Below are positions 1 to 64,000 of a stretch of DNA of 64,000 bases, piece after piece (the first letter of the stretch is position 1; the number at the start of each line of letters is the position of its first letter). The stretch comes from Physcia stellaris (taxonomy: Eukaryota; Ascomycota; Lecanoromycetes; Caliciales; Physciaceae): assembly GCA_018902385.1 (NCBI GenBank), contig JABSSW010000002.1:1178001-1242000 (forward strand). The letters run 5' to 3'. The notes below the pieces were generated by a model that searched no databases, was not told the origin of the DNA, and worked only from the letters and a program-made list of their open reading frames with translations. The position numbers and the translations under genes were made by a program.

Positions 1-1
1 C

Positions 2-559
2 GCCGAAGAGCTGCTCGTCCAAGTAATGGACCTTCGCATAAGGGTTTTGGGCAAAAATCATCCACACACTCTTAGCGGCATGAGCAATCTAGGGGTTAGC
101 TACCATAACCAAGGTCGGTTTCAGGAGGCCGAAGCGCTTCAAGCGCAAGTAGTAGTGGCTCGCAAGACCCTTCTAGGATCGGAGCATTTCTCAACTTTGA
201 CGAGTATGGCACATTTGGCATCGACGTATCATAGTCAAGGTCGACCGAGTGAGGCAGAAGAGCTTGGATTGGAGGTGCTGGAGTTACGCACAAAGGTACT
301 AGGCCCGGAACACCATCATACGTTGACCGGTATGACCAATCTGGCATCAATTTATCTTAATGATGGGCAGTTGGCCAAGGCCGAGGAGCTTGGGTTGCAA
401 GTACTAGCAATCCGGATTAGGGTGCTAGGTATGGAGCATCACCATTCGCTTGCTAGCATGGAGCACCTGGCAGCTACGTATAAGAAGCAAGGACGACTAA
501 AGGAGTCTGAAGATCTTAAGATGCAAGTCGCTGAAATTGGAAAGAAGATGGTATCATAA
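2..559 (+). CDS. Tetratricopeptide repeat protein, C-terminal part (5' end outside window)
   Basis: The reading frame is open from the first bases, so this is the 3' end of a longer gene; the ATG at 26 is internal. It encodes about four 42-residue kinesin-light-chain-type TPRs, each with the pattern LG.EH..TL..M..LA..Y..QGR..EAE.L. The last repeat is followed by a short tail, MQVAEIGKKMVS, and a stop. In fungi such arrays are usually the ligand-sensing C-terminus of NB-ARC or NACHT STAND receptors; that the missing part is an NTPase is inference. The repeats are very alike, as expected for arrays that expand by unequal exchange. No break is seen. Confidence 0.8.
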   Translation, partial: AEELLVQVMDLRIRVLGKNHPHTLSGMSNLGVSYHNQGRFQEAEALQAQVVVARKTLLGSEHFSTLTSMAHLASTYHSQGRPSEAEELGLEVLELRTKVLGPEHHHTLTGMTNLASIYLNDGQLAKAEELGLQVLAIRIRVLGMEHHHSLASMEHLAATYKKQGRLKESEDLKMQVAEIGKKMVS

Positions 560-2104
560 GGCAGCTCTCACGGTCAATTGTCTTTTCTCTTTGAGACGGC
601 AATTAGTCTCCACCTTTGAAACTCATTTACGATGAACGCGTTGGCCATGAACAAAATAAATCTCGAATTAGCGACATACCATCTTCCATTTTCGGCCAAA
701 GTTCGGTTTCGCCATGCAAACCGGTTTATGTCATTGGAGATACTCAATTGTTTCAGTAGCTCGTATTATTGTTCGAGATACTTGCAAAGACAAACCCTTG
801 CTTGAGTGTAAAATAATACATTCAGCTGAGATTTATCTTTCGTATCTCATTGTAATCTATCTGTTTTCTGTCTGTCTCCCTTTTGCGTCCGGTCTCATCT
901 TAAGACATAGTCGGATAAAACTCGAAGATCTTGAAGCAAAGCGGTTGAGCTACCGGTTGAAGGTTCTTTTGTTGGCGGCGAGGCGCTTAGTCGAAATGAA
1001 TTGCTCGTAGGTGACGATGCAGACCATTGCTAAGTCCGAAACCATTGCTGTCAAGGTGACAAGCAGAAGATATCCGCCGAAATCAAGGTTTTGACCGCAG
1101 ACCTCACGAATACCTCAACACTATGTACGAAGAAGCTGATATAGTCGCAGGTTTAGGGCATGGAAAGTGTGCGTACCATTATGGGGGGCAGAGGATTGCG
1201 CTGACTGGCAGCCCTCAAATATTATACTGTTCTCAGGATCAATATGTCAAGGTAGCAAGTGCTTGCCCGCAAATCTGATCATGAAAAGGGAACGTTTGGG
1301 AGTCGGTTTCAATAATGCGGCTAGCCTACTGCTCAATAGAGTAATAGTAGCGAGACGGCTTGGCATGGGTCACAAACCTTGGAAATTTCCCACCTCATAA
1401 TTATCCACAACCAGACAACGCAAGCATTCTTCACCAAGTAGCCACCGCACGATGCGTCCGAGTGGTGACAAGACTCGACATAGGAGAGGTTGCATATCTT
1501 AGTGAAAGTGATCTGGTAAACCTTTCAGTGCTTGGCTGAAACAGACTAAGGGCCCAAGGCTTGAACGTCGTCGACTACTTACTTGCCTTTGCTACTGCCG
1601 TCCCGTCCAAAAACTGCGATTAACATGGCTTTTGCGGTGATCCACTCAGCCCCAAAACTAACCAATTGGCTAGGATCGAGTACGCCATTTCGAGATTAAT
1701 TATCCATACCAGTCACCAAATATGTGGATCTACCAGGGCCAAACACTGTCATTGTCGATTGACGTAACTGCTGATACAGAGATCGGAAATGTAGGCATCA
1801 GTACATGCAGCAATAAAGGTTGCGGAATGTTGCTGTTGGCTCTGGAATTTCGCTGACACGGTTGCAGCAGACTTGAAAATCTTAAGCCTCATCGGCACTT
1901 GACGATAAGCGGTATTCGGTTGTTTGCACGAGATGCACGCCATGCTCCACTATGATTTACGCGGCGGTCGAAAAGGTCTGTGCATGCTCTTCGTACCGCG
2001 GAAAAATTCGTACATATAGCCGATGCTGCCGTTTGATAATTCGCTTATCGTCATCAATATAAACACACGCTTCTTTTCAACTCTTAGATTACCATTTACC
2101 GATT
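560..2104. other. Intergenic, no supported gene
   Basis: About 1.5 kb with only short open frames lacking family motifs, signal peptides or coding-like composition. A TATA-like run with a pyrimidine stretch precedes the ATG at 2105 (around 2055-2100) and may be its promoter. Nothing else is seen. Confidence 0.5.
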
Positions 2105-3037
2105 ATGGCTCTTTTAGCAACGGTTATTGCACGATTCCATCTCGCAATACTCTTCGTATCGCAACTGGCTACCTTGAAGTCTGCGTACCCTACATCTGAC
2201 TCTGATCATCTGTCCTTTCAACAACCACATCTTGAACGCTCGGCATTGAGGCCCCCCATCACCAATGTCTCGGCCAATCTACCACCGTTAGGTTTCACCT
2301 TCACGGCGGACCGCGACACCCGTTCTGCGGACAGTCGGACAGTCTTCTGGCTAGTCGTCACAGCAATAGCTGATCTTTCGAAACAACCTTTCGACGGCTT
2401 TGCGGATGAGGCATGGATGGTTAAGAAGCCTGGCAGTGGAGGCATGTTCATCTTGCTGAGTAACCCGAGCCATGATCATGGAGGCTTTGACGTTAAATAC
2501 ATGATTTGGGGACTGATGTCTGCGATTCGTTATATGGACGCGCAGGGCTTGTTTCGAAATTTTCGCTTCACGTTGAAATTCGGAAATGAAATCGTTGGGA
2601 CAATCACTATTGGCGGCGTGCGTGGCGAGCACAGTCTCGATGACGGCGTGAAGGAAAACTCATCGAATCTTCCAGCGGCATCATCGAAGGTAAACGACTT
2701 TCTGACATTCCATGTCCAATGGAGCTCCACTCGCCGACTGCTTCCTTTCAGCCACGTGATGATGGCTCTCATTGGTGGATACTCCGATCTGGCGATCCAT
2801 CACATGGACGATCGGGCGGAGAGTTCTTGGAGGACAACGTTCTCACCCTATGAGCCGATCGTCGAGCTGCAGACTCTGATTGAGGGGGTACCTTGGTGGA
2901 CTTATGGCTTGCTCTCTGATGCACTAGGTCAGTTTTTCGGGTGGTACTTCCGGCGTCATCCACTTGACAGTAGGAGTGCGTTTCTCGCGATCAAGATTGA
3001 TGGGCAATTGCAGGCACAGGGGAGGATCTTTGGTTAA
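2105..3037 (+). CDS. Secreted protein with two related modules, unknown function
   Basis: A single-exon frame of 310 aa. Residues 1-28 form a signal peptide (hydrophobic ILFVSQLATL core), so secretion is likely. The mature part seems to hold two copies of one module. Each has a Trp- and Gly-rich helix (IWGLMSAIRYM near 140; TYGLLSDALGQFF near 265) followed by a strand pair after an Arg (FRFTLKF..EIVGTITI; SAFLAIKI..QLQAQGRI). Low cysteine content argues against a typical small effector. The protein encoded at 25303-25862 (minus) may carry one copy of the same module. I do not recognise a named domain. The start is supported by the signal peptide and an upstream stop-rich leader. Confidence 0.7.
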   Translation: MALLATVIARFHLAILFVSQLATLKSAYPTSDSDHLSFQQPHLERSALRPPITNVSANLPPLGFTFTADRDTRSADSRTVFWLVVTAIADLSKQPFDGFADEAWMVKKPGSGGMFILLSNPSHDHGGFDVKYMIWGLMSAIRYMDAQGLFRNFRFTLKFGNEIVGTITIGGVRGEHSLDDGVKENSSNLPAASSKVNDFLTFHVQWSSTRRLLPFSHVMMALIGGYSDLAIHHMDDRAESSWRTTFSPYEPIVELQTLIEGVPWWTYGLLSDALGQFFGWYFRRHPLDSRSAFLAIKIDGQLQAQGRIFG

Positions 3038-3268
3038 AAGGCTGCGCTGAGTGAAAGCAGCGCGAGGAGCAACGTTTCTGCCTAATGAGTCATCAGGTAG
3101 GAGATAGGGACGTGGCCAAAACACATTAAACCTGCGATCCTAGTTCTCTTCTGGAGTCACTGCACATGGAGTTTGCTAAGCTGCTGGAATAAATTCTGCC
3201 AACAGTATCACACCTCCGTCCCAAACCGCACATCAAGGTCAGACAGAACCCACGCTCATCTTCCGCAT

Positions 3269-4033
3269 TCACGTGACAACAACCCCCAGCGCATTCGACC
3301 GAATCGAATCATCCCTCATAGCCTTGTACTCAAAAGCGCCCACCTTCGAAAACGTCAGCGTCGCCTTCCCACTCTTATCAGTCACAACGCCATCAATCAC
3401 CGCGCCCTGGATCGGCGCCCCAGTCGCGCCATCCGTCACCGTGACCACCCTACTACTCCCCTCCCTCACAACCAACAGCTCCGGCTGCACCTTCAGGAAA
3501 TGGCTCTTATTGAACGCATCAAACGCCCACAGCACCCGATCGCCCGACTTGACCTCATACTGGCAGCCACCAACAGGCGATAACTGGAAATTAACCAGGA
3601 GGCCCCAGAACCGGTCGCTCGACTGCGGGGAGGCGCCGATGGAGGTGATGAAGTAGTCGTCGAAGGCGGCGCTGTAGGTGGCGTCGTAGGGGAAGTTGGC
3701 GAGCTTGGAGGCCGCGTCGAGGGCGTCGGTGGGCGTGTTGCCCGGCGAAGGGTTCGCGTGCAGGTTGGTGCCGTCGCATTTGTGGGTGCCGCCGGACGCG
3801 GTGGTGATGTTGCGCGGCCCGGAGAAGATGGGGGCTTCGTAGATGGTGGTCGTGGCGCCTTCGATGCGGAGGTTGACGATGGATCTGTTTGCGGGCTTTA
3901 GTCCATTTGCAATCTGAGAGGGCGGGCGGGTAACGCACGATCCGGGAACAATACTTCGAGGTTGGGGAGGGAGCGCTACGATTGCAATAGCGTATGCGAG
4001 CGAGAGGACGAGAGACAGGGGGACGGAGAACAT
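3269..4033 (-). CDS. Secreted DUF4430-like protein with C-terminal Ig-like domain
   Basis: 254 aa, single exon. The signal peptide (residues 1-20, LSLVLSLAYAIAIVAL) is followed by a Pro-rich start. The segment VNLRIEG...TIYEAPI to YFITSIG...RFWGLLVNFQLSPVGGCQYEVKSGDRVLWAFD (about 50-170) fits the DUF4430/transcobalamin C-terminal-like fold, which typically ends in a Y.v..GD.vlW motif. The last 80 residues (LKVQPELLVV...AVIDGVVTDKSGKATLTF) resemble a bacterial-Ig-like or carboxypeptidase-regulatory beta domain. The likely role is an extracellular binding protein; ligand unknown. Domain assignment is from pattern memory, not a search. Confidence 0.7.
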   Translation of the reverse strand: MFSVPLSLVLSLAYAIAIVALPPQPRSIVPGSCVTRPPSQIANGLKPANRSIVNLRIEGATTTIYEAPIFSGPRNITTASGGTHKCDGTNLHANPSPGNTPTDALDAASKLANFPYDATYSAAFDDYFITSIGASPQSSDRFWGLLVNFQLSPVGGCQYEVKSGDRVLWAFDAFNKSHFLKVQPELLVVREGSSRVVTVTDGATGAPIQGAVIDGVVTDKSGKATLTFSKVGAFEYKAMRDDSIRSNALGVVVT

Positions 4034-5958
4034 GGTGAGTGGTTGCCGAAACGGAGAGAATTGTGTGAGCGTTCAAGGATATTGAATTGAGAAGGCAGAG
4101 GAAGAGGATATACTAAATATCATACGAGCGACTCGCTTAATCTACTTCCCTCCCCCTCCCCCAAAAGCAGACGTCCGTGATACCTTCCGAAAACGAATAC
4201 CTGAAGCAGCTCGACTAAGCGAACCTCCAATAGGCGGAAGTGGGGAGTTACACAAACAGCGGGGAGAGTTCGTTTCCAAGACATTGTCCCCAATGGAGAA
4301 AAGAGAAGCGACGGGAGAGTTCGTAACAGAAGACTTTGGTACGGGTTGCTCAGCATCTGTTGGACGATCATCTCGAGACGCATACGAGAGGCCAAACTCA
4401 ATCGACAGTGACGATACCAGATGACGTTGAACCATTTGACTGCTCGTGCGGTAGGGCCATGGACGATACCACCCCCGTCGTTGCAAGGATTCAACAGCCC
4501 GTCCGGAACCGGCGTGCGTGTGGCTGACATCGAGGAAGTGGATGCATGGAACACCTCCGAGTTGACACTGTGGGAAACCTACTTGGCCAGCAGGTGTACC
4601 CCTGATAATCATCCTCTATTAGCACATCTGATCTAAGCTAGCGGTAGTATACGGACCCCCCATCTGGGTAAACGAGCTCCCCACGTTGGGGCAAAAGGAA
4701 TCCCCCACCTGCATCTCCTGTCCAATCACGATTTTGCTGTACAAACAGGACTTTACTGATCGCCCTTTCGACAATCCATGTTATCGTCCGAGACTGAGTC
4801 GCAAAAACAGGCAATTTCCGAGGGAGTTACGTAACTCCTGCATCTTCACAATTATCTATCTAATCTGATCTGCAGGTTACAAATCGTTTCAAAATCCGAA
4901 GAACCTCGAAATATGGTATGACTGCGGTATCTGATCTCGCAGTCATAGTCGAGCTTTTCGGATCCTTACTAATCAGAATGTGATCTTGGCCTGCTAAGCG
5001 TATATCCAATGATTCCTCGTCCGGGAATACCTCAATAGGAGTCCTGTTGTTGAACGTCGACGATATCCGAATCCGAGTGCGTGCCCTCGCCGTCTTATTG
5101 TAGATTAAGAGTCTCCGAGACTGCAAGCTGTAGGTATGATCCATGATCTAACATCCAATAAACAAATAAGCTTAAACAATTGCAATCTCCCGACATTCAT
5201 CCAAGTCCTGACATCAAATCAACTAACAATCTCAAAAAGTTCTCAATCCGAATTTTTCATCGGAGCATGAACAACATCTCCCCGGGAATAAAGCGATTCA
5301 GCTTTTTCCGCGCGAAACTTCAGATCCTGTCTGTTTGTTCAACGATCTCCACACCCAAAGAGTAATTTCCAAAAAGATTATTGAAGCAGCAGATTTGTAG
5401 AGCCAACCGGATCGAAGCCGAATGAAGAAGTGGAAGTCGGTGATAACACAGAATGTCTCGTATTCTGATTAGAAAATCGGCGAAGAGTACTTGGAAGTTC
5501 TGCAAAAGAAAAGGTTACATATTGTACAAATGATTGAGGAAATGCAGGCTCGGTTCATGCATTGCGCGTAGTCTGTATTGCATTTCACCGTTTCAAAATT
5601 ACAAAAATCATCGTTTAAAAACTTATTTTTCGCTTGAGCCTGTCCGCGCAGAACTATTAGAAAAATTTTTGGAAATAATCGAAAACGAAAGTATTTGTAT
5701 CTTGATCTTGAAGAAACACAAGTTTCTGCAAAGATATTCTTTTGAAGACTCAAAAGAAAAGAAGAAGAAAATCCGCTGAAACACTCAATCTGTCAAAAAA
5801 AAAGAGGAAAAAAAAATCTACAAGATTGTCAAAACCTCCCAAAGAAGTGACCGGAACCTGTACAACATCGCATACTCCTCTTCATTCTTATCCCCATTTC
5901 TCAATCTGGTTCACCACACAACCCCCCCTCTCAACTCCTACTCCAGCTCCTCCCTCTC
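4034..5958. other. Intergenic; A-rich downstream part
   Basis: No convincing gene. Two overlapping minus-strand frames near 4120-4612 have no motif and a low-complexity Gly tail. From about 5580 to 5830 the sequence is A-rich with several A-runs, immediately downstream of the LPMO stop. It may hold the LPMO 3' untranslated region, but I see no clear signal. Confidence 0.4.
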
Positions 5959-7169
5959 TCACAACCCCCTCACAATCCTCCCCCTCCTGACCTGAACCTC
6001 AACCCCCAAAGCCGGATCACACCTCGTGCCCGCCGGTACCTTCTGGAAAATAACCGTGTGATCGGGCATACAAGTCCCGATACCCGTGCCATCAGCAGAG
6101 CAAACGCTCTTGCCAGGGGTAGGGCACTGTCCCGTTCTAAGATCTGCCGTTCCCCTAGAGAAGACGTGGCCTGAGGAGCGACACCACCGGCGGTGACTGT
6201 CACGGCCGGAGCGGTCGCTGTGACGGTTACGGTTTCTGTTGCTGTTGGGTGAGGGTTTTCTGGGACGGGGTCGGGGACTGAGGCGGACGGCGAGGGTTGT
6301 ACTGCTGCGGCAGAAGAACGGTGAGCGCTTGGCTGGGCGGCGGCGGGGGCAACGGGGACAGGGTCCGCCGCCGCAGCTCCCGCTCCAGAACTAGCGCAGT
6401 TGCCGACTGGAGGCGTCAGGGGACCGGTATTGTACCGCTGGACGTATTTCCCTTTATTCGCCTCCGGGATAGCGAGGTCGGTACCGCTTTCCGCGGTGGA
6501 GCAGCCGTTGCCGATGTTCGCTTTGAACATGTCCGGGAGGGAGGAGAAAGCATCTCTCTTGTCGAAGTCCGAATCCGAGGCCGTGAAAATGGTGGTGTCG
6601 TTGTTGTTCTCCGCGTCGTCGAAGAAATTTCGCCGCGACTTCGCGGACCCGGTGACGGTGATGGGCGCGCAGTTCATGTACATTTCGCGCTGCCCGATCT
6701 TGTTGAACCATGTAAACGCCAGGGTGTAATCCCCAGGGCTGACCTCCGCCGGAATGGTATACTGGAACTTATCGGCTCCGTACCCGAACGGGTCGTTACC
6801 TACATTTCCGGGGTTCTTGGATGGGCATCCGCCTTCAATACTGAGGATAACCTTGAATACAGAGGATTTGGTAGGTTGCATGTCCTTGGACAGCGCAATC
6901 TGGCAGCTCCCACCGCCATGGGTGGCTTGGCCTTGGAAGGTCAGAGGTTGTGGCTCGCCGATGGCCATGACGTTGTTTTTGACGACTTTGTAGACGTCGA
7001 GGCGCTGCTTGCAGGGGTAGTCTGAGCCGTCTGCCCGGAGTGGGTTGGTGTCTATTGCGGGAGCGGCATTGCCGGCACCGTAGGGGACGGGGGATTCGAT
7101 TTTGACGTGCGCAGAAGCGAGGGCGAAGAAGGCCGTCAGGGCGGCGAGGCTAGATTGAGAGACGAGCAT
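5959..7169 (-). CDS. AA11-type lytic polysaccharide monooxygenase with C-terminal Cys module
   Basis: Secreted copper enzyme, most likely oxidising chitin. The signal peptide (1-20) leaves His21 as the mature N-terminus, one arm of the copper histidine brace; His84 in THGGGSCQ is the other. Family signatures include SIEGGCP and FTWFNKIGQREMYMNC. A Ser/Pro/Thr-rich linker ends in TVTVTATAPA. The first frame then runs into unrelated sequence, but a second exon restores a conserved-looking tail with CPTPGKSVCSADGTGIGTC, and RCDPALG before the stop at 5959. The best intron I find is 6203-6127 (77 nt, GTGACA...GACAG, phase 0), giving 377 aa; the donor at 6230 (GTAACC) is an alternative. The tail resembles the extra module often attached to AA11 enzymes (X278-like; my inference). 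Confidence 0.83.
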
Positions 7170-8230
7170 GATGACTAGGATGTTGGTGGTGCTGGTAGGT
7201 AGCTCTGTACGTGAGGATTTTTCGTGCCTGACGAATGTCTTGGTGGTTTGTGTGTGAAAATGTCTCGGTAGAGCAGTGATAGTAAAGTTTGGCCAAGAAG
7301 GTCAAGTAAATAAGGACCAGCCTCTGGTGGTGAAAAAGAGTGTTGTTAAGTGAAAGATAAAGGAACAATGGAACAATAAAGAGATCACACAATCTTTATA
7401 CAAGAAAAAGAGAATGATGAAGGCGTAAAGAACAAAGGGGAAAGGAGAAAGGAGAAAGGAAACAGGAGAGGGAGGCGGCGTGAACAAAGAAGAGAGAGGC
7501 AGGCATCACGAGGCAAATGGTTGTGACTGGTGAGATGGTGAAGATTGGATGTGGTGATGCCAAGAATTCGATTAGTCAGTTTCAAGATCGTCGCGAAACT
7601 CATCGTGATTGGTTGCTGCCACTGGGTGAAGTCTGGTCCAGCCAATCACTGCGCTGCTCGAGTGAAGGAGGGCGCTAGATCGAACAACCCCTGATGGTTC
7701 GCCTTGGAGCCAGTGAGTGAGGCAGCTTCCTCTTTGGCCGTGGGACCGAGGTCACGGTCGGGGCGAGTGGCGATTTGGGTATGCTCCAATCGACTGAATT
7801 CTGATATCTCGTATATTCCCAACCTTTCATAAACCCTCCTTGGTTGGCGTGAAGAGAGTTGACGCCACGGGATGTTCCTCGACCTCGATACGACGTTGGC
7901 GGATACTGGGGTTAATTTGCTAGGAGGCGGCATGTTCAACTCTCTGTAAAGCATTAGCACCCAAGCTAACGGCGTGGCAAGATATCGCAGCCATGTCATA
8001 GCTCTATTCGCTGTAGCCATGATTACTGCCATTTATCGATCGACGAAGGGTTGCTTTGAACAGCCGGAGCACGACGAAGCCGATCGGTGCTGCCTCATGG
8101 ATCGTTGGTGGTTTCCGAGTTAGATCAATCGTTCTAGGCCAAGCGTTGAGTTGCAGGACATCTGTTGCAATCATAGTTCCTGAACAAAGAGGACAACGCC
8201 AAGTTCTGATTAGTCCACAGAATCAATAGC
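7170..8230. other. Intergenic; LPMO upstream region and weak minus-strand frame
   Basis: The first 350 bp (7170-7520) are purine-rich on the plus strand, thus pyrimidine-rich on the LPMO coding strand, as is usual for fungal promoters and leaders. A 128-codon minus-strand frame at 7646-8032 starts with an ATG and has one hydrophobic stretch (YLATPLAWVLML), but no recognisable domain; I do not call it a gene. Confidence 0.4.
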
Positions 8231-9389
8231 TCATGCTAGTTCCGAAGGCCGTCTCTGCGACCCGGCCAATTTCTGCCCAAAAGGATCAGACATCTCTGCC
8301 CTGGGGTTATGCGACTCGGTCGGGAGCTCTCCGCGCACGACCCCTGTAGTGTTCCTCGAATCATCCAACTCTTGTGGCACATGGCCGATGCCGTTGTAAT
8401 CCGGCGCATAGTACCCCTTTTCTCTACGGGCAGGATTCGTGGTTGGGTCCGAGGCAGGGAGTTCTGGGCTGGATTCCTCTGCTTTCTTACGACGCTCACG
8501 CCTGCGATACCAGAAGAACAGCAGTGCGGCAAGAGCGGAGACCACGACGAGAGTGATGCTGACGCTGATTCCGATCTTGGCTCCCTCGCTCAAACCTGTG
8601 GCCTTCGGCGCAGAAGTGGGCGAGGCTGTAGGAGTTATTGCCAGCGGCGCTTGCGCTGTACTCGAAGCCGCCACTGCCAGATCAGTCGAGGGTCTTGACG
8701 TTTTAGCGGCCCGCGATGTCGTGACAGCGCCGCGTGATCTGGATGATGCGGCTTTGGATGCATTCAAGGTAGAAGGAGTGGCTCGTGCTGATGACGATGT
8801 CTCCGAAGAAGAAGAGGCGGTGATCTTCGCTGATAAGGATGTCTTCGAAGCAAGAATGGAGCTGCTGCTAAAGCTGATGGTTGTCAAGGGGTTGCTAAGA
8901 TCCAGGCTCTTCACTTTTGGATCCGAATGACATGGAAGATTTAGATCCTGCTGGCAGCAGAAAGAGCTGTTCGTCTCGGAAAGGGTGATGCCTCGCCCAA
9001 GATCTAAGAAGACGCGTCAGCCCATTGCTCCATTATCTTTCCCGCAACTCCGCCAACTCACCTCCCAAGCAGAACTGTGGACAGACATCGCTTTTGAAGG
9101 TGCGATCAGTGCAGGTGGCACGTGCCAGAAGCGTTTCTCCGCTTCCAATTAGCTGTGTGGTGTTCTGGTCGGAACAGACGCCGCCGTCAAGACAGGTCCA
9201 GTATCTGCCGCAACAGAATGACTGCTCGGCATCCGGATTGCACGGGACATCATCCTCGATGATGACACCGTCGTCGTTGTAACATGTTGATCCCTGCACA
9301 CAATCCGCGAGTGCCACCAGCAGGGATCCGGCCAACAGAAGGAGAAGACCTCGAAGGCATCGTGAGCTCTGAGTCCTTGAAGTAAGCAT
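8231..9389 (-). CDS. Cys-rich single-pass membrane protein with Ser/Thr stalk
   Basis: Two exons: 9389-9062 and 9003-8231, joined over a 58 nt intron (9061-9004) with GTGAGT donor, CTGAC branch and CTTCTTAG acceptor; phase 1. The product is 366 aa. It has a signal peptide (about 1-30), then a Cys-rich ectodomain of the common fungal type (CYNDDGVIIEDDVPCNP, FCCGRYWTC, DVCPQFC, and FCCQQ after the splice). A long Ser/Thr/Ala stalk follows, then a transmembrane helix (IGISVSITLVVVSALAALLF) with a WYRRRERRKK stop-transfer and a cytosolic tail. The architecture suggests a wall or surface sensor, similar in layout to Mid2/WSC-like proteins but without a WSC domain. Function is not known. Confidence 0.82.
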
Positions 9390-9922
9390 GACTTAGGAGG
9401 AGCAATAGCCAACTGTTGTAGAGTTTGGGACAGAGTCCTGACAGCGGGATCCAGGATGGATGACACGAGCATGTTGTACATTTTGAGGGTGCCCTGCCTC
9501 AAATGGTGGTGCTGACTGCTGACGACTACTGCATCAAGGCTAAGACGTGGACTCCGAGATTAGAAGGAAGGCTGAGGGTGAAACATTCTTAATGATCCTT
9601 CGTCACTCGTCTCCTCATCCCGAAGATGAACTTCGCCGTGCCATTCGTCCATCTCCGAGGCTAAAGCCGTTGACTATGCGAGGCTAGCGAGCGGCGCGTG
9701 GAGAGCACGACAATAGGAAAGGATGGAAATTAAAGTCGTCAATCCTTTGAAAGCTGAGATGAAGATTTCCCGGGCCGATAAGATAATCCGTAACCCCGAG
9801 TAAAGTAGGTGAGGCAGGATTTGTAGGGTTAGGGCTAGAAAACGCTGGAACGCTCAGTCGTGGAGTACAAATTTAGGCGTGAGTCCGATAATATAGCATG
9901 GGATCCTAATACTAATAGGTTT
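9390..9922. other. Intergenic, upstream of the membrane protein gene
   Basis: No gene seen. It holds the likely promoter of the minus-strand gene ending at 8231; no clear TATA element. Confidence 0.4.
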
Positions 9923-10375
9923 CTACTGCACTGACACCCCCTTTTACTACTATTCTGACACCCTCTTTTGCTGTTCTGACACCCCCTTTTCGCTCGGTTT
10001 GGTATACTCACGAGAAAAATTCTCATAGATTGAGAGATTTCCGAGGAAAATCTCCATTCTACAATTAAAATGGGTCATTATCTCGGAATTCTCGAAATCT
10101 TCAATTCGCAAAGGATAGTGTAGTATGGAATATCGAAAGATATCATTGATTTTCGATGTGAAACATGCAAATTTCTCTGCGAGATCTCGAAAATCTCGAT
10201 TTATCGTACAATAACGCTTTCATGAAGGACTTCTGCGTTGAGTTAGGCCCCCTACGGGTGCGAGGGTCGTCGGATACGCGCCTCTAGTAGGGGGTGTCAG
10301 TTCAGTAAATCCCGGGGGTCAGTTTAGTAAATCCCGGGGGTGTCAGTATAGTAAAAGGGAGTGTCAGTGCAGTAG
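9923..10375. mobile_element. MITE-like element with long subrepeat-bearing terminal inverted repeats
   Basis: A 453 bp element whose ends are inverted repeats: both begin CTACTGCACTGACAC and match at about 28 of the first 30 positions. Inside each end the unit TGACACCCCCTTTTA (or a variant with CCCGGGATTTACT) is repeated three to four times. The centre is AT-richer and non-coding, with palindromic stretches such as GAGAAAAATTCTC. There is no transposase, so it would move in trans. Both flanks contain TACTAATA within a few bases of the ends, a possible target duplication, but it does not abut the ends. Superfamily cannot be set from this. Confidence 0.7.
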
Positions 10376-10470
10376 TCGCCTACTAATATTGCTTGGAACA
10401 TATTCAACCGCATATCTGAAATCCTCCACCCCTAGCAATTCTTGCATCACCACCAGCAGCCCGCCTCTAC

Positions 10471-11450
10471 CTACACATTCCCTAAAACGATTCCCACAGC
10501 GACAGCAACAATCGCTACCGCCTGCTTCCCAGGAGCCCCTACCGCCCTTTCACCTCCACTAGCAAGCTGCCCTTCTACTGCCGACCCCGCGCCTCCAGCA
10601 ATGCCTCCTCCAGCCCGGACCGTGTTTGTCGGCACAGCAGCCGAAGGAAGCGTGAACGAAAACGGTGTGACAGAGGGGAGGGTGAAGGAGGTATATGTCG
10701 GATAAGTAAGCGATGGCAACGTGAACGGAGTAGTAGGTGTTGTATAGGTATTCAAGCCAGCGCCACCGACGGTAGGTATGGTGGGCAAGATGGAAGGCGG
10801 GGTAGAGGTATTAGGTTCGGCACCATCAAAGGTAGGCGAAGATGAGGACGAGTAGGTCGGCTGATAGGTAGAAGTGGGGTAGGTGGGTATTGGGGGATCG
10901 GTTATGCTTGCGGGCGCGTTGCCGTCACCAGGTTTCCAATTTGCCGGCGGTTGCGCGATGGCGTATTGGGAAGAGCATTCTTGAGGCGATTTGTACTACT
11001 GAAGGATGAGCTTACATTCGGCAGCATTACAGGGCGAAGAGATGGGAAGGATAGCTCACGTCAAAGCAGCAATACGAGTATGCGCCGTAGCCGCAGTATT
11101 GACCGTTGGGGCAGGAGTCTATGAGGCGCTTTGGTCAGCGAGAATTTCGGTTGGCATTTGCGAAATTGAGAAGCTGATAACATCAGGATTGACGTACAGT
11201 TACCCTCACAGCATTTCTCCCCTGCACCAGCGTTGAAGCATGAGCCGTAGCAGTCTGCAAAACCCGCTCCGTATGCCTCCTCGCAAGACTGTTGGTAGAC
11301 ACCGCCTCCACTGCCACCTCTTCCTCGACGCGGTACCAAAATATTTGCTCCTGAGGTCCGGCGATCGAGGAGAGGATTATAGAGCGCAAGGACAGGATCG
11401 AGGAGCGAGGAGGCTATTAAGAGCGACAAGGCCAAAGGGACAGGAGGCAT
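10471..11450 (-). CDS. Secreted Cys-rich protein with Thr/Pro repeats and GPI-type tail
   Basis: Three exons by my splicing: 11450-11198, 11118-11060 and 10995-10471, with introns of 79 nt (GTACGT...CTGAC...TAG) and 64 nt (GTGAGC...CAGTAG). The product is 278 aa. A signal peptide (1-22) precedes a compact Cys domain: CEEAYGAGFADCYGSC, EKCCEGNYSCPNGQYCGYG, YCCFDYKSPQEC. Then comes a Pro/Ser/Thr-rich region with FTLPS repeated three times, and a hydrophobic C-terminus (AVAIVAVAVGIVLGNV) like a GPI signal. The CC...SCPNGQYC pattern resembles fungal chitin-binding-like or granulin-like Cys clusters; this is a loose resemblance. Cell-wall location is inferred. Confidence 0.75.
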
Positions 11451-12524
11451 TCTGGCTGGGGCGGCACTCTTCTACGCCTTTGTTTGCTGTAACAGCGCGA
11501 CAATCGACTTTCCGGTGCCAGCCAGGACGCTCGAGCTCGACGTTCCGACCCCATCGCGATGCGTTGAGGGGGCGGGGATTGTTATGGAAGTCCCAAATGA
11601 AGCCAAGGAGCCAAGATGCTAAAAGTGCTTCGCCTCATACCTAGTCATGATGCCCTTCCCCTCCCTGTCCCTGCTTGGAGGTGCATCTCAGATCTAGAAT
11701 CAACCTGCCGTTTTGTATCTCTTCTGGGTGTGATCAAAGACGAATGCATTATTAGAAAGGAGCTCCTAGCTGTGGGACCCGTACTAGCCTAGAGCTTTTC
11801 GTCGGATGTGAACCTAAAATCCTCTTCAAGCTGACGCGCCAAGCGCTGCAGAAGCTTCTCCTAACGTCACCCTATTCCTTCCTATTGGTGTTCTTCGTAC
11901 AGGAGTCTGGACTGGCAGCAAGCAAAACAAAGCTGTACGTCCTCCTCTTAGGCCGCTCTCATCCTTCCCTTTTGTCCAACAGAACTTAGCTACCTATTAG
12001 ATTGTTGACGTCGGGGACGTTCCATGTTACATAGTTGAGGCGACCAGCAGACGCGTAGGTGAGACCAGGATCACTCGAGGTGAGGGCGATGGTGTTTGCT
12101 GACCGCTCCGCTCGTGTCTCTTGCGGTTGACGGGCTATCCGCCACTGATCAAGTTAGTTCTTTTGCTGGGCCTTGACTTGTGATTGGGGAAGTCTACAAG
12201 CATAGAAATGGGTTGCGTGAATTCGAAGATTCTGGAAGCGATAGGAAAGGTACAACTGACATATTCACGCGAACAGGACCAGGCTTAAGAGACGGAAACT
12301 GAACGGCGTCGAATGGCGACCAGAAAAACGTACTTGTAAATCAGAGGAGCCTCGGCGCTACAGAAGCGCTCGTTGTATTGACTCGATAACGTGTTTCGAG
12401 CCCCCTTTGAGTGCTCTAGTAACCCTTTCTAGCCACTATCCAACACCATTCATGGGGACGCGCTACAACTCTTTCATCTTCCTTTATTTAAATTCTGCGG
12501 AAGACCGCATGCGAAGGCTTCCAT
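11451..12524. other. Intergenic, no supported gene
   Basis: About 1.1 kb between a minus-strand gene start and the 3' end of the RING gene. Frames are short and without motifs. Nothing supported. Confidence 0.4.
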
Positions 12525-13439
12525 TCATAAGCAAGCTACATCCTCGTCCCCTTCCTCATCATATCCATCCTCATCTTGATCGTCCAACTCTTGATCCAGG
12601 AGCTCGTCTTCATCTCCATGCACGTCTTCACAATCCTCTCCTAAGAGCTCCTCATCAGAAACAGGCTGAAAAGGCGGTGAAAGCGGACTATGCAGCTCGG
12701 TAATAGTCTTTTGACTGTTTCCAGATGCGCCAGAGTGTTGAGACGTCAAGCCGAAGGGTGTACTGATGTCCAGGTCTTCATCCACCTCTTCCTCTTCCTC
12801 GTCTGCATCATCTTCATCGCCTTCATCATCGCCTTCATAATCCTCCATTGCGTCATCTCCATCATCCTGCCCAATATCCTCGTCCTCGTCATCTCCGCTC
12901 AACAGCTCCTGATCCGAGACCTCCTGATTGACACCCGCCCACTGCTGAGTCGGAATCCCCAGCGGCGTCCCAGGCGTAAACGGGAACATAGTCCCATCGT
13001 CACTACTCTCATCCTGAAGCCGAGGCGATGAATATTCAAGTTCTTCACTAGCATACTCTTCATTGAAAGTGCCACCACTCTCCTCCTCTTCCGACCTCCT
13101 CCCACTCTCCCCCTGCTCCTCCCCCGAACTCTCCTCATCCCCACCCTGGAACCCAGGAAGATCTTCCAACCCCAAAATCACAGTCCGACACATCGGACAC
13201 GAAGTCGCGCCCTCCTCCACAATCCATTCGTGCAGACAGCTATACCCGAACACATGTCCGCAGGGTAATCGGCGGGCCGTCTCGCTGTCGCTATCGTTTC
13301 CAATCCCGATCTCCGACACCGCTTGTGATATGGACTCGGCGTAGGCCTTCCAGCAGATGGTGCAGATGCGGGAATCGGCGCGCAGGGAGGATGGAGGGAT
13401 GATGGGGAGACTGTCTAGGACTTCGAGGGCGGAAGGCAT
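12525..13439 (-). CDS. RING-type protein with acidic C-terminal tail
   Basis: 304 aa, single exon. The RING lies at the N-terminus: Cys26, Cys29 (CTIC), Cys60, His62, Cys68 (LPCGHVFGYSCL), Cys81 and Cys84 (CPMC). The usual fifth zinc ligand position (His in PCGHxFHxxC) is Gly65, as in two other proteins of this window. After residue 90 the chain is Glu/Asp-rich to the end and probably disordered. RING proteins normally recruit ubiquitin-charged E2 enzymes; whether this variant is an active E3 ligase is open. It is not next to the other RING genes and its non-RING parts differ from theirs. Confidence 0.8.
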   Translation of the reverse strand: MPSALEVLDSLPIIPPSSLRADSRICTICWKAYAESISQAVSEIGIGNDSDSETARRLPCGHVFGYSCLHEWIVEEGATSCPMCRTVILGLEDLPGFQGGDEESSGEEQGESGRRSEEEESGGTFNEEYASEELEYSSPRLQDESSDDGTMFPFTPGTPLGIPTQQWAGVNQEVSDQELLSGDDEDEDIGQDDGDDAMEDYEGDDEGDEDDADEEEEEVDEDLDISTPFGLTSQHSGASGNSQKTITELHSPLSPPFQPVSDEELLGEDCEDVHGDEDELLDQELDDQDEDGYDEEGDEDVACL

Positions 13440-15171
13440 GAAGCGGTGGTGGACTAGCGACCAGAGATTGATAGCAGGAGGTTTATCAACGTGGGCGTGC
13501 AGCTCGTCTAGACTGTAGATGCGATCTCTTGCTTTTCAAGTCGTCGTATTCGCTCGGTACCGAGATGGCGTGGAATGTGCTTCGAAGCTTCAGAAGCAAA
13601 GGTGAAAGTCCCAAAATCATACCTCGAAGCGCGGCGGAGGGAAGTGAAGCAGTGAAGCGCGTGTCACGGCCGAGGTCAACACAACCCACGATAGAATGCC
13701 CCATCGTACCTTCCCTCTTTTGCATTCAGCCCGCACTCCAGCTGCCTTTGCACTACTAAAGTAATTTGATCTGATGGATTGAGACTGGATGGATAGATGG
13801 AGTTGAGTCGCGAAGATCCGGAACTCACAACGCTGTGGGGATTTTTGGTGTGATGATGCAGTTACCTGGCCGAGGTGACTGGCGGTGAAAAGTGATGTAA
13901 ATGTCTTGCAGCCCCGGAAGTGGTAGATTTTGGCTGCTTTGCCCGCCGCCGCTTCTAGTTTCAAGAACAGGTCCTGAGCTGGGAAGCAAGCTTCGCACGA
14001 TCCCTCCCGAATCTTCGATAAATACTCCGGTGGGGTGGAGATCAACCACGGGACATGTTGTAAAGAGAAAAAACTTACGTTACTCATTAAAGACGAGCCA
14101 ACGAGGTTTCTCGCATACGGTAAATAGAAGACGGGAAGGACCGAAGCGGTGGAAAGGTTGGGAGCGATAAGAGGGGACTACGATAAGTAAGGCAATTGGG
14201 GAACAAAGAACGCAAAGTTTGAGTAAAGACTTGCTTGAAAGAGCAATAACTGAAAACCAAACCAATACCGTGGGAGCTTCTCTAAATAGACGATCTTACG
14301 AACACGTAAAGTACAAGACCCCCCACTGTCTCTCTCTGCTTGCGCTTTCCGCTATTTCTCCACGATCTATTCTCTGATTTTATCCGAGGCTTGCTCCATT
14401 GGCAACTTAAATATCATCACGTAGAGTCTCTTCCCCCCCGCTGTAGGTGCTTTCCACTCTTTTCCTTCTTGCCCTTTATGCGCTTTCAATAACGATGCAA
14501 GTGAGGACTCTTGCGGTCCAGCGTTGACGATGGGCGTAGGATCGTGTCTTCTGGCGTGATCATTGGGGTCCGTAAAACAAGACTCGGGCTCGCCGTGGCT
14601 TGGGCGTTGCTGGGGGTGGTTGAAGTGAGAATGGTTTTATCAGCCTACATGGAACATCAGCTCAGTTGCTAGAATATCAGTCTGTGCTTGACTAGGTTCA
14701 AAATGACAGCAAGCAATCAGTGTGTGAGTACACGGAAGGGTATGAAGTATCCTACATACGTTCTCTGGACGAAGTATTTGCACGCGGTTTATGGAATACA
14801 TCGTGAAACTGTTTGCGATCCCTCGTTTATTGACAGAATCTTGTCTGTAATGACACTGAGAGCTAGCAAGGCTAACAATGCGTCAAATATGGACGACCCC
14901 TCCCATTTTCGTATTTTGCTGCTTGCAACGCAGTATTCCTGCTTGAGAGAGCTCGGCCCCCCTCAATCAGAACAGAATAACAAGGTTGCCGTTACCATTC
15001 TCCTCTTTGGATACTGTAAGTAAAGCGTCGCATTGGGTCACCATTTTGAGGTGGCCGATTGTGAGATCGTTCATATTAGCCCCATGATGGATCAAGACTG
15101 GTGATCAGACGCATGATACTAAAATTCTCAACAAGCGAACCACGATCAAGAAGCCAACCAAGAAGGAGATC
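13440..15171. other. Intergenic, no supported gene
   Basis: Several frames of 80-156 codons (for example minus 13617-14087 and plus 14688-15023) have no recognisable motif, and no consistent splicing joins them. No RNA gene seen. Confidence 0.4.
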
Positions 15172-17973
15172 TCAGGAAGTTAGTTGTCGTCCCTTTTCTC
15201 GGGGTTTCTTAAAGGCTGCTATGAGCCTGTTGACCTGATCTGGACCTGACCGAGGACCTAACCAACGTTCGATATATTCGAAAGCGACGTCACTTTGGAC
15301 TCCGTAGTATCCAACAGGTATATCGTCTTCAGGGTCGGCACCGTAAGATATCAATAGCTCCGTAAAATCGACAAGTGCTTCCCGCCTCATCTCAAGCTCC
15401 GAGCCATGATCAATATCACGGTCAGCTCCTCTGAGATAGTGAAGGTATCTCAGTAGTAACCTCCACCTTGGTGGCTTCGTGTAAAATCCTCTCCCAAGTC
15501 CAGCCTCTGGCTGTGCACCAGCCTCAAAGATGGACCGGACAAGACTAATTCGAACCCGCAATTCGTCGACCGGCTCAAGATCAAATTTGGAATACTTAGA
15601 TTGAGCGGCCATTATAAGCAGAAGCTGCCTGTTATCTTTGGTTACTAATTCTGGATCGAGCTGTATTTTTTGGTGGACGTAAAAGAATAGACCATGAGAA
15701 AGTGCCCACCAAAGGAAATTTTCAAGAAACCAACGGTACGACTTGATCTTGGAACCGCCATCTTTTTCGTTTAGTGATTTCTGGCACTTTTTGATGTCTT
15801 CGTTGAAGTCATCAATGAGGTCGTACGATATCATGTCTCTGTTCTTTTCTAGGCAACGGAAATATCTTCCGATTTGGCGCCATTCAATCTCCAATCTCTC
15901 CGGTACAAATGGATCATCGAAGGACGATAGCGGCATTGTCTTGATCCAGAACCGGAGACATGTGCATACACACACCGAAGGATTGAAGGGTCCTTCAACC
16001 CACGTAGCTAATTGACTTTTTACCGAGGCTGCCTCAAGAAAATCTTTCACGGTTGAGTGTAGGAAATCAACGCGATAAAGGGAACGTGCTTCTCTTGCGG
16101 GTCCATACGTTTCTCTTTGTACCTTTGCGGATGAGTCGAGCTTAATCTCCAGGAAGTCTCTGCATCGGGCATGAATCTGTTTCTTCATAGTTTCGTTCAT
16201 TCGCTCAGCCCAATCGCCATCATAAACTCCTTGGTTTGTGTCAAGGTTATCGTCTGTCACGTGTGACAATGCAGCCTGGAGTGAGATTAACGGCAACGGT
16301 TCCCTTGCACATAGCATAGTCTTCAGCAGCCGTGCAGTATCCTTCCGATAAGCCGGCGAAATTTCGTCCAGTACGCGCTGGAAGTACGACTCAAGATCGG
16401 GTGGAAGTTCGGCGACTCGTTTTTCTAGGATGGTTATGTCGTCGTCGTTCTGCAGACCTTCGAGCAAAGAACGAACAACAAGAAAGACCCATAAGAATAC
16501 GCCTTGAGCCTTACTTACTATCCGAGCTATGAGATCCATATATCTTACATCATGCACTATTCGACCAAGTCTTTTTTGCTGTTACTCAACTTATCAAGAA
16601 TATACTGCGAGATGTCGCCTTTTGTGAGGTCGTGAACCTTAAGCGCATGACGTCCGTCGCCATAAAGAGCTTTCTCGAAAATAGGCCATGGCCTACTTGA
16701 AAGACAAATCTTGATATTTGTTGCTTCGCTGCTGGATTGGAACAGGCTCAATAAGTCAGCTTTGTCTCCATCATACTCATCTAAGCCATCGACAAAGAGG
16801 CAAATACGCATTGAAGCTGTGATGTCAGGACTAGATATCTGCAAAACATTTTGGAAAACTTCGCGCAAATCTTTCAATGACCAGGGCTGCGGATCGCCCA
16901 AGTCGACCATTTCCTGTAGCTTTTTCGAGCACACGAATGATATCAGGGACGGGCACTGCCTTAGTATATCGTGAAGTAATGACTGCAGAAGCCCATCTTG
17001 AGACTTCTGCTTTTCGGTCCCTGCAGCCCAGAAGAAGTGACTTGCGATTACAAGCTGTTTATTGGGTCCAGTCCAGGCTCTAAGTGCGTCCTTTGTACGT
17101 TCCTCTTCGTACAGGAATTTCATGAGCGTTGATTTCCCAGACCCTGCTTTGCCCGATATCCAGTAAATACCGGCAGTAGACGTCGACTGCAACCATTCAT
17201 GGAAGTGTATCTCTGGGCTCTCATAAATCCACTGGAATGTTCTAATGTGTGCCTCCGGAATACGTGATTGTCGTGTGCTCATTTGATCGAACGCCAAACT
17301 CCTTAAGATCGGTTTGACTTCGCCATCCTTGACCAATGTTTCCAGCCGCATTGAAAGTTCTTTAAGAATTTCGGGATAGGTACTGCGTGATTCTGGAGAT
17401 TTCATTGCTTCGAGTATTTCGTGTTTGACCTCTTCCATCTTTTCCTGGGTCTCATGTGCAGCTTTTCGCACCAAAAAGGATAGATTAGATTGTGGGTCGC
17501 TAGAAATGTCGAAAATGTCAGCTTTCTCCTATGATGTAGAAGAATGTGTGGTGTCTCTACTTAGTCTCTGCAAGCATGTGGAGACTCAGAGCCTGTTGCA
17601 GGCTATTGATGTCTTCTCGGATTGATTTGATACGCGGGCCTTTCCTTATCGTGCGGACAGCGGGCAGAACCACATCGAAGCATCGGCGACGGTCTCGAAC
17701 TCTGAGGTCTCGAAGTAGTGAGAGAAGCTCGGTAGCAGCGCGGTCTTGCATTTGGGCAAGATCTTGGATAGATTGATTCTGCGGGCGGTCTTTTCTCAAC
17801 TTCATGCTTAACTCGCGAGTGTGAGACGCGACTGTTTCAAGCTCTCGGTGCGCCGACAGAACGCCATCTGCTGATCTCGACAATTCTGAGGTGGTCACTA
17901 CCAATCTAGAGGCAATGTCAACGAAGGTGGCTATACTACTCGCCAGGCCAATCGCAGTAATAGGATCGAGCAT
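15172..17973 (-). CDS. NACHT-domain STAND receptor (NLR-like), no C-terminal repeats
   Basis: Exon 1 is 17973-17561, intron 17560-17500 (61 nt, GTAGAG...CTGAC...TCTAG, phase 2), exon 2 17499-15172; about 914 aa. I start at 17973 because MLDPITAIGLASSIATFVD is the usual start of the fungal HeLo-like/STAND N-terminal domain. Next come a coiled segment, then the NACHT domain with Walker A GKAGSGKST, Walker B CLFVDGLDEYDG and a CLSSRPWP sensor-like motif. A winged-helix-like/DUF7791 region (KAQGVFLWVFLVVRSLL, LPPDLESYF) follows. A one-base frame offset occurs at about 16557-16580 near a T6 run (plus strand 16572-16577), splitting two otherwise continuous family segments. The C-terminus has only an ankyrin-like trace (LLISYGADPE). 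Such proteins trigger heterokaryon incompatibility or defence cell death. Confidence 0.82.
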
Positions 17974-19771
17974 CTTTCTATCCTGTATGTGGGGTGTAGA
18001 CGATGGGAATGCTTCCGGTTTATCTGAAGAAAGAACTCTCGCGCTCGTCGCAAGGCTGTGTTTTCCTGATCGCACCGCTAACCCAATCGAGGGCCCCCTG
18101 CATACGTACAACGATGCCATTGGCAATACATCTTTGAGGGTGTGGTGGATCAAAAATAGCCCGGCGCTTCTGAGCGCATTCTCCTAAAATCCAAACTAGC
18201 AGAGATTGATCCCAGTACAGTTACCAAAATGTCCGTACAGAGGAAAAGCTGACGAGAAAACGCTTTCGACCAACCATCAGACGCTACACAGAGAATTCGT
18301 TCGTGGATTGGGGACAGCTAGATTTACCGGTCTGCTCCGAGCGTCAACGAATTATTCTCATTATACTTTCACGTTTTCCGGTTCAGCGGTCCACCGAGCA
18401 CCCTTCTCGCAATACATCTGGTACGTTGATATGATTACGGATGTTGTGAGGAGACCTTACTCGATCTGGCAGGGTTACGGCTGGGCTGTCCGCAGGTCGT
18501 AGCGATCCGACGGGAGAACAACAACTGTACTCCGCTTCGGCTCCGAGTAAAAACAGGCCCCACGATCATCGTTAAAGCACATTGTATCTTCGACCCTTAC
18601 AGCATGTCACTAGGCGACCCTTCGAGTCGGTGGATGGAGTCTGCTGATTCCAATTGCTTCTCCTTTCACCCAAATCCCCTCCACACGATGCTTCCAAAGA
18701 TTGCCGTGCTATTCCTATCATGCTTCCATCTCCATCTAATATTTAGCTTGACCGAATCATGCCAGAGATCTAGTAACCAGTGTATGGTGTCCTTTTCGGG
18801 GATGCAACAGGCTAGCGCCATCAGGTACAAGGGTCAGAGGATATGGTCGGAGTAGCTTGAGAGCCTACTTCATACTGCTCTAGTGTTTGCACTATGAGAA
18901 GACAGCATTCCTGGATCCTAGATTGATATCTGCGTCAGCAACCATCATTGACACAAGTAAGGCAGTTGGAGAGACCGACTAAATTTGTACGGCTCCCAAT
19001 GCAGGAAGCCATGCCTCCAGACCTACACGGGGCTCTGCATCGTTGTCGATCTTCTTTGCCTGGTAGAATATGCATCATTGATTGTAAGCAGTGAACCTGA
19101 TGGCCGTTCTGTTGGCAGAACCTTGGTAGGCTCGTAGAAGGGCGGCTTCGAGTCGAGGCTGGGGGTACACGAGATGGGTCTTGGCATAGAGGGGGTGCAC
19201 ACCCCTTTGTTTACGCCTTTCATCCATCCTCCATTTGCTCCCTCCCATCTACTTAATCCACATGGACACCAAAGCAGTCGGATCATGCCTTCTCTAGTCT
19301 GAAGAGTGCGATGATTCTATATCTGTACGATCGCATCTAGAAGAAAAAATCAACAAAGCTACTATGGAGACGAGGTTACGATCGCGTAACGGAGGGGACA
19401 GGATGGACCTCAAAAACCGGTAAGGAAAATCCTCCTTTATATATGCTGATCATGTTAGCGACTGTGCTTCTGTTCTTGTATTGCACTGCTACAAGCAAGG
19501 TATGTGCGGCATCGGTTTGCGACTTGGTGTACTTCAACAATTATCTTTGTTTCTTTGACGACTTCTCAAGACTGGAAACTCCGCCACGGCCTCCTGTTGG
19601 GCAGAATCTGACAAGGCTTCATTCACATACATGCTCCTCGTTGTTGGTAAAAATTCAGAGCCGTCTTAAGATTTTATAGATAGAACAAGGATCAGCGTGT
19701 TCCATCCATAAAACGGCAACCAATAGTGTCTGTCATCTTCTCTGTTACCTGCTGTCATGTTCTAGGCTACC
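17974..19771. other. Intergenic, no supported gene
   Basis: Short frames only. A plus-strand stretch near 18688-18855 begins MLPKIAVLFLSCFHLHL, like a signal peptide, but the frame ends after about 55 codons without further support. A second hydrophobic start lies at 19443. Neither is called. Confidence 0.4.
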
Positions 19772-20476
19772 TCATAGTACCAATGAGGGCAGAGAGGCGT
19801 TAACCATCTCCATATCCTCCACGGATTCTAGCTTCAGAGTCAGAGTACTGTTGTTGGCGAGATGCAGTAGAGACTGCGTTCGTTCTTCTACTTCGTAATC
19901 AAAGAACATTTCTGTTTGTAGTCCATGCCCCCGAGTAGTCTTATGTGTGGAGGGCTTGGGTGGTGGGAAGCTGTAGGGATTGGTCGACGGTTTCTGACGC
20001 CTCAACATGGACGGAACGCTGATTGATGGCATGCGAAGCTTAAAATGGGATTTCGAGCCTGGGTTAGACGGCTTCGGCGCCGCAGGCTTCCGCCTTGAGA
20101 AGAATGATAGCTTAGGTTTCTTGTGCTCTTGTTGGCAAGGATCATCGGCAAGTACATCGCCAAAGTCAAAAATTGAGCTTGTGTCTGGGTCGGCTTCGGG
20201 ATTGAGACATTCGCCACCCCTGAGGTGTGGGACTCTGTTGGACATCGCTATACCGGTCTCTTCAAGTGGCATTTGAGCGCTTACCTCAGAGAAACTGATA
20301 GTGGCACGGCTACTGGTCGTGGAAATGACGCTAGCCGCTTCCTCACGACTAACAGAGCCTCGTTCTCGACGTAGAGCCGCTAAGGTTGGAGCTGGAATCG
20401 ATGGGCTGTCCAAAGACCCGTTTGGGGTAAAAGCAAATCGTTGAGGAATGTCGATAGATAAAGGCTTTAGAGACAT
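19772..20476 (-). CDS. Disordered protein, unknown
   Basis: 235 aa from the ATG at 20476 (MSLKPLSIDIPQRFAFTPNG). It is rich in Ser, Pro and Lys, with a basic stretch (KKPKLSFFSRRKPAAPKPS) and a second one (LRRQKPSTNPYSFPPPKPS). The C-terminus is more ordered (FFDYEVEERTQSLLHLANNSTLTLKLESVEDMEMVNASLPSLVL) and could form a helix plus strand. I recognise no domain. Basic clusters could serve as nuclear signals. It is transcribed away from the gene starting at 20843, sharing a 366 bp intergenic region. Confidence 0.6.
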   Translation of the reverse strand: MSLKPLSIDIPQRFAFTPNGSLDSPSIPAPTLAALRRERGSVSREEAASVISTTSSRATISFSEVSAQMPLEETGIAMSNRVPHLRGGECLNPEADPDTSSIFDFGDVLADDPCQQEHKKPKLSFFSRRKPAAPKPSNPGSKSHFKLRMPSISVPSMLRRQKPSTNPYSFPPPKPSTHKTTRGHGLQTEMFFDYEVEERTQSLLHLANNSTLTLKLESVEDMEMVNASLPSLVL

Positions 20477-20842
20477 GATCTTCGGAAACACTGTTTCTGA
20501 GATCCAAGAACGCTGGTGACAAATGTGAGATGTGATGGATAATGCTTTGGATTTAAAGTGTTAGATAACAAAGGGATGAAGGTGTGGGGACAAAGCTGTG
20601 AACAATACTTTTGAAATCTCGAGCTTGTCATGAGCTTGTCATAACCTTGATTAGAGAAAGACAAAGGCAATCACTCGGATGTTTACCTTTGAGAGAACAA
20701 TGGCATTCTGGTTCATGGAAAGGTAAAAGTTGAGGGTCTGTGGTTGAGGATCGGGCTTCAAACCTCGCCTTTCCAACATAATCGCAGGACACAGACTCTC
20801 TTGGTTAAGCTTGACGTAATAAGAAGAGAGAGACAGGATAGT
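20477..20842. promoter_or_regulatory. Shared upstream region of a divergent gene pair
   Basis: 366 bp between the start codons of two head-to-head genes. It is the only room for both promoters, so the pair may be co-regulated; that is inference from layout. No specific operator motif is recognised. Confidence 0.4.
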
Positions 20843-23053
20843 ATGAGCGAATTGCAGGAAAGAGGTTGGGAGCAATCCCAACAACTAGAAGTTCTACCTG
20901 TAGGCCCAAGAGCCAGAGTTTGCCCAACCGCAAGGCCAGGATCGCATGAAGAGAAGATCCAGGTGAATCATTTCTGGGACAGGGTATACATCAACGCACA
21001 AAAGGCCCAAGATTTAGCAAGGTCCACTTCCAAGATGCCTATAGATGAGAAGGTCAAAGAAGGTCCTTGCGACCCTGAGCTCCAAAATCAGCATTCATCA
21101 GGTCAGCGCAATGAGCTGCGAGAAACAGCACCTCCAGGCTTCTGCTTAGATGTCATGGGCAATGAAAGTGTTCCAGAAAACACCGGTTCTCTCCAAAATC
21201 ACTCGGACCAAGGCGATGCTTCACAAACGTATGAATCTGAAAGGACTCATTATGTCGACGACACGTTTGAAGTGCAAATTTCAGGCATCAAAGACGTCTA
21301 CCCTGATCCTGAAAAGATGAACAACACAATTCAAGTAATAAGGCTCATCACAGTAGCACCACAAGTCTGTCAACCCCACTGCAGGGATCGGCCCAGCACA
21401 AATTATGCCAAGGTATGAAAGATATCACTTTAAAAGCCCTCGACATGAATAACAGGGAACAAAGGAATGCCCTAGCCGACGTACAGCAAACTCTCCTGGA
21501 TATAACGGAAATCGCAGTTCTAGGAGCTTTCACTTCAGCGCCAAGTGCGCCCTTTGACTTAACAGATATACGGATGGCTGTGATGCGAGGTGATTTTGCG
21601 CTCGAATTGTTGAAAATAGCAGAAAGTGCTCAGGCGGTAAGTTTATGACTTCTCTATAAGCATGTGTCCTTTGGAAAAAGACCCATTAGCTATGCCTGTC
21701 ATAGAAGCAGAGTCTCCGAACCCCGTTGAAAACATGAGAAGCTGACTTCGATTCCTTTTCTAGCGCAGAGCGAACCAGGCGCATACCGTCGAAGCAAGCA
21801 GGACTTCTTCCGATCGTTCTGAAAACCATCATGGTAACGATTCTATCAAAAACAGGAAGGCAATAAAATCAATGACCACACAAGATAATTACAACACTGC
21901 TCCCTGCCCTCTAACTCCAGACACTAAACACCAATCGGCGGACAGCATCGAGGAGAAAAATGAGCAGCCTGGTGCCGGCAAGGAGAAAGAGAATGAGCTA
22001 TCTGATGATGACGGTGAAGGCGATGAAGCCAGTCACACATCACAAGCAGAGTCTTCTCGAGGGCTTGTCTTCGGGCAAGTCTCGCGGCTCGGTGCTGGAC
22101 TGGGGCTATCAGATATGGATGGGCCTTCACAGGAAGCGCCAACTTGTCCTCCTTCACCAGTGCTGCGGGATGAAGCGCCTTTCGACAAACCTGATGACGG
22201 GGATGAAGTAGACGAGGACGAGGACGATACAGACGACTTTGAGGACTGGGATGCTTGGGCACCTACAGGTATGTTTAACTCGGATTGCATAATTTCCCCT
22301 TTCCACGTGTCCCACTGAAGGTCGATTCATGTTTCTGGGTAGCAAATTCCCAGTACTTAGGATCACAGTGGGATAATTTTCAAGAAGCAGAACTGACTTC
22401 GTGACTTCATAGGGGAGCGTAGTCACTTTAAGGGGGAAAAGGCACGATTTCGATCGAAGTTCCAAGACTGGGGCGGAGATGAAGAAGGTGCCATCGCCTT
22501 TCATTCATCGCCAGCTTCCTCGGAAAGCCCACCTGGACATCCGACGCGAGCCCAATTCGCAATCCTGAGCCGTGCCTTGACTCCACCTCGTCGTCGATCA
22601 ATGTTTCCTTTGCGGAAATACATTGTGATATTTCGAGGGGACAGGCCGAAGAAGAGGGATCCATCTCCATTGAGCAAAGTTGTCCACGAGGAGCACTCTC
22701 TAGAAAAGAATGAAGACCTCCAGCCTAGAACTGCCGAGTCTGAAAGGAACGAGAACACCCAACTGACCGATTGGCAACGACGCAGAATAGAGGAGTTGCA
22801 TTTATCTTCTCCAAAGCCGACCTTGAGAAGACCGGTCCCTTTTCGGCCTGGACACACGCAAGAGAGTGGAGAAGTCCCAAAAGAGTGGAGCGCCGAAACC
22901 TCAAGCTCAAAGAAAGTCTATCACGAGCATGTAGAGGAGGATACGGAAAGCGAGGTAATGACGGAGGGATCAATGGAAGCAAACACAAGTGCCATCCAGC
23001 AGTGGCGTGAAACAGTCGGTACCAAGCGCAGGCGGCTGGATATTGACTGCTAG
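20843..23053 (+). CDS. Large acidic, disordered protein of unknown function (four exons)
   Basis: Spliced model: 20843-21334, 21385-21636, 21764-22268, 22413-23053; introns 50, 127 and 144 nt with GTAATA, GTAAGT and GTATGT donors and TGCAG/TTTCTAG/TTCATAG acceptors. All phases close, giving 629 aa. The start is the first ATG in frame (MSELQERGWEQSQQ). Ordered pieces: a helical segment in exon 2 (NALADVQQTLLDITEIAVLGAF...ELLKIAESAQA), perhaps a coiled coil. Exon 3 is acidic (DEVDEDEDDTDDFEDWDAW); exon 4 is basic with TPPRRRSMFPLRKY and ends GTKRRRLDIDC, a possible nuclear signal. No enzyme motif. A chromatin or scaffold role is possible but unproven. Confidence 0.65.
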
Positions 23054-23729
23054 TGTAATGATAATACCAAGATTGGGATAGCTGGCGAAGAACTAAGGGT
23101 ATGTGTTCACCATCAGAGACTCAGCAGAGACGCCAAGGAGATTGTTACCTGACCACGACAGAGTAAAAACAGGCTAATAATAACAAGCTTTGAGACGCAG
23201 GCTTCCATTCCTATCACAGAGACCGCGGAGGTGATCTTCCGCAATCGTGAGATTGGTTGGCTCGATGACGATGACCGACGTGCTCTGCATGCATGAACGT
23301 GGCATTAGCTGCAGCATCGACCCGATCTCGTTCGAATCCTGCCAGCCACATCACGCTACTAATGTACCCCACACGCAGTTCAAAGTTCGTCATACGCAAC
23401 CATGCATCTTCTTCTCTCGTTCCCCTCAAGATTGCTCTTCCTTATCTAGTAAGTTCTAAGAACCCTACGTTCACCCCGCAAACGCACGAAGTATGATATT
23501 GTAAATCTGCGTCATCAAGCGTAATATGCTTTCGCACTACTTTTCGTGAGGAATCCTTGATTCTTGATCTTAGTGTTTGAAGTTCACTCCGTAAGGTAGA
23601 CTTAAATAGCAGCAGCTTGTCTCCCGGTATTTGACCTCCATGTATCTCTTCTCGTGATTCGAGCCCCTTCCGCATTCGGTGACTCTTCTTCCAACAAGTC
23701 GTTCCTGAGACCGCACAAACAAAGCAGCC
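23054..23729. other. Intergenic, no supported gene
   Basis: No coding signal. It includes the likely promoter of the CFEM gene; the 30 bp before its ATG are CA-rich (CCGCACAAACAAAGCAGCC), a common fungal start context. Confidence 0.4.
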
Positions 23730-24600
23730 ATGGCTCTCCGCCACTATTTCCTCCTATGCTCCCTCCTCTTCTCAACCACAACAGCCCAACTCGAAAACAA
23801 CCCAGGCGCAACGATTGAGAACTACCCCCTCTGCGGGCGAATATGTTCCTCCCAAATCAACAAAACCACCGTAAGCCCTCTCCCTCCCTTCCTCTACCCC
23901 ATCTCCCATCCCCCTTCACCCCCTCCCTCCCCTTCCCCTCCCAAAACCATCCCCCTAACGCCCCGTCCCAGACCTGCGGCTACTACGACCTAAACTGCGA
24001 CTGCAGCCCCCCCTTCCGCTCCCTCACCGCCGCCTGCGAAGCCGTAAGCTGCACGCCCGCCGACTACAACAGCACGCAACTCCTCGCCGACACCTTCTGC
24101 CACAGCCTCTACGCCGCCAACAGCATCTCCGCCGCCTCCGTCACCTCCGCCATCGCGGCCGCGACGGCCTCCGCGCTCGCCATCGTCGCGGGCAAGGACG
24201 TCACCAGCGTAGAGGCTTACCCGATTTGCGCGCAGGGCTGTCAGAAGATCGCGCTCGCGGACTCCGGGTGTGGGAGTTTGGGCAATCGGAGCTGTGTTTG
24301 TGGGAGCAGACGGTTTCTGGGGGGTGTAGGGGCGTGCGAGAGGGCGAATTGTGGGGAGGGGGATAGGGAGGTTGTGACTACGTTGGGGTATGTGCTTTGT
24401 GAGGGGTTGGGTGTCCGTGGAGGTAATGGGAGTGGGAGTGGGGGTGCGAGTGCGAGTTCGGGGGGAATGCGACGAGTGCGACTGGGACGGCGCCGGTGGT
24501 GGGGTTTACGGGGGGTGGGGGAGGGTTGGTGGGGGGTTGGGTGGGGTTGTTGGTGGTTTTGGTGGGGGGGACTGCGTTGGTTGGGTCGTGGGGTGGTTGA
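23730..24600 (+). CDS. Double-CFEM, GPI-anchored type cell-surface protein
   Basis: Exon 1 23730-23870, intron 23871-23971 (101 nt, GTAAGC...CCCAG, phase 0), exon 2 from 23972. A signal peptide (1-19, ending TTAQ) precedes two CFEM domains, each with eight cysteines: one from YPLCGRIC to ADTFC, one from YPICAQGC to GYVLC. CFEM domains bind haem through an Asp three residues before the fourth Cys; domain 1 keeps it (YDLNC), domain 2 has Asn (GNRSC). Domain 1 spans the intron. A Gly/Ser linker then leads to a hydrophobic GPI-like tail (GGWVGLLVVLVGG), which lies one base out of frame across a G6 run (24460-24465); its stop is at 24598. Likely role: haem/iron capture or a surface receptor. Confidence 0.85.
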
Positions 24601-25302
24601 TGGGAAGCTGAGTAGATATTTTGAGATAACTTCGTTCAAGGATCATAGTATCTCTGATTTAAAGATTATTTCCTTCTACGATGCGGAGATATATGGCTTG
24701 GTATATTGGGTGATGTGATCGTTCTTCTTGGATTCTTCATGTCTTCAGTGATTCGAGGTCAACTGCGCTGAAAGAGTCGTAGGCTGACGCTTTGATTGAT
24801 CCATTGAAGCTGTTACAGTTTAAGGTTGACATTATCTCATTTTCATTATCATCGACTCGGTTTAACATGGCAAGGGTACTCTCCTTAGCCCAGGTGGACA
24901 TCGATGGCTTGGAAGGTGAGTAACAATCATTCTTCTTTGGATTCTCCCGAATCCATGATAGACAGTTAAGTGGAGATGAAGCTATCTTCGTCATACGCTC
25001 AAACGGATGGGGTATACCAATGTATAATCATTTAAGCTCTGAAATCCTTACATTGTTCGTAAAGTGGAGTCAATCCTCAAGAGAGACGTCAATGGCGATG
25101 TAATATACCTGCCCATCGCTTCTATTGATGTCCAGAGTGCGTCAGTCCCCTCTGCTTTGATGATTTGATTTTTAGGTGAGCTTTAAACATCTTCGCGTCG
25201 GAAATTCCTAGTAACATCTTGTCAGCCCTAATATACCTATTTGAGACGACAAATGTTTACCCTGCCTGTCATCTTAGTTGTTAGGCCCTGTAGCACCCCA
25301 TA
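24601..25302. other. Intergenic, no supported gene
   Basis: About 700 bp between convergent genes. No motif-bearing frame or RNA gene seen. Confidence 0.45.
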
Positions 25303-25862
25303 TTACCCTCCAGCGCCATACCACATGACAGTCAACGCAGCAGAGATAACTAATCCTTGCGCACGATGGCGAAGCGTCAGGCGATATGTTCCTTGCCACC
25401 CTTGCGCAGCGGCGCTCGCTATCATATCCACAAACATCGCAACGGTAGACCACTCTATGGGTGCTTGCTCGCAATCGAAACGCAGTTGAAAAGGACCACT
25501 CCGAAAGCGTAGCTGTCGTTCCTCCTCTAAAAACTGGTACTCATGATTGATGTTTCGCCAGATGGTGGTATGAAAGTCCTCGATATGTGCAGCGGCATGC
25601 TGAATCGGCCACAAAAACCCCAGTCGTCGACGTCAATTGTCCAGCCTCCACCGAGATCAGCCCAGAATCGTTTTTGGAGGGGATTTGGAGGTCTGGCTAT
25701 AGATTTTACTTGACCTTCTCCAGAGGATAAGCTGGTTTCTCTTGTAAGAGCTTTCAAATTATCGTCCCGTCGACCTTGAATGAGAGAAGCTGGAGCAGCC
25801 GAGGTAGCGAGAAGAAAGATAAAGCACAAGATTGCCCTCGTAAGATAGTACAGTCCTCGCAT
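25303..25862 (-). CDS. Small secreted protein, unknown; one-base frame offset
   Basis: The start at 25862 gives a signal peptide (RAILCFIFLLATSAAP) and a pro-like region with a possible kexin site (NPLQKR) before FWADLGGGWTIDVDDWGF. The frame then shifts by one base near 25613-25621, where an A5 run meets a C4 run. It continues as LWPIQHAAAHIEDFHTTIW to the stop at 25303; about 186 aa in all. The C-terminal part (FVDMIASAAAQGWQGTYRLTLRHRAQGLVISAAL) resembles one module of the secreted protein at 2105-3037 (AQG, then Arg-x-T-L, then a beta hairpin). No intron of acceptable size bridges the two frames. Function unknown. Confidence 0.55.
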
Positions 25863-26807
25863 GGTGATACCTTTCCTTTTTTTTGCGGTTCACATGATTA
25901 GGACATGCACGTTACTGATGTAAATGGAGTTCGTGATATCGCTTTTTCTATAATGAGTTATATTGACGGGTCGCTTGATGATGTTCGGCCTGTGCTGATG
26001 CAGGGAAAGCGCATGGATGCCCAACCGCCAATGGAAATGCTCGAGCCTTCTGCTCGTGATATTGCAGACGTCCGCCCGTTGTTTTTTCTCATCTTCAAAA
26101 TTGTGTGTCTCCCGCTCATCCGTTCCTGAAAGATCGTTTCATGGTCATATCAACTCCATAGCCCGATCGAGTTGAATAGATGAGTTAGACGACGATGCTA
26201 CCGCCCAGCAGAGCTCAGGTGGGTATTTCTTGCATATGCGGTGCTTGCTGACCAGGTCAACCACTAAAGTCTATACAGAAGTCTCCAGGGGCATTAGCTA
26301 TGTTGACGGGTCGCTTAACGATGGACGTGTACAAAGCGGTAGGAAATTCCGTGTTTCTCAAGAAACACGGGAACCATGCAGTCATTATACCGGGCCAAAC
26401 TGCTTTGCTCGAGACAACGGCCGATGTTACTATTAGAAGTTCTGATATTGTCGTAACCCTTCCGAACCGGGCACGGCATCACTAACCGCCAACAGTCACG
26501 AATCGACGCCCATGAGCATTTGTTGCGTCCCGAGACCATGATTTGCGACAAGTGCCCACTCGGAATGAGTAAACAGAGAGGGTCTCGTCCAAGCATAATT
26601 TTTCAACGAGTAGCCTCACGTTCTGGGCATCGGTATCTAGTGTGGATTCAATCGGAAAAGTCTTGAAACAAGTGTGACTGGTGGCATTCAAGCGAGGCGC
26701 TAAACTAGCCACAGTGGCTGAAACCCATTTAACCCAGTACAAGAATGATTTTCTAGCGTGAAGAGCACGGCTTGCGAATAAACCTTATTTCGAGACAGTC
26801 TATTCCG
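25863..26807. other. Non-coding, includes a dispersed repeat copy
   Basis: No gene seen. Most of 25985-26305 is a diverged copy of sequence at 47105-47625 (listed separately). The phrase TTGACGGGTCGCTT occurs twice (near 25963 and 26303), so the copy is flanked by or contains a short direct repeat. Confidence 0.5.
25985..26305. repeat. Dispersed repeat, copy 1
   Basis: Shares long collinear similarity with 47105-47625: for example GATATTGCAGACG(T/G)CCGCCC, ATATCAACTCCATAGCCCGA, and GGCATTAGC near the end (AGCATTAGC in copy 2). This copy lacks the inverted-repeat insertion found in copy 2 and is AT-richer. Origin and class are unknown; there is no coding capacity. Confidence 0.65.
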
Positions 26808-26812
26808 TATTC

Positions 26813-27049
26813 TGTTACGAGCATGCCTGGCAGATAGATCTGACAGATAGATAGTTGATATGATAGATGATTAGACAGATATGTCTGAATCGAATTATGT
26901 TTTAATTCTCTGACGAGATTAACGTGATTTGGGATTTGACGCTCGCACATTGTTTACAATTTTATCATTTTGTACATATTTGTTTCTGCAAATTTATTAT
27001 TTTCGTTTAGTTAATCAATAATACGTTTATTCAAACACGATTCATGATA
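26813..27049 (+). repeat. 5' LTR of fossil A
   Basis: 237 bp; the least mutated of the four LTRs here. It still carries CpC, CpT and GpG steps lost from its partner at 40007. Confidence 0.9.
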
Positions 27050-30000
27050 TTACAATAAATTTTCAATTTTTATCGTTCGTCGAAATACGCGAACGCTCAA
27101 AAATAAAATCTCAAATCGATCAAATTTTTTTGACGAAACAAACGACGAAAAGTTTTGTTGATCAAACAAATGATTTGAAATTTTTTTTGACGAAACAACG
27201 ACGAAATTTTCGACGATAAAAAACGAAAATTGATTCGATTAATTTTTTTTTTTTTTATCATTTTCAATTTTTTATTTTCAATTATGATTCGAAATCATCA
27301 CGAAACAATTTTTTCGAATTTTCTATTTCGATGAAACAACGTTTCAGAACGTTACGCGTCAAATCGAATCGTATGTTGCACAAAATTAACGACAATTTTT
27401 TTGACGAAAATTTCGTTAATCAATTTAAACGTCGTCGATTTGTATCAACGAATCAACGATCGATTTCATAAAAATGAAAAATAAAAAAATCATTCATTTT
27501 TTGAATATCGTCATCATCGATCAATTGAAGTAATAAATCAATCATAAAATCGTCGATTTTTTAAAGAAATTTGATCGATTACGCATCGATTGTAACAACT
27601 ATTTGAACGTTTTGACTCAATATCAGAATTTGTACAATATTGTCAACGTTGATCGTGACGAATTGATCAATACGAATGTCGAATTAAATGAAATTCGTCG
27701 AGAATTGAATATTTTGAAAAACGAATACGAAAAACAACGTGATTTATTTTTGATCAAGCAAAAAAATTACATTTTTTTGAAAAAAAATCACGACGTTTTG
27801 CTGATCAAAATTCGCGATCGTGCACGAAATTCGAACGTCGACGATGAAAAAAACGACGATAAAATCAACGTAATTAATTTTTTTCAAAAAAATAAACGAC
27901 GTTTCAAAATACACTCAAATTTTTTTAAATTCATCGATGAAATAAAACTCATTTGACGTGTTTGAAAAACAAAAATACACGATAAAATGACGATCAACGT
28001 TGATTATTACGACACGAACATGATCGCAATCATTATTATGATTGATTAAATTGAAAATGATATCGATAATCACATACAATCGATTCGTGATATTGATATG
28101 AATCATTTCAAAATTTGACATATGATGTTGAAATTTTTGAACATTATTTACGAAAATTTTGATTTCAAACGCAATATGCGTAATCAATTTCGAACATTGA
28201 TCATGAATATTCAAAATTTTCAATTTTTTATTTCAATTTTTTCGCTTTAGCAATTCAATTGATTATAGCGAAATCATCAAAATCGAAAAATTGATAAACA
28301 AAATTTTCTGAAATTTGAAAAAAACGATGAATGTATATTCACGTGAATTTATCACGTTCGACGAAATTCGAATCATTTTGCAACAAATATACAATCGACA
28401 ATCGAATTTTCGAAAAGAAAAAATCGCGACACGTCAACAACGTTTTGAATTGTTTCAATTCAAATCAATTTTTGTCGTCTCGATTTCGATGTTTTTTACG
28501 AAATTTGTCATTTCGATTTTTTTCGTGAAATTTACAATTCATTTATATTTCAACGTTGAAATCAAAATTCGTGATTCGATGATCGACAAATTGATCGTCA
28601 CGAACAAATGTTTCACATGTGACGAATTGAATCACGTTTGAAAAAAATGTTCGAACGATCACAAACATCAAAAACGTCATTGACACAAAATGCAAATATC
28701 GTACATGAATTTAATCGTCGAATCGAATAATTCTGATTCGAAAAATTAACAATTCACATCAAAAACGCGATTGATGAATGTTTAAAAAAATTTTTTATTC
28801 ATAACGATAATTTGTTTGATTTTTTCATCAAACGATTTTTAATTATCAATTGTACGTTATCATTCAACGATAATAAACATAAATTAGAAATTTTAATAAA
28901 CATTGATGCAATTGATTATGCATTCATTGATAAAAAAATCGCGCAATTTGTATGCAACATGCTGAACATGAAATTCGTATTTTTATTGAAATCGAAATCA
29001 TTGATTGAATTCGACGATCGTCAAATTTTTTCAATAATTCATGTCATATATTTTAAATTAACGATAAAATTGCATTTCGAATTGATCGTTTTTTTGTTAA
29101 TCATCGATTTGAATAATCATTCGATAATTTTAAAAAAATCGTGAATAAACAAACATAAAATCATATTGAACATGATTTACGATAAATTGATTTTCAAATC
29201 GTTCAAATGCAATCATCATGACAATATATTTAATCAAATTGTTCAAATTCGACGTTTGAAAGTTTTCAAATCAAATCGTCGATAAAATGTATTTAATTGA
29301 CGTCGTGATATCGTGTTATCGCAAAAAAGCAATTCGAAACATATAACGATGATAAAATCTCGATATATCATTTTGTTTCGTTTCAAAATCAAATTTTTGT
29401 TTTTTACAATCGAAAATGAATCAAATGTATTCGATTCGAAATGTTTCGAATGTTCAATTCATTCGAACGTCGACGACGATAACGAGTCGTCAATCATCGA
29501 ATTAAATGATTCAAAAATTGATATCACAACAATTACGAAAACGACATTCATCAAAAAAAAAAACTTGAAAAAACAACGCAATAAACGTTGAAAAATCAAA
29601 AAACAACAATTCGAAATTTTTTTATCATCGAAATTGAATTCAAACGATTCAATGAATATCGCGATAATTGATGCAATTTTTTTTTGTTTATTCGTCGATT
29701 TCAAAAATAAAAAACAAAAAATGTAATGTTTTTTCATTACGATCAATCAAATCGATTTCGCGTTCAAAACATTGCGAGCAAATTTTGAATCGTTGAAAAT
29801 TGCTATCATGATCAAAGAAATTTTGAAACACGAACAAATCAAATCGATTTTTGAACGCATAATGAAAAAAATATTCAAATATTTTAAACATTTGTCAAAA
29901 ATATTCGATTTTCAAAAAACAATTGAATTGTCATCGCATCGATTTTACGATCACAAAATCGAATTTTTAAACGATAGCAATTCATTGTTTCGAAACAAAA

Positions 30001-31211
30001 TATATTTTTTGTTCGAATTCAAATTTCAAAAATTCAAAAAATATTTGAAAAATAATTTTCAAAAAAGTTTTATCGTATTCAATCAAATTGCATACGTTTC
30101 GTTCGTTTTATTTGCAATCAAATCAAATGATCAATTGCGTTTGTGTGTGAATTATCGACGATTTAATCACATCACGAAACGCAATCGATATTTCATTTTC
30201 TTGATCGAAAAAACTTTAATCAAAATGCAAAATTGCAAATATTTGATCAAATTGAATATTATATCGATTTTCAACAAACTTCGAATGAGTGAAAAAAGTG
30301 AAAAATTTATCACGTTCGTTATTTTTATGAAATCATACAAATATCGAATGTTATCTTTCGAATTGATCAACGAATTCGCGAATTGACAACATTACATTTA
30401 ACGATTTGTTATTCAATTTTTTGAACGATTTTTGTCAAATTTATTTAGATGATATTTTCATTTACAACAAATTCAAAAAAAAACACATCGTTCACGTTCG
30501 TAAAATATTGAAAAAATTCAAAAAAGTCGAATTACAAATGAATATTGAAAAATGCGAATTCTTTAAAAAAAAATGACATTTTTGAACGTCATATTATCGA
30601 TAGATGATTTTCGCATGAATTCGAAAAAAATAAAAATCATTGTCAATTGAAAACGTTTTACGAATCTGAAAAAAATACAAATTTTCGTGAATTTCGTCAA
30701 TTTTTACAGACGATTCATTCGTGATTTTTCGAAAAAGATTCGAATTTTCATTCGAATGATTAAAAAGTTTGTGAATTTCGAATGAATTGAAAAAATCGAA
30801 AAAGTTTTCAATTTTTTCAAAAAAACAATGACGAAAATTTTCATATTACGACATTACGATCGAACAAAACAAATCATTTTGAAAATCGATTTTTTTGATT
30901 ACGTCAATGCAAAAATATTATTTCAATACGACGACGAAAAAATGTTGCATTTCGTTGTTTTTTACAATCGCAACATGATTTCAATTGAATGCAATTACGA
31001 AATTTATGACAAAAAATTATTAATCATCATTCGTTGTTTAAAGCATTGACGTTTTGAATTCGAAAACATCGAAAAATCGATCAAAATTTTTATCGATCAC
31101 AAGAAATTGAAAATCTTCATGACGTCAAAAAAATTCATTTTTCGTCAAACTCGTTGAGTCGAAACTTTTTCGAAATTCAACATTGTCATTCAATTTCAAT
31201 TCGAAATTCAG

Positions 31212-31435
31212 TGTTACGAACATGTCTGACAGATAAATTTGACAAATAGATAGTTGATATGATATGTGATCGAACAACGAATTATGTTTTAATTTTACGT
31301 TGAAATTAACGTGATTTGAAACTTGACGTCGCACATTGTTTGCAATTTCAACATTTTGTATTTATTTGTTTTTGCAAACTTATTGTTTTCGTTTAGTTAG
31401 TCAATATTACGTCTATTCAAGCACGATTCATGATA
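31212..31435 (+). repeat. 5' LTR of fossil B
   Basis: 224 bp, TGTTACG...CATGATA. It differs from the 3' LTR at seven sites by hand alignment, all transitions at CpT/ApG steps. Confidence 0.9.
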
Positions 31436-34400
31436 TTACAATAAATTTTCAATTTTTATCGCTCGTCGTGATACGCGAACGTTCAAAAATAAAATTTCAA
31501 ATCGATTAAGTTTTTTTGACGAAACAAACGACGAAAAATTCTGCTGATCAAACAAACGATCAAAAAGTTCTTTTGACGAAACATCTGACGAAAATCGTGA
31601 AATAACAAATCGAATCTTCACGCAATCGACGATAAAAGACGAGAATTGACACGATTAATTTTTTTCTTTTTTATCGTTTTCAATTTTTCATTTTCAGTTA
31701 TGATTCGAAGTCATCACGAAACAATTTTTTTCGAATTTTTTATTTCGATGAAACAACGTTTTAAAACGTTACGTGTCAACGTGAATCGTATGTTGCATGA
31801 AATTAACGACAATTTTTTTGACGAAAGTTTCGCTGATCAATTCAAACGTCGTCGATTTGTATCAACGATCGAATTCATAAAAGTGAAAAATGACGAAGTC
31901 ATTCATTTTTTGAATATCGTCATCATCGATCAATTGAAATGATGAGTTAATCATAAAATCGTCGATTTTTTAAAAAAATTTGATCGATTACGCATCGATC
32001 GTGATAATTATTTGAACGTTTTGATTTAATATCAAAATTTGTACAATATTGTCAGCGTCGATCGTGACGAATTGATCAATACGAATGTCGAATTAAATGA
32101 AATACGTCGAAAATTGAATATTTTGAAAAACGAATACGAAAAGCAACGTGATTTACTTTTGATCAAACAAAAAAATTACATTTTTTTGAAAAAAAATCAC
32201 GACGTTTTGCTGATCAAGATTCGCGATCGTACACGAAATTTTGACGTCGACGATGAAAAAAACGACGATGAAATCAACGTAATTAATTTTTTTCAAAAAA
32301 ACAAACGACGTTTCAAAGCATATTCAAATTCTTTTAAATTCATCGATGAAGTAGAATTCATTTGACGTGTTTGAAAAACAAAAATACACGATAAAATGAC
32401 GATCAACGTTGATTATTACGACACGAACATGATCGCAATCACTATTGTGATTGACTGAATTAAAAATGATGTCGATGATCACATACAATCGATTCGTGAC
32501 ATTGATATGAATCATTTCAAAATTTGACATATGATGTTGAAATTTTTGAACATTATTTACGAAAATTCTGATTTCAAACGCAATATGCGTAATCAATTTC
32601 GAGCATTGATCATGAATATTCAGAATTTTCAATTTTTTTATTTTATCTTTTTTCGTTTTAGCAATTCAATTGATTATAACGAAGTCATCAAAATCGAAAA
32701 ATTGATGAACAAAATTTTCTGAAATCTGAAAAAAACGATGAATGTATATTCACGTGAATTCATCACGTTCGATGAAATTCGAATCATTTTGTAGCAAATA
32801 TACAATCGACAATCGAATTTTCGAAAAAAAAAAATCGCGACACGTCAACAACGTTTTGAATTGTTTCAATTCAAATCAATTTTTGTCGTTTCGATTTCGA
32901 TGTTTTTTACGAAATCTGTTATTTCGACTTTTTTCGTGAAATTTGTCGTTCATTTTCATTTCAACGTTGAAATCAAGATTCGTGACTCGATGACAAACAA
33001 ACTGATCGTCACGAACAAATGTTTCACATGCGATGAAATCGATCACGTATGAAAAAAGTGTTCGAACGCTTACAAACATCAAAAGCGTCATTGACACAAA
33101 ATGCAAATGTTTTACATGAACATGATCAACGAATCGAGCGAATTTGATTCGAAAAATTGATAATTCACATCAAAAACGCGATTGATAAATGTTTAAAAAT
33201 TTTCTTTATTCATCATGACGAATTGTTTGACTTTTTTGTCAAACGATTTTTAGTCATCAATTGTACGTTGTCATTCAACGATAATAAACATAAATTAAAA
33301 ACTTTAATAGACATTGATGCAATTGATTATGTTTTCATTGATAAAAAAATTGCGCAATTTGTATGCAACATGCTGAGCATGAATTTCGTATTTTTATTAA
33401 AATCGAAATTCATTATCGAATTCGACGATCGTCAAATTTTTTCAATAATTCATGCCATTTATTTCAAATTGACAATTGATTTGCATTTCGAATTGACAGT
33501 TTCTTTGTTCATCATCGATCTGAACAATCATTCGATAATTTTAAAAAAATCGTGAATGAACAAGCATGAAATTATTTTGAATATGATTTACGATAAATTG
33601 ATTTTCAAATCGTTCAAATGTAATCATCATGATAATATATTCATCAAAACAATGCAAATTCGACGTTTGAAAACTTCTGATTCAAATCGTCGATGAAACG
33701 TATTTAATTGACGTCGCGATGCTTTCTTATCGAAAACAAATAACGCGAAGCATATTGCTGCAATAAAATCTCGATATACGATTTTATTTCGTTCGCAATT
33801 TAATTTTTCAACGTTTTATGTACAAAACGAATCAAACGTATTCGATTCAAAATGTTTCGATTGTTTTACTCATTCGAAAATCGATCAAGATGACGAATCG
33901 TTCGTCGTTGAATCAAATCATTCAAAAATTGATATCACAGCGATTACGAAAGCGACATTCGTCAAGAAAAAAGATTTGAAAAAACAACGCAACAAGCGTT
34001 GAAAAATCAAAAAACAACAATTCGAAATTTTTTCATTTTCGAGACTGAATTCAAACGATTCGATGAATATCGCGATGATTGATGCGATTTTTTTTTGTTT
34101 ATTCGTCGACTTCAAAAATCGAAAACAAAAAATGCAATGTTTTTTCATTACGATCAATCAAATCGATTTCGCACTCAAAACATTGCGAACAAATTTTGAA
34201 TCGTTGAAGATTGTCGTCATGATCAAAGAGATTTTGAAACACGAACAAGTCAAATCGATTCTTGAACGTATAATGAAAAAAATATCGAAATATTTCAGAC
34301 ATTTGTCAAAAATATTCGATTTTCAGAAAACAATTGAATTGTCGTCGCATCGAATTTACGATCACAAAATCGAATTTCTAAGCGATAACAATACATTGTT

Positions 34401-37400
34401 TCGAAGTCGAATATATTTTTTGTTCGAATTCAAACTTCAGAAATTCAAGAAATATTTGAAAGATAATTTTCAGAAAAATTTCATCGTATTCAGTCAAACA
34501 ACATACGTTTCGTTCGTTTTATTTGCAATCAAATCAAATGATCAATTACGTTTGTGTGTGAATTATCGACGATTTAATCACATCACGAAACGCAATCGAT
34601 ATTTCATTTTCTTGATCGACGAAATTCTAGTTAAAATGCAAAGTTGCAAATATTTGATCAAACTGAATATCATATCGATTTTCAACAAGTTTCGAATGAG
34701 TGAAAAGAATGAAAAACTCATCACATTCGTTATTTTCATGAAATCGTACAAATATCGAATATTATCTTTCGAATTGATCAACGAATTCGCGAGTTGACAA
34801 CATTACATGAACGATTTACTGTTCAGCTTTCTGAACGATTTCTGTCAAGTTTATTTAGATGATATTCTCATTTACAGCAAATTCAAAAAAGAGCACATCG
34901 TTCACGTTCGTAAAATGTTGAAAAAACTCAAGAAAATCGAATTACAAATGAATATTGAGAAATGCGAGTTTTTCAAAAAGAAAATGACATTTTTGAACGT
35001 CATATTATCGATGAATGATTTTCGCATGAATTCGAAAAAAATAAAAATCATTGTCAATTGAGAACGTTTTACAAATCTGAAGAAAGTGCAAATTTTCGTG
35101 AGTTTCGTCAATTTTTACAAACGATTTATTCGTGACTTTTCGAAAAAAATTCGAATTTTCATTCGAATGATCAAAAAGTTCGTGAATTTCGAATGAATTG
35201 CTGAAATCGAAAAGATTTTCGATTTTTTCAAAAAAACGATGATCGAAATTTTCATATTACGACATTACGATCGAATCAAACAAATCATTCTGAAAACTGA
35301 CTTTTCTGATTACGTCAATGCGAAAATATTATCTCAATACGACGACGAAAAAGTTTTGCATTTCGTTGTTTTTTATAATCGCAACATGATTTCAGCCGAA
35401 TGCAATTACGAAATTTATGACAAAAAATTGCTGATTATTATTCGTTGTTTAAAACATTGACGTTTTGAATTTGAAAATATTGAAAAATCGATCAAGATTT
35501 TCATCGATCACAAAAATTTGAAAATTTTCATGACGTCAAAGAAACTAATTTCTCGTCAAGTTCGTTGAGCAGAAATTTTTTCGAAATTCAATATTGTCAT
35601 TCAATTTCAATTCGAAACTCAAAACGTTAAAGCAAATGTTTTGATTCGTATGTTTGATTCACGATCAAAAAACGATATTGACGAACGACATCAATATCGA
35701 AAGCAAATATTGTTTATTTCGAAACGATTCGAAATTCACGCGATGAAAATTGACGAATTTATTTATGAACGAGTTCTTGTTGTCAACAAAGTTGACGATG
35801 ATTGCACGATTTATCGTGAAATCATCGAGCAAAATCTCATTTCAATGAATGAAATTAATTTACGAGATTGCATTGAAAAAAACGACGTTTTGTATCGAGA
35901 AAATCGACTTTGAATGCTCGTCGATGCTTTTTTATTCGTTGATTTTTTCAAAGAAATTCATGAATTTTTTGTTTCGAAACATTCAAATTTTAATCGCATG
36001 AAAAATTTTATACGTCGCGATTATTATTGATTCAACATGCGCAAAGCGATTCGTCGATACGTACGTAATTGTCATAAATGTCAACGCACGAAGATTTTCA
36101 GAAATCGCAAAAACGATTTATTTATTTTTTTGATCATATTTTTGCAACGTTGAATCGACATATCAATGAATTTCATCATCGAATTGTTCGACGTTCACGA
36201 TCATAATGTCATATGCACGATAATTGACAGACTTAACAAAAAACGTCATTACGTGTTTTGTATCGTCAACGACGAGAATATCAATGTTGAAATCACGATC
36301 AAAATATTCATCAATTACGTATTTCGTACACATGAGTTATTCTTTTCGATAACGTTTGATCGAAATTTTCAGTTCATATCGTTCGTTTGACAGACATTCT
36401 GTCGAATTCTCGATATTAAATGTAAATTTTTCATCGCTTTTCATTCAGAAATCGATGAACAAATCGAAAGAATCAATCAAAATATCGAAAAACAATTGCG
36501 ACAATATTGTAATTACATGCAAAACGATTGAAACGTTTGATTGTTCATGATCGAATTTGCAAACAACAACGCAATATTTGCAACAACAAAACTATTTTCA
36601 TTTTTCATCAATAAAGATTTTCACTTTCGTATGAGCTTTTCATCAAATTTTATTTCGTATATTACAACGAGAAAGCGATTTCTGATCGTCAAAACAAAAA
36701 ATATTATCGACACAATGCAAAATATTTTCAATTATGTACGAAATCATGCAGAGATAATTCAGAAACGTATGACAATTCAAGTCAACAAACATCGAAAAAT
36801 CGTAAAATACGTCGAAAAAAATTTCGTTTTTTTCGATCGACGAAACATCAAAACGATCAAATCGTTTGACAAACTCGATGACAAAAAGTTAAATTTTTAC
36901 AAAATATTACAACGTATGAACAATTCATATCGATTCGAATTGCTTGAAATCATGCATATTTACGATGTGTTTCACTGTTGACTTTTGCGCAAAGATTTTC
37001 GTGATTCATTCGAAAATTAAATCAATGAATTTTTTGATTTTGTCATAGTCAACGAAAATTTCGAATGAGAAATGAACGATATTTTGAAATTTCGATATCA
37101 TTACAATCGTTTTCAATATCGTGTCAATTGATCGAATTGATCGCATGATCGAATATGATATTATGTCGACAACGAAAAATTTGATAATGTTCGCGACGTG
37201 ATGAACGATTTTCATCGCATTCATTTCATGATTGCAAATTCAAAATCGTTCAAAACGTTGATTTCAATATTTCAAAACGTCGTCAACGAATTCGATTTTT
37301 CAACGAATCGTCGTCGTTTTCGAAGAAAAATCGTCATGCTGACATTAATCGAGATTACATTCGATTAGAATTTGAAAGTTTCGAATTCAATACATTCATT

Positions 37401-37701
37401 TCGATTTCATTTTCGCAACGTTTTTGCAGTTTTTAGTTTTCGTTATCGTTTCGATGTTATTTACAGTCAAAACTTACGTCGCATGAAAAATTGAATCGTG
37501 TCAAAAACATTTTCAGAAATTGTTGTCAGATTTTATCGAGCTTTGAAGCAATAACGAAACATTTGAAGATAAAAAATGATAATCGTGAAACTTTTGAATT
37601 TTGCAAATATTCAAATCAATCAACAAAATTCTCAACAAGATTTTTCAATTTCGAAATATCAACGAATCGTCGAGACGACGCTCGCGAAGAGAAAAAAATA
37701 G

Positions 37702-37925
37702 TGTTACGAACATGTTTGACAAATAGATTTGACAAATAGATAGTTGATATGATATGTGATCGAACAACGAATTATGTTTTAATTTTACGTTGAAATTAAC
37801 GTGATTTGAAATTTGACGTCGCACATTGCTTGCAATTTCAACATTTTGTATTTATTTGTTTTTGCAAACTTATTGTTTTCGTTTAGCTAATCAATATTAC
37901 GTCTATTCAAGCACGATTCATGATA
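37702..37925 (+). repeat. 3' LTR of fossil B
   Basis: 224 bp, same length and ends as the 5' LTR. Immediately downstream the interrupted sequence of fossil A resumes. Confidence 0.9.
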
Positions 37926-40006
37926 TTCAAAACGTTAAAACAGATATTTTGATTCGTATGTTTAATTTTCGACTCAAAAACGAAATTGATGAACGACATC
38001 AATATCGAAAGCAAATATTGTTCATTTCAAAACGACTCGAAATTTACGCGATAAAATTTGACGAATTTATTTACGAACGAGTTTTGATTGTCAATAAAAT
38101 TGACGATGATTGCACGACATATCGTGAAATCATCGAACAAAATTTTACATCAATGAACGAAATCAATTTACGAAATTGCAATGAAAAAAACGATGTTTTA
38201 TATCGAAATGATCGATTATGAATGTTTGTCGACGTTTTTTTATTCGTTGATTTTTTCAAAAAAATTCATGAATTTTCGATTTCAAAACATTCAAATTTCA
38301 ATCGCATGAAAATTTTTATACGTCGCGATTATTATTGATTCAACATGCGCAAATTCGTTCGTCGATACGTACGCAATTGTCATAAATGTTAACGTACGAA
38401 AATTTTTCGAAATCGAAAAAATGATTTATTCATTTTTCTGATCATTTTTTTGCAACGTTGAATCGACATATTCATGAATTTTATCATCGAATTGTTCGAC
38501 GTTCACGATCACAACGTCATTTGCACGATAATCGACAAATTTAATAAAAAACGTCATTACGTGTTTTGCATCGTCGACGATGAAAATACAAACGCGAAAA
38601 TCACGATCAAAATATTTATCAATTACGTGTTTCGTACGCATGAGTTATTTTTCTCTATAACGTTAAATCGAGAAATTCAGTTTATATCATTCGTTTGACA
38701 AGCATTTTGCAAAATTCTCGACATCAAATGTAAATTTTTCATCGTTTTTCATTCAAAAATCGATGAACAAATCGAAAAAATCAATCAAAATATCGAAAAA
38801 CAATTGCGACAATATTGCAATTACATGCAAAACGATTAAAACGTTTAATTGTTTATGATCGAATTTGCAAACAACAACGCGATATTTGCAACAACAAAAT
38901 TATTATTATTTTTCATCAATAAGAGTTTTCATTTTCGTATGAATTTTTCATCAGATTTTATTTTATATGTTACGACGAAAAACGATTTTTGATCATCAAG
39001 ACAAAAAATATCATCGACACGATGCAAAATATTCTCAATTACGTACGAAATTATGCAGAAATGTTTCAAAAACGTATAACAATTTAAATCAACAAACATC
39101 GAAAAATCGTGAAATACGTCGAAAAAAATTTCGTTTTTTTGAATCGACGAAACATCAAAACGATCAAATCATTTGACAAACTTGATGACAAAAAATTAAA
39201 TTCGTACAAAATATTAAAACGTAAAAACAATTTTTATCGATTCGAATTGTCAAAAATCATGCGAATTTACGATGTGTTTCATTGTTGATTTTTTCGCAAA
39301 AATTTTCGTGATTTTTTCGAAAATCAAATCAATGAATTTTTCGATTTCGTCATAGTCAACGAGAATTTCGAATGAGAAATGAACGATATTTTGAAATTTC
39401 GATATCATTACAATCGTTTTCAATATCGTGTCAATTGATCAAATTGATTTCATGATCGAACGTGATATTATGTCGATAACGAAAAATTCGATAATGTTCG
39501 CGACGTGATGAACGATTTTCATCGTATTCATTTCACGACAACAAGTTCAAAATCGTTCAAAACGTTGATTTCAATATTTCAAATCGTCGTCAACGAATCA
39601 AATTTTTCAACGAATCGTCGTCGTTTTCGAAAAAAAATCGTCATGCTAACATTAATCGAAATTATTTTCGATTAACATTTGACGTTACGAATTCAATTCT
39701 TATTCATTTGTTTCTGATTTCACGATTTTTATTCAACAATTCAGTTTTTATTACTTTTTCGATGTTATTTACAGTCAGAATTTACATCGCATGAAAAACT
39801 GAATCGTGTCAAAAACATTTTCAAAAATTGTCGTCAAATTTTATCGAACGTTGAAATAACACTAAAATACTAAAAAATGAAAAATGATAATCGTGAAATT
39901 TTTGAATTTTGCAATTATACAATTTGATCAACAAAATTTTCAACAAAATTTTCAAATTTCGCAACAACAACGAATCGTCGAAACGACGCTCGCGAAAAAA
40001 AAATAA

Positions 40007-40243
40007 TGTTACGAACATGTTTGACAAATAAATTTGACAAATAAATAATTAATATGATAAATGATTAAACAAATATGTTTGAATCGAATTATGTTTTAAT
40101 TTTTTGACGAAATTAACGTGATTTGAAATTTGACGTTCGCACATTGTTTACAATTTCATCATTTTGTACATATTTGTTTTTGCAAACTTATTATTTTCGT
40201 CTAACTAATCAATAATACGTTTATTCAAACACGACTCATGATA
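40007..40243 (+). repeat. 3' LTR of fossil A
   Basis: 237 bp, equal in length to the LTR at 26813. Twenty-eight differences by hand alignment, all transitions. Confidence 0.9.
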
Positions 40244-40248
40244 TATTC

Positions 40249-40928
40249 AGTCTAAAAATTCTGAAATACGACGAAAATTTTGAAAAAATTTTCAAATCAA
40301 CTGTTTGATTATCATACAATTTATCATACAAATTGAACAATTGAATCAGAAATTGCTCAAAATTTGATAACGTTGTCACGTTGATTTCGTAACACGTTGT
40401 TTCGTTGAATTGCAAATTTCGTAATTGATTTCGTTCAATTGCAAGCTTCGTAATATATACGCTGTTTCGTTGAATTGCAAATCTCGTAATTGATTTCGTA
40501 ACACGTTGTTTCGTTGAATTGCAAGTCTCGTAATATATACGCTGTTTCGTTGCATTGCAAATTTCATACATGCGACATGCGACATGCGACGAGCTAAAAA
40601 CGACGCTAAAAGAAAAACGTTAAAAAGAATTCTTGTAAAAGATATACAGTATATGCATATTCTATTGTATGACATGCTATGTCATGTCATGTCATGTCAT
40701 GTCATGTTATGGCATATTTAGAGAATTAGAATGCTGATCTCATCAAGAGTCAATTGAGATTTGCTTGAACGAAACGCTCGATTTTTGCGATTTGAACGTA
40801 ATTGTGTGTATATTCGAACGCAAAATCATCAATGTTTCAACGTATAATCGTGTATTGTCAATAATGTGGTGTTTCGTACAACAGAGCGGTGGTGGTGGTG
40901 ACAGGCCATGAGGTGGTGGCGAAAGCTG
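40249..40928. repeat. AT-rich flank with tandem repeats and microsatellite
   Basis: The right flank of fossil A stays AT-rich to about 40860. At 40381-40570 a compound tandem repeat alternates TTGATTTCGTAACACGTTG and TAATATATACGCTGTTTCGT blocks, each followed by TTGAATTGCAA; two to three copies. Short arrays follow: ATGCGAC three times (40569-40590) and about six ATGTC units (40679-40707). No gene is seen. Confidence 0.65.
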
Positions 40929-41483
40929 TGATAGTTGGTAACCCTAACCCTATCATAGAACTCTGTTGCAATCTGCAGGCGTTTACCTTGTTTGCTAGAA
41001 CCACTATTTTTCTTTGTTCATTTCCTGCACGGAGTAACTCACATCGTTGGGCGATGTTGTCAAACCCTTCCCTCGCGAAGATCTTCTGCAATGTCTTGAT
41101 TTATCAACATACGAGCTCTGGGCCTTGCGGGCGCCAGGAAGCTCAAGATCTGGGCCCATTCAAAGCCTCCATTAAGCCGCAACCTCCCCGTCTGTGCCGA
41201 GCATGTTCTCTGGAATCCAACGAGAAAGCCGAGTAGCAAGGATGATTCCAGAATCTTCTCTCGCCGCTACTGGATCGTTCTCAACTAGTCCTTGAAGGCT
41301 ATTGTTATTTCCGCACAGTCTCACCAGGCCGAAGAACGAAAAAAGCCGAACCCTTGCTCGCATTTCTGCTTGCGCTCTGGGGGCAGAACAAGAACTGCAA
41401 GAGAAAGTAGATGGGTCGTTCTTTTTGGGGATATGGTCACAGATATGGGAAGTCGACAATTTCCTCGCTTGACCATAGCTCAA
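40929..41483 (-). pseudogene. Possible decayed coding sequence, unknown family
   Basis: Minus-strand frames in this region look coding-like but are split among frames: SLQGLVENDPVAAREDSGII, then RMLINQDIAEDLREG, then FDNIAQRCELLRAGNEQRKI. They would be collinear with small frame changes, or with introns I cannot place. No domain is recognised, so this may also be chance. It lies between the retrotransposon island and the Cys-rich gene. Confidence 0.25.
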
Positions 41484-41578
41484 GACATCACTATTATTTA
41501 GCGGTTCACTTCCAGCAGTCCATCAGGAAAATGTGTGTCTGTATTAATTAATAAATATCAGTCTGCATCGGCAGCAGC

Positions 41579-42091
41579 TTACATCACTCGGCAGTTGCAT
41601 GAAAATTCAGGTTCCACCCTCACCCAGTCGTCGTCACAGACGCCTTGACTTTCACGGAACTCCTGTAACTGACGTTCTTTCCAGTTCTGCGTCTCCAGTA
41701 CATCCTCCTCTCTTTCCAAAATCAGGAGAAGAGCGTCTTCGAAAGCCTCCTCACAGCGCGAGGTGGTCACCTCCAACCCGTCCGGATCATTCTTGTCTCG
41801 AACCGGATGTTCAAGATGCTTTCCTTCTGACTCGTTTTGGAAATCAAACACCGCTTGGATATCCGCATCTATACCTCGTATCATTTGGTCTCCAGCTTTG
41901 CAGATCTCCTTTTCGATCTTGCAATAACAGGAGCGGCAATACGTTTGTGTGCCTGGATCCGCCACCCGATTTTCCAAAATGCTGACCATGCAGCGCTCCT
42001 TGATCGCGTCGGCACCACGACTACATGGTGTGACCGATTCAGAGTTCGGATGACGGCAATCTTTATAAACAACAATCCCGTAGTAGCACAT
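41579..42091 (-). CDS. Small Cys-rich protein, unknown
   Basis: 170 aa, single exon, starting MCYYGIVVYKDC. There are two Cys/His clusters: CRHPNSESVTPC...ERC in the first 35 residues and YCRSCYC...EIC at about 52-64, suggesting a small zinc-binding N-terminus. A Glu-rich helical C-terminal half follows (CEEAFEDALLLILEREEDVLETQNW), and the end is SCNCRVM. Single-copy proteins beginning MCYY with such a Cys pattern are common in Pezizomycotina but uncharacterised. It is adjacent to two RING-like genes on the opposite strand. Confidence 0.65.
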   Translation of the reverse strand: MCYYGIVVYKDCRHPNSESVTPCSRGADAIKERCMVSILENRVADPGTQTYCRSCYCKIEKEICKAGDQMIRGIDADIQAVFDFQNESEGKHLEHPVRDKNDPDGLEVTTSRCEEAFEDALLLILEREEDVLETQNWKERQLQEFRESQGVCDDDWVRVEPEFSCNCRVM

Positions 42092-42523
42092 GGTTGGGTG
42101 ATGAGATGTAAGTTGTTGAGATGAGGTTTAGTGGTAGGACAACTCGAGTAAGATTTTAAGTCTTAGCTTGTCCCGTTCTGGAGTGATAAGTCAACTAATC
42201 ACTGGCACGTATGGTGACGTGATGCGTCCGATCTTATACGCTGACACATCCTTCAGGAATAGTGGCTTTGTTTTTGAGAACACAAACTGTTTCTTTACCA
42301 ATCCAACTTCGATCACACAGATAGCTCTTCTTTCCCTTTGAACAGTGATGTGTCTGTCATCACGAGGCCTCTATATCTATACCAACTTCTGCTATAATGA
42401 TTATTAAAACTCAGAACGCGATCCTCAAATCTTGCCTCTCGATCCGACAAACCCACTGCAACGCTTCAACAGCTTAAAACCCTAAAAACACGTCGTAAAC
42501 ATTTTTCTCATAATCAATTGGCT
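42092..42523. promoter_or_regulatory. Divergent intergenic region
   Basis: 432 bp between the Cys-rich gene (minus) and the first RING-like gene (plus). A CA/TC-rich leader (TTAAAACCCTAAAAACACG near 42475) lies before the ATG at 42524. No specific motif. Confidence 0.4.
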
Positions 42524-43553
42524 ATGGCAGATCCCACGACAGACAATGTACTTGACGAATTATCGGACGAGGATTGGTCACCGAATGATCGCAGCATGTG
42601 TTCCGCTGCTGTCGTCGAGGACTTTGCTGAGGCCCTTGGTGAAATGGAAAGGGAAGGGGATAGTGATCCGCTGGACCTAGTATATCCAACAGGCGACGAT
42701 CTAACCTCTCCATGGGACCAGGCGGCTGTAAGCGCAACTATCAATATTCCAACAGAGTGTCCCTATCAATTCACAGATCTTCTCCGACGTATGCCTCTAC
42801 TCAAAGATCCAAGAGGTCAGAATGTACAGCAGATCATCGTCGACTTCATCATCGCGACGTGGCCTCACGACAGCGCTCAGGGAATGACAAGACTTCGGCA
42901 GATCGCCGCTGTTCTGTCTCTGGCACCACCGCTTGTGTTAAACGACATTGCTCATACTATTTCAATTCTCGTGGCGCTGTGCTTTGAGCATGAACATGGT
43001 CTCGAGTGGCCCCTCAGCTTTCTGATTGCGCACGAATGGCGGGGGCGGTAATAGCTTCCACTCGTGGCTGATAAACCTAGAAGATTCGAGGCTATTGGAA
43101 GCCCTGGGACTTCCTCTGACCGCTCGGAATTTACTGCATTTACTCGAACACGTTGTCGTAGACTCAAGGCCATCCGACAAAGTCAATTTCAACATTTCCA
43201 TCACTTCATGCCGCGAGGGTCTCTACACCCCGAAGAACTCGGCCGCAGCGGTCGCACGATTCATCGAGTCGCTTCCCATAATCTCGAATGAGAACATTGC
43301 CAAGGACGACCGATGCGGTATTTGCTGTACACCATACGGGAATGCAGGGCTGTGGGATGAGAATGGAGAGACAGAAAGAGCTCGCAAGCTATTGTGTTCG
43401 CATATACTGGGGGAAAACTGCCTTCGAATCCTGCTAGCTCCCAAAGATGAAGGGGGCTGGGGACAAACAACCTGCCCTCTGTGCCGAGCGGATATCGTGG
43501 TTCCCATGGACGACCCCTTCCAGGAATGGTTAATCGAAACAATAGATCTCTGA
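42524..43553 (+). CDS. RING-like protein, tandem paralogue 1 (one-base frame offset)
   Basis: Starts MADPTTDNVLDELSDEDW with an acidic N-terminus. The middle part (LRRMPLLKDPRGQNVQQIIVDF...LAPPLVLNDIAHTI) matches the neighbour at 44122 in order and spacing. The frame shifts by one base at a G5 run (43041-43045), after AHEWRG, and continues as NSFHSWLINLEDSRLLEALG. The neighbour has collinear FMEWLVEIDDQFFEDIFG in an unbroken frame, so the two parts belong to one gene of about 342 aa. The C-terminal RING is CGIC...LLCSHILGENC...CPLC; the fifth ligand position is Gly. Function unknown; a ubiquitin-ligase-like role is inferred from the RING only. Confidence 0.72.
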
Positions 43554-44121
43554 TAACTTCAGATATGCGATAGAGGTCTAGGACACCTGTACCAAAACTA
43601 GCTCAACAAGGAGTGATTAGTAATAGCTAGGTTCAGGTATGACAACTTCCTTCTTCTCGTATGCGCAATCAAATTCCACGTATCTTACATTAATCGCTGT
43701 GAATTTTCAATGACTCGAGTGAAGAACAGACTAAAGAAAGTAAGACTGATTTTTCCCGACTCGATGCTGTCTAGCGCTAATTATGAAATCGTCTTCTCAG
43801 CTTTTGACAACGCCATCAGGTTGTCCTTGTTCCATTCGAGATTCTAGGATCAACGGCTTTGTCTTCAAAGAACAATGTACTGACACAATAGATCATTGTT
43901 AGCATGACAACCTGTCTTTGTTCACCCCTGGTGGGCGCTAAAAGTGATAGCAGAACAGACACTTTGATGCTCTCATCACATGTGTAGTGATATATATATG
44001 TATGTGTCGAATCTAGCTTTGACCTTCATCATCGTTCCATATTTCAGAAAAACCTTCAACACATAGTGCTAGCTACTACGTCACAGACTAAAACCGACCT
44101 TCATTCAATCAAAATCTCGAA
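43554..44121. other. Intergenic between RING paralogues
   Basis: 568 bp with no frame of note; presumably the promoter of the downstream paralogue (a TATATATATG run near 43991). Confidence 0.4.
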
Positions 44122-45057
44122 ATGTCGAACTTGAACATTCTCCTTCATTTTTTGGGGCTTGTGGACGGCACCCAACATGACGAAGAAGGTCCTACTACCG
44201 ATTCAAATGCAGATGAGGAATACCACCCAGGTGACCTACCACCCGGCTTCCCTATGCAACTGGCTCGGTTGATTCGTCACATTCCTCACGACGGTGAACC
44301 AAGATGCCAGCGCATCCGGAAATTCGCCGTGGGTCTTATTCTCCTGCCCTATGGCTCAGGCAGACCAGAGAATATCCGGCTTCTGCAGCAGCTCGCCGCT
44401 TTCGTAGCGCAGGCACCACCTAGCATCCTCAATGACATGGAGAAAATCGTCACAGAACTTGTTCTTTCGTGTGCGGGCACCGACGACGATGTAGACTTCC
44501 AGCTCGGTGACTATATCCGAGACCTACCCTTCAGCTCGGGGCGGCAGTTTATGGAATGGCTCGTCGAAATAGATGACCAATTCTTCGAGGATATATTTGG
44601 GGCCCCGATCACAGGGGGTAATCTGAGACATTTGCTGCATCATACCTTCATCACCGTCATCAAAGGGCCGAAAGTCAAAGTCTCCATCGGGTTGGACCAT
44701 TGTGAGTGCGATTTTGGGTTCAGGCCGAGAATCTCCGCAAAGACAGTCCAGAAATTCATCGACTCTCTCCCCGACGTACCTCTCGAGAGCCTCGCCGAGG
44801 ATGATCGAACCTGCGGGATCTGCCGAGGAGCATACAACAAAGACCCTAGTCTGCTGAACGGATTACCGGAAACCGCGATGAGATTGCCGTGTGGTCACGT
44901 GTTTGGGGAGCTGTGCTTGACTGTGCTTCTGTCGCCGAAGCCAGAGGGGTGGGAGCACCGCCTGTGCCCGCTCTGTCGCGCTTTAGTCCCAGTTCTACCG
45001 AAAACTCCTCTCGGCGATTTCTTGCAAACGGGGAGTGTGTTTGCGGTGGTCGAGTAG
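44122..45057 (+). CDS. RING-like protein, tandem paralogue 2
   Basis: 311 aa, unbroken. An acidic N-terminus is followed by a helical region (residues 40-220) unique to this pair (APPSILNDMEKIVTELVLSC, FMEWLVEIDDQFFEDIFGAP, KTVQKFIDSLPDVP). The RING is at 231-285: Cys231/Cys234, Cys257, His259, Cys265, Cys282/Cys285; Gly262 stands where the fifth ligand (His/Cys) is normal. Six or seven ligands could still hold zinc, perhaps with a neighbouring residue. Tandem duplication with 42524-43553 is clear from shared architecture. E2 binding is not proven. Confidence 0.8.
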   Translation: MSNLNILLHFLGLVDGTQHDEEGPTTDSNADEEYHPGDLPPGFPMQLARLIRHIPHDGEPRCQRIRKFAVGLILLPYGSGRPENIRLLQQLAAFVAQAPPSILNDMEKIVTELVLSCAGTDDDVDFQLGDYIRDLPFSSGRQFMEWLVEIDDQFFEDIFGAPITGGNLRHLLHHTFITVIKGPKVKVSIGLDHCECDFGFRPRISAKTVQKFIDSLPDVPLESLAEDDRTCGICRGAYNKDPSLLNGLPETAMRLPCGHVFGELCLTVLLSPKPEGWEHRLCPLCRALVPVLPKTPLGDFLQTGSVFAVVE

Positions 45058-45100
45058 TTGCGATATGGGACTCTGATATTTGTGTACGTATGTTGCAGGA

Positions 45101-45189
45101 GTTAGCAGGTTCTTTAGGTGTTCTCTTTGCTTTAATAATTTACAGGGGTCAGCAGGTTCTTTAGGTGTTCTCATAGCTTCAATAATTTA
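45101..45189. repeat. Short tandem duplication, 42 bp unit
   Basis: Copies at 45101-45142 and 45148-45189 share AGCAGGTTCTTTAGGTGTTC and AATAATTTA, just downstream of the RING-like stop. The rest of 45190-45573 holds nothing supported. Confidence 0.7.
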
Positions 45190-45573
45190 ATGCCAGTACC
45201 TTCTTCTATCATCCAGCTAAGCACTCTTTTCATTGCGATAATACTCCTTCCCGTATGTCATATCGATGTCTTGGAAGTTTTCGAGGGTGATGGCGAAGGC
45301 AACGGAAATGATCAAGAATAACTTACGATCTATATTGAGCGATTAGCAAGTGACTGGAATATATGCGCCACTTGCAATTCTTTCTACAATCCAATCGGCG
45401 TCACCTCTTACGTCAGAAAAAGAACATTGGACAAGTGTTTGCACCACCCGATCTCAGCCTTTGGATCTCAGCGTATCTGGCTACAGCGACAGAACCTTTA
45501 TAATTTCTTGAAAACCGAACATTACGGGTGACTTGCTTGCGTTGTGCGTGGGACATTTGGTCAATCAAACATG

Positions 45574-46079
45574 TCAAGTGAAAAGACGACATAAGATTAG
45601 CTTCTTTGAAAAGATATCGGTCAGCTGCTTCTGGTTGTATTTTCCGAAAACTGCATAAAACAAACAAGCGTTAAGGAACATCCATCCAGCCAGGTCAGCG
45701 CACAAGGCAAGCAGATCCGGATCCCTGTACGTAGGATTTAACGCCAGCGCCAACGACCCGCCAGCCGAGGACAACTGGAAGGCTGCCTGAGCCAGGGACT
45801 TCATACTGACCGGTGCCATCGTATCGGGCCGGATTCCTGGGATGCTTCACAGTGGCGAGGGCAGCTGAAGCATGGATCCCGGCTGTAGATTATTTATTGA
45901 AAACCGGCATACGTCGCCTCCACTATGAAGCCCCCTGCCATTCGATTAACAGGTGTGAACGCAGTCGTAGTCCTCCGGAGAAAGGGGTCGACGACGCGCT
46001 GCAGGAACGGCAGAAAGATTACAACTGCCACACTATTGATAGGGGGAAGCAGATCATTCGGAATAGCGTGGCTGTTCAT
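45574..46079 (-). pseudogene. POT/PTR2 peptide-transporter remnant
   Basis: Two minus-strand pieces match consecutive parts of fungal proton-coupled oligopeptide transporters. LPPINSVAVVIFLPFLQRVV...RRTTTAFTPVNRMAGGF (46079-45894) matches the segment around the tenth helix. APVSMKSLAQAAFQLSSAGG to CLFYAVFGKYN (45819-45630) matches the C-terminal helices. The link between them, normally including a periplasmic loop and helix, is absent or unreadable. I find no N-terminal half upstream, so this is a truncated gene. It lies just outside the amidinotransferase cluster and could be a lost exporter or importer of it; that is inference. Confidence 0.6.
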
Positions 46080-47104
46080 GTTTGCTGTCTCTGGGAAGAC
46101 AACGAGCTTAATTATGTGTTCTTTCTATCGGAGGACATCAAGAAGCGGAGAAACGTCAATCTTGGCGTATATCCCAAGCTCTCACCAGTACGGACTCAAC
46201 GCCTCACTCGTCGTCCTGACCCCACCGTACAATTAACGACTACCACACGCTCTCCTGGCAATTTCTCAAAAGTCTCAGACAGCTGGACCTCAAGCCCTGC
46301 CCTTCCAACATCTCGGACGAATGCGAAAGCAACCACTTGGACGGCAAGTCAGTCTTCACGGCCGTTCTCACACCTGGACACGAGTAGCGCAAGTCCAGCC
46401 ATCTTCCGAACGTCTGCTTCGTCTACCAGCCTAGGTGAGTCTTCGAGCTTCTTCTGACATCGCAAGCCAGTCCTCAAGAACGTGCGAGGTTTTATTGGTA
46501 CGTATGATTATCCACTTCCTCGGATATCTCCAATTTTGGGGATAAGGATTGTTCAGAGGCTTGGGAGTATTCCATCTATGATGAGAACAGACAAGCTTGG
46601 GCTACCTTGTTGGCGCCATGAGGATGCTCTCGAAAGATTTAGTTTTCGCTCTACCTTACTCGAGAGAAACAGGGCCCTCGAGGGTCCGGAGGGAAGAACA
46701 AGAGAACAAATTGTAAACGCAGACGAAATGAGAACTGATATGTATACACTTGGAATGGAAAATTGAAGCAAACTCTGAATGATAATCATGGCTACCCTAA
46801 AAGAGTAAATCTCTCTGCTCAAGGGAATTACATACGTATGTTGTCACTCCTTGTGGTCCATTTGGCAGCCTTCACATACGAAAGTACGATCCGCGCATCA
46901 AGACTGTGCCCCTTGGCTATCGCGTCTCGATCAATCTACTCACGTCAGCTTAAAAGTGCGGAACACGATTTCTTCATTCGAAGAATATGGCATTGTCGCC
47001 GAGAAAATGCGTATTCCCTATCCAGCGCCATCGTGATCCCCACTCATGACCAATATCAGCATGCAGATTCCGTGAAATTACGTAGATTTTTCGTTTGCGA
47101 GTCG

Positions 47105-47625
47105 GTGTTAGGTCCGCTTGCTGGACAGGGATGCTGATGCGGGGACGGCGCATGGAGACCCAACCGTGAGGGGAAATGCTCGGACCTTTTGCTCCTTATA
47201 TTGCAGACGGCCGCCCATTGGTTTCCGCTTTCTGTTCCTCGTTCTTCAGAGCTTGTGGTTTCCCGCCCACCCGCTCCTGTGGGGTAGTTCCATGTACCTC
47301 GTATAGCGTGGAGAGTGTCCTACCACAGTGGGTGGTTAGCGTGAATCAGAGTCTTCTAACTTCAAGAAGTAACTTCGTAAAAATTATTCCTGCTGGACAA
47401 GGATTTAATCCTTGTCTGTTGGAGAAACTAACCACCCGCTGTGACAGGACACTGTATGTACATACATATCAACTCCATAGCCCGACCGGCGACCGCGTAG
47501 GTAGGGGAGTTAGCCGGCGATGCTACTGCGCAGCAGAGCACTTGTTGTGGGTGTTTTCTTGCAGGCGGTGCTCGCTGGCCGGGCCAACCACCAAAGTCTC
47601 GATACAGAAATCTTCAGGAGCATTA
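47105..47625. repeat. Dispersed repeat, copy 2 (interrupted by a MITE)
   Basis: Collinear with 25985-26305 on both sides of an insertion. GC-richer than copy 1, so it is probably less mutated. Shared pieces include ATATCAACTCCATAGCCCGA and ATTGCAGACGGCCGCCC. No coding capacity seen. Confidence 0.65.
47314..47453. mobile_element. MITE with 26 bp terminal inverted repeats
   Basis: A 140 bp insertion in the dispersed repeat, absent from copy 1. The left end starts AGTGTCCTACCACAG and ends GTGGTTAG; the right end is its inverted copy with two or three changes. The inside is AT-rich and non-coding, with a small palindrome (AAGGATTTAATCCTT near 47398). A target duplication is not clear: GTAC/GTAT repeats lie near both ends. 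Confidence 0.7.
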
Positions 47626-47758
47626 GCGCGCTCATGCAGTGTGAAAAGTTCTGACCTTGTAGAATTTCCACCAAATCCCGTTCTCGCGCAACATAAAGGT
47701 CATAGAAATTCCATCTCTTCTCTTCACTTCCCCAATTATCACGCCTTCCAGCACCGCA

Positions 47759-48787
47759 ATGACGATAGCCTCACCAACCCCGCTCGTCGCCGCGGACACC
47801 GAGTGGTCCCCTCTCCGCTCGGTCATAGTGGGGCGAGCCTCACACTCCTGTTTCCCTCATGCACCTCCCCACATGCTTGCGGCCACCATGCCCTCGGAAC
47901 ACCGTCCCTCGTTCCGCCCGGGCAATCCCTTTCCCGCCTCTATTCTCGAAAAAGCAGACGCCGAGCTCGCTCAGTTCGTTTCCATCCTCGAAGCCAACGG
48001 CATCCGCGTATATCGTCCCAAAGAAGTCAATTGGCTCAAGGTCGGCGGTTACACGGCGGCGATGCCTCGTGACGGACTGCTGACGGTCGGTAACACCATT
48101 ATCGAGGCGCCGTTCACGTGGGAGTGCCGGCACCAGGAGATTGAGCTAGCTTATGGTGAGGTGCTCGATCAGCTAGCGAAGGATCCTTCGGTAAAAGTGG
48201 TGCGGGCGCCGAGAGTGGAAGAGCCTGCGGCAATTTACCAATCGGATGGATCCCACGAATGGGCCATCAATGAAAGCCGCCCTGCCTTTGACGCTGCCGA
48301 CTTCCTGCGTTTCGGGAAGGTACTGGTTGGGCAGCTGAGCCATGTGACAAACCTTAAGGGTGTCGAATATCTTCGCAACGTGATCCCGGAGGGATACTCC
48401 GTCGATCTGCTCGAAACGACGGATGAGAATGCCATGCATATTGATGCGACGATACTGCCCTTGAGAAAAGGGTTGCTGATCTATAATCCTGAAAGAATCA
48501 GCGAAGCGGGGCTGAGGCAGCATGACGTTTTTACCGATTGGCAGTTACATGCATACCCGTACGCTCCAAAGCCGAGGGATTATCCCCCACGTTTCATGAC
48601 GTCTGGATGGCTCATGCTGAATGTACTGAGTTTGGATGAGACAAGGGTGGTGGTGGAGGCTGAGGACAAGCAGTTCGCGGAGTTTATCGAGCAGCTTGGC
48701 ATGGAGCCGATATTTTGTCCCTTCCAGCATGTGCATAGCATTGGGGGATCCTTTCATTGCGCCACAGTAGATCTGGTTAGGAGTTGA
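47759..48787 (+). CDS. AGAT-type amidinotransferase
   Basis: 342 aa, single exon, probably cytosolic. It transfers the amidino group of arginine to an amine, leaving ornithine. It follows the glycine amidinotransferase family along its length. The catalytic triad is visible: Asp in PAFDAADF (178-181), His227 in AMHIDAT and Cys334 in GGSFHCAT. Other family marks are GGYTAAMPRDGLLTVGNTIIE (97-117) and SGWLMLNVLSLDE (282-294). It lacks the mitochondrial presequence of animal AGAT. The encoded acceptor is unknown; glycine, or a pathway amine, are both possible. It starts the biosynthetic cluster: GT2, two P450s and an FAD monooxygenase follow. The upstream DNA is decayed repeat sequence. Confidence 0.88.
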   Translation: MTIASPTPLVAADTEWSPLRSVIVGRASHSCFPHAPPHMLAATMPSEHRPSFRPGNPFPASILEKADAELAQFVSILEANGIRVYRPKEVNWLKVGGYTAAMPRDGLLTVGNTIIEAPFTWECRHQEIELAYGEVLDQLAKDPSVKVVRAPRVEEPAAIYQSDGSHEWAINESRPAFDAADFLRFGKVLVGQLSHVTNLKGVEYLRNVIPEGYSVDLLETTDENAMHIDATILPLRKGLLIYNPERISEAGLRQHDVFTDWQLHAYPYAPKPRDYPPRFMTSGWLMLNVLSLDETRVVVEAEDKQFAEFIEQLGMEPIFCPFQHVHSIGGSFHCATVDLVRS

Positions 48788-49686
48788 TGCACTAGAACCT
48801 TTACGATCAAAGCTGGTTGAGGAATAAACCATGTTCCTACGTGAACCCTTTTCTTTCTCAATGCACATACAAGTCTTCCAGCCACGTAGATAGTAGCAAC
48901 AAGTTCGACGTAGAATAACACCCACAGACTGCTTAATGTCCTGATATTCAACCCCAACCGTCATGGTCCCAGGCTTGACAATGCTCTTCACAGGACCCTG
49001 GCCGGGTCTGTCTTAACAGGTGTTGCCCCGTGTGTGAGGGAATATCTGCTAAGGCTGCACGCGGGCGCTTCAGGAACAATGGTTAGAAAGGTCTTCAAAA
49101 GCGTTTAGTGATGGTGTCAGCGATTGTGCCCATCTGAGACGTCTTCAGTATTAGGACTTCCATCTCCGCTCGCGCGCTGTCAGTGTGGGGGTGGGTATTG
49201 CATTTTCATCATTGATGGTGTGGGGTTTTCCTGGCAAGGCCGAATTAGACTTCGCGTTTCGCTTATCTCTCTTAGAGAAGAAAATCGGTAGCGCTTGCCT
49301 GCTGACTGGAGGTGTTCGGACTCATGAATCGAGGTGGCCTATGCATTGTGGTCTCCGTGGAGGTTCGAGAAAGGGTGCCAAATATGGAATACTACCCCAC
49401 GCCCCACGTTCGGTCATATCCGTATCTTGCTGGACTCTAATACGAGATGCATTATCTAGCCGAGTATCTCCCATGCATGGCTGCAGAATGCGTCACGGCA
49501 GGAACCCTGTTCAGATCCCGAGTCATATCTCGCGTCCGACTTTACTCTTGTTGTCTCAACATTGAGGACCCATGGAATTCGAATATCACTGATGTTGCTT
49601 TCATGATCCTGAATTGTATTGGATTTACAGTGAAATCCATAGCCAGATCTGAAATCCCATATTTCCGAACTTGGATGAGAGCGGTT
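48788..49686. other. Intergenic, cluster interior
   Basis: 900 bp between the amidinotransferase stop and the GT2 start. Short frames only; no domain. Presumably the GT2 promoter and leader. Confidence 0.4.
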
Positions 49687-51630
49687 ATGATGTCGAACAA
49701 GTACCTAGCCAAGAATGTCCAAATGAGACCCCAGGAATTCAGCCGTGTGCTTAGGAAGTCATCAGTTCGTCCAGCTGTGAGGCTGCTTCCATTCACCTCT
49801 GTGGCGCCGATCATCACCAGCAGCCTCTACCTCGCATACAGGTTAAGATGTCTTCGTGCAGTTGAAGCAACGGTGACCATGAGGATAGCCTTGCTCATAG
49901 AGACATTAGCAGCAGGTATACTATAATTCCTGTACAGCTTGATGTGATGAGTCGCTGAAACAATCAAAGTTCCTGCACTTTTCACCCAACTCGGTGTGCT
50001 CGTCTCGGCTTTACAAGCCAAAGGTGACAGATGTCCGCAATCCCTTGCTGAGGGTTACAGACCGAGCGTAGACGTCTTCGTCACGCACTGTGGGGAAGGT
50101 CATGACATCGTGCTTGATACTGCTAAAGCAGCCTGTGGCCTGGAATGGCCATCGGACGCCCTTAGAATTATTGTTCTGGATGACAGTGGCTCCGGGGAGC
50201 TAGCGGAAAAGGTAGAACGGCTGAGTAAAGAGGTATCGCCACGACTTCTCTACGTCTCGAGAGGCGTGCAAGTGAAGACCTATTCGAAGGCTGCAAACCT
50301 GAACTTTGGGTTGCGCTACGTGGAGAGCCTACCAGATGGCAAGGGGGAATATGTGGGAGTACTGGATGTAGATATGATTCCCGAATCCGACTGGCTTTGC
50401 AAAGTCCTTCCTTATGTCTCCAATGACGATAAAGCAGGCCTTGCTTGTCCACCACAGCGCTATTATAATTTGCCATCCGGGGATCCCTTGGGTGTTCTCA
50501 CGGACGATCTACCTGGTGAATGTATGATACGTCTGCAGGACTATACAGATAGTACATTTTGTACAGGCTCTGGGTTCGTAGCTCGGCGATGCGCTTTGGA
50601 TACGATCGGAGGCATACCAGAAGAAACACTTCAAGAAGATGATCTGACCTCATACAAACTGCTTGCGGCCGGATGGCACTCTGTTTACGTCCCAGTTTCT
50701 GTACAATGGGGCCTGGGACCAGACACATTCGCCGCATACCTGAAACAGAGTAAGAGATGGGCGGTCGGCATTATTCATGTCAACTCTCTGATGTGGATGG
50801 AGTGGGCGCAAAAGCTCTCCCGGACAGAGCGATTCATCTTTATACTGTGGGGACTTGTCATCGGATCAACCGCTTTCATATGGACGTTCGTCTTTGTAGC
50901 CTTGCCATTAGTCACCATCTCAGGCAACAGACTTATTCTGATTGAAGATGAAGAAGACTCTATCTGGCTCATGCGATTGGCATTGATCAACTTCATTGCG
51001 CAAAGCCTTTACCATGGTTGTTTGTCTGCGGTTTTGGATTTCCGTTTGCCGATCCACACTCTCTTTGGAGCGGTATGGACGCAGCCCTGGAAGCTCGCAA
51101 TGATCTTTCAATACTTTTTAATCCCTTGGCTTTTCAATCATGACGTCCCCAATTTCGAGCCGACTGGTTTGGCTATTCACGGAAAGACCGAGCGTGTTGC
51201 TCGAGTCCAGCAATCACGCATGATGATGTTCAAAGTAGTTTTTTGGGATTGCGCGGCATATCTCCATCTTATCGTTTTGGTAATCTGCACGATTGGGGCA
51301 GCGAGATGGAGTGTTCAAGCCGTGCAACAAAGCTTATTTGATGGTGATCTTCGACGAGCAGCGATCAATCTATTATCCGGGATCGCCTGGCCACCCATTT
51401 TTCTGCTTTGGCTCGCTCTTGCCCAGAGCGCTTGGATACCATTAGCCTATGTCATCAAAATTCTGCCTCCGTCATCAAGAGAGCACTTTCTGGCGCGCGA
51501 CGCATCCACCGGTGTGGCTGACGTAGCGCCGCAGGCTAAAGCCGATTTTGTGAGACCACCCCGGCAAACAGTCTTCCTGTTCAAGTGTCTCTTCTATGTA
51601 GCTGTTGCAGCGTTTTTCGAGAAGTTGTAA
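49687..51630 (+). CDS. Membrane family-2 glycosyltransferase (cellulose synthase-like)
   Basis: Two exons: 49687-49915 and 49970-51630 (54 nt intron, GTATAC...CTGAAAC...AAAG, phase 1), 629 aa. The start is the first ATG of the frame that precedes the N-terminal membrane part (MMSNKYLAK); 49723 is possible. Two N-terminal helices (FTSVAPIITSSLYLAYRL; IALLIETLAAVPALFTQL) precede the catalytic domain VDVFVTHCGEG. Motifs: DD at 147-148, DVD at 209-211, QED at 298-300 (T in TED replaced by Q) and QSKRW at 336-340, the processive-GT2 set. Five or six C-terminal helices follow. It probably adds a sugar from a nucleotide donor to a lipid or small molecule at the membrane. Lying in the cluster suggests a glycosylated product. 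Confidence 0.86.
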
Positions 51631-52192
51631 ATTTAGGAGAACGATACAGGAATATTAGATGATCTTGAGACATATAAAGATCCTGTACTAAAGCACCAGT
51701 CCAACGATGCCGTCTCGTTAGAACTAGTCGCTTGCTGGCTTTGAGAAAATCGGATCTAGTCTGGATTTGAAATGTAAAATTGCTGGCAGAGGAAATACAG
51801 GATGTACAATTCAAATTCTTTGCAGATCTGCTTCTTTCAATTTATGAATTTTCCTCAGCAGTCCCTTCCTGGAGCACCGAGGAACGCCACCCTAAGCATG
51901 GTGACTGCCACTATCGTTTTCTTCGAAAGAATAATTGACTGGTCGGCTCCGGAGAAACAAACCTCCTGAATCCATGCAAGCGTGTGAAAGTGGCTAGGGC
52001 GGGCGATGTGGTACAGTGCATATTTCGCTCCCAAGCGGGGTTCTGCTCCCACCTCCCACCTCTTCGCAAACTGCAATTTGTGGACACACAAACATCGCTG
52101 ATTAAATGCATCGGACCGCCTCCAAGAAGATATTGATCGTCGAGATATTCACCCTTTAGTGAACAGTCCCCTATCCTTCACATTGAACGCAA
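51631..52192. other. Intergenic, cluster interior
   Basis: Nothing coding seen; terminator of the GT2 gene and promoter of the P450 gene. Confidence 0.4.
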
Positions 52193-54155
52193 ATGGAACA
52201 GGAGAGGCTGTCCCTCGATAAGCATGTTGGAGCTGGCGGATTTAGGGAAGCCTTCGTTAACATTGCGAGTCTGCTGATTGCGGTATTCTTTGCCTATGCG
52301 TTAGGTCTCGTGCTAGTAGAGTACCGAAACCCACTTACAAGAGTCCCGGGACCCTGGTTGGCAAGATATAGCCGGTTATGGCTTCTGAAGGCTGTTCTCA
52401 GCCGCAGGTTCGAGATAATTAACGTCGAATTACATCGACGACTCGGTTGGTACGAAGATCTTTGGGGCCCGCATACCATTGACTGGTAGCATAGGCCCTG
52501 TCGTTCGCATTGCCCCGAATGAATACAGCATTGATGATCCCGAAGCGACAATGACTATTTTCAGGTCTCGGGACCCGCTTCAAAAGGTTTCATTTCCCTG
52601 GTCATGGAATTTTAGCTCGTGCGAGTCCGACTAACAGAACGAGGGACCCTGGTATGAAGCCTGGGGTGTGCCTGGCGAAGAGGCTACCATATTCAGCATC
52701 ACGAACGCCAAGCACCATCTCGATAGACGTCGCCAAGTAAGCTCTTTCTATACCATAGGCGCTATCAGCGAGCTTGCTTTCCGAATAGACGATGTCTCCC
52801 GGCTTTTCATTGACAAAATTGCGATCCATGCTCCGGTGGAAGAGGCTATCGATATCTCTCAGTGGCTGCGCTTCTATGCTTTTGATGCAATTGGTAGCAT
52901 TACAGTATAGCAAAGCCCTTTTTGAAATATACTCATAATTTCCTGCTGACCGAGTCGTAGTTTGGGCAACTGTTCGGCTGTCTCGAGCACCAACGCGACG
53001 TAGTTGGCCTCATGAGCGCTGTAACGAATTTCGCTCGCTACGGTTCCGTTATAGGCGTGTTCAATGAATGGCATCCCTGGGCTTTCCGATTCTTACAGCT
53101 CTTCGCACCTCGGGGGAACGTTGGTCTGATCCACATGAGAGAGCTTGGAGAGAATATTATCAATCAGATGCGTGCCGAAGGCTCTAACGACATTTCTAGC
53201 GACAGAAGACCCAGTGAACTCGAGTTCGTGAGATCTGACCTTGTAACTTCCATGACGGAGAAGCATCGCAGGAACCCAAAGGAGTTTTCCCGAAATGACA
53301 TTATATACCACATGCTACCCAATGTTGTGGCAGGTGGCGAAACGACCGCTGCAACCTTGACCGCGGTAATCTACTATCTCTGCAAGCATCCGGCGGTGCT
53401 CAGCCGTCTTCGAGCAGAGCTTGATAGCTGGGCCGCGGACCATCCCGAGAGAGATGAAAACGCTATCATCTCCTACAGCGAGGCCCGTAGCCTCCACTAC
53501 TTGCAGGCTGTGTTGAAGGAGACGATGAGACTATTTCCCGCGAACGGCAAAGGACTTACAAGAATAGTCCCCGCAGGCGGTCTAGTCATCGCCAATCAGT
53601 CCTTCCCTGAAGGTGTAGGCATATTCTAATCCCCGACCTTCTTATTCCGCTTTCTGCTTCGCTGACTTGAGCATACTACTAGACGATTATCGGTATCAGT
53701 GCCTGGGTTGCACATACGAACCGTGAGGTCTATGGGCCGGATGCAGATAAGTTTCGACCAGAGCGCTGGCTTGGAGACCCCAGATCAGTCACCCGGATGG
53801 AGCAGAATTTTCTTACGGTACGATCAGTGTATTCCCTATCGCGTTGTTAGCCATTCAAAATTCATCACTACCTTTCCTACGCGTTTACTTCATTGAAGCT
53901 GTCAACTCTTAATTCGTCGACTGACCTGTAGCATTGTTCTCTGTTGTGGTGTAGTTTGGCTACGGACCACGCTATTGTATCGGCAAGAACATCGCGCTCG
54001 TAGAGATGGCGACTTTAATTCCTGAATTATTGCTACGATTTGATATTCATCCCGCCATTGCGGAGCAAGAGTGGGTCTTGCGTAATGATTGGTTCATGTT
54101 CACCTCAAAATTCTCAGTCAAAATGCGGCAGCGAGCAACCAAGTCAGTTGCGTAA
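52193..54155 (+). CDS. Cytochrome P450 (pisatin-demethylase-like), six exons
   Basis: Spliced model: 52193-52449, 52490-52586, 52638-52904, 52961-53614, 53683-53817, 53955-54155; introns 40, 51, 56, 68 and 137 nt. All phases close to 536 aa, normal for a fungal microsomal P450. An N-terminal anchor (IASLLIAVFFAYALGLVLV) is followed by the PGPWLARYS hinge. VVRIAPNEYSIDDPEA and GPWYEAWGVPG are typical of the group. The I-helix has AGGETTA, the K-helix ETMR (ExxR), the PERW motif is FRPERW, and the haem loop FGYGPRYCIGKNIA carries the cysteine ligand. The 40 nt first intron is short, and its splice gives LHRRLGCIGPVVRIAPN. It oxidises an unknown cluster intermediate at the ER. Confidence 0.87.
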
Positions 54156-55144
54156 CGGGCGGGGAAGCATTGCTACGAGGATGTTAGATTGCTATGCGTC
54201 GAGGAGAGGATGGCTGTATAAGAACGCGTTCGAAGGACACGCACTTACCTTGTTCATCCCCAGACAGCCATGATCGAAGGACTCTGCGTCGATGCTCCAT
54301 AGCAGATACTTCGGGGCCAAGAAGCCCGCAGCGGACGCGTTCATTCCATAGTACATCAGCGAGTAAATCGGCTTTATAAGGGTAGTTCGATTGAAACGGC
54401 CATTAATGAGAGCTTATCCACGCCATCCGGCAAGAAGTTAAATGGCACTCCAGTCTTACATCATTCGACACGATTGAGATATCACCTGCCCCATACATTA
54501 ATAGTTTGTCATTGGAGTAAAAAGCCAATGATACCTCATTCTTGAACCTCCATATGCCCAATGAGCTCAAGTGCAGACATGCTTACGCCATGAGTTGCTG
54601 GAGCGAGCGACCTCCCATGACAGCATTTCGATACGTAAGATATATGCGATTTCCGTGACGAAGAACAGAAGCATCACGAAATCAAGACCAATGTCGGCAG
54701 TCGATGATAATCAAAGGACTATCGCCCTTGAATACTGCGGAGATATTTGTGATATGAAAACTCGAACACGCCAATCACTACGCGCAATGTCAGATCATTG
54801 CCGCCAAGCCCCTACTCCGACGGATAGCGGGCCGCCCAACAGTGCTAACTACATTTGCCCAAACACATCTTGGCATGCTCACGTGACAAGTTTGTTCTGG
54901 ACACCATGGCCTGGTAAGTGATAAGCCCCTCGTGATGGGCAATAAAGTTTACTACCGCCGCCCCCAAATCCCAAAACAGATAACCTCTGAGTTCAACTCA
55001 ACTAACGTGCCAAGGAAAATGTGTCTATGGCCCTGTCACGTTTCACACCGAATCTGGTCCCTGGAGCACTCCACTGACGTTTTTGGCATCGTGTACTCCC
55101 CAAAGAATCGACGACGGCACGCGTCGATGTAGTACTACTGTATG
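54156..55144. other. Intergenic between convergent P450 genes
   Basis: About 990 bp with no domain-bearing frame; it holds both 3' ends. Nothing else recognised. Confidence 0.45.
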
Positions 55145-56866
55145 CTACCTAGACACCGGCCCATCTCTCCTACGAACCTTGATACTAACGTTCCAAGGTG
55201 GGTCGATTGTGAATCCGTTGGTACATAGGCTGGGTGGTCTACTTGCCAGGGGTTCGATATCATAGTGCATAACCATGAACGAGAGCAGGATCTTAACATA
55301 TGCAGCGACGAACTGTCTTGCCGGGCAAGCTCTCTTCCCGTGACTGAACCCCAACCATATCTCCGATGTGTTTTCCAGCGTTGTTTTTCTGTCCGCTCTA
55401 GCAGTTTGTTCGCTGCGGCTCTTCTCGTCAGTGCCATCAGCGGCATGATGTTTCTCCGAGTCTTCACCAGCTGGAGAGCAGAAGCGGAATGCGTCGTAGG
55501 TTAAGGGCTGTGGGTAGATGTCGGGATCGTGGTGTATGCCCGCTACGTCCAGGCCAATGTACAGCCCCTGAGGAGCATGCCAACCCTGCGCTCTGTTGGT
55601 CACACCTTCCTTTGGCATGACCTTTTTGATCGTGTTACGCGTCATGATGGGAGATAGGCGCATGCTTTCCCGGATCGCGGAGTCTGCACGAGTGGCAGCG
55701 GCAATTCCCGCCTTCGTCCACCGGCCACCATGCTGCGCTAGGATCGTGCTAGACTGCTGTCGTATGGTATCTAGGTACCGCAAGGAAGGGTCGGAAGACA
55801 ACAAGTCAAGTAAACAGTTTGCAATGGTGGCGCTGGTCGGATAGATACCCGCGGTTTCGATCGGGAGTACACGTCGCGACAACATGTCTGCTGTGAGCTC
55901 TTCGTCACGACCTTCGGCACTTGCGACGAGGATGGACCAGCTTAGAAAGTCATCGGGCATCAGCCCCGTCATCTCGCGGTTTTGCTGTATCATCTCATAA
56001 CAGCAGAGACGTTCGCGTATCAACGGTAAAGTGTACCGTGCTATTTTGCGATAGTGTGAATGATTCAATAGGGCAGCAAGCGGTCCCACCAAGGGTCTCA
56101 GCCATCGGGGAGTGAAACGTAAGATAGCCAGTGTTCTGCCTACGTCTTTTGTGAAACCCTTCACCAGCAACAGGTAGTCCTCGTTCCTGCAGAGTGGGTA
56201 TCCGACAACCATGCGGTTGATTACTTTGGAGACCATCACTAGGACAGACTCGTAGACTTTGACCTCTTTCCATCCCTTTGTATCGGTTCCCCAGGTTGAG
56301 TCGAAAGCGTACGCTACCTCATCTGATATAGCTGATAGTAATCCTGGAACAGAACGCGCCAGCTTCTTCTTCACGACATACTCATGGAAAGGGTCTTCGA
56401 GGAGTCTTGGATGAGTGAATGCATAATCGCCTGCCAGCAGTTCGAAGTGATCGGCGGTAGCGCTGAGGATGTTCTCAGGCTCGTTGAGAAGCCATGATGT
56501 TTGAGAGCGAGGTAGTACGAGTTCGGGTTTCCCGAAGATGGTTGGCAGAACATACGGTTTGTCCAGCTTGGTGTACTACAATTGCTTAAGTAGATGGAAG
56601 CAAATCCGCACGTCTCACGATGGAAGATTGCACCTTCTTGTATCCTTCGGTAAGCCAACTGCGGGTTGCCCTCCAGGCTGAGAACAAAACCCGTATCTCA
56701 GCAAAGATCGCGTTTGGATTGCCCCCACCCAGTGCACTCCCTCCGGAGTCTTTTGTGGGCTACTGACATAGCGGTAGAGTACTAGTAAGCAGAATACAAT
56801 GAGGGCCGAAAGTATCAGAGGACGGTTGACAGCATGTAGGAAGTGAACAAGTTGCAGACTGGACAT
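55145..56866 (-). CDS. Cytochrome P450 (ent-kaurene-oxidase-like), one-base frame offset
   Basis: Exon 1 56866-56634, intron 56633-56576 (58 nt, GTGCAA...TTGTAG, phase 0), exon 2 56575-55145; about 554 aa. N-terminal anchor: LILSALIVFCLLVLYRYV. The frame shifts by one base at a C5 run (56722-56726, plus strand) between GVHWVG and NPNAIFAEIRVLFSAW. After splicing comes YTKLDKPYVLPTIFGKPELV, then NILSATADHFELLAGDYAF, family landmarks. The I-helix is ETAGIYPTSATI (usual AAIHTTS), the K-helix ESMR, the haem loop FSHGKRACPAR with Ala in place of the usual last Gly. It is a different P450 class from the gene at 52193, so two distinct oxidation steps are likely. Confidence 0.8.
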
Positions 56867-58856
56867 CGGAACGACGGTGGAAACGTTCTACTTCGATGGA
56901 CTAATTGATCGATGGGGTAAGAAAGAACCGTATCTGATGAGAATGAGGAGCATAATGGAGGCTTCCTGTGCCATGCTTAGAGGAAAATGCAGCATGCAGC
57001 GATTGACATTACTACGGGGGCATAGAGTCCCATGATTAAGGCTACCCGATCAACTCCGTGTCATTTGTTGCAGAGAGGAAAGCGACAAACCCACCATTCA
57101 TAATGCTTCTCGGCATTATCTTGCAGGACTGCTTGAACCCCACCATGCAATTGATGGACGCAAGACCAATGCCGACGCTTTGAGTCGGAAATGCATCAGC
57201 TCAGTCCTGATCGAGGAAGAAGCCGCCGGCCAGATGGAGAACGCTCTGAAGCTACAAAGCAAGGGGAGTGGTAACGCCGGCCATGCACAAAATTCACTAG
57301 TTAGTAGAATGTACAGCCTCACCTATTTTCACGTGGGAGCGCCTCCAAATGAAGGTAATCCCAGTCTACGGAGTTGCATTATCCCTTGCACTGTGGCACC
57401 TTATTTTTCGTTAAGGGTTCAGGGGAGACGAGGCCCGAGGCCAGCTCCGAGACGCGCTCCCGGTGCACTAAACCCTGCTGGGCGAAGCGCCCGGGTGCCA
57501 ATCTCTAGGCGGCCTCCGGGCGCTAAGAAAAAGGTGCCATCCTCCACCAGTGCAAGGGATAAGGTAGGTATCAAAGATAAAGGGACTACTTGTACCCGGA
57601 GCGGGGTACTCGTGATTATGTTGTGTTGAAGCGTGTAAGATCCAGAGCCGTCAGAGACCTTGTCACGTGATATCTAGAGTGCAGGGGTCAATCCAGCGTG
57701 ATGGCGCTAGGATTAGGACATTGCGACCCCTGTCTAGCCAAGATACATAATCCCCCCCACAAAAGGACATGCACCTTCTCGGGGCTTACATGGCCAGAGC
57801 TGTGATTGTTCAGATCAGGGCCCAAGTGCCAAGCGGGATGCTGAGCGCCACAGCCCTTTGGAGGCGGCTGAACAAATGCAACAAAAGCGCTGTAGCAACG
57901 GGGGACCTCATCCCGTCATCCAGAACAGCTTCGCTGTCTCAGAGGCTTGCGGATCTGACAGCGATCTGACAAAATGAGATTCCATGAACTGTCACTTGCG
58001 TTTATTCATCAAGAATGTGAATATGACAGCCTCAAAAACTCAAGTGGTGGCTTCCGGGCAAGTATTGTCGTTACTGTACTCGTCGTCATGCATTGATTTG
58101 GTTCTGCTACAGTATTCCTTTCTCGGCTTTTCCATTCGTCTTCTTCCCTGTTCAGTACAGCATTCATCACCTTACCTTATGTTTCTATCATCAACGTCTC
58201 GGAGGGTTGGTAAGCTGCGCTGCTCCATCCCTGCTCCTATCACATTCAACGATGGATCCGCGGGCGAGCAGACCCCTTTGCAGAGTAATTCCTAGGTGAG
58301 CCGAGGCTATTCTATTTCTACCGGAGGCCGTGCCTTTAAGCTCCACACAGTCCTGCCAGTCCTGGCTCCGTACCCGTGAGATGCGGGTCCCGAGAGCCAG
58401 AATGCAATCATCTTTCATGACTCTCGAGTAGGTCCATCGATCTAGGCTTGCTGAGGGGATGGTCGGGAGAGTCACCATCGGAGATCGACTTCTCTTCATC
58501 TCTGAAACCATGTACTCAACGAGTCGGGATCATACAGCGTAAGACTAGTGAGCCTGATGTTTCGATCACCCCATGTCAAATTTCGTCAGAGGAGAAAGCT
58601 ACCAACAAACTTGAATTTGGTCATACGTTTCCACGAGGCGCTGGAGTCTTTAATTTTCTCATTATGCTTACGGCACGTTGGGTTTATGGGTAGGTTATCA
58701 TAATTTCCTATCCACGATTTTTCGATTAAGTGCTGATGAAACCTATGTTAATCGTGGAACTACAGTGAAGAAACCGCGTTGAGTTGACAGCTCATCTGAG
58801 AAATATTCCAACCGTCTCCCTCCCCAACTCCAACTGATCACTCGTCTAAACCCACG
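56867..58856. other. Intergenic, GC-rich patch and possible retroelement trace
   Basis: 2 kb without a supported gene. The stretch 57420-57540 is GC-rich with imperfect inverted repeats (GCGCCCGGG and CCTCCGGGCGC). The plus frame over it is compositional. A possible retroelement trace at about 57090-57300 is listed separately. Confidence 0.4.
57090..57300 (+). mobile_element. Small LTR-retrotransposon trace (pol RNase H end)
   Basis: One short frame ends its similarity with DGRKTNADALSRK, which looks like the motif that closes the RNase H region in Ty3/Gypsy polyproteins. It is a broken, short fossil unrelated in sequence to the island at 26.8-40.2 kb. Low certainty. Confidence 0.35.
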
Positions 58857-60260
58857 CTACTTACCAAATTCCTCCTCCCACATGCCCTCAGCCTCTGCGA
58901 CACAATCAAAGCCCAGCATCCACTGCTGGAACGGCGGGTCAATGGAATTGATCGGATAGTGTTTCGCGCCTTCCACCGCCAATTGTCGGTCACGCTCCAA
59001 CTGCTCCGGCCCATCACGGAGCATGTAAGCCACGCCTTGGTCGAAGCTAGCTTGCATTATCCTCGAAGTCCTCGGCTTCCGTAGCCTTTCGTACAGCTTC
59101 AGTGTGTCCTTGAGCTGATTGCGCTCCGTGATCTTCGCAAAGAGCGCAGAGAGCACGCCGGCATCTTCGATCGCTTGTGCGGCACCTTGACCCCTGCAAG
59201 TAATTAATCTCTCTTGCCTAGTAATTGCTTTTCTTATCCAGCTTATTGGATTGAAAGAGGTTGAACATTCTGGACTCACATATGCGGCAAGCAAGCGTGA
59301 CAAGCATCGCCCAACAAGACGAACCTACCGGCCTCGTGGCCCCAGTTTTCCATCTCCGAGCAGCTCAGCATCCTCCATTTCTGTGTTTGTTTCACAATGC
59401 TCAGCAGGATCTGCAGCCGGGGATCCCAGCCTTGAAGCAGCTCTTGCATCTCCTGCGGTGTGGCTCTCGAGATATTGACCGCTTCGGGCAAGGTATCTGG
59501 GCAGATGAGCGCGATGTTGTAGAGACCGTCACCTAGCAGGTACCCAACCAGATAAGCACCGGGGCCCATCCAATAATCCGTTGTACTTTTATCGAGGAGT
59601 TCATGCAGGCTGGCGTGCTTCCTCATGTCTGATTCTTGGACCGTAAGGCGGTATGCTAGGTCTCCCGTTGGAAGCCGTGGCATCTTGTGTCCGAGTAAGA
59701 TCTCTGTGCAAGTAGAGTTCAGGCCATCGGCTCCGATCACCACATCGCCTTTTACTTTTTCCCCGCTTTGCAACAACACGCTCGCAGTATCGAGATCAAT
59801 GTCCCTCACCGTGGCGCCGAGACGTAATATGACGCCCAGCGCTTCAGCTGCCTCGACGAAGTCACCGTGGACGTCTGCGCGGTGAAGGTTGAAGTATTTG
59901 GTGCCGAAGCGATTTTCTAACTGAAGGGACTCAGGATGGATGAGCTTGCCGTCCTTCCAGCTGCGGAGCTGCATCGCGACAGGGTTCTTGCTGTGCTTAG
60001 CGATGAAAGGGATAAGGCCCCATTGCGACAGGATACGACCAGCGTTTGGAGGGATCTGGATACCTGCGCCCACCTAAAATGCTGATGCGTGAGCTGTTGT
60101 CGATTTATCATTTGGCGAGAGAGAATATACTTGCGTGTTGGAATTCGGCATTGTGTTCGAGGATGGTCACTTTGTGCCCTGCACGTCGGATACCGATAGC
60201 TGCTGCTAGTCCTCCCAAGCCTGCACCGACGATCACGACATCAAGTGTTAGGCCAGGCAT
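58857..60260 (-). CDS. FAD-dependent monooxygenase (salicylate-hydroxylase-like)
   Basis: Three exons: 60260-60135, 60073-59280, 59193-58857; 418 aa. The N-terminus VVIVGAGLGGLAAAIGIRRAG is the GxGxxG dinucleotide fold. VGAGIQIPPNAGRILSQWGL, the DG motif VVIGADGLNS, and the GD motif LLGDACHACLPHMGQGAAQAIEDAG mark a group A flavoprotein hydroxylase. The first intron (60134-60074) begins GCAAGT: a GC-AG intron is the only choice that keeps VGAGIQIPPN in phase. The second (59279-59194) has GTGAGT and TTGCAG. It would hydroxylate or epoxidise the cluster intermediate using NAD(P)H and oxygen. No signal or membrane anchor. Confidence 0.87.
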
Positions 60261-61629
60261 CTTTCAGGATTGTTGCGGCGAGATGAACGCAAGACCTAAC
60301 AATGCCTACATCCAGAGTCAAGAGACCTGTGAGTAAGGGCGGGAGGGAGAATCTGGAGCAAGTAGGGGGGAAAATGCCCCGAGAGAAGGTTCCTACTTCG
60401 TCCTAGAGAGAACGAGTGCCCCCTTCTCAGTCTTTGTAGTCAGAAGTCACCAATTCCACAACAAGAACGATCGAAGAAGCGAAATACCATCAGCTCAGCG
60501 TTCGAGATTTGCACGTTGCTTTGAGGGGGCCGTCGGACAAGTTTGAACTGTCGAATTCTTTGAAGGTGTCATCTTGCATAATCCATGCGAGGTCCTGCAT
60601 CCCTGAGTCGCACTGGCTTGGACGACGTCCTCAACCGATGGAAGCTCTGCGGGGCTGATTGAATATGTACAGATTTGATAGCTGTACGGTAGGCACTTGA
60701 AAGCTGCAAGAGATACGATGTGAGTTTCGTTGGTTTGGATGTAGATGGAATATTGCTGATTCGTCATAGAGAATGTATTCACCCGATATTCCCACCCCCA
60801 TTTCGGTAGGCACACAGCAGAGGGCTTGAACCCTAGACGCTATGTCCACATCAGCTCCAAACTCCTAAGATCCGCTTCGCGTTTCTCGTGCCCTTCACCA
60901 TCGCCAAACAGCTTGATAGAATGATCTATTGATGTGCCTTTGGCTGCAATAATGGAGTCCCCTCTAATGTTCGGTGACCATAGCTCCCACAGTCATTTCG
61001 TTCTTCTCTTCGAGGTTTTGCACATCCATCTCCTCGCCAGCGTATAACTCCTCCTTATCGTCCCGCCTGCCCGCCAATTGACTGTTTCGCAGTAGCCTCT
61101 ACCATCAAGGAGATATCAGGCTATGGAGCGGGCACTATATCATGGAAGATGCACTAGGCTACGAAAAAGGTCTCCGATATTCAAACCTACCATCTCGGTC
61201 GACACACCTGCAGATCCAATATACACTAGTTCAGAGTAATAACCCTATGTGATCCTACCACTAAATCGCTGCTTCATGGTCTCCAAGTTTTGTATACCTT
61301 CGCAAAATGTGCTTAAACATCGAGCATTCTATCCTTCCATCCACCTAGTCATGAGTACCTGTACATCAAGGCTTAAAACGGCACATGCGGAAACTTTGAA
61401 CAGTTGGTGAGTGAGCACGAGTAATTGCTATGCTCAATTCATTTTTCTATCGGCTGTATGCAAACCAGTAGGCTTTCCCCATCTCTCTGGTCCTGCCCAC
61501 AGAAACAGTCGCGGCCATGCAGCAACAACGTCCAGACATCTCTCAACTTGCCATCTTTCCTAACCGTACAGACTTCATCTCAACGAAAAGGGAGGATGAC
61601 TATGTCTCCTGGATCCGCCCAATAGACCA
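60261..61629. other. Intergenic, weak small frames
   Basis: Two overlapping minus frames at 60495-60849 contain a plausible piece (NQQYSIYIQTNETHIVSLAAF) without a start, signal or family match. No gene called; probably the right border of the cluster. Confidence 0.4.
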
Positions 61630-62458
61630 CTAGCTGCAGTATCCATATCTGCCGCGCCACTTAATACAAGCTCCACACCACCGAGAGTACTTTGAGCAAC
61701 GGTAGTTATCAAAGCAGGTCACAGTGTAGCAGCCTCGAGTCGGGTTCGGCTTTGGAAGTATGAGACCGCTAGGACTCCCACGTTCGTCAAGAGAATAATC
61801 AATGTTGGGGGAGACATTATCTATACATTGGCACAGTGCTTGTTAGTCCTTGTTCCTTGAATCAGGACAGGTGATCACTGCTGCTTACCTTCATGATCAG
61901 GGGATCGCTCTTCCTTGTCATACTCTGATCCTCCAGCAGTAAAGGTCTGGTTGGGATGCAAGATCTGCTCCATGTCCGTGACATCGTGTCCACTGACTCC
62001 CTTGAACTCCTCGATAATGCTATCATCGTGACCAGAACGGTGGATGAAGTCCTGGATGTTCTGGTTGGTGAGCTTGACATAATCGATGACCGTCCCGTTG
62101 GAGTGATAGGATCGGAGAACGCCATCATCACCGAGCTGGATCGCGCCTTCAATGTGGGTGGAGAGCCCATGGATGAGATCAAAGACGTCGGACTTGATGC
62201 GAGTATTAGTATTTCGATGAAATCTGCTTGGAGGTTCGTAGACGTCGCTACACACCTGAAGATGAGGTTCAGAAGCTTCCCCACGTTTCATTAAGCCGCC
62301 GGCCGAGACACCGGCTTCATCAAGGCCCTAAATAGACGAGTAAGTGGTTGTAGTAAATGAGGTGCTAGTAGAGTACTGACATTTGGGAGGCCAGGTGCAG
62401 CGAGAGCCACGTTGGTAAGGAATGCTCCAGCAGCAAGAAAACCAAGAGTGAGCTTCAT
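61630..62458 (-). CDS. Secreted pro-protein with six-cysteine C-terminal domain
   Basis: Three exons by my splicing: 62458-62381, 62327-61889 and 61820-61630; introns 53 nt (GTCAGT...TTTAG) and 68 nt (GTAAGC...CTAAC...GTATAG); 235 aa. The signal peptide MKLTLGFLAAGAFLTNVALA is clear. A Lys-Arg site (LMKRGEASEP) suits kexin processing. The middle 120 residues are acidic and polar without Cys repeats. The last exon encodes all but one of the cysteines: GCYTVTC, NYRC, SRWCGAC and RYGYCS at the very end, six in 32 residues, rich in Tyr, Trp and Arg. This looks like a small disulfide-stabilised secreted domain, perhaps an effector or antimicrobial; function not recognised. Confidence 0.72.
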
Positions 62459-64000
62459 GATGATATTATTCTGTTGACTGATGTTGAATGGTTCTTATGA
62501 GGGGGACTCGAGATCCGAATGAAAGATCTGATGCTGAGGAGTTCGTAAGAATGATTGATGGGAAGGAGAAAGAAGTCTAGAGGAGCAAGATCTTGGGGGT
62601 TTAAATACCTAGTGAGGTCGTTGCCGAGTCATGAATTGCCGCTAATGTCAACTATTCTAGATTATTCCGCAGCCTAATATCAAGAGTATCGCCTGGTGTA
62701 CGCTAGTAACACGCGGTTTATCACTGGGTGATTCTTCGACCACTGCGAGAATGTCAACCATTCCCTTCAAATTTGCAGATCAGCCTAAAGCACTCTTTTA
62801 ATCTGACACTCAAACAAGACTGGTCGCCAGAGTTCTAATGGTTCTTTAGGGGATCTGCATCTCGCTCACTGAGTGGTGTAAAAAGTCACATTCTTGACCC
62901 TACTGAGATGCTATTGGCCAAACAATAATGACTTTGTGTTGTCGGGTGAATCTTTGCTAGATAGAACATTCGAGAAGGAACACGTAGTATGAGAGACCCG
63001 TACCGCATGTACAATCAACAAGGACCCCTGTCTGATAGATGTCCGAAGCTTTCCGTGTAAGATAATACCCCAATACGGCATCAACACTAAGGTACAGATA
63101 TTCCGCAACTCTCGGTATCCAGTACAGAATCTGTTGTCACCGGGATCTAGGTAGAACTTCGGCTATGAGAAAGACTCATATCGCGGAACCAAGTGTCGAT
63201 AGACGAGTCAGTCACTCGCAACTACAATGGTATCTACAGTAGTTTGCGAGAGTGATAGATGATGGAGAGGAACGTGCAGCTGATGGAGGGATGACCCTGA
63301 CTGACGATGGACCAGTCGTGACATCGGCATAGCCCGCACTGAACGATGCAATTGCAGCTGGATGCTCGAACGCTAATTACTGTAGAGAAACGCTGGGTGG
63401 ATGGCATGTTGTGATGGGATCTCTGCTGCTTTGGGAGAGATGTCTCCTAGATGAGGTTCTTCACTCCATTGGCAGAAAGTCGGCTTCGGAACTCGTCACA
63501 CAAAAAGTTCTCTCAATATTGCCCAGCGCTCTTCGTGTGAAATCCGATCTCTATGAGTAAAAGGTGCTGTATTGCTCAACGGAGCTAAGAAGAATGCCAA
63601 TTGATATGGCGCGTCAGACAGTGATGCTGGCGCGACTTTCTATGGTGTCAAAGAGTAGAAAGCAAAGTCGTCCCTTCGAAATCAAGCGTGCAACAATCCC
63701 ACACCTTGGATTATAATCATAATAAAGAAATTGTAATCTCAAGGAAGTTCGAGGATGGCGCATGGGTAGTCCCACAGGGCTACTAGAGTGTGTTCACTCT
63801 TCACCTACAAGTCGCTCATCCTTGGGCTTCCCCCTTTTGTCTCCCGGTTCGATTCCCACAGCAATTTCTTTTTCATTTTTGCATTGCCAAGGGCTCTATT
63901 CACCTACCATACTTACTTTACACTTTACTATATGATTTAACGGTTTATCTTTCAAGGAAGTTCGAGGATGGCGCAGGGGTAGTCCCTCAGGGCTACTAGA
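62459..64000. other. Right-edge intergenic region
   Basis: No gene supported. The upstream 100 bp of the secreted gene are purine/pyrimidine-biased, as in a promoter. A direct repeat lies at the far end (listed separately). Confidence 0.45.
63741..64000. repeat. 47 bp direct repeat, 213 bp apart
   Basis: AAGGAAGTTCGAGGATGGCG opens both copies (63741-63787 and 63954-64000), which differ at about two sites. The second copy touches the window end, so the array may continue. Confidence 0.7.

Follow-up and report, generated by a model that had tools for sequence, protein, structure and literature searches.

The window, a 64,000-nucleotide stretch of the genome of the lichen-forming fungus Physcia stellaris, contains an AT-rich island that is one LTR element inserted within another. 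The outer LTR retrotransposon (26813–40243, plus strand) is depleted in cytosines followed by a pyrimidine (CpY), is interrupted by the inner element and has 237-bp LTRs at 26813–27049 (5', of which the outer ~130 bp retain CpY) and 40007–40243 (3'). The limits first proposed for it, 26,813 and 40,243, proved exact, as the target duplication TATTC lies on both sides (26808–26812 and 40244–40248). The inner LTR retrotransposon (31212–37925, plus strand) belongs to a related subfamily, has its own LTRs at 31212–31435 and 37702–37925 and lies between the target duplication copies TTCAG (31207–31211) and TTCAA (37926–37930). Within it, an open stretch of 264 amino acids (34003–34797, plus strand) contains no Pro, Gly or Trp, ends in TGA and was assigned to the RT region by its relatives, some of which carry PF00078. 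A Pfam profile search of the mutated stretches gave no RT match, only a Tf2-1-type SH3 match below threshold (36541–36981, plus strand); an SH3 stretch in this position, 3' of the RT region, would fit a Ty3/gypsy gene order.

The insertion site of the outer element lies in another repeat family, which has at least 54 matches. The part on the right (40250–40750) is CpY-depleted, whereas the left part of the same repeat (~72 bp, 26724–26800) is not. Further right, a single-copy flank with normal CpY (41101–42100) served as control.

Cytosines followed by a pyrimidine are lost from the island

We counted all 16 dinucleotides between 26,900 and 40,200, where GC is 0.281, and found CC only 2 times against 285 expected and GG 2 times against 240. 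CT (142 against 672) and AG (190 against 669) are down to 21–28% of expectation. CA is retained (937 against 728), as is TG (729 against 617), CG is in 3.3-fold excess (867 against 262), and TA is low (667 against 1717, or 0.39 of expectation). The skew is confined to the island, since in the flanks (1–26,812 and 40,244–64,000) none of the 16 observed/expected ratios falls below 0.69 or above 1.20. Thus, the original prediction that CpT, CpC, ApG and GpG are nearly gone while CpA and CpG persist is borne out. The only two GG of the island, both at 26,931–26,932, belong to the outer portion of the 5' LTR, which was spared, and CpY depletion extends right of the outer element to ~40.8 kb, within the other repeat family.

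Measured against unique DNA, a baseline of genes and intergenic DNA rather than of the unmutated transposons, C retention in the island is 0.002 for CpC, 0.14 for CpT, 0.92 for CpA and 1.16 for CpG; the island was not selected by CpY, and these figures are free of such a choice. The 5' neighbour carries little weight: CpT is kept at 0.15 in ACT, 0.19 in GCT and 0.12 in TCT, and the complete loss of CCT (0 of 137 kept) is expected because the preceding C is a target too. Both the dinucleotides and the copy alignments described below place the C-to-T changes on both strands. Nearly half of G+C is lost in the repeats, without such loss in the adjoining DNA. Standard RIP indices flagged none of 112 AT-rich windows, because the target is CpC and CpT, unlike the CpA of most known fungal repeat mutators.

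Transitions in LTR pairs and repeat copies

The outer LTR pair differs at 28 positions, all transitions, 26 of them at CpY and 2 at CpA; the inner pair differs at 7, all transitions at CpT. The initial hand count (35 differences, all transitions, 33 at CpY) was therefore exact. C (or G) is kept in the 5' copy at 23 of the 28 outer differences, including all 21 in the first 130 bp. When the tally was extended to the four elements with both LTR sequences (the two of the window and two more), 65 transitions stood against 1 transversion, with 62 of the 65 at CpY. In all four pairs both copies are mutated, each LTR retaining some C or G lost in the other.

The internal alignments of the two elements also contain older changes (89 and 71 transversions); there CpY accounts for just 163 of 349 and 68 of 190 C/T differences, because CpY is nearly exhausted in both copies. 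As a share of available sites the contrast persists, the differences coming to 0.92 and 0.82 for CpT, 0.22 and 0.26 for CpA, and 0.12 and 0.16 for CpG. We then tabulated the 3' neighbours of C/T differences, as had been proposed for repeats genome-wide, in 339 overlapping repeat-copy alignments, a sample covering 298 kb of loci and counting only alignments of at least 150 bases and 80% identity and sites whose neighbours agree. The share of C differing is 0.93 for CpC, 0.83 for CpT, 0.13 for CpA and 0.06 for CpG. Per site, CpA differs between copies at 2.4 times the rate of CpG.

Mutation follows copy number across the genome sample

Beyond the window, we sampled 20 stretches of 10 kb, as 200 bins of 1 kb. 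AT-rich bins number 43, and in 39 of these CpY makes up less than a quarter of all C; roughly one fifth of the sample is mutated, with near saturation in many bins. The 17 most mutated bins contain no CC against 2,014 TC and retain, relative to unique DNA, CpC at 0, CpT at 0.010, CpA at 0.79 and CpG at 1.05. Over the window, partial and most mutated sets, retention ranges from 0 to 0.02 for CpC, 0.01 to 0.16 for CpT, 0.79 to 0.92 for CpA and 1.05 to 1.16 for CpG, the bins having been sorted by GC and CpY share (six fall outside every class), which makes their low CpY partly a matter of choice but not their CpA and CpG figures. The order of loss is CpC > CpT >> CpA > CpG. Neither the CpG loss of a basidiomycete-type 5mC-deamination bias nor the usual, though not universal, CpA preference of RIP is seen in these ranges. 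CpA retention falls slightly with mutation load, from 0.92 in the window to 0.87 in partial bins and 0.79 in the most mutated.

Depletion goes with copy number: repeats are mutated and single-copy DNA is spared. The four islands searched are all multicopy, and in the 200-kb sample multicopy islands are mutated in 5 of 5 AT-rich stretches. AT-rich islands on three contigs (C5, C3 and C1) have at least 23, 40 and 29 matches, of which no fewer than 8 per island are nearly full length, while the control flank at 41.1 kb, the sole flank checked for copy number, matches only itself. To the left of the island, two pieces of repeated DNA lack the mutations: the 72-bp part of the neighbouring repeat and a dispersed repeat of ~300 bp whose 24 relatives are 68–79% identical. 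A threshold of length or identity would account for both. The original prediction had named CpY depletion in unmutated single-copy AT-rich DNA as evidence against it. No such depletion was found, in a small sample: AT-rich DNA outside the island is scarce, and the only three 200-bp segments of this kind in the window, picked by GC below 40% irrespective of copy number, have a CpY share of 0.46.

Coding consequences and relatives of the RT stretch

By the genetic code, CpY mutation leaves Gln codons intact, and stops arise chiefly at TGG. TGG is nearly lost: the 13.3 kb of the island contain a single TGG on each strand, whereas the plus strand of the left flank (26.7 kb) contains 463. Fourteen of the 15 plus-strand frames of at least 90 amino acids end in TGA, a weak test as TGA already makes up 451 of 675 stop triplets there.

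Of the 214 public relatives of the RT stretch, 120 were assessed for composition, and 105 of these have less than 2% Pro+Gly+Trp; a query free of these residues favours like hits, and the count demonstrates the existence of such proteins rather than their frequency. Their scarcity of Pro, Gly and Trp is what a loss of CC and GG predicts. Relatives with the same loss occur in ENA and JGI records, some of which could come from P. stellaris itself. Scans of viral contigs found no relatives of the element, so the case for a wider distribution is drawn from protein composition.

Candidate enzymes and alternative explanations

Which enzyme acts on CpY? It had been suggested to look for RID and DIM-2 genes, and the P. 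stellaris genome indeed has three apparently intact C5-methyltransferase genes. Two are of the RID/DmtA class, with motifs PPCQ and E(E/Q)T: RID-A (DmtA-like) on contig C6 and RID-B on contig C5. The third, on contig C3, is of the DIM-2 class; it encodes a methylase domain, and its BAH match is weak and below threshold. For the protein tree, 13 of 64 chosen proteins, including the Heterodermia RID-B, were dropped for a short catalytic stretch.

We consider it likely that P. stellaris runs a RIP-like, repeat-directed C-to-T mutator that targets C with a 3' pyrimidine and would be of the RID class; judged from sequence, the CpY mutations are probably RID-catalysed. Recognition of repeats would rely on homology and take place during the sexual phase; RID-A or RID-B may deaminate C in CpY, or methylate it and let it deaminate. 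C5-methyltransferases discriminate by the base on the 3' side of their target cytosine, and we know of no account of how RID chooses its cytosine. The 3'-base preference suggests that the 3' recognition of this lineage's enzyme may have shifted from A to a pyrimidine. The original prediction of a repeat-directed process with a pyrimidine 3' neighbour thus stands on the LTR pairs and the multicopy islands, except that CpA is not wholly immune, 21% being lost in the most mutated bins.

The DIM-2-class enzyme, and not RID, could make the CpY mutations: the gene is present, with its methylase domain and weak BAH match, and Neurospora has a second, heterochromatin-linked RIP route via DIM-2. We regard this as improbable because, in the available text of PMC12543289, Neurospora crosses lost a k-mer shift without Rid1 and kept it without Dim2.

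Less probable still is an AID/APOBEC-like DNA cytidine deaminase acting on single-stranded transposon DNA in place of RID. C-to-T hypermutation of retroelements is typical of such enzymes; however, AID/APOBEC-type deaminases read the 5' side, whereas here the 3' neighbour sets the spectrum, a 5' A, G or T shifting CpT retention only between 0.12 and 0.19, and both strands and several repeat families are mutated. APOBEC_N (PF08210) had no match in the genome and also none in 14 control genomes, so this search shows little.

We also think it very unlikely that two layers are superimposed, the older left by a canonical CpA RIP that has since relaxed and the other by a different process, for example deamination of 5mC in CpY. 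The weak CpA loss would be accounted for, but TpA at 0.39 of expectation and CpA above expectation indicate that a CpA phase left little trace. Ordinary composition without any directed mutator, whether from an AT-rich transposon or from drift biased towards AT, has almost nothing to recommend it beyond the AT-rich elements of many fungi, as it is contradicted by the spectrum of LTRs that were identical at insertion and by the near absence of CC beside an excess of CG, with normal neighbouring DNA. A sequencing or polishing artefact of the draft Nanopore and Illumina hybrid assembly is just as implausible, since the G+C loss is found in the repeats and not beside them and the ENA and JGI relatives, though some could be P. 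stellaris, show the same loss of Pro, Gly and Trp.

With a RID-class mutator as the preferred explanation, a weak second activity could conceivably lie behind the slight CpA loss. We lean, with more reserve, towards a RID-class switch from CpA to CpY that would erase Pro, Gly and Trp codons, create stops chiefly by TGG-to-TGA changes, and also operate in other fungi of public metagenomes, where surveys based on CpA and TpA would have overlooked it.

Comparison with known systems

According to a 2025 survey covering 1,239 species of fungi, a preference for CpA is common to RIP-like defences (PMC12543289). A fungus in which this preference is reversed, close to saturation, would demonstrate that RIP can alter its 3' specificity. 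P. stellaris would supply natural RID variants for mapping that specificity, and a CpY target alters the kind of coding damage done. The specificity is unusual, as the original prediction held, in its CpC loss and CpA sparing, which are new; RIP rich in CpT together with CpA is already known. Our search of the PMC literature, in which only a minority of subscription journals are represented, turned up no RIP system with CpA spared and CpC hit.

RIP in Neurospora crassa shares the C-to-T changes on both strands, the restriction to repeats, the mutation of both copies and the RID- and DIM-2-class genes. Its order of preference is CpA>CpT>CpG>CpC (as cited in PMC5496416), although in Tad1 copies one tool paper has more CpT than CpA changes (PMC2621366); P. 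stellaris, in contrast, hits CpC hardest and nearly spares CpA. Closer are the CpA and CpT systems of Magnaporthe oryzae, Botrytis cinerea, Sclerotinia sclerotiorum (PMC4352252) and Anisogramma anomala (PMC10998396), in which CpT is a main target, leading in M. oryzae and B. cinerea T4, and RID-class genes are present, two in Anisogramma. There, however, CpA is hit too; the word CpC does not occur in the available portions of either paper, and TpA rises in Anisogramma repeats whereas it falls in P. stellaris. For Sclerotinia, Clutterbuck (2011), as cited second-hand, has CpA and CpG mutated more than CpY.

Trichoderma reesei also departs from Neurospora, but by favouring CpA and CpG with CpC least, the reverse of P. 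stellaris (PMC5496416). Repeats of Monacrosporium haptotylum share a CpA abundance that is not lowered, and the authors suggest a different dinucleotide preference; there, however, TpA is high, TpG is low and the TpA/ApT index passes (1.12) (PMC3828140). RIP-like mutation in Basidiomycota shares a C-to-T bias away from CpA, but its target is CpG, which is untouched in P. stellaris (PMC4352252, PMC4014442). Among lichen fungi, Endocarpon pusillum has RIP, but its repeats pass the CpA/TpA indices (1.47, 0.70; PMC3897900). The words CpA, CpT, CpG and dinucleotide are absent from the available portion of the paper on Cladonia rangiformis, a lichen fungus that shares with P. stellaris RIP, strong AT-rich islands and homologues of RID and DIM-2 (PMC12542154).

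Dinucleotide composition and structure of the LTR island

The original prediction was that the LTR island has nearly lost CpT, CpC, ApG and GpG and kept CpA and CpG, and the dinucleotide counts bear this out. Over 26,900–40,200 (GC 0.281), compared with expectations from the island's own base composition, we counted CC 2 times against 285 expected, GG 2 against 240, CT 142 against 672, AG 190 against 669, TA 667 against 1717, CG 867 against 262 and CA 937 against 728. Both flanks have an ordinary dinucleotide composition and the switch is sharp at 1-kb resolution; at 100-bp resolution, depletion begins within the 5′ LTR and ends at ~40.8 kb on the right.

The island is built from an outer LTR element (26,813–40,243), with the target duplication TATTC at both ends, interrupted by an inner LTR element (31,212–37,925) whose target duplication copies, TTCAG and TTCAA, differ through an ApG-to-ApA change. 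In a self-alignment, the two elements are related along their whole length (87.3% and 86.5%) and carry LTRs of different subfamilies; a genome search returned at least 41 LTR matches. Insertion of the outer element split a repeat of another family, leaving a short left piece (26,724–26,800) that keeps CpY (a cytosine with a 3′ pyrimidine) and a right part (40,250–40,750) from which CC is absent. The 5′ LTR is spared from mutation in its outer part (26,813–26,943), beside gene-rich DNA, and in an element on contig C38 the 5′ LTR carries C or G at 8 of the 9 differences in its first ~90 bp. The sparing of outer 5′ LTR parts in both elements suggests that mutation fades at the repeat edge.

Mutation spectrum and order of loss

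The two LTRs of one element are identical at the start. The outer pair differs by 28 transitions and 0 transversions, 26 at CpY and 2 at CpA, and the inner pair by 7 transitions, all 7 at CpT. For the two further elements with both LTRs covered, on contigs C38 and C75, one LTR pair showed 19 transitions (18 CpT, 1 CpA) and the other 11 (11/11 CpT) plus 1 transversion. When the four pairs are summed (65 transitions, 1 transversion), CpY accounts for 62 of the 65 transitions (P ~1e-15 if C contexts were split evenly).

Repeat copies were compared in 339 alignments over 298 kb of sampled loci, which overlap and are not independent, yielding 19,523 transitions and 5,050 transversions. The differing share of C sites was 0.93 for CpC, 0.83 for CpT, 0.13 for CpA and 0.06 for CpG. 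Raw differences numbered 8,593 at CpT, 114 at CpC, 4,614 at CpA and 1,844 at CpG; we attribute the many at CpA to near exhaustion of CpY sites and older divergence of the elements.

With 203 unique-looking bins as the reference, the window island kept 0.002 of C at CpC, 0.14 at CpT, 0.92 at CpA and 1.16 at CpG. Among bins picked by GC and CpY share, the corresponding values were 0.020, 0.16, 0.87 and 1.06 in the 22 partly mutated and 0, 0.010, 0.79 and 1.05 in the 17 most mutated. Thus, CpC is lost first and CpT next, without loss of CpG; for the most mutated bins, the −ln retention values (0.24 for CpA, 4.58 for CpT) put CpA loss at ~1/20 of CpT loss. The 5′ neighbour has little effect on CpT retention (ACT 0.15, GCT 0.19, TCT 0.12), CCT being absent (0/137) because its preceding C is a target too.

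Extent across the genome

We sampled 20 stretches of 10 kb at fixed places on six contigs. GC was below 0.40 in 43 of 200 1-kb bins, spread over 5 of the 20 stretches; the CpY share of all C was below 0.25 in 39 of these AT-rich bins, below 0.10 in 29 and normal (≥0.4) in 0/43. A 500-bp tabulation, taking in 396 of 400 windows, gave a CpY share below 0.2 in 70/70 windows with GC <0.30 and of at least 0.4 in all 307 tabulated with GC ≥0.40. AT-rich DNA outside the island in the window amounts to only three 200-bp windows (CpY share 0.46), so scarce that it weakly tests CpY depletion in AT-rich single-copy DNA.

Mutated islands on contigs C5, C3 and C1 had 23, 40 and 29 listed genome matches, respectively, at least 8 of them near full length in each case; the flank at 41,101–42,100 matched only itself. 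Left of the island, ~300 bp (26,001–26,298) have 24 listed relatives at 68–79% identity and lack CpY depletion, possibly as a short element or gene-family exon escaping mutation, and the 72-bp left piece of the split repeat is likewise unmutated. A length or identity limit on the repeats that mutate would allow for both.

Relation to RIP and candidate enzymes

Three RIP-index criteria, with thresholds as printed in the relevant part of PMC7882544, were applied to half-overlapping 1-kb windows. No AT-rich window passed any of them (0/28 in the window, 0/84 in the sample); 3 of 380 sample windows passed one, none of these AT-rich. The island's TpA/ApT is 0.38 and its substrate index 1.37. That part of PMC7882544 describes CpT-to-TpT as dominating alignments from fungi known to be capable of RIP, so CpT targeting by itself is not new. 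The process in P. stellaris (Physciaceae, Caliciales, Lecanoromycetes) works like RIP: among the features compared, it shares C-to-T transitions, mutation of repeats beside an unmutated single-copy flank, mutation of both copies of a pair and RID-class genes in the genome, and departs from the usual CpA preference.

Which enzyme mutates CpY? A profile search found PF00145 in four stretches of three genes. Contig C3 encodes a DIM-2-like protein; its match is a methyltransferase chain of 1,456 residues, 9bap, which we take to be Neurospora DIM-2. The other two are RID-class paralogues, RID-A (C6:791557) and RID-B (C5:499307; query of 798 residues), both also present in Heterodermia. Both contain SPPCQ, E(Q/E)T and GNAVPP, and a motif alignment included RID-B together with RID-A's relative in Heterodermia; E(E/Q)T instead of ENV is a mark of RID. 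In a tree, RID-A clusters with Heterodermia and further relatives, beside Eurotiomycete DmtA-type proteins, and RID-B with other Lecanoromycetes. A RID-class enzyme is probably the CpY mutator; the DIM-2-class enzyme is an improbable one, and other enzymes are less probable still. One or two RID-class copies are reported in the relevant parts of PMC4352252 and PMC10998396 for other RIP-capable fungi. The draft genome, made from an axenic ascospore culture, was published in 2020; the relevant section of its paper makes no mention of RIP, and the full text contains 3 words starting with 'rip'.

Protein-level consequences

With CC and GG lost, codons for Pro, Gly and Trp disappear. The reverse transcriptase stretch of the inner element (34,003–34,797, 264 aa) has 0 Pro, 0 Gly and 0 Trp, with His+Gln at 6.4%. 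Among its 120 listed relatives, Pro+Gly+Trp content is <2% in 105, 2–5% in 13 and higher in 2; among them are proteins in JGI and NCBI records at 42–45% identity. Of 19 positions at which Pro stands in two less mutated relatives, 15 are Ser or Phe in the window; the window matches 3/9 of their His and 2/9 of their Gln, which says little at 41–46% identity. In another family compared with two relatives, Pro became Ser, Leu or Phe in 14/16, and His was kept in 18/20 and Gln in 14/17. Many reverse transcriptases nearly without Pro, Gly and Trp are found in public records, and the nearest may come from P. stellaris or close kin; proteins of this kind could mark CpC/GpG loss at the protein level.

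Elsewhere in the window, a gene with DUF7791 (PF25053; 15175–16581) has as neighbours a CFEM protein, RING-finger proteins, a glycosyltransferase and a cytochrome P450.
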